Assembly (NCBI GenBank): GCA_013285655.1
Contig: JABDHI010000007.1
Span: 1 to 41,014, forward strand
Direction: 5' to 3'
From: Bacteroidota bacterium
GTDB taxonomy: Bacteria > Bacteroidota > Bacteroidia > JABEUT01
Length of the DNA stretch: 41,014 nucleotides
In this document: one piece after another, positions 1-41,014 of the stretch
Layout: every line of letters starts with the position of its first letter
How positions within the stretch are numbered: position 1 is the first letter of the stretch
Translations under genes and position numbers: made by a program
The notes under the pieces: model-generated
The model's input: the letters and a program-made list of their open reading frames with translations, nothing else
The model's database searches: none
Told to the model about the DNA's origin: nothing

Positions 1-933
<933 letters not shown>

Positions 934-1017
934 TTGAGTAGAAAGTTCATAAAGCTGAAAGTTCATAAAGAACTTTAAACTTTAGAAACTTTAAAACTTT
1001 AAAAACTAAATAAAAAT
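934..1017 (+). repeat. rpoB-rpoC spacer with short direct and inverted repeats
   Basis: This 84-bp spacer holds a 14-bp direct repeat gaaagttcataaag at 941-954 and 957-970. The second copy runs into aacttt, forming the hairpin aaagttc-ataaa-gaacttt (958-976). After that come four near copies of aaacttta at 971-1006. It is AT-rich with no T-run terminator and no TAnnTTTG promoter, so rpoC is most likely read through from rpoB. Confidence 0.6.
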
Positions 1018-4000
1018 ATGGCTTCTTCCAGAGAACAAAAACAGAGGAGTAACTTTACTAAAGTAACGATCAGTTTAGCATCCCCAGAAAGGATGCTGAA
1101 CCGTTCGCACGGTGAAGTTTTAAAGCCTGAGACTATTAACTACCGCACATACAAGCCTGAACGTGATGGTTTGTTCTGCGAACGTATTTTCGGTCCTACC
1201 AAGGATTGGGAATGTCATTGCGGAAAATACAAGCGCATTCGTTATAAGGGTATTATTTGCGACCGTTGCGGTGTTGAAGTAACAGAGAAAAAAGTACGTC
1301 GTGAGCGTATGGGCCACATTGCATTAGTGGTTCCTGTAGCACACATTTGGTATGTACGTTCTTTACCAAGTAAAATTGGTTACCTCCTTGGCCTTTCTAC
1401 CAAGAAACTTGAAATGGTGGTGTACTATGAAAAGTATATCGTTATTCAAGCCGGTATTAAAGAATCAGAAGGTATTAAGCACCAGGATTTCCTTAGCGAA
1501 GACGAATATTTGAGATTACTCGATACCCTTCCTAAAGAAAACCAACACTTAGATGATAACGATCCTAATAAGTTCATTGCCAAGATGGGTGGTGAAGCTT
1601 TATTTGATCTGTTAAAGCGTATCGACTTAGAAGCATTGGCGTATGAACTGCGTCACAAAGCAAATACTGAAACTGCACAACAACGTAAGAACGAAGCCTT
1701 AAAGAGGTTACAAGTTGTTGAAGCGTTCCGTAGAGCTAACACACACGTTGAGAACCGCCCTGAGTGGATGGTGCTTAAAGTGTTGCCTGTAATTCCGCCT
1801 GAATTGCGCCCACTGGTGCTTTTAGATGGTGGCAGGTTTGCTACATCAGATTTGAATGACTTATACCGTCGTGTAATTATACGTAACAACCGTTTAAAAA
1901 GGCTCATCGAGATCAAAGCTCCTGAGATCATCTTACGTAACGAAAAACGTATGTTACAGGAATCGGTTGATGCATTACTTGATAACTCACGTAAATCAAC
2001 AGCTACTAAAACCGAATCGAACCGCGCGCTTAAATCACTTGCTGACAGCTTAAAAGGTAAGCAAGGACGTTTCCGCCAAAACTTACTCGGTAAACGTGTT
2101 GACTATTCTGCACGTTCGGTAATTGTTGTAGGCCCTGAATTAAAATTGCACGAGTGCGGACTTCCAAAAGATGTTGCATTAGAGCTCTTCAAGCCATTTG
2201 TGGTTTGTAAGATCATTGAAAGGGGTATTGTTAAGACTGTTAAATCTGCACGTAAGCTGGTTGACCGCAAGGTTGCTGCTGTGTGGGATATTTTAGAAAG
2301 CGTAATTAAGGGTCACCCTGTATTGCTTAACCGTGCTCCAACATTGCACCGTTTATCAATACAAGCGTTCCAGCCTAAACTTATAGAAGGTAAAGCTATC
2401 CAGTTGCACCCGCTTACATGTACAGCGTTCAACGCTGACTTTGACGGTGACCAAATGGCGGTTCACTTACCTTTAGGTAGCTCAGCTGTGTTAGAAGCGC
2501 AATTATTAATGTTGGCTTCTCACAACATTCTGAACCCTGCTAACGGTGCTCCTATCACTGTACCTTCTCAGGATATGGTACTAGGTTTGTATTACATTAC
2601 CAAATCGAAGAGAAGCACTAAGGACATGAAAGTACTTGGCGAAGGCCTTGTATTCTACTCTGCTGAAGAAGCAATTATTGCTTTCAACGAAAAGAAAGTA
2701 GAACTTCATGCGCACGTTAGGGTTAAAACTACTGTAAGAGAAAACGATCAACTTGTAGATAAGATCATTGAAACCAGCCTTGGAAGAATTATCTTCAACC
2801 AGGTTGTGCCTAAAGAAATGGGCTTTATAAATGAATTATTGACCAAGAAGAACTTGCGTGATATTATTGCTGAAGTACTTAAAGCAGCAGGAATGGCTAA
2901 AACAGCTAAGTTCCTTGATGATATTAAGGACATTGGTTACCATTACGCGTTCAAGGGTGGTTTATCATTTAACCTGAACGACGTTATCATCCCTGCTGAT
3001 AAGGAGAAGATGATTGCGGATGCTAAGGGTCAAATTGATGAAGTATCGAATAACTATAACATGGGTTTCATTACCAACAATGAAAGGTATAACCAGGTTA
3101 TTGATATTTGGACACACACCAACTCGAAAATTACCAAAAAGGTAATGGATCAGTTGAGCAGTGACCGTCAAGGTTTCAACGCAATCTACATGATGTTAGA
3201 TTCTGGTGCGAGGGGTTCGAAAGAACAGATCCGTCAGCTTTCTGGTATGCGTGGACTGATGGCGAAGCCTCAAAAATCGGGTGCTACCATGCAGGAAATT
3301 GTGGAAAACCCGGTTATATCGAACTTTAAAGAAGGACTTTCTATACTTGAGTACTTTATTTCAACTCACGGTGCACGTAAAGGATTGGCAGATACAGCGC
3401 TGAAAACAGCGGATGCCGGTTACTTAACACGTCGTTTGGTTGACGTATCGCAAGACGTTATTATTACCGGTGTTGACTGTGGTACCCTTCGCGGACTTAC
3501 AGCAGCTACCTTACGTAAGAATGACGAAGTTGTAGAAACTCTATATGATAAAATATTAGGCCGTGTTAGTTTGCATGATGTTCACCATCCTGCAACCGGC
3601 GAGCTTTTAGCAACTGCAGGTGACGAGATTACCGAAGTACATGCAGATTTGATTAAGAACTCACCTATTGAAAGTGTTGAGATCCGTTCGGTGCTTACCT
3701 GCGAAATGAAAACAGGTGTTTGCGCCAAATGTTACGGTCGCAACCTTTCTACCGGTAGAATTGTACAAAAAGGTGAAACAGTTGGTGTAATTGCAGCTCA
3801 GTCTATTGGTGAGCCAGGTACACAGCTTACACTCCGTACATTCCACGTAGGTGGTACAGCATCAAACATTTCTGCTTCATCAAAAATTGAAGCTAAGTAT
3901 GATGGTATTGTTGAAATGGAAGAAGTAAGGACAGTAACCCGTAAGGGCGCTGATGGTAATAAGGTAGAAGCGGTTATATCGCGTTCTGCTGAATTACGCG

Positions 4001-5319
4001 TGGTAGATAAGAATACCGGATTGGTATTGACAACTGCTAACGTTCCTTATGGTTCTCAGTTATACGTTAAGAATAAAGCTGTGGTTAAGGCCGGAGAACT
4101 TCTTTGCGATTGGGATCCGTACAATGCTGTTATTATCTCTGAATTCTCGGGTAAAACTGAATTCGAATACATCGAAGAAGGTGTTACTTTCCGTGAAGAA
4201 TCAGATGAACAAACAGGCTTTAAAGAGAAGGTTATTATTGAAAGCAAGGATAAGACCAAGAGCCCTCTCATTAAAGTTGTTAAAGGAAAAGACACCCTTA
4301 AATCATACAACATACCTGTTGGATCGCACATTATTACCGGCGATGGCAGCAGCGTAGAAGCAGGACAAATTTTGGTTAAGATACCTCGTATCTCTGGTAA
4401 ATCGGGTGATATTACAGGTGGTCTGCCAAGGGTAACTGAGTTGTTCGAAGCTCGTAACCCTTCAAACCCTGCTGTTGTTACTGAAATAGATGGTGTAATT
4501 ACGTTTGGTAAGATTAAGAGAGGTAACCGTGAGGTTATGGTAGAATCGAAGAATGGTAACAAAAAGACCTACTTGGTTCCGCTTTCTAAACACATATTGG
4601 TACAAGAGAACGACTTTGTGAAGACCGGTGAACCATTATCTGATGGCGCTGTAACACCTGCTGACATATTGGCTATTAAAGGCCCTACGGCAGTACAGGA
4701 ATACTTAGTGAATGAAATTCAGGAAGTATACCGTTTACAAGGTGTGAAGATCAACGACAAGCACTTTGAAGTGATCGTTCGCCAGATGATGAGAAAAGTG
4801 GAAATTGAAGATCCGGGAGATACCAACTTCTTAGAAAGGCAATTGGTTACCAAGATGGAATTCATGAATGCTAACGACGACCTGTATGGCAAGAAAGTTA
4901 TTACAGACGCCGGAGACAGCATCACATACAAGGTAAGTGAGTTGGTTAACGCACGTAAGTTGAGAGATGAGAACATGCGCCTGAAACGCGATGGTAGCAA
5001 ACAAATTCAGTTCAGGGATGCAATTCCTTCTACTTCTAACCCAATTCTACAAGGTATAACCCGCGCTTCACTGCAAACAGAAAGCTTTATTTCGGCTGCA
5101 TCATTCCAGGAAACTGTAAGGGTGTTGAACGAAGCAGCTATCGGCGGAAAGGTGGATTACCTCGCAGGCTTGAAAGAAAACGTTATCGTTGGACACTTAA
5201 TACCAGCTGGTACAGGTTTACGCGAATACGAAAAGCTTATTGTTGGTTCTATGGAGGAATATCAACGCCTCATGGAAAGCAAACAAGAGAAAGAGCTTGT
5301 GGAAGCAGACGCGAAGTAA
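1018..5319 (+). CDS. rpoC: RNA polymerase subunit beta'
   Basis: Catalytic beta' subunit of RNA polymerase, 1433 aa, full length for Bacteroidota. The N-terminal zinc site is C66, C68, C81, C84. The Mg-binding NADFDGD motif is at residues 472-478, and the second zinc site is C821, C895, C902, C905. The bridge-helix/trigger-loop region ([21 protein letters not shown] read in parts near residues 790-812) and the C-terminal A(S/A)[12 protein letters not shown] block are present. The start is the ATG after the A-rich segment ctaaataaaaat, with no Shine-Dalgarno, typical of the phylum. It is the last gene of the rpoBC operon and is followed by a strong terminator at 5338-5369. Confidence 0.99.
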
Positions 5320-5337
5320 TAAAGCAATATGTATTTC

Positions 5338-5369
5338 AAAAAAGCCCCGCAGCAATGCGGGGCTTTTTT
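5338..5369 (+). terminator. Rho-independent terminator of rpoBC
   Basis: Perfect hairpin: arm aaaaaagccccgc (5338-5350), loop agcaat, arm gcggggctttttt (5357-5369). The GC-rich core followed by six Ts is a classic intrinsic terminator 18 bp after the rpoC stop. Confidence 0.95.
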
Positions 5370-5445
5370 ATTTGTACCTGACAGAGGCTGTATCTTTTCC
5401 CTTACTAAGGCATTATAGAGGCAGTAGAAGTGTATTTGTTGTTGC

Positions 5446-6000
5446 ATGAAGCATTCCATAATAATAGTTGGCTTAGCCCTTGCAGTGCGTGCGTATTCGC
5501 AAAATAGCATTGGTGTTAAGCGTGATTCACTGGGAATACTGCAAAATCCGGTGGGTAGTAGTTTACCGACATTTTCATCAGATACGGGCGGTGGAGTAAT
5601 TACCAACAGCAATTTTGCAGGTAAAGTGGTCTACATAAATGTTTGGGCCAATGGCTGCAAACCATGCATGGCTGAACTAGGAGGCTTAAATGAGATGTAT
5701 GATAGTTTAAGGAATTACAAAAATTTTGAGTTTGTATCATTTGCATTGGGAACGAAGGAAACAGTGATATTATTAAAGCGGAAGTATAAAATTCATTATC
5801 CTGTTATAGCAGCGTCAGAAACTACTTGCAACATTTTAGACTTTAGCGAGGGATTTCCAACTAGTACTATAATAGATCCTAGTGGAAAGATTATGTATTA
5901 CAAACTAGGCGGAAACATTGATTCCACAAAAGCTCGGGACTTTATTATGAAACAACTATATCCGGGATTAAAGAATATGTTGAATATAAAAAGACAATAA
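5446..6000 (+). CDS. TlpA-like thiol-disulfide redoxin, exported
   Basis: A 184-aa thioredoxin-fold protein of the TlpA/AhpC-TSA group. The N-terminus (KHSIIIVGLALAVRAYSQ) looks like a signal peptide, so the protein should act in the periplasm. The active site is WANGCKPC with Cys71 and Cys74; TlpA proteins usually have WATWCGPC, so the inner pair here is Lys-Pro. A cis-proline loop (GFPTSTIIDPSGKI) follows near residue 138. The likely role is thiol-disulfide exchange on exported proteins or cytochrome maturation factors; the substrate is unknown. A possible promoter TTTG-N16-TAtcTTTt lies at 5371-5398. Its neighbours give no pathway. Confidence 0.8.
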   Translation: MKHSIIIVGLALAVRAYSQNSIGVKRDSLGILQNPVGSSLPTFSSDTGGGVITNSNFAGKVVYINVWANGCKPCMAELGGLNEMYDSLRNYKNFEFVSFALGTKETVILLKRKYKIHYPVIAASETTCNILDFSEGFPTSTIIDPSGKIMYYKLGGNIDSTKARDFIMKQLYPGLKNMLNIKRQ

Positions 6001-6021
6001 CTTAACCATAGCGATTAAAAA

Positions 6022-6047
6022 TTGGTAGATAGCTTTTTGTATTTTTG
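6022..6047 (+). promoter_or_regulatory. Promoter, TTG ... TAttTTTG
   Basis: Bacteroidota-type -7 box TAttTTTG at 6040-6047, with a TTGG 15 nt upstream (6022). The expected start of transcription falls on or next to the GTG start codon at 6053. Confidence 0.45.
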
Positions 6048-6052
6048 ATTAA

Positions 6053-6682
6053 GTGAAAGAATCAACTAAAACAAAAGACCCGAATAGGCTAACATGGCGC
6101 AACTACCTTGTGTTGGCGGGTATTATAATTGTTTTTTATTTTTATAAAGATTCTCACAGCGATATAATAAATTACCCGGAGTATTTAAGATCCTGGGGCT
6201 GGATAGCCCTGTTCATAGCACTTGCAGGAGTGCGATTCAGAAAATTTATTGCGAGTTATGTTGCATTGCACACAGTAGGAGAAAGATTATTCTATTTTGT
6301 TTTAAGCCTGGCAGGAGCCGCAATAGGCACACTAATGGCCGCTACTATACTACTTGCACCATTTAATTATTACAATGCATATGTGTCCACACAAAATAAG
6401 GCAGATACCGTACGTTGTACCATTGATGATGCCTACATTGGCCGCCAAACGCATGATGGACGTGAGCCCAACACAATTAAATATCATTTCCTGGGTAAAG
6501 CAGATTCATTGTACACAACAGATAAGACTGCACTTATAGCCAACATGCACGAATTGCATACCTATAGTTTTTATACATTGGTATTAGTTACACACCGCGC
6601 CCTGCTTGGTTCCTATTGGCTACAGTCGTGGCGTATGGAGGAGAAGAATGATACAATAAACGCACAGCAGAAGAAAAATTAG
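6053..6682 (+). CDS. Hypothetical membrane protein
   Basis: Unrecognised 209-aa protein. Three hydrophobic helices can be read in the N-terminal half: YLVLAGIIIVFYFY, WIALFIALAGVRF and YFVLSLAGAAIGTLMAATILLA. They are followed by a polar C-terminal domain of about 100 residues containing TVRCTIDDAYIGR, probably outside the membrane. The start is GTG at 6053, only 5 nt after a TAttTTTG -7 box (6040-6047), so the transcript may be leaderless. No in-frame ATG exists nearby. It is separated from the redoxin by 52 bp and is probably transcribed on its own. Confidence 0.7.
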   Translation: MKESTKTKDPNRLTWRNYLVLAGIIIVFYFYKDSHSDIINYPEYLRSWGWIALFIALAGVRFRKFIASYVALHTVGERLFYFVLSLAGAAIGTLMAATILLAPFNYYNAYVSTQNKADTVRCTIDDAYIGRQTHDGREPNTIKYHFLGKADSLYTTDKTALIANMHELHTYSFYTLVLVTHRALLGSYWLQSWRMEEKNDTINAQQKKN

Positions 6683-7202
6683 TGCGTTTGTTAGAATCTT
6701 CCACTTATGCGTAAACAGTAGAGTTCAATCATATTTGTTTTATTTAATTATCGTATTACGTAAAAGGAGAATGCCACATAAACGTGGTCTAAAACCCGAA
6801 ACCATCAGCATTAATGCTGTATCCGGCACGTAGATTATCTATTTCACAAGTGCAAATTATAATTCTGAGTTCTACAGGAGTAGTGGTTATTGTCTCAACT
6901 TGGAATTACATAAGAATAGGCCAATGGCTAATAACGACAATGGTTATAGCACTATTTTACGGGGAAATAAGACATAAGCTAATGCAGATGGTTGTTTTTT
7001 GGTATAAATGATGCGTTTAATTGCATTCAATAGTGCAACCCTAGTAAGGATAGGCACTTCATGCCTTTTAGAAGATGATTTATCATACGCTTTGCTACCC
7101 GAAAATGGTAGTGTTGCAAAATCATCGAAAAATCTTGTAAAATTATTATGCTGTAAATCAACACATTACGTTCTTTGTTAAATAATTGTGAAGTGCAGAG
7201 TA
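6683..7202 (+). other. 520-bp stretch between hypothetical gene and rRNA promoters
   Basis: No gene of a known family. It holds two small plus-strand reading frames joined by TGATG (6814-7011 and 7011-7181; see separate entry and finding) and a boxA-like cgttctttg at 7169 just upstream of the first rRNA promoter. No terminator hairpin with a T-run was found after the gene ending at 6682. Confidence 0.5.
6814..7011 (+). CDS. Possible small membrane protein (65 aa)
   Basis: Reading frame starting with ATG. Residues 12-52 are mostly hydrophobic and could form two membrane helices (VQIIILSSTGVVVIVS and WLITTMVIALFY), with a basic stretch EIRHKLMQ after them. No family is recognised, and no good promoter box lies in front. 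It may be non-coding chance sequence or the decayed end of a gene. The stop overlaps a second small frame beginning at 7011. Confidence 0.25.
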   Translation: MLYPARRLSISQVQIIILSSTGVVVIVSTWNYIRIGQWLITTMVIALFYGEIRHKLMQMVVFWYK

Positions 7203-7231
7203 TTGAGATATGAAACAGAACACTACATTTG
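7203..7231 (+). promoter_or_regulatory. rRNA promoter P1
   Basis: TTG (7203-7205), 18-nt spacer, TAcaTTTG (7224-7231): a full match to the Bacteroidota -33/-7 consensus. The transcribed start CAtCCCTTTTGAAAA is nearly identical to that of P2, and a boxA-like cgttctttaaaa follows at 7249. Confidence 0.85.
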
Positions 7232-7331
7232 CATCCCTTTTGAAAAAACGTTCTTTAAAACCTTATCGAAAACGAGCTGCAACCAGCAAATAAGAAAGAT
7301 AAAAATTTCTTAAAAAAAGTTCTAAAAAAAC

Positions 7332-7360
7332 TTGCAGGTTAAAAAAAAGATGTATCTTTG
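7332..7360 (+). promoter_or_regulatory. rRNA promoter P2
   Basis: TTG (7332-7334), 18-nt spacer, TAtcTTTG (7353-7360), followed by CAgCCCTTTTGAAAA. It is the second of two tandem promoters 129 bp apart with the same spacing and initial transcribed sequence. Confidence 0.88.
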
Positions 7361-7582
7361 CAGCCCTTTTGAAAATAAAGGTTGTTCTTTTAGCATATTA
7401 GTTCTCTCGTAAAAGAGAGATAAAATATAAAGTAAAAAGTTCTTTGAAGTATTGGAGAAGATAGAAATAGCGGGCATCAATCTCTTTTAGGTTTTATTCT
7501 AAAAGAGCACTTGAGAAACCTAGTCAAATTATATGTCAATTTTCGATCTTGCTATATGCAATGACGAAACACGATCAAACAC
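7361..7582 (+). promoter_or_regulatory. rRNA leader with boxA and 16S processing stalk arm
   Basis: The leader contains a boxA-like antitermination site gttctttgaagtattgg (7439-7455), equivalent to the proteobacterial boxA bound by NusB/S10. The 5' arm of the pre-16S stalk follows (agaaatagcgg, 7463-7473; partner 9134-9144), then a perfect 9-bp hairpin ctcttttag/ctaaaagag (7482-7490/7499-7507) and a weaker one at 7403-7420. Confidence 0.7.
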
Positions 7583-9107
<1,525 letters not shown>

Positions 9108-9133
9108 TTAGAGCGATTTTAGGTTTCGTTTGG

Positions 9134-9154
9134 CCGCTATTTCTTTTTCTTCAA
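9134..9154 (+). other. 3' arm of pre-16S processing stalk
   Basis: ccgctatttct (9134-9144) is the exact reverse complement of 7463-7473. Beyond it, ttcttcaa continues the complementarity with ttggagaa at 7452-7459 with small bulges. Such a stalk around 16S is the usual RNase III-type processing substrate. Confidence 0.7.
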
Positions 9155-9256
9155 TTTTTCCCAACGCGAGATACCCAGTAACCCTAGGGCAGCGGGGGTA
9201 TTGTAATGGGGCACCAAATATAAGGCAAGGCCAATATTAAAGTGCCGTACCTATAC

Positions 9257-9330
9257 AGTCCCGTAGCTCAGTTGGTTAGAGCACTACACTGATAATGTAG
9301 GGGTCGGCAGTTCAACTCTGCCCGGGACTA
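9257..9330 (+). tRNA. tRNA-Ile (GAT)
   Basis: A 74-nt cloverleaf: acceptor AGTCCCG/CGGGACT (seven pairs), D stem GCTC/GAGC, anticodon stem CTACA/TGTAG with loop CTGATAA (anticodon GAT), T stem GGCAG/CTGCC, discriminator A. CCA is not encoded. It sits in the 16S-23S spacer as usual. Confidence 0.97.
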
Positions 9331-9370
9331 CAACAGATAAAGTATCTGTAGCAGTAATGAAACTCGATTT

Positions 9371-9444
9371 GGGGAATTAGCTCAGCTGGCTAGAGCACCT
9401 GCTTTGCAAGCAGGGGGTCATCGGTTCGACTCCGATATTCTCCA
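9371..9444 (+). tRNA. tRNA-Ala (TGC)
   Basis: A 74-nt cloverleaf: acceptor GGGGAAT/ATTCTCC with one G-T pair, D stem GCTC/GAGC, anticodon stem CCTGC/GCAGG with loop TTTGCAA (anticodon TGC), T stem ATCGG/CCGAT, discriminator A, no encoded CCA. The second spacer tRNA, 40 bp after tRNA-Ile. It is followed by an 8-bp hairpin gttacaca/tgtgtaac (9450-9470). Confidence 0.97.
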
Positions 9445-9474
9445 CAATCGTTACACAGTTGTTGTGTAACGCAC

Positions 9475-9490
9475 GTTCTTTGACATATTG
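9475..9490 (+). promoter_or_regulatory. boxA-like site before 23S rRNA
   Basis: gttctttgacatattg resembles the leader element gttctttgaagtattg at 7439. It lies just before the 23S stalk, the place where spacer boxA is found in other rRNA operons. Confidence 0.65.
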
Positions 9491-9539
9491 ATTGAAAAAA
9501 TACAATTTGATCCGCAACAGATCAATGTAAAACAAATGT
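9486..9539 (+). other. 5' arm of pre-23S processing stalk
   Basis: This arm pairs with 12449-12499. The 13-nt core atgtaaaacaaat (9525-9537) is exactly complementary to 12450-12462, and the outer parts (tattg...gaaaaaa.acaat.tgatcc) continue with a few mismatches. It brackets the 23S gene and supports the ends chosen for it. Confidence 0.75.
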
Positions 9540-9545
9540 TAGTTT

Positions 9546-12446
<2,901 letters not shown>

Positions 12447-12448
12447 GA

Positions 12449-12499
12449 TATTTGTTTTACATTTCTGTTGGATCAGATTGTGTTTTTTCTTTTCAATAC
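12449..12499 (+). other. 3' arm of pre-23S processing stalk
   Basis: Reverse complement of the segment upstream of 23S (see 9486-9539), with an exact core at 12450-12462. Confidence 0.75.
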
Positions 12500-12537
12500 G
12501 TTATTCCTTATTGTAGCAGTAATGCTACTGCAATTTA

Positions 12538-12643
<106 letters not shown>

Positions 12644-12650
12644 AATTTTA

Positions 12651-12680
12651 AGCCCGAGTAGAAATACTCGGGCTTTTTTT
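12651..12680 (+). terminator. rRNA operon terminator
   Basis: Perfect hairpin agcccgagta (12651-12660), loop gaaa, tactcgggct (12665-12674), then a T-run to 12680. Confidence 0.95.
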
Positions 12681-12760
12681 ATTTACCAGCCTCTCTAAAT
12701 CTCCGAAGGATAAACTTTCTGAAGAATATAGTGTTTCTTTTTGCATATGGAGACCTTTTC

Positions 12761-12768
12761 TATTTTTG
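12761..12768 (+). promoter_or_regulatory. -7 promoter box TAttTTTG
   Basis: TAttTTTG lies 13 nt before the ATG at 12782. It makes the upstream in-frame GTG at 12731 an unlikely start, because that codon would lie before the transcription start. Confidence 0.55.
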
Positions 12769-12781
12769 TACAAATGGTAAA

Positions 12782-13606
12782 ATGATTGAAAGGGTTAAAA
12801 TAATAGGTCCGATTCGGGTAACGCTTCCTGATGAGAATCAGGGGTACTTTTCAATATTTACTGATTGTGCAGAATTGTTTGGGACGGAACTTCAAAGTGA
12901 AGCCGTTCAATTACTAAAAGCAAAACTCAAATTAGTCCGGCCGAAACCATCAATTAACCATGAGTCTGACTTCGTTTCTATTTCCACCGCAAATATTGAA
13001 ACAATTATTTCGGCTGTATTGGCCATCTTTGAGTTATCTACCCTAGAGAATCGTGCCAAGTTTCCTGATTTAGTAGTTAATGGACTAAGAGCTGAATTTG
13101 CTTTTGCCAAAAAGAATAGACCTAAACCCAAGAAATGGGAAGTTGGAGACGTATTTTCTATTCCTTTGAAAGATAATTCATATACAATTGGACAGGTCTT
13201 AGGTGCCCCATGTACCTGTGCTTTATACCTTTATAGGTCAGTTGATTTTCCAAATATAACTGTTGAGGAATTTGAAAAATTAACTCCAGTTTCAATATTG
13301 CATCTTAGTACCGGAGATCTTTTGAATAATGGAACCTGGCAAGTTCTATTTAATGCAAAAGTAAAACTTGACCCCAATTCTGGTCACGGAGGTAGCCAGT
13401 TTGAAGTTGGAGGTGTTTCTTATGGCGGTTGTGGAATGATGAAAGATTTAGCAGATGCATATTGGGGTTTAGCACCCTGGAATACTAGCTTTTCTGAAGA
13501 CTATTATGAAACAATGCTATTAAAAAATGTTCCCAGAACACATGTTAAAATTTTAGGAGCACATGAAAGACGACAATATAGACTTGACAACTATGGGGTT
13601 GAATAA
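12782..13606 (+). CDS. Imm26-like domain protein, orphan immunity candidate
   Basis: A 274-aa cytoplasmic protein, no signal peptide. The C-terminal half begins with KKWEVGDVFSIPLKDNSYTIGQVLG, which resembles the start of the Imm26 family of polymorphic-toxin immunity proteins (G-D-x-F-x-I-P-L...G-x-x-L). The N-terminal 110 residues are not recognised. Imm26 proteins usually sit next to a toxin gene and neutralise it; here the neighbours are the rRNA operon and gldA, with no toxin. The start is the ATG at 12782, chosen because the promoter box lies at 12761. The gene looks more AT-rich than its neighbours, which may mean transfer. The Imm26 assignment is from motif resemblance only. Confidence 0.6.
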   Translation: MIERVKIIGPIRVTLPDENQGYFSIFTDCAELFGTELQSEAVQLLKAKLKLVRPKPSINHESDFVSISTANIETIISAVLAIFELSTLENRAKFPDLVVNGLRAEFAFAKKNRPKPKKWEVGDVFSIPLKDNSYTIGQVLGAPCTCALYLYRSVDFPNITVEEFEKLTPVSILHLSTGDLLNNGTWQVLFNAKVKLDPNSGHGGSQFEVGGVSYGGCGMMKDLADAYWGLAPWNTSFSEDYYETMLLKNVPRTHVKILGAHERRQYRLDNYGVE

Positions 13607-13639
13607 AGGTACACAAAAATAGTCAAGCTAAAATAATCC

Positions 13640-13647
13640 TACCTTTG
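13640..13647 (+). promoter_or_regulatory. -7 promoter box of gldA (TAccTTTG)
   Basis: TAccTTTG ends 4 nt before the gldA ATG at 13652, so the transcript would be leaderless or nearly so. No clear -33 TTG is visible at the usual distance. Confidence 0.5.
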
Positions 13648-13651
13648 TCCT

Positions 13652-14575
13652 ATGTCAGTTTCTGTAGAACACATTACCAAAATATACGGCACTCAAAAAG
13701 CATTGGATGATGTTTCGTTCGATATTAAGAGCGGAGAGATCGTTGGCTTTTTAGGCCCTAATGGTGCCGGCAAAAGCACTATGATGAAAATAATCACCTG
13801 CTTTTTACCACAAACTTCAGGTAAGGCAACCGTTTGTGGGTACGATGTTTCGGAGCAATCGCTTGAAGTACGCCAGCAAGTGGGTTACCTGGCAGAACAC
13901 AATCCACTTTATTTGGATATGTATGTAAAGGAGAACCTGACCTTTATTGCGGGGCTCCATCATATTGCGAACCCCGAGAAGCGAGTTGCTGAAATGATTG
14001 AAATGACCGGCTTGCAGGTTGAGCAAAAGAAAAAGATAAGTGCACTATCCAAGGGTTATCGCCAACGTGTGGGCCTTGCACAAGCGCTTATACATAACCC
14101 TAAAGTACTTATACTCGATGAGCCCACCAGCGGGCTTGATCCGAACCAGTTGCAAGAAATAAGAAACCTTATTGTGCAGATAGGTAAGGAGAAAACCGTT
14201 ATTCTATCTACCCATATTATGCAAGAGGTAGAAGCCGTGTGCGATAGAGTAGTGATTATTAACAAAGGCAAGATAGTTGCTGATAAGCCTACACGAGAAC
14301 TCAAGAACCTGGAAGGCGGGTATGCAGTAATTACTATTGAGTTTGACAAAGAGCCCGAAATATCATCGTTAAAAGAGGTGGATGGTGTTAACACCATTAC
14401 TGTAATTGGCCCCAGAACACTGCAATTAAACGTAACTGCTGAGCGCGATATACGCACCGATATATTTAATTATGCTGTAAAGCACAACCTGGCCGTGCTT
14501 ACCATACACAAAGAAGAAAAGAAGCTGGAAGACATATTTAAAGACCTTACCAGGCAACAAGCGGTTAAGGCATAA
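13652..14575 (+). CDS. gldA: GldA-type ABC transporter ATPase
   Basis: A 307-aa ATP-binding subunit of an ABC-2 type transporter. Walker A GPNGAGKST is at 35-43, the signature LSKGYRQ at 132-138, Walker B VLILDEP at 152-158 and the H-loop His at 188. Sequence and length fit GldA, which with GldF and GldG forms an exporter linked to gliding in Flavobacterium; many non-gliding Bacteroidota keep a homologue. No gldF or gldG is adjacent. Instead a DUF4184 membrane protein follows after 5 bp, clearly in one operon. ATPase function is certain, the Gld role inferred. Confidence 0.85.
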   Translation: MSVSVEHITKIYGTQKALDDVSFDIKSGEIVGFLGPNGAGKSTMMKIITCFLPQTSGKATVCGYDVSEQSLEVRQQVGYLAEHNPLYLDMYVKENLTFIAGLHHIANPEKRVAEMIEMTGLQVEQKKKISALSKGYRQRVGLAQALIHNPKVLILDEPTSGLDPNQLQEIRNLIVQIGKEKTVILSTHIMQEVEAVCDRVVIINKGKIVADKPTRELKNLEGGYAVITIEFDKEPEISSLKEVDGVNTITVIGPRTLQLNVTAERDIRTDIFNYAVKHNLAVLTIHKEEKKLEDIFKDLTRQQAVKA

Positions 14576-14580
14576 TAGCC

Positions 14581-15339
14581 ATGCCCTTTACTTTCTCACA
14601 CCCTGCTGCAATAATACCCGCAAAAATTCTGCCTAGGCGGTGGATTTCGTTAACTGCATTGGTTATTGGCAGCATAACACCCGATTTCGAATATTTTATT
14701 CGCATGAAGAACTTAGGTTTATATGGACACACGTTTGCCGGTATCTTCTGGTTCGATTTGCCTATTGCCCTTGCATTAACCTATGTGTATCACCTAATGG
14801 TACGCGATAGTTTGATAGATAATCTTCCGCGCTTCTTAAGAAGCAGGTTAACCCGCTTTAAACAGTTCAACTGGCCTGCGTACGCAAGAGAAAATATATG
14901 GGTAGTACTGGTTTGTCTTGTGGTTGGTATCAGTAGTCATTTGTTTTGGGATGCCTTTACGCACCGTACAGGTTATTTTGTAAATCGCATTCCTTGGTTA
15001 TTGGCTAATACCGAGGTGTTTGGGGTAGAACACGTGCGATTCTATATTTTGCAGAACATAAGTTCGCTGGTGGGTATGATATGCGTTATTGTGGCAATTT
15101 TAAGCATGCCCAGAGATATTGATACAGAAAAGAGATCAATTATTAAGTATTGGCTTATTGCTGGACTTATAACCATAACTATCACCGCAATTAGGTTCGT
15201 GGTATATAGCTTTAAGCCAACCGATGAAATATTTGTAGTGGACAAGTATAGAATACCCGAAGATATAATAATGACGGCTATTTCGGCTGTATTAATAGCT
15301 TTGGTAATAACTCCATTTATACTAAAGCGGACGGCTTAG
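14581..15339 (+). CDS. DUF4184 family membrane protein
   Basis: A 252-aa integral membrane protein. The opening PFTFSHPAAIIPAK and GSITPDFEYF are the hallmark of DUF4184, a family of unknown function. About six hydrophobic segments can be read, including VVLVCLVVGISSHLFWDAF, MICVIVAILSM and YWLIAGLITITITAIRFVVY. The conserved His/Asp residues near the N-terminus (H7, D54) and HLFWDAFTHR recall membrane metal-dependent hydrolases of the YdjM type, but this is only a resemblance. It follows gldA by 5 bp and is co-transcribed. Its stop is 2 bp from the stop of the convergent OsmC gene. Confidence 0.8.
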   Translation: MPFTFSHPAAIIPAKILPRRWISLTALVIGSITPDFEYFIRMKNLGLYGHTFAGIFWFDLPIALALTYVYHLMVRDSLIDNLPRFLRSRLTRFKQFNWPAYARENIWVVLVCLVVGISSHLFWDAFTHRTGYFVNRIPWLLANTEVFGVEHVRFYILQNISSLVGMICVIVAILSMPRDIDTEKRSIIKYWLIAGLITITITAIRFVVYSFKPTDEIFVVDKYRIPEDIIMTAISAVLIALVITPFILKRTA

Positions 15340-15341
15340 TA

Positions 15342-15815
15342 TTAGGCCTCAGTGCTTACCGTAGGCTTATGCAGTACCGGAAAATTGCAGGAATTGGCAA
15401 TAAAACACTTTTCATGGGCCTTATGATGTAGTTCTAGTGCCTTGGCTTCCATTGTTTTTTCTTTAACCGTAACAACAGGGTTAAGGGTAACTTCGGTAAA
15501 CCTTCCATTGCCCGTATTATCTTCACTCATAGTGCCAGTGGCGTTATCTGTATATGCTGTAACAATAACTCCTGCTTCTGAGCATAGGTGAAGGTACCAA
15601 AGCATGTGGCAGGAAGAGAGGGACGCTATTAAAAGCTCTTCCGGATTGTACCTGCTGCCATCTCCCCTAAAAACAGGATCTGATGAGCCGGGGATGCCAG
15701 GTTTGCCATTGCCTGATATCGTATGATTGCGGCTATAGGCCGTATACGAGGTGGTTCCTGTTCCATTGGCACCATTCCACACTAGCGATGTATTAAACAC
15801 ATGGTTTTTGCTCAT
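15342..15815 (-). CDS. OsmC family peroxiredoxin-like protein
   Basis: A 157-aa protein of the OsmC/Ohr family, thiol-dependent reductases of organic hydroperoxides in the cytoplasm. The two conserved cysteines are Cys69 (LSSCHMLWYLHLC) and Cys137 (HEKCFIANSCNFPV); YNPEELLIASLSSCH is the family core. A further Cys78 and Cys143 are present. The segment around residues 35-60 differs from classical Ohr, so general OsmC family is the safer name. It is monocistronic and convergent with the DUF4184 gene with a 2-bp gap. Confidence 0.88.
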   Translation of the reverse strand: MSKNHVFNTSLVWNGANGTGTTSYTAYSRNHTISGNGKPGIPGSSDPVFRGDGSRYNPEELLIASLSSCHMLWYLHLCSEAGVIVTAYTDNATGTMSEDNTGNGRFTEVTLNPVVTVKEKTMEAKALELHHKAHEKCFIANSCNFPVLHKPTVSTEA

Positions 15816-15945
15816 AATCAGTCAGTTTTGCGATAAGATGACCTTGAATTTGTAAGGTAAAGCTAAAGATTACTGTTCATACATCGCAACATAAATTCGG
15901 TTTGGCTTGAAAACTAGGCATTTAGTAGTAAATAGGGCTAAATAC

Positions 15946-15979
15946 TTGTTTCTTATCTCAATTTTTTATAGTATCTTTG
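15946..15979 (+). promoter_or_regulatory. Promoter with long leader for 16091 operon
   Basis: TTG (15946-15948), 23-nt spacer, TAtcTTTG (15972-15979). The leader to the ATG at 16091 is about 105 nt and AT-rich; no riboswitch fold was recognised in it. Confidence 0.6.
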
Positions 15980-16090
15980 CAAAGGTTTCCAGATAGAAAA
16001 AGGTCTTATTGTTAAGTTACAGAACTGAATGGTATTTTCTTCGTCCAATAGATTATTCTCAATTAATTTCCAAAATAAATTTTTCATACT

Positions 16091-16918
16091 ATGAAAAAAG
16101 CAAGGGTGCTTTATGTTTCCCAGGAAATATTTCCATATATGGGAGAGAACACAATGTCGAATGTTGCTCGCTTTCTGCCACAAGGTATTCAAGAAAGGGG
16201 TAAAGAAATACGCACCTTTATGCCTCGCTATGGCTGTATTAACGAAATACGCCACGGCCTACATGAAGTGATTCGCCTTTCCGGTATTAATCTTATTATC
16301 GATGAGGATGATCATCCATTGATCATTAAGGTGGCTTCTATTCAACGTGCCCGCATGCAAGTTTACTTTATTGATAATGAAGACTACTTTCAACGCAAGG
16401 CTACATTTAACGATGAGCAAGGCCGTTTGTTTGAGGATAATGATGAAAGAGCTGTTTTCTTTTGCCGCGGCGTTATTGAAACCGTGCGTAAACTAAGCTG
16501 GAGCCCTGATATTATTCACTGCCATGGCTGGATGACAAGTCTTATGCCATTGTATATTAAGCAAGCTTGTAAAGATGATCCTCTGTTTGAAAATTCAAAG
16601 GTTATTTATTCTTTATATGGTGACAAATTTGAAGGTGCATTGAACAAACGCCTTGCTGATAAAGCGGTTTGGGATGGTGTTGAGGCTGATGACCTTTCGG
16701 TTATTAAATCACCAACACACAATAATCTGTCTAAGTTAGCAGTTAACTGGGCTGATGCTGTAGTTAAAGTTGATCCGAATATTGATGCTGACGTACTTAA
16801 ACACATTAAGAAATCGGGTAAGCCAATGCTTACACATACAGAAGATAATTATATGGATGCGTATTCAGAGTTTTATGATGAGGTACTTGAAATGGAAGAA
16901 GCGTTGGTTAATGATTAA
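16091..16918 (+). CDS. Single-domain glycogen/starch synthase-like protein
   Basis: A 275-aa protein matching only the N-terminal Rossmann domain of GT5 glycogen synthases: ARVLYVSQEIFPYMGE at the start, RTFMPRYG, QVYFIDNEDYF, and SPDIIHCHGWMTSLMPLYIK near residue 150. A full enzyme has about 470 aa with a second, ADP-glucose-binding domain, absent here. The KxGGL nucleotide-sugar motif near residue 15 is replaced by YMGENT. So glycogen synthesis is doubtful and a non-catalytic or different role is likely. Short proteins of this type are often annotated as glycogen synthase in Bacteroidota. It overlaps the DUF4270 gene by 8 bp (ATGATTAA), pointing to coupled translation. Confidence 0.75.
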   Translation: MKKARVLYVSQEIFPYMGENTMSNVARFLPQGIQERGKEIRTFMPRYGCINEIRHGLHEVIRLSGINLIIDEDDHPLIIKVASIQRARMQVYFIDNEDYFQRKATFNDEQGRLFEDNDERAVFFCRGVIETVRKLSWSPDIIHCHGWMTSLMPLYIKQACKDDPLFENSKVIYSLYGDKFEGALNKRLADKAVWDGVEADDLSVIKSPTHNNLSKLAVNWADAVVKVDPNIDADVLKHIKKSGKPMLTHTEDNYMDAYSEFYDEVLEMEEALVND

Positions 16919-18473
16919 GAAGGACAGAAGGAATAGTTTCAAAGCAAAATATTTAGTAATGGCCTGCTTTTGGGCAGGCTATTCTTTTTTTGCTTCTTGC
17001 TCACCCGATAGTGGTATTGGCTCAAATATATTGCCTGACAATAATACGTTAAACGCGAATTTTAACGATACTACCACTCTTAGAACCTCACTGGTATTAG
17101 AGGATTCGGTAATTACCAATGGGGTAAATGCATTCTTCTTGGGAAGTTATAATGATCCTATTTTCGGAGAAACCAAGGCATCTATATATGCGCAGGTAAC
17201 TCCTGCTGTAAACGGAGCAAATCCTTTTACTGTGGTGGGTACTTTTTACAATGGTACTACCGGTGTTCCTGCTACAAGGGTTATATTGGATTCAGTGGTG
17301 TTTTCTATTCCGTATGTATTCACTACGCCCAATTATTACGGTGTTCTTAGCCCGCAAACAGTTCAGGTGTATTCGTTAGATAAGCAAATGTACCCCGATA
17401 CTTCATACTATTCGAGCACTGTTATTCCGCATAGCACATTATTGGGAGAAAGAATAGTTACCCCAAATATCACAGAATGGGATTCTACTCGCTACAGTAA
17501 CACACGTATTGAACCTTGCCCGATTTATAATTATCCTCGCTTTAAAGTAAGGTTAAACCAACAATGGGGGCAAAAATGGGTGGATACAGCTTTAAGTGGT
17601 GTTATAAACATAACTGGTCGGGGAGATAGTATTTTATTAAACCAGGCATTTTTTATTCATGATTTTCCTGGTATTTATATTACAACCAATAGTCCAATGC
17701 AATTTCCTGGTCAAGGAAGTTTATGGTTTATGAATTTATATGATGCAGGAGCGGGTGTTTTCTTCTACATGAAAATAATAAATAGTAATGGTACTACTAC
17801 TGATACAACTTATAGTATACCTCAGCTTGGAATGAGTTCTGAACATATTGCCTTTAGCCATTTCGATCATAATTATAAAACCACTTCTTTTTACGCTCCG
17901 CATAAAGTTGGCACTCCTATAAATTCTCAGCTAAGTACTTATGTACAGGGTTTTGGCGGTGTAACCACCAAAATAAATATGCCATATATTATGAACTGGG
18001 TTAAAAACAATAAGGTGATTGTGAACCGCGCAGAGTTAGATATCCCTGTTCAGACGCAAGATATTGGTATTTATGCTCCACCAGCTCAAATGTATCTTAT
18101 AGGTATCAATGATACATCAACAGTACCTACTACCGCAACATTTACCTTGCCTGATGAATACACAACATACTATGGTGGAACATATGATGAGTTTAACCAT
18201 GAATATACTTTTGATATAGCGGAATATATTCAAAACGTATTTGATAAGAAAACTATTGAGGATGGCTTATATCTTCTTGGCGGTTCTTCAGCAATAAGCC
18301 CTAGCAGAGTAGTTTTGTATGGCGGCGGGACACAAGGAGCTGCTAGCAATAAAAAAATGCGTCTTAAGATATATTATACCCCTCTCAACTCTCATAAAGT
18401 TGAGAAACCTAAGGTGATGGAATTTCCTGTTGAGGCCAAAGACGCGCCATCTGTAAAAGCAATAAAACATTGA
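16911..18473 (+). CDS. DUF4270 family lipoprotein
   Basis: A 520-aa exported protein. The start chosen is the ATG at 16911 inside the stop of the preceding gene; it gives a basic N-terminus, a hydrophobic core (LVMACFWAGYSFF) and a lipobox FASC with Cys30, so it should be a surface or periplasmic lipoprotein. SPDSGIGSNILPD and the later GSYNDPIFGETKASIYAQ are the opening of DUF4270, a Bacteroidota family of unknown function that often sits by the glycogen-synthase-like gene, as here. The rest is rich in beta-strand and Tyr/Asn/Thr residues. An in-frame ATG at 16770 lies deep in the upstream gene and was rejected. Confidence 0.85.
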   Translation: MIKKDRRNSFKAKYLVMACFWAGYSFFASCSPDSGIGSNILPDNNTLNANFNDTTTLRTSLVLEDSVITNGVNAFFLGSYNDPIFGETKASIYAQVTPAVNGANPFTVVGTFYNGTTGVPATRVILDSVVFSIPYVFTTPNYYGVLSPQTVQVYSLDKQMYPDTSYYSSTVIPHSTLLGERIVTPNITEWDSTRYSNTRIEPCPIYNYPRFKVRLNQQWGQKWVDTALSGVINITGRGDSILLNQAFFIHDFPGIYITTNSPMQFPGQGSLWFMNLYDAGAGVFFYMKIINSNGTTTDTTYSIPQLGMSSEHIAFSHFDHNYKTTSFYAPHKVGTPINSQLSTYVQGFGGVTTKINMPYIMNWVKNNKVIVNRAELDIPVQTQDIGIYAPPAQMYLIGINDTSTVPTTATFTLPDEYTTYYGGTYDEFNHEYTFDIAEYIQNVFDKKTIEDGLYLLGGSSAISPSRVVLYGGGTQGAASNKKMRLKIYYTPLNSHKVEKPKVMEFPVEAKDAPSVKAIKH

Positions 18474-18493
18474 GTTAGAATTATATAACTTTG
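18470..18493 (+). promoter_or_regulatory. glmS promoter
   Basis: TAacTTTG at 18486-18493, with TTG at 18470-18472 overlapping the DUF4270 stop. The spacer of 13 nt is short for this promoter class. The leader is too short (about 10 nt) to hold a glmS ribozyme. Confidence 0.5.
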
Positions 18494-18508
18494 TAAAAAC
18501 GTAGCAAC

Positions 18509-20347
18509 ATGTGCGGGATAGTAGGTTATATAGGAGATAAGGAAGCTTATCCAATAATTATAAAAGGGCTGCACAGGCTCGAATACCGTGGATATGATAG
18601 CGCCGGAGTGGCGTTATTGAACGGGTCCTTAAACGTATACAAGTGTAAGGGAAAGGTATCTGATTTGGAAACCTTTGCAAAAGAGAAAGATAAGAAAGGC
18701 AATATTGGCATAGGCCATACACGTTGGGCTACACATGGTGAACCTAATGATGTGAACGCTCACCCACATTGCTCTCAATCTGGCGATATAGTACTAATAC
18801 ACAATGGTATTATTGAAAACTACGCACCAATTAAGCAAGAATTAAAAAAGAGGAGCTATGTATTCAAGAGTGAGACCGATACTGAAGTATTGGTTAACCT
18901 GATTGAAGATATCAAGAAGAATGAAAGTGTATCGTTATTTGAAGCTGTGCGTATAGCACTTAATCAGGTAGTGGGTGCTTACGCTATTGTGGTTTTTGAA
19001 AAAAGTAATCCGGATGAACTTATTGCCGCTAAAAAGGGTAGCCCTTTAGTAATTGGTGTTGGCGAAAAGGAATTCTTTATCGGTTCGGATGCTACGCCAA
19101 TTGTTGAGTATACTAAGAATGTAATATACCTGGAAGATGAGGAAATAGCTGTATTGAAAAGGAGCGGAGAGATTAAGATAAAGACTATAAAGAACAAAGC
19201 CAAGACCCCGTATATAGAAGAACTTGAAATGAAGTTGGATACACTTGAAAAAGGTGGGTTCCCGCATTTTATGTTAAAAGAAATTTACGAGCAACCACGT
19301 TCTATTAAAGATAGTATGCGTGGAAGGCTAAATGCAACAAAAGGTACCGTTAATCTTGGTGGTATTGCCGATTATGAAAAGGCTTTTGTAAACGCAAAGC
19401 GCATCATCATTATTGGTTGTGGTACATCGTGGCATGCAGGTTTAGTGGCTGAATATTTATTTGAAGATCTTGCACGTATACCTGTAGAAGTAGAATATGC
19501 ATCGGAGTTCAGGTACCGCAACCCAGTTATACACGAAGATGATGTGGTGATTGCTATATCACAATCTGGTGAAACGGCAGATACTTTGGCTGCTATAGAA
19601 TTAGCTAAGAGTAAAGGGGCAACTATTATTGGGATTTGTAACGTAGTTGGATCGTCTATACCGCGTGCTACACATGCCGGTTCTTATACTCACGCGGGGC
19701 CAGAAATTGGCGTTGCATCAACCAAGGCATTTACTGCACAAATTACCATACTGACCTTAATGGCTCTACAAATTGCACAAGCTAAAGGTACCTTATCGCG
19801 CACTAAGTTCCATGAACTTATAAATGAACTTAATGTAATTCCTGAAAAAGTACAAGCGGTATTAGAGCGTAATAAAGAGATTGAAGCTATTGCCAAAATA
19901 TATAAGGACGCACGTAATGCCCTTTATTTAGGTCGCGGATATACCTTCCCCGTTGCATTGGAAGGTGCGTTGAAGCTTAAAGAAATATCATACATACATG
20001 CAGAAGGTTATCCTGCTGCAGAAATGAAGCATGGCCCAATTGCACTTATAGATGAAAATATGCCTGTATTTGTAATTGCCACACAAGGTACATCATACGA
20101 AAAAGTAGTTAGTAACATACAGGAAGTAAAGGCCCGTAAGGGTAAAATTATTGCGGTAGTTACTGAAGGAGATACGGTTGTTAAAGGCCTTGCCGATTAT
20201 ACGATAGAAGTACCGCAAGCCGATGAGCACCTCGTTCCGCTTATTGCAGTAATACCGTTACAATTACTTTCATATCACGTAGCAGTAATGCGCGGTTGTA
20301 ATGTTGACCAGCCAAGGAATTTGGCCAAATCGGTTACAGTAGAATAG
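18509..20347 (+). CDS. glmS: Glucosamine-fructose-6-phosphate aminotransferase
   Basis: Makes glucosamine-6-phosphate from fructose-6-phosphate and glutamine, the first step to UDP-GlcNAc for peptidoglycan and LPS; cytoplasmic. 612 aa, the normal length. The N-terminal glutaminase domain starts with the catalytic Cys2 (MCGIVGYIG) and contains HTRWATHGEPNDVNAHPH. Two SIS sugar-isomerase domains follow (GCGTSWHAG, SQSGETADTLAA, then ALYLGRGYTFPVALEGALK). The C-terminus QPRNLAKSVTVE is the family signature. It follows the DUF4270 gene by 35 bp with its own promoter box, so it may be both read through and separately driven. Confidence 0.98.
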   Translation: MCGIVGYIGDKEAYPIIIKGLHRLEYRGYDSAGVALLNGSLNVYKCKGKVSDLETFAKEKDKKGNIGIGHTRWATHGEPNDVNAHPHCSQSGDIVLIHNGIIENYAPIKQELKKRSYVFKSETDTEVLVNLIEDIKKNESVSLFEAVRIALNQVVGAYAIVVFEKSNPDELIAAKKGSPLVIGVGEKEFFIGSDATPIVEYTKNVIYLEDEEIAVLKRSGEIKIKTIKNKAKTPYIEELEMKLDTLEKGGFPHFMLKEIYEQPRSIKDSMRGRLNATKGTVNLGGIADYEKAFVNAKRIIIIGCGTSWHAGLVAEYLFEDLARIPVEVEYASEFRYRNPVIHEDDVVIAISQSGETADTLAAIELAKSKGATIIGICNVVGSSIPRATHAGSYTHAGPEIGVASTKAFTAQITILTLMALQIAQAKGTLSRTKFHELINELNVIPEKVQAVLERNKEIEAIAKIYKDARNALYLGRGYTFPVALEGALKLKEISYIHAEGYPAAEMKHGPIALIDENMPVFVIATQGTSYEKVVSNIQEVKARKGKIIAVVTEGDTVVKGLADYTIEVPQADEHLVPLIAVIPLQLLSYHVAVMRGCNVDQPRNLAKSVTVE

Positions 20348-20350
20348 AAA

Positions 20351-20752
20351 TTATTGTTTTACTGTTGGCTTTTTGGTCCACATGAACAAACGTGTGTTGT
20401 GGGCGTAGGCATTTACATCTTTGCTAAGCACTATCAGCACAAAATCAATAAAGGGTAAAATAGCAAAACCGCCACCAACAGTAGCTACGTATACTAAGGG
20501 CATTGCGTTCGAGGAGCCTAAATATAACCTATGAAGACCAAATACACCACAAGGGAAGGGAAATGCCAGCACAGCGGCTATAAACTTGCGCTTGTGAGGC
20601 TTTAAAGTATCGGTAACGGTAGTATCTTTTGCTTGATAGGTAGCAAAAGAAATGGCTTTGCAAGGAGTCGTAATTTCAATACCCCGGCCTTCAGTTGTAT
20701 ATGAAAGACCAAGGCAGAGTAATAATACTGCCCGGCAAAGCCACTTTAGCAT
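20351..20752 (-). CDS. TM2 domain protein
   Basis: A 133-aa small membrane protein. The N-terminus (KWLCRAVLLLCLGLSY) looks like a signal peptide or anchor. Residues about 54-112 form a TM2 domain: KRKFIAAVLAFPFPCGVFG, then LHRLYLG and GGGFAILPFIDFVLIV, two helices with the short conserved turn. The function of bacterial TM2 proteins is unknown. It lies 8 bp after the superoxide dismutase gene and is probably co-transcribed. Its stop is 3 bp from the glmS stop on the other strand. Confidence 0.75.
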   Translation of the reverse strand: MLKWLCRAVLLLCLGLSYTTEGRGIEITTPCKAISFATYQAKDTTVTDTLKPHKRKFIAAVLAFPFPCGVFGLHRLYLGSSNAMPLVYVATVGGGFAILPFIDFVLIVLSKDVNAYAHNTRLFMWTKKPTVKQ

Positions 20753-20760
20753 ATATGCAA

Positions 20761-21366
20761 TTACTTGGCGTTATCTAAGCGCTTAGCAACTTCATCCCAG
20801 TTAATTACATTAAAGAAACTGGCAATGTAATCAGGGCGACGGTTTTGGTATTTAAGGTAATATGCATGTTCCCAAACGTCCATACCTAATATTGGTGTGC
20901 CTTTGCATTCCGATACATCCATTAGCGGATTATCCTGGTTAGGGGTTGAGCAAACAGCAAGTTTACCACCTGTTACACAAAGCCAAGCCCAGCCAGAACC
21001 AAAACGGGTAGCACCTGCATTGCTAAAAGCAGTTTTAAATTCGGCAAATGAACCGAATGTAGACTTGATAGCGTCGCCTAGTTTGCCGGTTGGTTCTCCA
21101 CCGCCATTAGGCTTCATGATCTCCCAAAAAAGGTTGTGGTTATAAACACCACCTGCGTTATTTCTAACTACCGGAGGTTGTTTTGAAACATTTTTCAGCA
21201 ACTCCTCGAGACTCATAGAATCTTCCGGTTTGCCGGCAATAGCATTGTTAAGATTGGTAACATATGCCTGGTGATGCTTGGTATAGTGGATCTCCATGGT
21301 CATAGCATCAATGTTAGGCTCAAGGGCCTTGTAATCGTAAGGTAATTTGGGCAGAGTAACAGCCAT
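20761..21366 (-). CDS. sodA: Superoxide dismutase (Fe/Mn family, Mn-type residues)
   Basis: Converts superoxide to hydrogen peroxide and oxygen. 201 aa, normal length. Metal ligands are His27, His77, Asp163 and His167 ([10 protein letters not shown]). Two positions that separate the metal types read Mn-like: Gly73 in AGGVYNH, where Fe enzymes have Gln, and Gln144 in [10 protein letters not shown] Mn or cambialistic enzyme is therefore expected; the metal cannot be proven from sequence. No signal peptide, so cytoplasmic. A promoter box TAcaTTTG lies at 21413-21420 on the minus strand, giving a leader of about 40 nt. Confidence 0.93.
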
Positions 21367-21412
21367 AATAAAAGGGTTTATTGTTATTTATAAATTCTTT
21401 AATTCTATATGT

Positions 21413-21438
21413 CAAATGTACATACTTTTTAATACCAA
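21413..21438 (-). promoter_or_regulatory. sod promoter
   Basis: On the minus strand TAcaTTTG (plus 21413-21420) with TTG 15 nt upstream (plus 21436-21438). Confidence 0.55.
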
Positions 21439-21463
21439 CTTCTTACACTTGACAACCTATTTG

Positions 21464-22216
21464 TTATACTTTAACCCTTCCCACTTTTAATATTAATTCC
21501 CATCGCAAGGTCTTTGTTGTATTACTTTCGGGCCAAACCTTAATTAGGTCGTCCTCAAGCTCTTCAGTTGGGTTAAATTTATTGTCGTTTATAAAACGCT
21601 GTGTTGCCGACCAAGTATTAAAATATCCTATTAATTCTTTGAGATTGAACACCTTTTCAATGTAGAACTTAGGTGCGGGGATGGGGCGGAATGGGAAAGG
21701 AATGGTGGTATATGCTTTTTCTACCAGCCTGTTTGGTGCCTGCCAATAAGTGCCTAATGTACCATCGTGAAATTGTTTTACAATACTGTCTATTTCAGGC
21801 GAAATTATGGGTAGGCCATAGCTCCATGCGGCTATAACTCCGTTACTTTTAACCACACGGTTTACTTCCTTATAAAACAGGTCGAAATTAAACCAGTGTA
21901 ATGCATTGGCAATAGTTACAATATCCACAGTATTGGTTCTGATAGAACTATTTTCAGCAGGCTCAATAAAGTAACTCACCTTCGGGCTCTTAGGGGCATT
22001 CCGTATTTGATTTTCACTCGGATCGGTAGCCAATACCTTTTCGTAAAAGGCTGAGAGGCCAATAGCCGCTTGCCCGTTACCGGTACCGCAATCCCATGCC
22101 AAAGCGTGGTTTTCTGTTAAAGAGGATAAAAAACTAAATAATTCGGTGGGGTACGATGGACGGTATTTTGAATAAATATCTGATTGCTTGGAGAAGGAAT
22201 CATTAAAGGATGACAT
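21464..22216 (-). CDS. Class I SAM-dependent methyltransferase
   Basis: A 250-aa cytoplasmic methyltransferase of the Methyltransf_11 group. SAM motif I is AWDCGTGNGQAA (Asp42 to Gly48). An acidic residue after the second strand (LATDPSENQI), motif III region DIVTIANALHWF and the later RVVKSNGVIAAWSY complete the fold. The N-terminal SKQSDIYSKYRPSYP is typical of small-molecule methyltransferases of this type. The substrate is unknown. It is monocistronic and divergent from the acyltransferase gene. Confidence 0.85.
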   Translation of the reverse strand: MSSFNDSFSKQSDIYSKYRPSYPTELFSFLSSLTENHALAWDCGTGNGQAAIGLSAFYEKVLATDPSENQIRNAPKSPKVSYFIEPAENSSIRTNTVDIVTIANALHWFNFDLFYKEVNRVVKSNGVIAAWSYGLPIISPEIDSIVKQFHDGTLGTYWQAPNRLVEKAYTTIPFPFRPIPAPKFYIEKVFNLKELIGYFNTWSATQRFINDNKFNPTEELEDDLIKVWPESNTTKTLRWELILKVGRVKV

Positions 22217-22323
22217 GGCATTATAATATTACGTGTCGCTCAATAAACTGGTACTAAAGATACAATATTTTGCTGTACAAGCACCTGCGTTTTGAGTATC
22301 TTTACCGCCATATATTACAGAGA

Positions 22324-23202
22324 GTGGCTGCACTGGCATTTTATCTTATACTTCCTTTTCTTTATTTTATTTCATTATTGCCATTCCCTTTGCTCTACCT
22401 GGTTTCCGATGGCTTTTATGTATTGCTTTATTATGTAATTGGGTACCGGAAAAAGGTTGTGTTGGAGAATCTTAGAAGATCCTTCCCCGATAAAAGCGAA
22501 AAGGAAATTCAACGTATCTGCAAAGACTACTTTCACTATTTGTGCGACCTTTTCCTGGAAACTTTTAAAACACTTACTATCAGTAAAAGTGCCATGTTGA
22601 AACATTGCACTTTTTCGCCAGAGGCGCAACAAGTATTTGACCGCTTTGCAAACGAAAAAAGATCTGTAGTACTGGTGATGGGCCATTTGGGTAATTGGGA
22701 GCTTGCAGGTAATACCTTTAGTTTGTTGTGTAAGCAGCAGTTATATGTTATCTATCATCCGTTAAAGAACAAGCAGTTCAATAAGCTGATATATGATATG
22801 CGGAGCCGTTTTGGTACTAAGCTGATAGCTATGCGCGAGACTTATAAAGAAATGTCAACCAACAAAGACATTGTAAGTGCTACGGCGTTTATTGCTGATC
22901 AAACTCCATCGCCCGAAGGTGCTTACTGGACAACGTTTATGAACCAGGATACTCCGGTATTTCAAGGTACAGAAAGAATTGCCCGTAAACTGAACTACCC
23001 AATTGTGTATGCTTGTATAAAAAGGGTTAAACGCGGCTATTATCAGATTCACGCAGAGGTATTGTGCGAGAACCCTAAGGAAACCAGCGACGGGCAAATA
23101 TCAGAAATGCATACCAGGAGATTGGAGAAGGATATTATTGCTCAGCCCGAGGTCTGGCTATGGTCGCATCGCAGGTGGAAACATAAAAGGCCGGTTGCTT
23201 AA
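22324..23202 (+). CDS. LpxL/HtrB-type lipid A acyltransferase
   Basis: Inner-membrane lysophospholipid acyltransferase that adds a secondary acyl chain to lipid A precursors. One N-terminal membrane helix (LAFYLILPFLYFISLLPFPLLYLV), then GYRKKVVLENLRRSFPDKS and the catalytic H-x4-E motif HLGNWE (His about residue 121), later IADQTPS and WLWSHRRWK, all family marks. The GTG at 22324 is chosen because homologues begin near this helix and a -7-like box TAtcTTTa lies at 22297-22304. A longer frame from TTG 22270 would give 310 aa. The acyl chain and position are not predictable. Confidence 0.88.
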   Translation: MAALAFYLILPFLYFISLLPFPLLYLVSDGFYVLLYYVIGYRKKVVLENLRRSFPDKSEKEIQRICKDYFHYLCDLFLETFKTLTISKSAMLKHCTFSPEAQQVFDRFANEKRSVVLVMGHLGNWELAGNTFSLLCKQQLYVIYHPLKNKQFNKLIYDMRSRFGTKLIAMRETYKEMSTNKDIVSATAFIADQTPSPEGAYWTTFMNQDTPVFQGTERIARKLNYPIVYACIKRVKRGYYQIHAEVLCENPKETSDGQISEMHTRRLEKDIIAQPEVWLWSHRRWKHKRPVA

Positions 23203-23218
23203 TTTTGTCATATCTTTG
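23195..23218 (+). promoter_or_regulatory. Promoter of desaturase gene
   Basis: TAtcTTTG at 23211-23218, with TTG at 23195-23197 (13-nt spacer) overlapping the 3' end of the acyltransferase gene. Confidence 0.5.
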
Positions 23219-23236
23219 TAATAGAAGATTAAAGGG

Positions 23237-24202
23237 ATGTTAACAGGGAAAGAACTTATACTGGCTACTAAAAAGTATGCCGTTGAAGACAAGGCCAAAA
23301 GTTGGTTCCATGTGCTTACCACCTTGCTTGTAATTGTTATTACTTATGGCGGTGCCGCAGTTATTACCTATCTTCCTGTTCGATTGGTATTCAGCATTTT
23401 GGCAGGATTTTCGGTTATTCGCATGTTCGTGCTTTACCACGATTTTGAACACCATGCCATATTAAACAAATCATTTGCGGGCAAAATAATATTTGGAGCC
23501 TTCGGTATATTATCGCTTGCTCCCGTAAGTATCTGGAAACGTTCGCACGATTATCATCACAAACACAATTCGAAATTATTTTCTTCCAGCATTGGCTCAT
23601 ACCTAATTATTACCCGCGAAAAATTCGACAGCCTTAGTTCATGGGAACAGTTTAAATATCTGGCTTCCCGTCATCCTTTAACCATTCTGTTTGGATACTT
23701 TACCATGTTCTTCTTCGGTATATCTATGCGGTCGTTTATCAATAACCCTCGGAAGCATTACGATTCCTTAATTGCTATGATCATTCATATCGCCCTGATA
23801 GTATTGGTAATTCATTTTGCAGGGTGGCAAGTTTGGTTCTTTTCTATGTTCATCCCTTTCTTTATTTCGGGCGCATTGGGCGATTATCTTTTTTATGCTC
23901 AGCATAATTTCCCTGATGTTGCTTTTCATGAAAATGGAGACTGGGCTTACGAAAAAGCAGCTCTCGAGTCATCAAGTTTTCTGAAAATGGGACCAATAAT
24001 GAATTGGTTTACCGCTAATATAGGCTACCATCATGTTCACCATTTAAACTCACGCATACCTTTTTACCGCCTGCCCGAAGTGATGCACGACTTACCTGAA
24101 CTGCAACACCCAAAGAAGACATCTCTTTCAATAAAAGATATTGCTGCCTGCCTTAAGCTAAAAGTGTGGGACCCTGCCCAGGGCAAGATGGTGGGGGTTT
24201 AA
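23237..24202 (+). CDS. Membrane fatty acid desaturase family protein
   Basis: A 321-aa di-iron membrane desaturase/hydroxylase. The three His boxes are HDFEHH (68-73), HDYHH (104-108) and YHHVHH (264-269), with membrane helices near 25-65, 85-100, 145-165 and 180-215. It probably introduces a double bond into acyl chains of membrane lipids; the exact position or substrate, and whether it hydroxylates instead, is unknown. The preceding acyltransferase also acts on lipids, and the gap of 34 bp with a promoter box suggests partial independence. Its TAA overlaps the stop of the convergent lipoprotein gene in the palindrome TTAA. Confidence 0.9.
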   Translation: MLTGKELILATKKYAVEDKAKSWFHVLTTLLVIVITYGGAAVITYLPVRLVFSILAGFSVIRMFVLYHDFEHHAILNKSFAGKIIFGAFGILSLAPVSIWKRSHDYHHKHNSKLFSSSIGSYLIITREKFDSLSSWEQFKYLASRHPLTILFGYFTMFFFGISMRSFINNPRKHYDSLIAMIIHIALIVLVIHFAGWQVWFFSMFIPFFISGALGDYLFYAQHNFPDVAFHENGDWAYEKAALESSSFLKMGPIMNWFTANIGYHHVHHLNSRIPFYRLPEVMHDLPELQHPKKTSLSIKDIAACLKLKVWDPAQGKMVGV

Positions 24203-24756
24203 TAGATAAAAAACCAGTCTTTCTTACCTTCTTTTTTTAGTTTATTTTCTTTCTCTCTCCACTTTTTCAAACTGATCTCAGTATCATCTTCCACGTTGTA
24301 ATACTTAATTAACGGCTGATTGCCTTGCCTATAAACTTCAAAGTGCATATACGGAACAAAATGGTCATTTGAATCATTAGTAGCAGATAGTTCTCCTCCG
24401 TTTATTTCATAATATGGCTTATCTTTCGATGGCATTCCTTGAAGGATAAGGACAAAGATTCTTTTATGCTTCGATGCAGAATCAATATAATTCCATGCAA
24501 GTTTAATTTCAGGAAAATTGTCAATTATATTCATCGCATGAGCAGAAAAAACTGTATCAGGGTCCACCCATGACAAACTATCTGCGATTCTGGTACTGTC
24601 ATCAATGTGCTGTTCATTTTTATTCAAGGTGTTTACCGCTTGGTTTTCAATAGTATCCTTTTTTATGAGTGATGGATTTGTGTTGAAGTTAGTATTGCCC
24701 GAATTGCATCCAAACAAAACAAGCATACAGATATAGAAAGTGAATTTATTTAACAT
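24199..24756 (-). CDS. Hypothetical lipoprotein
   Basis: Unrecognised 185-aa protein with a clear lipoprotein signal: short hydrophobic helix KFTFYICMLVLFGC with Cys17 as the lipidated residue, followed by a Ser/Asn/Gly-rich linker. The C-terminal part is charged (KKWREKENKLKKEGKKDWFF). No domain was recognised. It starts 6 bp after the end of the upstream gene at 24763 on the same strand, so the two form a likely operon of exported proteins. The 3' end overlaps the desaturase gene by 4 bp. Confidence 0.75.
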   Translation of the reverse strand: MLNKFTFYICMLVLFGCNSGNTNFNTNPSLIKKDTIENQAVNTLNKNEQHIDDSTRIADSLSWVDPDTVFSAHAMNIIDNFPEIKLAWNYIDSASKHKRIFVLILQGMPSKDKPYYEINGGELSATNDSNDHFVPYMHFEVYRQGNQPLIKYYNVEDDTEISLKKWREKENKLKKEGKKDWFFIY

Positions 24757-24762
24757 CGTTAT

Positions 24763-25341
24763 TTACTTCCTCGAATAGCTTCTAACTACCTTTTCGTGTT
24801 TCAAATTCTCATACTGAATTTGCACTTCACTATCCGTTAGTGATATAAGTTTCCAGCAAAAACAACAGAAACATGGAGTATCGGTAGGAGCTGGGAAATA
24901 TTCAGCTTTGTTAGTTTTAAAGTTGTAGAGTACTAATTTACCACGGCCTTTACCATACATACCATCGAACATCATTAACTGTTTGATAGTATCTCTGTAA
25001 AAAGGCGATTGCCCATAAATAATAGTTTGGCCTGAGGCTTTATCAATCAGTTCGAATTTTACGGGCTCTACATCAACGTGAGTCATCATAATATAAGTGC
25101 TATCGAAGTCTGCATAAACGTAACCCAGTACCTCTGTGCCCAATTTTGTTTCAGCTGAGCTAAGTACATTACTTTCCTTGCCTTTTATTAATACTGTACC
25201 AATAGAATCTTGCCCAACAGTTTTTATTTGAAGGGTATAACCGCCTTTCAGGTCGTATGTTTTATAAATGCTGTCCTTCGGGTTAGAAGCTAGGCTGGTT
25301 ATTGAAAGGAAAGCAAAACAAACACAAAAGAAATTTCTCAT
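24763..25341 (-). CDS. Hypothetical secreted protein with Cys cluster
   Basis: Unrecognised 192-aa protein with a signal peptide (RNFFCVCFAFLSITSLAS). The body is beta-rich and mature-like, with no known domain. Near residue 155 there is an unusual cluster PCFCCFCW (four Cys in six residues), which could bind a metal or form disulfides. It is first in a two-gene unit with the lipoprotein at 24199. The region upstream, between it and aspS, holds a 19-bp-arm palindrome. Confidence 0.7.
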   Translation of the reverse strand: MRNFFCVCFAFLSITSLASNPKDSIYKTYDLKGGYTLQIKTVGQDSIGTVLIKGKESNVLSSAETKLGTEVLGYVYADFDSTYIMMTHVDVEPVKFELIDKASGQTIIYGQSPFYRDTIKQLMMFDGMYGKGRGKLVLYNFKTNKAEYFPAPTDTPCFCCFCWKLISLTDSEVQIQYENLKHEKVVRSYSRK

Positions 25342-25376
25342 TGATAAATGTATTGATACAAGATTACCAAAAAATT

Positions 25377-25442
25377 GCCACAGATTCTCAGATTACGCTT
25401 AAGTGTTTTTTCATAATAGTTTTTAATCTGTGAATCTGTGGC
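25377..25442. repeat. Dispersed palindromic element, copy 1
   Basis: Left arm gccacagattctcagatta (25377-25395) and right arm taatctgtgaatctgtggc (25424-25442) are inverted repeats with 18 of 19 matches around a 28-nt spacer. The right arm is identical to that of copy 2 at 39697-39855. It lies between the divergent gene at 25341 and aspS. Confidence 0.8.
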
Positions 25443-25458
25443 GACGGTCTTTTATTAT

Positions 25459-25466
25459 TAATTTCG
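25459..25466 (+). promoter_or_regulatory. Possible aspS -7 box (TAatTTcG)
   Basis: TAatTTcG ends 18 nt before the aspS ATG. It differs from TAnnTTTG by one base, as does the metK box at 27911. No clear -33 element. Confidence 0.4.
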
Positions 25467-25484
25467 CATCCTTACTAAAAAACA

Positions 25485-27242
25485 ATGTTAAGAACACATA
25501 CTTGCGGAGAGCTAACAATTAAAAATATAGGCCAGGAAGTTACTCTGACTGGCTGGGTATATAGGAACAGGGAAATGGGCGGACTAACCTTTGTCGATTT
25601 GCGCGACAGGTATGGCGTTACCCAATTGGTGTTTGATGCGAATAAAGATAAAGCATTAGGCGAAAAAGCTGCTTCATTGGGCAGAGAATATGTAATACGT
25701 GCAACCGGTAAAGTAGTTGAACGTAGTAATAAGAATGCAAAAATTGCAACCGGCGAAATTGAAATTATTGTATCTGCACTTGAAATATTAAATGCATCGA
25801 AGACTCCTCCGTTTACTTTGGAGGAAGAAACCGATGGAGGTGAAGAACAGCGGATGAAATACCGTTACCTCGATTTGCGCAGAGAATCATTGAAGAACAA
25901 TATGCTTAACCGCCATAAGGTGGCAAAAGCGGTACGTGAATATTTAGATGAAAAAGGTTTCGCAGATATTGAAACACCATTCCTTATTAAAACTACACCT
26001 GAAGGAGCGCGCGATTTTATAGTGCCTTCGCGTGTTAACCAAGGCGAGTTTTATGCTTTGCCACAATCGCCGCAAACATTTAAACAGATATTGATGGTGG
26101 CGGGTTTCGACCGTTATTACCAAATAGTACGTTGTTTCCGCGATGAAGATTTACGTGCTGACCGTCAACCTGAATTTACACAAGTAGACTGCGAGATGTC
26201 GTTTGTAGAACAAGAAGATATTTTGCAGATGTTCGAAGGAATGACAAAGTATGTTTTTAAGAAAGTAAGGAACTTAGACTTGCCTACTTTCCCGAGAATG
26301 ACCTATGCCGATGCCATGAAGTATTATGGTAACGATAAGCCCGATACCCGCTTTGGTATGTTGATACACGATATTACTACAGCAGTAAAGGGCAAAGGAT
26401 TTAAAGTATTAGATGAAGCAGAAACTGTTGGCGCAATTGCCGTAACAGGTGCATCGGAATATAGCCGTAGCCAAACAGATGAATTGGTCGAATTTGTAAA
26501 ACGTCCGCAGATTGGCGCTAAGGGATTGATATATGTAAAATATGGAGCGGATGGTTCATTAAAGTCATCGGTAGATAAATTTTATACTCCCGAAGATTTG
26601 AAGAAATGGGCAGATGCTGCCGAAGCTAAGCCTGGAGATTTGATATTAGTAGTTAGTGGTCCCGCATCTATTACAAGACGTGCACTTTGCGAATTGCGTT
26701 TGGAAATGGGTACCCGACTTGGCCTTCGTAAGAAAGATGTTTATAGCCCGTTATGGGTGATAGATTTTCCGTTGGTTGAGCAAGATGCTGAATCTGGCCG
26801 CTGGATGGCTTGCCATCACCCATTTACATCATGGAAGAAAGAAGATGAACATTATTTTGAATCGGGCGAGTTGGCCAAGATACGTGCCAATGCATACGAT
26901 ATGGTTATAAACGGAGTTGAGATTGGTGGTGGGTCTATAAGGATACACGACCGCAAGAACCAGGAGAAAATGTTTACAACCATTGGGCTAAGTAAAGAAG
27001 AAGTTGAAAAGAAATTTGCCTTTATATTGAATGCATTTGAATATGGCGCCCCTCCGCACGGTGGCCTTGCATTTGGCCTCGACAGGTTTGCATCAATGAC
27101 AATTGCTAACGAAGAATCAATCCGCGATTATATAGCATTCCCTAAAAATAATGCCGGCCGCGATATGATGATGGACAGCCCATCAACTATCGATGAAGCA
27201 CAGTTAAAGGAATTAGGTATAAAGGTCGAAATAAAGCAATAA
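25485..27242 (+). CDS. aspS: Aspartyl-tRNA synthetase
   Basis: Charges tRNA-Asp with aspartate in the cytoplasm. 585 aa, the length of the bacterial type with the extra GAD domain. An N-terminal OB-fold anticodon-binding domain (residues 1-105, [20 protein letters not shown]), class II motif 2 [18 protein letters not shown] near 217-234, the GAD insert about 290-410, and motif 3 GLAFGLDRF near 530-540. It is monocistronic, and its stop is 1 bp from that of the convergent DUF922-like gene. Confidence 0.98.
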
Positions 27243-27243
27243 C

Positions 27244-27828
27244 CTACTTAACCGTATTCACCTCGGTATTATTATAAGCATCCAATTCAGTTAGTTGCTT
27301 TTTAACATCATCGGCCCATACCTGTTGCTTGGCAGCATTAAGACCATGGTTAGTATCATTGTCGTACTTCTCTTCTTCTTTAAAACAATCCTGCGAGGCC
27401 TTATTATACATATTTTGTATGGTCTGCATAACATTGCTCACCTTTTTAAAGTCTTTGTCTGATATCATTTTCCGAAGCTTACGTGCATAAAGTTCACAAA
27501 TATCAAAATGCAATTGTTCGTGTTTCAGCACATAATCAGAGTACTCAACTATATACGATTTCGATTTTATAAAAAGTGCCTCTACTGAAAATACTAACAC
27601 TCCGTTGCTTTCATTAGGGTAAAGAAATATGCAGGTAGTGGTATAGCCCAGTGGCCCATTCTTGCCATGTCCCTTAGCTTTAAAATCATCTTTGTTTAAT
27701 AAGGAGTCTTGCTTCCATACAATAGTATCGCCTTTAAACTTTCGAATATTGGGTGCAATGCTCGATTTTTGTGAATACCCCACAAAGTAGGTAGCAAGTA
27801 AAATAAGTAACGCAAAAGCTTTTTTCAT
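27244..27828 (-). CDS. DUF922-like putative secreted Zn protease
   Basis: A 194-aa exported protein with signal peptide [19 protein letters not shown]. Residues 100-112 contain LKHEQLHFD, an HExxH zinc motif (His103, Glu104, His107) in the setting seen in DUF922/COG5661 predicted Zn-dependent proteases, and D40-F49 ([10 protein letters not shown]) matches the family start. The third zinc ligand is not evident; His134-equivalents are absent and an Asp or Glu may serve. Protease activity is inferred, not shown. A -7 box TAtcTTTG lies at plus 27846-27853 on its strand. Confidence 0.65.
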
Positions 27829-27845
27829 AGTATATTCTATCTGCG

Positions 27846-27853
27846 CAAAGATA
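27846..27853 (-). promoter_or_regulatory. -7 promoter box of DUF922-like gene
   Basis: TAtcTTTG on the minus strand, 17 nt before the ATG at 27828. Confidence 0.5.
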
Positions 27854-27910
27854 AGCTATTTAAATATTGCATTTTTTTCAACAAAAGCACTCAAAATGTA
27901 CTAAAAAGCA

Positions 27911-27918
27911 TATATTCG
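27911..27918 (+). promoter_or_regulatory. Possible metK -7 box (TAtaTTcG)
   Basis: TAtaTTcG lies 30 nt before the metK ATG. One base from consensus; no -33 TTG at the right distance. Confidence 0.4.
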
Positions 27919-27948
27919 CCCCACTTTAACTCAGAAAAACCTAATAAT

Positions 27949-29220
27949 ATGTCGTATTTCTTCACTTCCGAATCTGTTTCTGAAGGTCACCCAGACAAAG
28001 TAGCTGACCAAATTTCTGATGCTGTTCTTGATGCACTATTAGTGCAAGACCCAGCATCGAAGGTAGCTTGCGAAACCTTTGTTACCACAGGCCTTACCGT
28101 AATTGGTGGTGAAATTAAAACCAAAGGATATATTGATGTGCAAAAGATAGCACGTGATGTAATTCGCCGTATTGGCTACACTAAGTCAGAATACATGTTC
28201 GATGCTGATTCTTGCGGTGTTATTTCTGCAATTCACGAGCAATCACCAGATATTAATCAAGGTGTTGAACGTACCAAGGAAGAAGACCAGGGTGCTGGTG
28301 ACCAAGGTATGATGTTTGGTTATGCTTGTACCGAGACTGATAATTATATGCCACTTACTATTGAAATTGCACACTTACTTGTGCATGAATTAGCTGCAAT
28401 ACGTAAGGAAGGCAAGAAAATGAAATACTTAAGGCCTGATGCAAAATCTCAGGTTACATTACAATACAGCGACAAGGGAAAGCCTGAACGTATTGATGCT
28501 ATTGTAGTTTCTACACAGCACGATGATTTTGATACTGAGGCGGTGATGCTTGCTAAGATCAAGGAAGATGTTCAAACAATCCTTATTCCTCGTGTTAAGA
28601 AACAACTCCCTGCCAAGGTTAGGAAACTGTTCAAGGATGATATCAAGTATTTTGTAAACCCTACCGGCAAGTTCGTAATTGGCGGCCCACATGGTGATAC
28701 CGGCTTAACCGGAAGGAAAATTATTGTTGATACTTACGGTGGAATGTGCGCCCACGGTGGTGGAGCGTTCTCAGGTAAAGATTCATCAAAAGTTGACCGT
28801 TCAGCTGCTTATGCTGTAAGGCATATTGCTAAAAACATTGTTGCTGCAGGTGTGGCTTCTGAAGCTGAAGTGCAAGTTGCCTATGCAATTGGTGTTGCAC
28901 AACCGGTTTCTATTTATGTAGATACCTATGGCACATCTAGACTTCGCGATAAGGAAGGTAGAAAACTAACCGATGGAGAAATTTCGCACCGCATTGGCAA
29001 GATATTTGACATGCGTCCGGCCGCTATTGTAAAGCGTTTTGGTTTACGTAATCCAATTTTTTCTGAAACTGCAGCATATGGACACATTGGCCGTATACCA
29101 GGTACAAAAGAACTTAATGGTAAAAAATATGAAACCTTTACATGGGAAAAATTGGACTACGTTGATGCTGTGAAAAAAGAGTTTGGCATTACTGCCAACA
29201 AAGAAACGGCTATGGCATAA
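27949..29220 (+). CDS. metK: S-adenosylmethionine synthetase
   Basis: Makes S-adenosylmethionine from methionine and ATP, supplying the methyl donor for the cell, including the methyltransferase at 21464. 423 aa, full length. Seen: [16 protein letters not shown] near the N-terminus, the ATP motif [12 protein letters not shown], and the P-loop-like [13 protein letters not shown] plus DTYGG. Catalytic residues appear intact. It has its own terminator at 29241-29281 and is monocistronic, divergent from the DUF922-like gene. No SAM riboswitch was recognised in the short leader. Confidence 0.98.
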
Positions 29221-29240
29221 GTAGTTGATTTACTGATAAT

Positions 29241-29281
29241 AAGATCCCGTATTGGAGTGCATTTCCGATACGGGATTTTTT
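29241..29281 (+). terminator. metK terminator
   Basis: Stem atcccgtat (29244-29252) with atacgggat (29268-29276), extended inward by T-G and two G-C pairs, loop agtgcattt, then a T-run to 29281. Confidence 0.9.
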
Positions 29282-29305
29282 ATGCCTGCGTTTAGGGTAA
29301 AGTAA

Positions 29306-29337
29306 TTTGCACAATTGCTTTATTTTTTGTAACTTTA
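29306..29337 (+). promoter_or_regulatory. Promoter of T9SS cargo gene
   Basis: TTTG (29306-29309), 20-nt spacer, TAacTTTa (29330-29337), about 30 nt before the ATG at 29368. Confidence 0.5.
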
Positions 29338-29367
29338 TATGTTCAGGTTAAGCTGTTTTTGTATGAA

Positions 29368-32300
29368 ATGAAAAATAAGTACAAAATATTTTTTCTTTTT
29401 ATAATTCTTCTAACAGGGAATTATTTCTGTATGGGGCAAAAAAATGTCCCGCCCTCTATTGCTGTAAATAAGGCTATTGCCCAAACAATAGATAATACCA
29501 ATGCGTATGTTAATTATACAGAGAATAAAGGCCAATGGCGCAGTAAAGTGCTATTTCAGGGAGACTTTAACGGGGGGCGTATTTTTTTAGAGAAAAATGC
29601 TTTCACTTATTTATTCTATCCCCCAGACGCCAGTGAACGTATGCATCCGGGGCCTGGTATTAACAAAAAAGATCTGAGAAGTTGCACGATGACCTTCCAT
29701 GCAGTGCGAATGGAGTTTTTAAATAGTATGCCAGCTGCTATTGAGGGTGGTGATTCGAAACCTTTTTATAGCAATTATTTTATTGGTAGCGATAGAACCA
29801 AATGGGCATCGGCTGCAAAGGCCTTCGGTAGTGTGAATTATAATAACATTTACCCGGGAGTTTCAGTAAAAGTATTTAGCGACCTGAGCAACGTGCGGTA
29901 TGATTTTCTAATAGAGCCACATACGAATATCTCTCAAATAAAGCTCCGTTTTGTGGGGCAGAATTACCTATCGCTAAATGGTGGGCAACTTATTATTCAC
30001 ACCCAAATTGGTGATATAGCGCAATTGCAACCGATAGCGTATCAGGAGATAAATGGGAAGAGAAAAAATGTAGTTTGTAGTTTTGTTTTAAAAGACGACC
30101 AAGTGGCTTTTGAGATTAATGGCAAGTATGATGCATCACAGCCATTGATTATAGATCCAACATTGGTTTTCGCTACGTTCACAGGTTCTACTGCCGATAA
30201 CTGGGGGATGAGCGCAACGTATGATGCGTATAGTAATGCATATACATCGGGCATATGTTTTGGTGTAGGGTATCCGGCTACAACCGGTGCTTTTCAATTA
30301 ACTTTTAACGGTGGTGGAATAGGTGGCTGGGGTAAGGATAGTGTTCTGTATCAGGGAACATGTGATGCCGCAGGGTTCGATATTGTGGTTTCAAAGTTTA
30401 ATCCTAGCGGGTCAACTTTATTATTTTCGACGTATTTGGGAGGAAGCGATAACGAAGAACCTCAGAGCTTAGTGGTAGATAACAGCAATAACCTACTTGT
30501 ATTTGGCCGGTCATATTCTAAAGATTTTCCTACTACGGCCGGTGCGTTTAGCAATGTTAACAGCGGTGGCGCAGATCTTGTAATTAGCAAACTCGACTCA
30601 AATGGAACTCAGCTTATAGCTTCTACTTATGTTGGTGGCTCTTCCGATGATGGTGTAAATATTTCATCTTTTGAAGACTCATTAGGCTCACTTAAATATT
30701 TTTATGCTGACGATGGAAGGGGTGATATTGTTGTGGATAATAGCAATAATGTATATGTAGCTTCCAGTACCAATTCTGTTGATTTTCCAATAACAAGCGG
30801 TGCTCTGCAATCAAGTATACGGGGCATGCAAGACGGCTGTGCTTTTAAAATGAATTCCAATTTATCTGCTATGGTTTGGAGTACATATTTGGGAGGAAGT
30901 GATAATGATGCAGCTTATAATATTGCCTTAAATACCAGTAACGAAGCGTATATTGTTGGTGGAACAGCAAGTAACAATTTTCCTACTACTTTAGGTACCA
31001 TACAGCCATGGTATAGTGGAAATATAGACGGATTTTTAGTGCATCTCTCTCCTTCAGGGAAAATGTTACAGTCAACATACCTGGGTACAGCTGGCTACGA
31101 TCAGGCATATTTTGTACAAACTGATAAATATAATCTGGTTTATGTATATGGTCAAACCAGTGGAAGTTATCCAATTACAAAAGGTGTTTATTCTAATGCG
31201 AATAGCGGACAGTTTATACATGAGCTGAACGGGATGCTTAATAAAACCATATTTTCAACTGAATTTGGTTCTGGCCGTGGGCACCCTGATATTGCGCCAT
31301 CAGCTTTTTTGGTGGATGAATGCCTTAATATATATATATCGGGATGGGGAGGTATGTTATACAGATATAATAGTTCAACAAGCAGTACTATTGGCTTGCC
31401 CACAACTCCTAATGCATATAGAACAACTCCCAATGTTTGTAATAGTTTTTATACCAACAATCAAAATAACGGAGAAGATTTTTATTTTATGGTGCTTGAT
31501 GCATATGCCGATTCACTTTTATATGCCACTTTTTTTGGTGCAACCACAGGTGGGCCCCCTAACGGCAGCCTTGCTCACGTAGATGGTGGTACCAGCCGTT
31601 TTGATAAGCGCGGTGCAATATACCAGGCAATTTGCGGAGGATGTTGGGGATATTCAGATATACCCACAACGCCTACAGCATGGTCTCGTACCAATGATGG
31701 TCCTAATTGTAATAACGCTCTTGTTAAGTTCCAAATGGATCTTTATGAGACTGTGGCTTCATTTATTCTTGCACCGGCAGTACCAGTGGGCTGTGCTCCG
31801 TTTGCGGTTACATTTAAAAATACTACCAGCAACGGGCAAAAGTTTCGTTGGATATTTGGCAATGGCGATACATCTAATAAAGCTACTCCAACTTATACCT
31901 ACACAAAGCCGGGTACGTATAATATTATGCTTGTTGCTACCGATTCTACCACCTGTAACCAAACCGATACCAGTTACGGAATCATTCGGGTAGTGGCACC
32001 ACCAAAGTTAACAGCACCATCAACTTTTGTTTGCTTGGGTGACAGTGTTGGGCTTAAAGCAACGAATAGCGATATATGTACGTTTACCTGGTCTCCTTCT
32101 GCCGGATTAAATGATACTACTATTGCAAACCCCAGGGCGGCGCCATTAACAACAACTAATTATTATGTAACGGTACATGATAGCTTCTGTTATGTAACCG
32201 ATACTGTAAATGTGGCTGTATACCGCAACATTACTCACGTCATACCAGATAGCGGGAAGCTCTGCCTGGGTGATTCACTGAAGATATATACAGATAGTAG

Positions 32301-32754
32301 TTACGTTAAGTATAGCTGGTCAACAGGGTCTAGCGGTCCTTATATTCAAGCCACAAAAGGTGGTTCGTACTTTGTTATAACTACCGATAAACACGGTTGC
32401 AAGGGGCAGGACAGCACAAAAATTACACCATTTACCAAAGTACCGCTGACTACGTTCGATACCATAATTTGTTTTGAAAAGATAGTGCATCTGCGTGTAG
32501 ATAGTGGGAATTATAAATACGCATGGGCACCTACGTTAGGCCTTAGTAATGGTTATATATTTAACCCTACTGCAAAACCTTTAATTACAACTGTATACAC
32601 GGTTACGGTTACTAATGGCGCATGCATAAGCAGAGATTCGGCCTTAATTGTGGTGAAGCCTACACCAGTAGTAAAAACAACACCTGATAGCGTAATGGCA
32701 TTACCTGGGCAAGTAGTTACACTTAATGCAACAGGCACACCGCCATTTACCTGA
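29368..32754 (+). CDS. SBBP/PKD-repeat secreted protein, main part of frameshifted T9SS gene
   Basis: Large exported protein (1128 aa to the premature stop). Signal peptide KYKIFFLFIILLTGNYFCMG. The N-terminal block YTENKGQWRSKVLFQGDF is the opening of the DUF7948-type domain. Next come SBBP beta-propeller repeats, several with S-T-Y-(L/V)-G-G (about residues 330-650). A PKD domain (GCAPFAVTFKNTTSNGQKFRW, FGNGDTSNKATPTYTYTKPG) follows near 810-880, and then PKD/Ig-like modules with FTWSPS and YAWAPT. The frame stops at a TGA (32752-32754) where one G is missing from an expected TGG Trp codon; the rest continues at 32754. Start: ATG 29368, preferred over TTG 29359 for the better signal peptide. 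Confidence 0.85.
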   Translation: MKNKYKIFFLFIILLTGNYFCMGQKNVPPSIAVNKAIAQTIDNTNAYVNYTENKGQWRSKVLFQGDFNGGRIFLEKNAFTYLFYPPDASERMHPGPGINKKDLRSCTMTFHAVRMEFLNSMPAAIEGGDSKPFYSNYFIGSDRTKWASAAKAFGSVNYNNIYPGVSVKVFSDLSNVRYDFLIEPHTNISQIKLRFVGQNYLSLNGGQLIIHTQIGDIAQLQPIAYQEINGKRKNVVCSFVLKDDQVAFEINGKYDASQPLIIDPTLVFATFTGSTADNWGMSATYDAYSNAYTSGICFGVGYPATTGAFQLTFNGGGIGGWGKDSVLYQGTCDAAGFDIVVSKFNPSGSTLLFSTYLGGSDNEEPQSLVVDNSNNLLVFGRSYSKDFPTTAGAFSNVNSGGADLVISKLDSNGTQLIASTYVGGSSDDGVNISSFEDSLGSLKYFYADDGRGDIVVDNSNNVYVASSTNSVDFPITSGALQSSIRGMQDGCAFKMNSNLSAMVWSTYLGGSDNDAAYNIALNTSNEAYIVGGTASNNFPTTLGTIQPWYSGNIDGFLVHLSPSGKMLQSTYLGTAGYDQAYFVQTDKYNLVYVYGQTSGSYPITKGVYSNANSGQFIHELNGMLNKTIFSTEFGSGRGHPDIAPSAFLVDECLNIYISGWGGMLYRYNSSTSSTIGLPTTPNAYRTTPNVCNSFYTNNQNNGEDFYFMVLDAYADSLLYATFFGATTGGPPNGSLAHVDGGTSRFDKRGAIYQAICGGCWGYSDIPTTPTAWSRTNDGPNCNNALVKFQMDLYETVASFILAPAVPVGCAPFAVTFKNTTSNGQKFRWIFGNGDTSNKATPTYTYTKPGTYNIMLVATDSTTCNQTDTSYGIIRVVAPPKLTAPSTFVCLGDSVGLKATNSDICTFTWSPSAGLNDTTIANPRAAPLTTTNYYVTVHDSFCYVTDTVNVAVYRNITHVIPDSGKLCLGDSLKIYTDSSYVKYSWSTGSSGPYIQATKGGSYFVITTDKHGCKGQDSTKITPFTKVPLTTFDTIICFEKIVHLRVDSGNYKYAWAPTLGLSNGYIFNPTAKPLITTVYTVTVTNGACISRDSALIVVKPTPVVKTTPDSVMALPGQVVTLNATGTPPFT

Positions 32755-33161
32755 CGCCTTCATTTGAATTAACTTGTTTTGATTGTCCATCACCTTCGTA
32801 TAAAGCAGATAGTAACAAAGTTTTTTATGTGAGCGTTGCAGATAGTGATGGATGCTTCGCTATGGATTCTGTAGTAGTTGATGTTTTACCGACTATATAT
32901 ATCCCTGATGCATTTACTCCTAATGGTGATGGTTTAAATGATGTATTCAGACCGAAGTTTACGGGCTATAGCAATATAGAGGTTTATATTTTTGATCGTT
33001 GGGGCCAGCTTATTTATAAATGGAACACTCTTGATGGCGGCTGGGACGGAACGGTGAATGGCAATAAGGTTCAGGAAGATACATACGTTTATATGATAAA
33101 GGCGGTCAGCTACCTGCATCAGTCATATCAGGCCATTGGCAACGTTACTGTAATAAGGTAG
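32754..33161 (+). pseudogene. Frameshifted 3' part with T9SS type B (CHU_C) sorting domain
   Basis: Continuation of the gene at 29368 in the third frame. From 32754 it reads T-P-S-F-E-L-T-C-F-D-C-P and on through DSDGCFAMDSVVVDVLP, then the gliding-motility C-terminal domain: PDAFTPNGDGLNDVFRPKF, VYIFDRWGQLIY, GWDGTVNGNKVQEDTYVY, ending in TVIR. That domain is the type B sorting signal of type IX secretion, so an intact protein would be exported to the surface. As read, the product loses this signal. It could be a real mutation or a one-base sequencing error. Confidence 0.85.
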
Positions 33162-33179
33162 TAATTCTCTCTTTTTCCC

Positions 33180-33209
33180 TTTGATTATTGGTTCTATTGA
33201 GTATTTTTG
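33180..33209 (+). promoter_or_regulatory. ricT promoter
   Basis: TTTG (33180-33183), 18-nt spacer, TAttTTTG (33202-33209): the best single-gene match to the consensus in the window, with the same spacing as the rRNA promoters. Confidence 0.7.
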
Positions 33210-33233
33210 CTTTCCCCATAAGGGATATGAAGT

Positions 33234-34403
33234 ATGGCTTGTAGTGGATGTTCGACAGGAAGAGGATGTGGTAGCGGCGGAGGTTGTTCTACCGGGGGTG
33301 GAGGCTGCAATAAGCTAAACGTTTTTGACTGGCTTGCCAACATGGAGCTGCCTTCGGGCCAAAAACCATTCGATATTGTTGAGGTCCGTTTTAAAAATAG
33401 CCGTAAAGAATTTTTTCGTAACCGTAATGGCTTACAACTGTTACTGGGCAATATTGTTGTTGTTGAAGCTGCACAAGGGTATGATGTAGGCGTTGTTTCT
33501 ATTTCGGGTGAACTGGTAAGGTTACAGATGCGCAAAAAGAAAGTTGCCGACGACCAGAATATTAAAGCCGTATTGCGTAAAGCTAGCCCTGCTGATATAG
33601 ATAAATGGCGTGATGCGCAAGAATTAGAAGTGAAAACATTGGTACGTGCGCGTATATTGGCTTCAAGCATGAAGCTCGATATGAAGATCAACGATATTGA
33701 GATACAAGGCGATAAATCACATATTGCATTTTACTATACAGCTCCAGGGAGGGTTGATTTTCGTGAATTGATCAAGGCATATGCTTCTGAATTCCGCTCG
33801 CGCATACAAATGTGGCAAATAGGCGAAAGGCAGGAAGCCGGCCGCTTAGGAGGGATTGGATCATGTGGCAGGGAGCTTTGCTGTTCAACCTGGTTAACAG
33901 ATTTCCGTTCGGTAAGTACAACCGCGGCCCGTTACCAGCAATTGGCACTTAACCCGGTTAAATTAGCCGGCCAGTGCGGCAAATTAAAGTGCTGTTTGAA
34001 TTTCGAATTAGATAGTTATTTGGATGCTCTTAAAGATTTTCCTCAACCGGGAGAACTAGAAACCGAAAAGGGAAGAGCTTATCACCAGAAGACAGACATA
34101 TTTAAAAAGATCATTTGGTACACTTACAGTGATGCTCCTGATAATTTTATAGCCTTAAGTACCGACCGTGTCAAGTACATTATGGACATGAACAAGAAGG
34201 GCAAAAAACCTGCTGACCTTGATGAATCAAAACCGGTTGAGAAGAAAGAAGTAGGTTATGTTGTTGGTAAACAAATGCCACCTTTAAGTACCTCAGAAAG
34301 GCCTAAGCCACAACAGCCACGTAACCAGCAGCGCTTGCAGCAACGTCCGCCGCGTCGTAAGCCACAGCCACCGCGCAGACCACCAAACAGAGAGCAGAAC
34401 TAG
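33234..34403 (+). CDS. ricT: PSP1/RicT-like iron-sulfur regulatory protein
   Basis: 389-aa member of the PSP1/YaaT family. The core (residues about 80-260) ends in two Cys motifs, GSCGRELCCSTWL (Cys211, 216, 217) and GQCGKLKCCLNFE (Cys248, 253, 254), typical of RicT, which in Bacillus subtilis joins RicA and RicF in an Fe-S complex affecting RNA processing, competence and sporulation. Its partners are not in this window, and its role in Bacteroidota is unclear. Unusual: a Cys/Gly-rich N-terminus with Cys3, 6, 12, 18 and 25, and a basic Pro/Arg/Gln tail from residue 330. Its TAG overlaps the convergent gene's stop in CTAG. Confidence 0.85.
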   Translation: MACSGCSTGRGCGSGGGCSTGGGGCNKLNVFDWLANMELPSGQKPFDIVEVRFKNSRKEFFRNRNGLQLLLGNIVVVEAAQGYDVGVVSISGELVRLQMRKKKVADDQNIKAVLRKASPADIDKWRDAQELEVKTLVRARILASSMKLDMKINDIEIQGDKSHIAFYYTAPGRVDFRELIKAYASEFRSRIQMWQIGERQEAGRLGGIGSCGRELCCSTWLTDFRSVSTTAARYQQLALNPVKLAGQCGKLKCCLNFELDSYLDALKDFPQPGELETEKGRAYHQKTDIFKKIIWYTYSDAPDNFIALSTDRVKYIMDMNKKGKKPADLDESKPVEKKEVGYVVGKQMPPLSTSERPKPQQPRNQQRLQQRPPRRKPQPPRRPPNREQN

Positions 34404-34831
34404 TTCTGCTTTTCCAGGTATTCTTTTAAAGAAGTGCCGATAATTGCGGTCCAACCCTGAACAAAATTGTTTTTAGCAAAATCTGGTCCATTAACAGCTA
34501 TTGATTCTATGCCTTCGTGAGTCAGTTTTAATCTTGTTTTCTTCCCTTCCTCAAATAATTCAAATGTTATAAACGATATTCCTTTGTATCCTTTATAACT
34601 CCAACTGTACGTTATTTTTTTGCCTTCTATTATATCAACCACTTTGCACAAATGCACATATACTCTATCCTCATTTCTTCCTTCAAACGAAAATTCAAAA
34701 CCTATTTGGGGTTTAAAATCATCTACGTCAAAGTACCATTTTTTCATTTCCTTTTTATTGGTAATGGCTTTCCATACAATAGGTAGAGATGCATTGTAGG
34801 TCCTCTCAATTACAAACGGTTCTGTCTTCAT
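34400..34831 (-). CDS. AHSA1/SRPBCC domain protein (last gene of ArsR operon)
   Basis: SRPBCC-fold lipid/small-ligand-binding domain of the AHSA1 type, 143 aa from the start at 34831: EPFVIERTYNASLPIVWKAIT, MKKWYFDVDDFKPQIGFEF, TRLKLTHEG. It differs from its operon relatives in lacking the WWGP signature (KKWYFD instead). An in-frame ATG at 34861 lies 1 bp after the DoxX stop and would add 10 residues; the family usually starts at KTEPFV. No enzyme activity is known for such domains; they bind hydrophobic ligands. Its stop overlaps ricT's by 4 bp. Confidence 0.8.
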   Translation of the reverse strand: MKTEPFVIERTYNASLPIVWKAITNKKEMKKWYFDVDDFKPQIGFEFSFEGRNEDRVYVHLCKVVDIIEGKKITYSWSYKGYKGISFITFELFEEGKKTRLKLTHEGIESIAVNGPDFAKNNFVQGWTAIIGTSLKEYLEKQN

Positions 34832-34862
34832 TTTTTGTTTGGTTAAATAGAAGAGTAACATA

Positions 34863-35246
34863 TTAGCTTTTAGCGGAGGTTTCTTTTAGTTTTTTGTGGT
34901 AGTAATAATAAGAACCAAAGAGAAACGCAAAAAAGATGAACATAAAGCCCCATTGCTTTGCAGGATCGCCCACTGCTATAGCAGAATAGGTAGCGCCGAT
35001 CAAATCGAATGCTATTCCGGCATAAGCCCATTCTTTAATTCGGGGGAAGCCCGGAATTAATAATGCAATACCGCCTAATATTTTAGCTACTCCTATAAAA
35101 GGCATTAAATAAGCGGGATAGCCTAAATGAGTTACCATTATTTTGGCTGCGTCGGGGCTGCTAATTACATCAGGAAGAGAAGTTAGAATAATAAATACAG
35201 CAAATAATGCGGTTAGGATCCAGTAGATAGTGTTTGTTTTTTTCAT
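34863..35246 (-). CDS. DoxX-like membrane protein
   Basis: 127-aa small membrane protein with four hydrophobic segments: IYWILTALFAVFIILTSL, YLMPFIGVAKILGGIALLIPG, WAYAGIAFDLIGATYSAIAV and FMFIFFAFLFGSYYYY. This is the DoxX-like pattern. Function is unknown for most members; some assist thiosulfate metabolism or redox homeostasis. It overlaps the DUF4287 gene by 4 bp (ATGA type), so translation is coupled, and belongs to the ArsR-AHSA1 operon. Confidence 0.85.
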   Translation of the reverse strand: MKKTNTIYWILTALFAVFIILTSLPDVISSPDAAKIMVTHLGYPAYLMPFIGVAKILGGIALLIPGFPRIKEWAYAGIAFDLIGATYSAIAVGDPAKQWGFMFIFFAFLFGSYYYYHKKLKETSAKS

Positions 35247-35479
35247 TTTTTAGGTTTGGTTTTAGGCGTTGGTTTATATTTTTTATTGGTTGTAAATGTT
35301 GCGTAAACGGCCATAGCATGCCCATGGCCCAAATCAAAATCTTCTTTTAACCAGTTTACAATTTGCATGGCCTTAACTCCAGGGCTCAAAAGGCCTTTCT
35401 TTTTAGCTAATTTTTTAAAGTCCTCCGGTGTTTTACCTGTTTTAGCTTTAATATTATCAATGTATGCTTGAAACGACAT
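35243..35479 (-). CDS. DUF4287 domain protein
   Basis: 78-aa protein with one DUF4287 domain: FQAYIDNIKAKTGKTPEDF, then LAKKKGLL and KAMQIVNWLKEDFDLGHGHAMAVYA. The family is of unknown function and commonly lies near SRPBCC and DoxX genes. The C-terminus is a Lys/Pro-rich tail (KYKPTPKTKPKK). It lies 4 bp after the hydrolase gene and overlaps the DoxX gene. Confidence 0.85.
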   Translation of the reverse strand: MSFQAYIDNIKAKTGKTPEDFKKLAKKKGLLSPGVKAMQIVNWLKEDFDLGHGHAMAVYATFTTNKKYKPTPKTKPKK

Positions 35480-35483
35480 TAGG

Positions 35484-36269
35484 TTAGTTTTTAAGTTTTT
35501 CTACAACTACAGGAACAAGTGCTTTCGGAGATACGTTATGGTTCTGGCCTTTTAAAATTACAAGATGCGAATTGGGCATAACTTCCGATAATTTTTTAAC
35601 TGCATTGCGTAAAGGTAAAGCACTTTTCTCTCCGCCCATAATAAAGGTCGGCACTTTAACCTGTGAAGCAAGTTTAACAGACACAGTGAACCCCTCCATT
35701 ACACTTGCATCGTAAGACAACGTATGTGCGGATGTTTTTAGTTTCTTCCACATAGGTAACAGGCTCATTATAACCGGAACAAACGCCGGCATTCCTACTA
35801 AATCTTTCATGAAAAATTTCACTGCGTCTCCTCGACGCCCTTCGCTTACCATTTTCTTAAACTGATCCACCGAATCGGCAGGTGGTGTGTGCCCGCCCAT
35901 GTTCGTAATGTAAGGAGGTTCATATAGCACCAATTTAGATATGTTTAGCCCTCTTGCCGCAGCCTGTAATGCTAAGCCGGCACCTGATGAAAAACCTAAT
36001 AAATGAACCGGACCGCCCACTTCTTTTATAAGCGCATCAATATCGTCCACTTCTTTATCTACAGAATAGGGTGCTGTGTCTGTACTCTCATTGCGGCCAC
36101 GTCGATCGTAGTTAACGACGGTGAAATACTTGGAGAGCATTTTACCGATCTCAGGTGTTGGGCCAAAAGCACGGCTACATAGTGCACCATCTATTATAAT
36201 TAACGGATGCCCGGTACCAATTTTGGTATAGCCTATTTTCGTTCCATCGCTTGATGTTACTGTGGCCAT
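35484..36269 (-). CDS. Alpha/beta hydrolase
   Basis: 261-aa alpha/beta-hydrolase-fold protein, no signal peptide. Catalytic triad candidates: Ser94 in the nucleophile elbow GFSSGAG, His244 in GQNHNVSP, and Glu214 or a nearby acid (GGEKSALPLR). The oxyanion region is around DGALCS, and YDRRGRNES is the usual strand-loop. Substrate unknown; the position in an operon of ligand-binding proteins suggests a small organic ester or related compound. It is 2 bp from the SRPBCC gene and 4 bp from the DUF4287 gene. Confidence 0.88.
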   Translation of the reverse strand: MATVTSSDGTKIGYTKIGTGHPLIIIDGALCSRAFGPTPEIGKMLSKYFTVVNYDRRGRNESTDTAPYSVDKEVDDIDALIKEVGGPVHLLGFSSGAGLALQAAARGLNISKLVLYEPPYITNMGGHTPPADSVDQFKKMVSEGRRGDAVKFFMKDLVGMPAFVPVIMSLLPMWKKLKTSAHTLSYDASVMEGFTVSVKLASQVKVPTFIMGGEKSALPLRNAVKKLSEVMPNSHLVILKGQNHNVSPKALVPVVVEKLKN

Positions 36270-36271
36270 GT

Positions 36272-36733
36272 TTAATGTTTTAAGGTTTCTAATAATGCTT
36301 CAAGCTTGTCAATACTCATGTTCCAACCTGTGCTAGCACCCTCAATATTATGAACTGCAGAAGGAATAATATTTGAAAACACGAAGTGCATCACCAATTT
36401 GGTTTTAGCGCCTTCTTCTACAAAGTTGATGGTATTCACAATGTCAAATAAATGGCCGCCGTCTTTATCAAGCGCAGCACTGGTGAATGCTATTTTGCTT
36501 GGCTTTGTTATCTCGCTAAATACACCATTCATGGGGTAATGCATACCATCAGGTGCTTTCATGTGTATAAGTATGTGCCCTTTAACACGTGCATCCCATT
36601 CGCATATTGGGTTGGTGAAGCCCTTGGGGCCCCACCATTTTTCAATGTGCTTCTGTTCGGTCCACGCTTGCCATACCAGTTCGCGGGGTGCGTTTAAAAC
36701 ACGAGTTATTGTAAGTTCTTTTGTGTTTGACAT
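36272..36733 (-). CDS. AHSA1/SRPBCC domain protein, single domain
   Basis: 153-aa SRPBCC protein of the AHSA1 type: LTITRVLNAPRELVWQAWT, HIEKWWGPKGF, FTSAALDKDGGHLFD and a C-terminal helix STGWNMSIDKLEALLETL. It closely resembles the first domain of the two-domain protein just upstream, and the DNA for the HIEKWWGP stretch is a near copy of those at 37139 and 37566. It is a likely product of duplication inside the operon. Gap to the upstream gene is 11 bp, to the hydrolase 2 bp. Confidence 0.85.
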   Translation of the reverse strand: MSNTKELTITRVLNAPRELVWQAWTEQKHIEKWWGPKGFTNPICEWDARVKGHILIHMKAPDGMHYPMNGVFSEITKPSKIAFTSAALDKDGGHLFDIVNTINFVEEGAKTKLVMHFVFSNIIPSAVHNIEGASTGWNMSIDKLEALLETLKH

Positions 36734-36744
36734 AATTGGAGGAA

Positions 36745-37698
36745 TTATTTGTTAATACTAGCAAGGTAGTCTTCAAGCTGTTTGAATGTGCCTGCAAAAC
36801 CTTGTTGCATCATACCATGCATGTTATTAAATACTTGCAACTGTTCTTCAGTAGAATTTATTGGGCCACCCCTCATAGCCATAGTTGTTTTGCCATTCTT
36901 TTCGGTGAGCGTAACAACATTCAATATTTCTAAGGGCCAGCTTGGCATAAATGGGTTAGGGGTTATACCTCCGTCTTTATCAGAGAAAGAATTGATAAAT
37001 ACCACACGTTCCGGTTCGGTCATTTCGCAGTAAACAAACCTACCCCACATTTCACCCATCGGGCTTTTAGCCGAGTAAAGAAACATGCCACCCGGTGAGA
37101 AATCAAAACGGCTTACCGTGATAGGTGCACCCGGAGGACCCCACCATTTTGCCAGGTGTTCGGCCTCTGTAAATACTTTGTAAACAAGATTACGAGGAGC
37201 ATTGAATTCTTTGCTGACGGTAAATTCTTTTCCTTCCTGAAGTTTCGCTAAATGTTCTTCCAGGCGTGTAAAAGTTTGTGCCTGACCTTCAATAGCGCCA
37301 TGTTCTTTAACAACATAATTGTATACATCTGCTGACTCAAACACCATTGACATGGTAAGTTTAGTTTTCCCTGCAAACTTTTCGAAAGTAACAGTACAAT
37401 AAAACTTAGGTTCAGTATGTGTGTATATAAGACGTTCCGGTTTTGATACTTCTGTATAAGTTATCTCATTTGGAAAATCCATACCATTAGGGCCATGCAT
37501 GGTGCAGAGCCATTTACTGCCTTCCTGCACCTTCATTTCGTGTGTTTCTGTGGTGAACCCTATAGGCCCCCACCATTTATCAATATGTTTTGGGTCGGTC
37601 CAAACATCCCAAACAAGTTCACGTGGAGCATTAAGGATGCGTGAAATTTTTATTTCACGGTTTGAGGTGTCTTTGGCTGCTTGTGTTTTAGTTGTCAT
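36745..37698 (-). CDS. Tandem AHSA1/SRPBCC protein, two domains
   Basis: 317-aa protein made of two AHSA1 domains. Domain 1 (about residues 12-160): IKISRILNAPRELVWDVWT, HIDKWWGPIGF. Domain 2 (about 163-315): FTVSKEFNAPRNLVYKVFT, HLAKWWGPPGAP, NPFMPSWPLEI. Most relatives have one domain, so it is a fusion of duplicated genes; each domain is a hydrophobic cavity of the START/Bet v 1 fold. Activity unknown. It follows the VOC gene by 26 bp. Confidence 0.85.
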   Translation of the reverse strand: MTTKTQAAKDTSNREIKISRILNAPRELVWDVWTDPKHIDKWWGPIGFTTETHEMKVQEGSKWLCTMHGPNGMDFPNEITYTEVSKPERLIYTHTEPKFYCTVTFEKFAGKTKLTMSMVFESADVYNYVVKEHGAIEGQAQTFTRLEEHLAKLQEGKEFTVSKEFNAPRNLVYKVFTEAEHLAKWWGPPGAPITVSRFDFSPGGMFLYSAKSPMGEMWGRFVYCEMTEPERVVFINSFSDKDGGITPNPFMPSWPLEILNVVTLTEKNGKTTMAMRGGPINSTEEQLQVFNNMHGMMQQGFAGTFKQLEDYLASINK

Positions 37699-37724
37699 AA
37701 TTAGCTGGTTTTATTTTATGTCAA

Positions 37725-38213
37725 TTATTTTTGATTATATGCCTTTTTCAGATCTGCAACTATTATTTTATCCATTTTAAGCATGGCTTGCATTACGCGT
37801 TGCGATTTTATTGGGTCCTTGTCATACAGCAGTTCTCCTAATGTTCTGGGAATAATCTGCCAGGTGATGCCAAATTTATCGTCGAGCCAACCGCACCTGT
37901 TCGTCTTTCCACCTTTCGATAATTTGGCCCATAATGTGTCAACGTCTTTCTGTGTATCGCAATCAACAAAGAAGGAAACAGCAGGAGAGAATTTAAAATT
38001 CGGTCCTCCATCTAATGCCATAAACTTTTGGCCATCGAGTATAAAAGTGGCGGTCATTACTTTTCCCTTCCCTCCGCCAAGGCGATTAATACTAACAATT
38101 TTAGAGTTCTTGAAAATAGAAGTATAGAATTTTACTGCTTCTTCTACCTTTCCATCGAACCATAAAAAGGGCGTAATGTTCGATCCTGTTTTTTTAACGA
38201 TTCTTTTTGCCAT
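37725..38213 (-). CDS. PhnB-like VOC superfamily protein
   Basis: 162-aa glyoxalase/VOC-fold protein of the PhnB (3-demethylubiquinone methyltransferase-like) type: ITPFLWFDGKVEEAVKFYTS, FILDGQKFMALDGGPNF, FGITWQIIPRTL. Despite the name such proteins lack a SAM site and are not proven methyltransferases; VOC proteins often bind a metal or act in detoxification. It overlaps the ArsR gene by 20 bp, so the two are translated together. Confidence 0.88.
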   Translation of the reverse strand: MAKRIVKKTGSNITPFLWFDGKVEEAVKFYTSIFKNSKIVSINRLGGGKGKVMTATFILDGQKFMALDGGPNFKFSPAVSFFVDCDTQKDVDTLWAKLSKGGKTNRCGWLDDKFGITWQIIPRTLGELLYDKDPIKSQRVMQAMLKMDKIIVADLKKAYNQK

Positions 38214-38553
38214 GGCTTTTCTTTTTAGGGATTGGTTTATTTTGACTTTGTAATGCTTCTAAGTATTGCTCCAATGCATCGAGTTTGGTTTCCCAGAATT
38301 TTTTGTACTGTTCTATCCACTCCGATACTTCGTGGAGTTTTTCCAACCTGGCTTCGCAGTACCTTTCACGGCCATGCTGCTCAATAGTTATTAGGCCGCA
38401 TTCGGTAAGTATTTTAATATGCTTTGATATGGCAGGCCTGCTTACATCAAAATTTTCGGCTAAGCCATTAGGTGTCATTTTTTCTTTGGCCAGCAAACCT
38501 AATATGGCCCTTCTGCTTGGATCAGCTATGGCCTGAAATACGTCTCTTCTCAT
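38194..38553 (-). CDS. ArsR-family transcriptional repressor
   Basis: 119-aa winged-helix regulator of the ArsR/SmtB type. Helices: FQAIADPSRRAILGLLAKEK, MTPNGLAENFDV and the recognition helix SRPAISKHIKILTECG (38-53), then the wing ITIEQHGRERYCEA. No ELCVCD metal box, so it is probably not an arsenic or zinc sensor; it belongs to the group that heads AHSA1 operons. The C-terminal part is a helix ending in a basic tail. It is first gene of an eight-gene minus-strand operon and probably represses it through the inverted repeat at 38575-38617. Confidence 0.92.
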   Translation of the reverse strand: MRRDVFQAIADPSRRAILGLLAKEKMTPNGLAENFDVSRPAISKHIKILTECGLITIEQHGRERYCEARLEKLHEVSEWIEQYKKFWETKLDALEQYLEALQSQNKPIPKKKSHGKKNR

Positions 38554-38574
38554 AATAGGTTAAATCTATAATGC

Positions 38575-38617
38575 GTAACTAATCGGTTACAAATGTAATA
38601 CGAAACCGATTGGTTAC
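38575..38617 (-). promoter_or_regulatory. ArsR operator flanking the promoter -7 box
   Basis: Inverted repeat gtaactaatcggtt (38575-38588) and aaccgattggttac (38604-38617), 13 of 14 matches, 15-nt spacer. On the minus strand the spacer contains TAcaTTTG (plus 38590-38597), a full Bacteroidota -7 box, so a protein bound to the arms would cover the core promoter. The ATG of the repressor gene follows about 30 nt after the expected transcription start. Confidence 0.75.
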
Positions 38618-38687
38618 ATAACAAAAAATAAAATTATTTTAACTTAGTGGATATAATTCGCTGAAAATGAGGTAAATTATTTTTAGG

Positions 38688-39644
38688 CTAGTATCTGCCT
38701 TTGGTATATACCCAGGCTTCCTGTTGCACATTCTTACGGAAAGAATCGAGTTGTGCTTCAGCTTCGGTGTAGGAATTGTAATTACCACAGCCAACTATAT
38801 ATAGGCCTTCGGGAGTTTTACCTACTATTACTGCATTTACATTTTTACTTTTCAAAATGCTTATCATATTCAACGCATTATCATAAACCTTAAAGCAGCC
38901 GGCCACAATATGATATGCCGATGTGGTAGAGGTTTCAATAGTAAGGGCCTTGGGTTGCTTAACATAAATAACCAGCGAATCCTTTGGTATAGGCCTGTTT
39001 ATATTGGCAAGGCTATTATCGGTTGTGAAAACATATTGTGCGGCCTCTTTCTTCGAGAAGATATTAAGGCTGGAATATTCTTTGGCAATATTAGGCTGGT
39101 TAAATGCGAACCAGAATGTAGAAGCTATCAATGCGCCAACAGTTGCAGCTATAGCATAAGGGCGTATACGGGAACGTTCTTTATGAAGCTGCACTACAAC
39201 ACTTTCTTTTTGCTCTGGTTTTTCAGTTTCTACAGGCAAGCTATAGAATGCTGATAGGCCAAATGCATCGGGTAAGTAGTTAACTTTTTCATCGGCCTGA
39301 AAAACGAGGTTATTACTCTCATCCATATATAACGCACCAATGTTCTCAAATACTACTCTTCTCGATTCTTTTAATTCTTTGCGGTAACGATCTACCTCCA
39401 ATGCAATATGCTTTAGCGCCTCTGCATAAGTCAGTTGTTCGCGTATAGAAAGGTGATTGGCTAAAAGCCCATCATTCTGTGTTAATCCTTTATTAAAAAG
39501 TATCTTTTTGCGGGGTGGTTCAAACAGGTGCTTAACCTCATCGACACGTGCAGGAGCATAATTGCCAATAAATCCTCCAAAGTCGGGGACTATTACGCAG
39601 TCGTGTTCAAATAATAGGTCGCTTATATGTTCTTCTATCTGCAT
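38688..39644 (-). CDS. HU-CCDC81 and SPOR domain membrane protein
   Basis: 318-aa protein. Residues about 1-60 (HISDLLFEHDCVIVPDFGGF) and 60-125 are the two HU-CCDC81-type domains seen in Bacteroidota, related to HU DNA-binding folds. A single membrane helix (YAIAATVGALIASTFWFAF, about 163-181) precedes a periplasmic linker, and the end (AYHIVAGCFKVYDNALNMIS, to residue 318) is a SPOR domain, which binds denuded peptidoglycan at division sites. It may link chromosome or cytoplasm to septal cell wall; its partners are unknown. A -7 box TAatTTTG lies at plus 39659-39666. Confidence 0.88.
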   Translation of the reverse strand: MQIEEHISDLLFEHDCVIVPDFGGFIGNYAPARVDEVKHLFEPPRKKILFNKGLTQNDGLLANHLSIREQLTYAEALKHIALEVDRYRKELKESRRVVFENIGALYMDESNNLVFQADEKVNYLPDAFGLSAFYSLPVETEKPEQKESVVVQLHKERSRIRPYAIAATVGALIASTFWFAFNQPNIAKEYSSLNIFSKKEAAQYVFTTDNSLANINRPIPKDSLVIYVKQPKALTIETSTTSAYHIVAGCFKVYDNALNMISILKSKNVNAVIVGKTPEGLYIVGCGNYNSYTEAEAQLDSFRKNVQQEAWVYTKGRY

Positions 39645-39658
39645 AGGTCTGATAGGCC

Positions 39659-39666
39659 CAAAATTA
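39659..39666 (-). promoter_or_regulatory. -7 promoter box of SPOR protein gene
   Basis: TAatTTTG on the minus strand, 14 nt before the ATG at 39644. No clear -33 element. Confidence 0.5.
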
Positions 39667-39696
39667 ACTAATCTTTTGTAAATCCATAGAAATCAA

Positions 39697-39855
39697 GCCA
39701 CAGATTCGCAGATTAAGATTAATTGCTAAAAATAATATCAATATCCGTAAGACTAAGGGACACAGATTTCGCTAACTATTTGCTATGTGTAGTAATTCTC
39801 TGTGAAAATTCTCTAAGAACAAATAATATTAATTTTTAATCTGTGAATCTGTGGC
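39697..39855. repeat. Dispersed palindromic element, copy 2
   Basis: Left arm gccacagattcgcagatta (39697-39715) and right arm taatctgtgaatctgtggc (39837-39855), 18 of 19 matches, spacer 121 nt. Partial internal copies (gacacagatt at 39759 and ctctgtgaa near 39798) suggest insertion of one element into another. It fills the gap between kdsB and the SPOR gene. Confidence 0.8.
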
Positions 39856-39864
39856 TACTAATGG

Positions 39865-40593
39865 CTAGATCTTTTGTAAATCTTCAGGAGTATCTATCGA
39901 TACTGATTCCTGCTTGGTTAAATCTACATAAATAGGATAGCCATTCTCCAACCAACGTAACTGTTCCAGCGATTCTGCCAGTTCGAGGGTTGAAGGCGGA
40001 AGGGATACCAATTTTTCAATTATTGGGGTCCGGAAAGCGTATAATCCTATATGTTTAAGATAAGTATGCTTGCTTATCCAATCTACTCCATCGGCATCTC
40101 TGCAAAACGGTATAGGGGAACGGCTGAAATAAAGAGCCTCGCCATTATATTTGCGTGCTACTTTAATAATAGAGGGATTGTGAAGTTCTTTTTCGCTGCT
40201 GAGCACTCTTGCCAGGGTCGATATTTGCACGGCATTATTCAAAAAACAACCTACTACCTTATCTATCTGTTCAGGGTGTATAAAAGGTTCATCACCTTGC
40301 ACATTAACAACTACATCCCAATTAGCCTTACCCAGTTTTTCAAGTGCTTCAACGCAACGTTCGGTTCCATTTTTATGGTGGGCAGATGTCATTATCACCT
40401 TACCGCCAAAGCTTTCCACTTCTTTAAAAATACGTTCATCGTCGGTGGCAACAACTACACTGCCTAATGAGGTAGATTTAGAAGCTTGCTCGTAAACGCG
40501 GCGTATCATAGTCTTGCCCTGTATATCAATAAGGGGTTTACCCGGAAAACGGGTAGAGGCAAAGCGTGCAGGTATTATACCAATTGCGTTCAA
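39865..40593 (-). CDS. kdsB: CMP-KDO synthetase
   Basis: 3-deoxy-manno-octulosonate cytidylyltransferase: activates KDO with CTP for lipopolysaccharide core synthesis. 242 aa, usual length. Start motif AIGIIPARFASTRFPGKPL, the loop VVATDDERI, NVQGDEPFIHPEQI, and YFSRSPIPF with KHIGLYAF. The start is a TTG at 40593; the family begins right at this position and no in-frame ATG or GTG fits. A -7 box TAttTTTG lies at plus 40608-40615. Together with the LpxL-type gene it shows an LPS-bearing outer membrane. Confidence 0.95.
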   Translation of the reverse strand: MNAIGIIPARFASTRFPGKPLIDIQGKTMIRRVYEQASKSTSLGSVVVATDDERIFKEVESFGGKVIMTSAHHKNGTERCVEALEKLGKANWDVVVNVQGDEPFIHPEQIDKVVGCFLNNAVQISTLARVLSSEKELHNPSIIKVARKYNGEALYFSRSPIPFCRDADGVDWISKHTYLKHIGLYAFRTPIIEKLVSLPPSTLELAESLEQLRWLENGYPIYVDLTKQESVSIDTPEDLQKI

Positions 40594-40607
40594 TGGCGTA
40601 TTTTTTA

Positions 40608-40615
40608 CAAAAATA
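40608..40615 (-). promoter_or_regulatory. -7 promoter box of kdsB
   Basis: TAttTTTG on the minus strand, 14 nt before the TTG start codon. Confidence 0.5.
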
Positions 40616-40678
40616 AGCTTTTGGAGTTACTCCTAAACAGCCTAAATTACTATTGGTTTAATTACTCGTTATGTGTTT

Positions 40679-40716
40679 CCCCTCTCTATTTTATAGAGGG
40701 GGGGGGTAGGGGTGAG
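40679..40716. repeat. Palindrome with G9 tract between cinA and kdsB
   Basis: The plus strand reads cccctctctattttatagag followed by nine Gs (40698-40706) and taggggtgag. The stem is ccctct/agaggg with an AT-rich loop. It lies directly after the cinA stop and resembles the CCCCTCTCC...GGGGTGAG intergenic repeats common in Bacteroidota. It has no T-run in the cinA direction. Confidence 0.5.
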
Positions 40717-40718
40717 TA

Positions 40719-41014
40719 TTATTTAGCAAGAATTTCCTTACGCAATAAATTTAGGGCTGTTAAGCCGGTTACTACAATGTTCCTTTCCCTATCGCCCCCA
40801 AATTGAAAGCGTTTGCTAAATACCTTAGTTGGGGTTGCAATTGCAATCCAAACAGTACCAACTGGTTTTTCGGCTGTTCCGCCATCGGGGCCCGCAATAC
40901 CCGATACGGCAATACAATATGTAGTATTCAATTTATTTCGGCCATTAGCTGCCATCAGTTCTACGACTTCTTGCGAAACGGCACCATACTTTTGAAGTAT
41001 CTCTTTGCTTACAC
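40719..41014 (-). CDS. cinA: CinA C-terminal domain, nicotinamide-nucleotide amidase, partial
   Basis: 3' part of a CinA-like protein; the 5' part lies beyond the window edge. The frame is open to base 41014 (V-S-K-E-I-L-Q-K-Y-G-A-V-S) and ends with TAA at 40719-40721. The core CIAVSGIAGPDGGTAEKPVG is the family signature of the amidase domain, which deaminates nicotinamide mononucleotide in NAD recycling; the missing N-terminal part is usually a MoaB-type domain (ADP-ribose pyrophosphatase in CinA). Whether it is the full CinA fusion cannot be seen. Confidence 0.92.
   Translation of the reverse strand, partial: VSKEILQKYGAVSQEVVELMAANGRNKLNTTYCIAVSGIAGPDGGTAEKPVGTVWIAIATPTKVFSKRFQFGGDRERNIVVTGLTALNLLRKEILAK

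Follow-up and report, generated by a model that had tools for sequence, protein, structure and literature searches.

An enlarged ArsR-AHSA1 operon with a putative double operator in a member of the Bacteroidota

The 41,014-nucleotide stretch of Bacteroidota contig JABDHI010000007.1 analyzed here (referred to as the window) carries a compact row of eight genes preceded by two palindromes. We interpret this locus, with a probability of roughly 55%, as an enlarged ArsR-AHSA1 (ArsR-COG3832) operon, which would be repressed by its ArsR protein, inducible by a small molecule or stress, and detoxifying. The genes, their order, the double site, its conservation and the purifying selection on the genes are established from the sequence. 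ArsR-AHSA1 pairs are present in many bacteria; new here are the composite double-operator control region and the enlarged gene set, the ArsR-AHSA1 core being already known. This core was described in 2009 by Makarova et al. as a two-gene ArsR-COG3832 (AHSA1) module, presented as toxin-antitoxin-like but more plausibly linked to antibiotic resistance, and what such pairs sense was given as an open question already then (PMC2701414).

Results and discussion

As the original prediction had claimed, all eight open reading frames of the row at 34400-38617 are present on the minus strand, and all eight family assignments scored above the Pfam cut-offs. The row is headed by a predicted repressor of the ArsR family (38194..38553, 119 aa; HTH_5, 48.6 bits), followed by a VOC-fold PhnB-like protein (37725..38213, 162 aa; PF06983, Pfam name 3-dmu-9_3-mt, 147.7 bits), a two-domain AHSA1 (START/Bet v 1-like) protein (36745..37698, 317 aa; 160.3 bits in two matched stretches), a single-domain AHSA1 protein (36272..36733, 153 aa; 98.2 bits), an alpha/beta hydrolase (35484..36269, 261 aa; Abhydrolase_6, 51.1 bits), a DUF4287 protein (35243..35479, 78 aa; 87.5 bits), a DoxX_2 membrane protein (34863..35246, 127 aa; 74.3 bits), and a divergent AHSA1 protein (34400..34831, 143 aa from the likelier start; 65.3 bits). 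The ArsR and VOC genes overlap by 20 bp and the DUF4287 and DoxX genes by 4 bp, exactly as predicted, and the remaining gaps between the listed reading frames are 26, 11, 2, 4 and 1 bp. For the last AHSA1 gene, 34831, where the sister copy begins, is a more probable start than the listed 34861, and the final gap would therefore be 31 bp, so that the predicted maximum of 26 bp holds for the listed reading frames but not for this gap. Similarly, the predicted span is right for the genes, but its end at 38617 is the outer edge of a putative operator and not a gene end. At its stop, the last AHSA1 gene shares 4 bp with the convergent RicT gene. A terminator-like palindrome (AGCAGAACTAGTTCTGCT; 34393..34410, minus strand) lies where both the operon and the RicT gene end. 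This palindrome was the sole minus-strand match among three in 34000-39000, a number not above that in shuffles (mean 4.1).

Compared with the sister locus, pN/pS ranged from 0.09 to 0.32 across the eight genes (293 of the 317 codons of the two-domain AHSA1 gene were comparable) and was 0.09 and 0.17 for two flanking genes. These ratios indicate that the eight genes are under purifying selection. Low pN/pS and the joint recurrence of the families in relatives indicate that the row is beyond chance.

Upstream of the ArsR gene, two imperfect 16-bp palindromes on the minus strand, the outer putative operator O1 (GTAACCAATCGGTTTC; 38602..38617) and the inner putative operator O2 (GTAACCGATTAGTTAC; 38575..38590), bracket a candidate -7 promoter element (TACATTTG; 38590..38597, minus strand). 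O1 lies upstream of this element, O2 contains the inferred transcript start, and the element matches the Bacteroidota consensus, given as TAnnTTTG (PMC7366714). The O1/-7/O2 layout is identical in five relatives from the genus. Sigma-70-type promoters were rejected for this locus, where their number was as in shuffles. They are, to our knowledge, not expected in Bacteroidota. Structured RNAs were searched for in 30000-41014 and gave no Rfam match.

A composite pattern of this control region, drawn from seven founding sites, retrieved 42 sites in 39 of 395 genomes of the class, and its reversed control retrieved none in the same 395 genomes. The run downstream of the site contained ArsR at 40 and AHSA1 at 41 of the 42 sites (33 and 34 of 35, respectively, when the founding sites were excluded). 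At least one of the two genes was found behind 41 of the 42 sites, and neither behind the remaining one (L210). The three positions outside the pattern, namely the first and last bases of O1 and the last base of O2, were G, C and C at all 42 sites. In one genome, a site precedes an AHSA1 gene that stands alone, and a second copy of the site heads an ArsR-AHSA1 pair (L195, L194). Where a RibD-like gene comes first in the operon (G007, G004 and G003), the site lies before this gene and not before ArsR in all three cases. Since the site heads ArsR/AHSA1 runs and stays frontmost before the RibD-like gene, ArsR most likely represses the whole eight-gene operon.

The pattern is not universal. It fits seven of 11 examined AHSA1-linked ArsR heads, all seven being founding sites; the G015 head retains the inner site alone, those of G002 and of contig C40 have sites of different sequence, and no operator-type site was seen at the G006 head. 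Outside the phylum, regions upstream of ArsR gave a weak signal (18 of 42 regions versus 0, 6 and 11 in three permuted controls). A wider regulon in the operon's own genome, which is 69% complete, was provisionally rejected: the composite pattern matches this operon alone, and the single-site pattern was not enriched, with four matches versus six in its reversed control.

The enlarged gene set is not fixed within the genus. Among 10 other genomes of the genus that were searched, all eight families occur together in two (G008 and G007), seven of them in G004 and six in G005, and G003 contains the start of the set up to a contig end. The near-complete genomes G002 and G006 carry smaller ArsR-AHSA1 runs of another kind, without the enlarged set, and three less complete genomes gave no match. 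A lack of conservation in related genomes, which the original prediction had held would speak against it, was thus not what we found, as the set recurs in relatives from the genus. Across 80 named loci, 48 have none of five accessory families, and four or five of these families occur in only three loci, all from genus relatives. We compared the surroundings of AHSA1 in these loci within 3 kb and further off (426 and 574 kb, respectively), using a six-frame domain scan; a simple ORF caller, which missed genes in many loci, was dropped. Near and far counts were 68/0 for ArsR, 30/6 for VOC, 20/0 for DoxX, 9/2 for RibD, 12/1 for alpha/beta hydrolase and 7/0 for DUF4287. Moreover, AHSA1 and VOC are fused in one reading frame at seven of the 42 operator sites and in two of the 80 named loci, and these predicted fusions tie two parts of the kit together. 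DUF4287 was rejected as a fixed partner class-wide, as only four of 23 other DUF4287 loci show a same-strand ArsR or AHSA1 gene within 1.5 kb.

The operon shares with the ArsR-COG3832 module the same two core families in one compact co-directional run, the presence of more than one copy per genome (common but not universal; here the window and contig C40), and an ArsR protein that, on inspection of its sequence, presumably lacks the usual helix-3 cysteine metal-binding motif. The AHSA1-linked ArsR subfamily has likewise been described as lacking the usual metal motif (PMC2701414). In contrast to the two genes of that module, the operon has eight, with four AHSA1 domains, a hydrolase, DUF4287, DoxX and a double operator. 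AHSA1 adjoins ArsR in the module, whereas here the VOC gene lies between them; across the 80 named loci, 66 clusters contain ArsR, and the gene next to it is AHSA1 in 59 of them and VOC in three. The original prediction of a possibly undescribed system hence goes too far for the ArsR-AHSA1 core, known since 2009 (PMC2701414) and from mycobacteria; of the enlarged, reshuffled gene set with its double operator we found no description in the literature searched.

The mycobacterial Rv2034-Rv2035-Rv2036 operon is also headed by ArsR with a START-type protein next (PMC3338718); this protein is given as Polyketide_cyc2 and listed as COG3832 (PMC3968373). Rv2034 is reported to autorepress through CCGTAAGT-N4-ACTTACGG, i.e. 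GTAAG-N6-CTTAC, and thus a palindrome with 5-bp arms and a 6-bp spacer in its own promoter (PMC3338718), and the M. smegmatis homologue is reportedly expressed on amikacin treatment (PMC9416677). The palindrome of our operon likewise overlaps its own candidate promoter, as identified by the consensus match, and shares arm and spacer lengths. However, the arms are GTAAC rather than GTAAG, two palindromes bracket the -7 element where one is reported for Rv2034, and the partner genes differ. The SdpR-type autorepressors are also of the ArsR superfamily; our ArsR reached 64.7 bits with their model (NF033789), for which the cut-off is 100 bits.

ArsR binding, repression, induction and a role in detoxification are what we infer for this operon. 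An ArsR dimer would bind the two palindromes, which bracket and overlap the promoter, and shut off its own operon until a small molecule or stress inactivates it and the eight genes are co-expressed. The four AHSA1 domains and the VOC protein (nearest solved chain 1u69) may then bind or modify the compound, the AHSA1 fold being known for its hydrophobic cavity. The alpha/beta hydrolase (nearest solved chain 3r0v) may attack it; Ser94, His244 and Glu117 are identical in four copies and are, by inspection and family knowledge, presumably the catalytic residues, and the usual acid after strand 7 was not seen on inspection. DoxX, for which sequence searches found no solved relative, may act at the membrane. 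The DUF4287 protein has four predicted helices; chain 6xr1 was rejected as its structural relative because the match covers 28 residues and the chain name suggests a designed protein. The likeliest role is an inducible kit that would bind and modify a hydrophobic or reactive compound. The 'sense-bind-degrade or transport' module for a hydrophobic compound in the original prediction is likewise a putative one.

A less likely reading, though worth consideration, is an operon for handling lipids or secondary metabolites, in which AHSA1 and VOC would serve as carriers or cyclases of a fatty acyl or polyketide-like compound made by the cell itself rather than a foreign one. The nearest solved folds of the two-domain AHSA1 model include polyketide aromatase/cyclases, with the di-domain enzymes BexL and StfQ ranking first, and DynU16 of the dynemicin locus (6v04). 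DynU16 is among the top fold matches; our protein has the AHSA1/START fold of the CalC/DynU16-type proteins from enediyne loci, with 12% identity to DynU16. Rv2034 was also reportedly up in palmitic acid medium (PMC3338718). However, whole-chain superposition was poor (TM just 0.35-0.38), so these matches set no function and the protein was rejected as a true aromatase/cyclase. In addition, there is no synthase among the eight operon proteins and two flanking ones, and the gene content is reshuffled among close relatives, unlike a biosynthetic pathway.

We regard it as rather unlikely that ArsR serves as a sensor of the thiol or electrophile type, with its cysteines C52 and C67, which flank the presumed wing, reacting with oxidants or electrophiles and so releasing an operon that would clear reactive carbonyl-like or electrophilic compounds. 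In the two-domain AHSA1 scan, 24 of the 26 ArsR rows from Bacteroidota loci have both cysteines versus two of 42 rows from the other loci (grouped by reading of record titles), the VOC, DoxX and RibD-like partners would fit, and RexT provides a precedent for a cysteine-based ArsR switch (PMC8960804). Yet both cysteines are kept in only 19 of 43 ArsR rows of operator-anchored loci (C and Y in 21), those of RexT are adjacent on helix 3 and thus placed differently (PMC8960804), and that C52 and C67 would face each other is deduced from hairpin register. Slightly more doubtful still is a class-wide extension, a self-repressed stress module in which ArsR would sense an electrophile or oxidant via this wing pair and an interchangeable START-like, VOC, hydrolase, RibD-like and DoxX kit would capture and destroy it. 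Such a module would be to some extent comparable with glutathione-type detoxification, but modular and tagged by its operator.

A toxin-antitoxin system, in which AHSA1 would be the toxin, ArsR both the antitoxin and an autorepressor, and the other genes passengers, is improbable. The ArsR-AHSA1 pair was given as a toxin-antitoxin candidate (PMC2701414), Rv2034-Rv2035 is listed among predicted pairs (PMC3968373), a crystal-structure paper names Msmeg_6760 a toxin in its title, and the operon's own genome holds at least one further ArsR-AHSA1 run, on contig C40. In Mycobacterium smegmatis, however, MSMEG_6760, an AHSA1 protein, was reported as non-toxic and ArsR as toxic alone or with MSMEG_6760, the reverse of the prediction; the same source mentions other groups that had observed no effect (PMC9416677). 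A row of eight genes that encodes other folds as well as four AHSA1 domains is also unlike a two-gene toxin pair. A metal-responsive operon is very improbable despite an HTH_metalloreg score (NCBIfam) of 72.6 against a cut-off of 55, given the apparent lack of the metal motif noted above, the operon's lack of any family of metal transporters or arsenate reductases, and the report that seven metals did not relieve repression of an Rv2034 reporter (PMC3338718).

Conclusions

The composite operator offers a direct handle on the enlarged operon, as a reporter built from it could be screened for inducers. With the composite pattern, candidate operons and the accessory genes in them can also be listed for each genome, although some such operons escape it. 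With VOC, DoxX, RibD-like, hydrolase and DUF4287 genes being exchanged under a single putative switch, families about which little is understood would be linked to a shared condition, and the gene set probably responds to a harmful small molecule, which its products would bind and remove.

Structure and conservation of the operon

The eight ORFs of the operon lie on the minus strand from 38553 down to 34400 and encode the originally predicted families, which are ArsR, VOC, a two-domain AHSA1, a single AHSA1, a hydrolase, DUF4287, DoxX and a divergent AHSA1. The predicted tight spacing is borne out, with two overlaps (20 and 4 bp) and five gaps measuring 26, 11, 2, 4 and 1 bp, but the final gap probably exceeds the claimed maximum of 26 bp, because comparison with the sister copy places the start of the last gene probably at 34831 rather than at the listed position, which would leave 31 bp. 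Both neighbours fall outside the operon's families: upstream lies a gene with HU/SPOR domains, and the downstream gene, which is convergent, encodes RicT. A terminator-like element at the operon end (34410–34393, minus strand) is the sole one on this strand within 34000–39000, where the three terminator-like hits in total were not above shuffles. Elsewhere in the window, tRNA-Ile and tRNA-Ala are arranged in tandem (9257–9445), as is commonly found in ribosomal RNA spacers.

With the two-domain AHSA1 protein as query, strong matches were obtained in five of ten other genomes of the genus (G003, G004, G005, G007, and G008). The refuting outcome of no conservation in related genomes was thus not observed, but the near-complete genomes G002 and G006 contain weaker matches only, inside other ArsR-AHSA1 runs. 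No match was found in G001, G009 and G010 (57–84% complete). The G008 cluster occupies the same place, flanked by the same two genes as in the window, and has one additional VOC gene. All eight families and more are present in G007, seven in G004 and six in G005, with altered gene order and different neighbours; the G003 cluster is interrupted by a contig end. Between the window and G008, the eight operon genes had pN/pS values of 0.09–0.32 and the flanking pair had values of 0.09 and 0.17, with synonymous change near saturation and the two-domain AHSA1 gene compared over 293 of 317 codons.

A putative composite operator upstream of ArsR

Two palindromes, GTAACCAATCGGTTTC (38602–38617) and GTAACCGATTAGTTAC (38575–38590), are located upstream of ArsR, and between them TACATTTG (38597–38590) matches the Bacteroidota −7 consensus TAnnTTTG (excerpt of PMC7366714). 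A −33 element, with loose spacing, may be represented by TTTG at 38625–38622. The double site was present at 7 of the 11 AHSA1-linked ArsR operon heads inspected (the window, G008, G005, G007, G004, G003, and G021). Among the remaining heads, G015 has lost the outer site and retains the inner one, sites of different sequence are present in G002 and on contig C40 from the window's own genome, and no site was seen in G006. A RibD-like gene comes first in G007, G004 and G003 (labeled by Pfam RibD_C for the G004 copy and by a purpose-built profile for the others), and there the double site precedes this gene, not ArsR.

Across 395 class genomes, the composite pattern derived from the seven founding sites retrieved 42 sites in 39 genomes (reversed control, 0). 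ArsR was encoded within 400 bp of 36 sites, and the downstream run contained ArsR at 40 and AHSA1 at 41 of the 42 (33/35 and 34/35, respectively, with the founding seven left out). Three positions outside the search pattern were invariant in all 42 sites. According to profiles that were constructed from the retrieved loci and the proteins of the window, and that provided all family labels for these class-wide counts, the runs also contained VOC (17), DoxX (13), DUF4287 (7), RibD (5), and the hydrolase (4). At one of the two sites without ArsR in the run (L195; G250 contig C16, minus strand, operator at 1699), the operator precedes a lone AHSA1 gene, and an ArsR-AHSA1 pair is found under another operator copy (L194) in the same genome; this looks like regulation in trans. 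The only site with neither ArsR nor AHSA1 downstream (L210; G151 contig C58, operator at 10012, minus strand) precedes a membrane-protein-like ORF of 220 aa. At a turned locus (L205; G122 contig C58, operator at 914), the same operator is followed by the reversed order AHSA1, ArsR and an ORF labeled VOC-like by eye.

AHSA1 and VOC domains share a single ORF at seven of the 42 sites (L054, L177, L182, L183, L184, L198, and L203) and at two further loci (L145 and L166) among the best 80 of 437 loci retrieved with the two-domain AHSA1. Such fusions suggest that both domains act on the same compound.

The window's own genome harbors a second module on C40 (L063; 4387–8374, minus strand), which comprises ArsR, two AHSA1, two DUF1801-OmdA, DoxX, and two VOC-type genes. 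Its promoter layout is that of the window, and its double site differs in sequence (GTAGYYAAATAACTWC-like). As these paralogous modules carry different sites, their sequences suggest that they may function as insulated circuits.

Distribution of the core and accessory families

In a scan that extended beyond the class, 66 of the best 80 of the 437 confirmed loci had ArsR within the cluster, and AHSA1 came next after it in 59 of these. Accessory families in the same 80 loci were DoxX (20), VOC (19), RibD (8), the hydrolase (6), and DUF4287 (6), which lie close to AHSA1 (within 3 kb), not farther away, and mostly on the same strand; 48 loci had none of them. These counts lean on five loci (L097, L098, L106, L119, and L120), which appear to be the genus relatives G008, G005, G007, G004, and G003. 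Among the 26 Bacteroidota regions upstream of ArsR in this set, 17 had an ACC-N5-GTT-type site (1, 0, and 3 for three permuted controls), with a weaker signal in the other regions (18/42; controls 0, 6, and 11), the grouping being based on record titles. DUF4287 was present in 22 of 149 class genomes (24 loci). Since ArsR or AHSA1 occurred on the same strand within 1.5 kb either side at only 4 of the 23 loci other than the window's, DUF4287 is not bound to the ArsR-AHSA1 system.

Encoded proteins and putative function

The two-domain AHSA1 was modeled confidently (mean pLDDT 92.3). Among solved structures, it best matched di-domain aromatase/cyclases, the dynemicin-locus protein DynU16, and single-domain AHSA1 proteins, one of which, 3uid, is Ms6760, the partner of an ArsR in Mycobacterium smegmatis; whole-chain TM was 0.35–0.38 for the two-domain matches. 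In the hydrolase, Ser94, His244, and Glu117, which from family knowledge we take to be catalytic, are kept in all four aligned copies, where the usual acid after strand 7 was not seen. For DUF4287, four helices were predicted with moderate confidence (mean pLDDT 75.4).

Given that the sites sit over the putative promoter, ArsR would prevent the operon to which it belongs from being transcribed. A tested precedent is Rv2034, the ArsR heading a mycobacterial operon, which represses itself through GTAAG-N6-CTTAC, with metals having no effect (excerpt of PMC3338718). It is possible that ArsR is a thiol sensor acting through C52 and C67, as both residues are present in 24 of the 26 Bacteroidota rows from the best 80 of 437 loci, but at the loci behind the 42 composite sites just 19 of 43 rows have the two together. 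A toxin-antitoxin module is a weakened alternative because, in tests of the smegmatis pair, AHSA1 was harmless and ArsR was not (excerpt of PMC9416677).

The proposal of an undescribed system has to be narrowed, as the core is the known ArsR-AHSA1 module, although neither the enlarged operon nor the double operator was found to be described in open-licence papers. We conclude that the operon is a real, recurring, enlarged variant of this module with a strong and new regulatory signature. Given its ligand-binding folds, hydrolase and membrane protein, our best guess for its putative function is inducible small-molecule handling.
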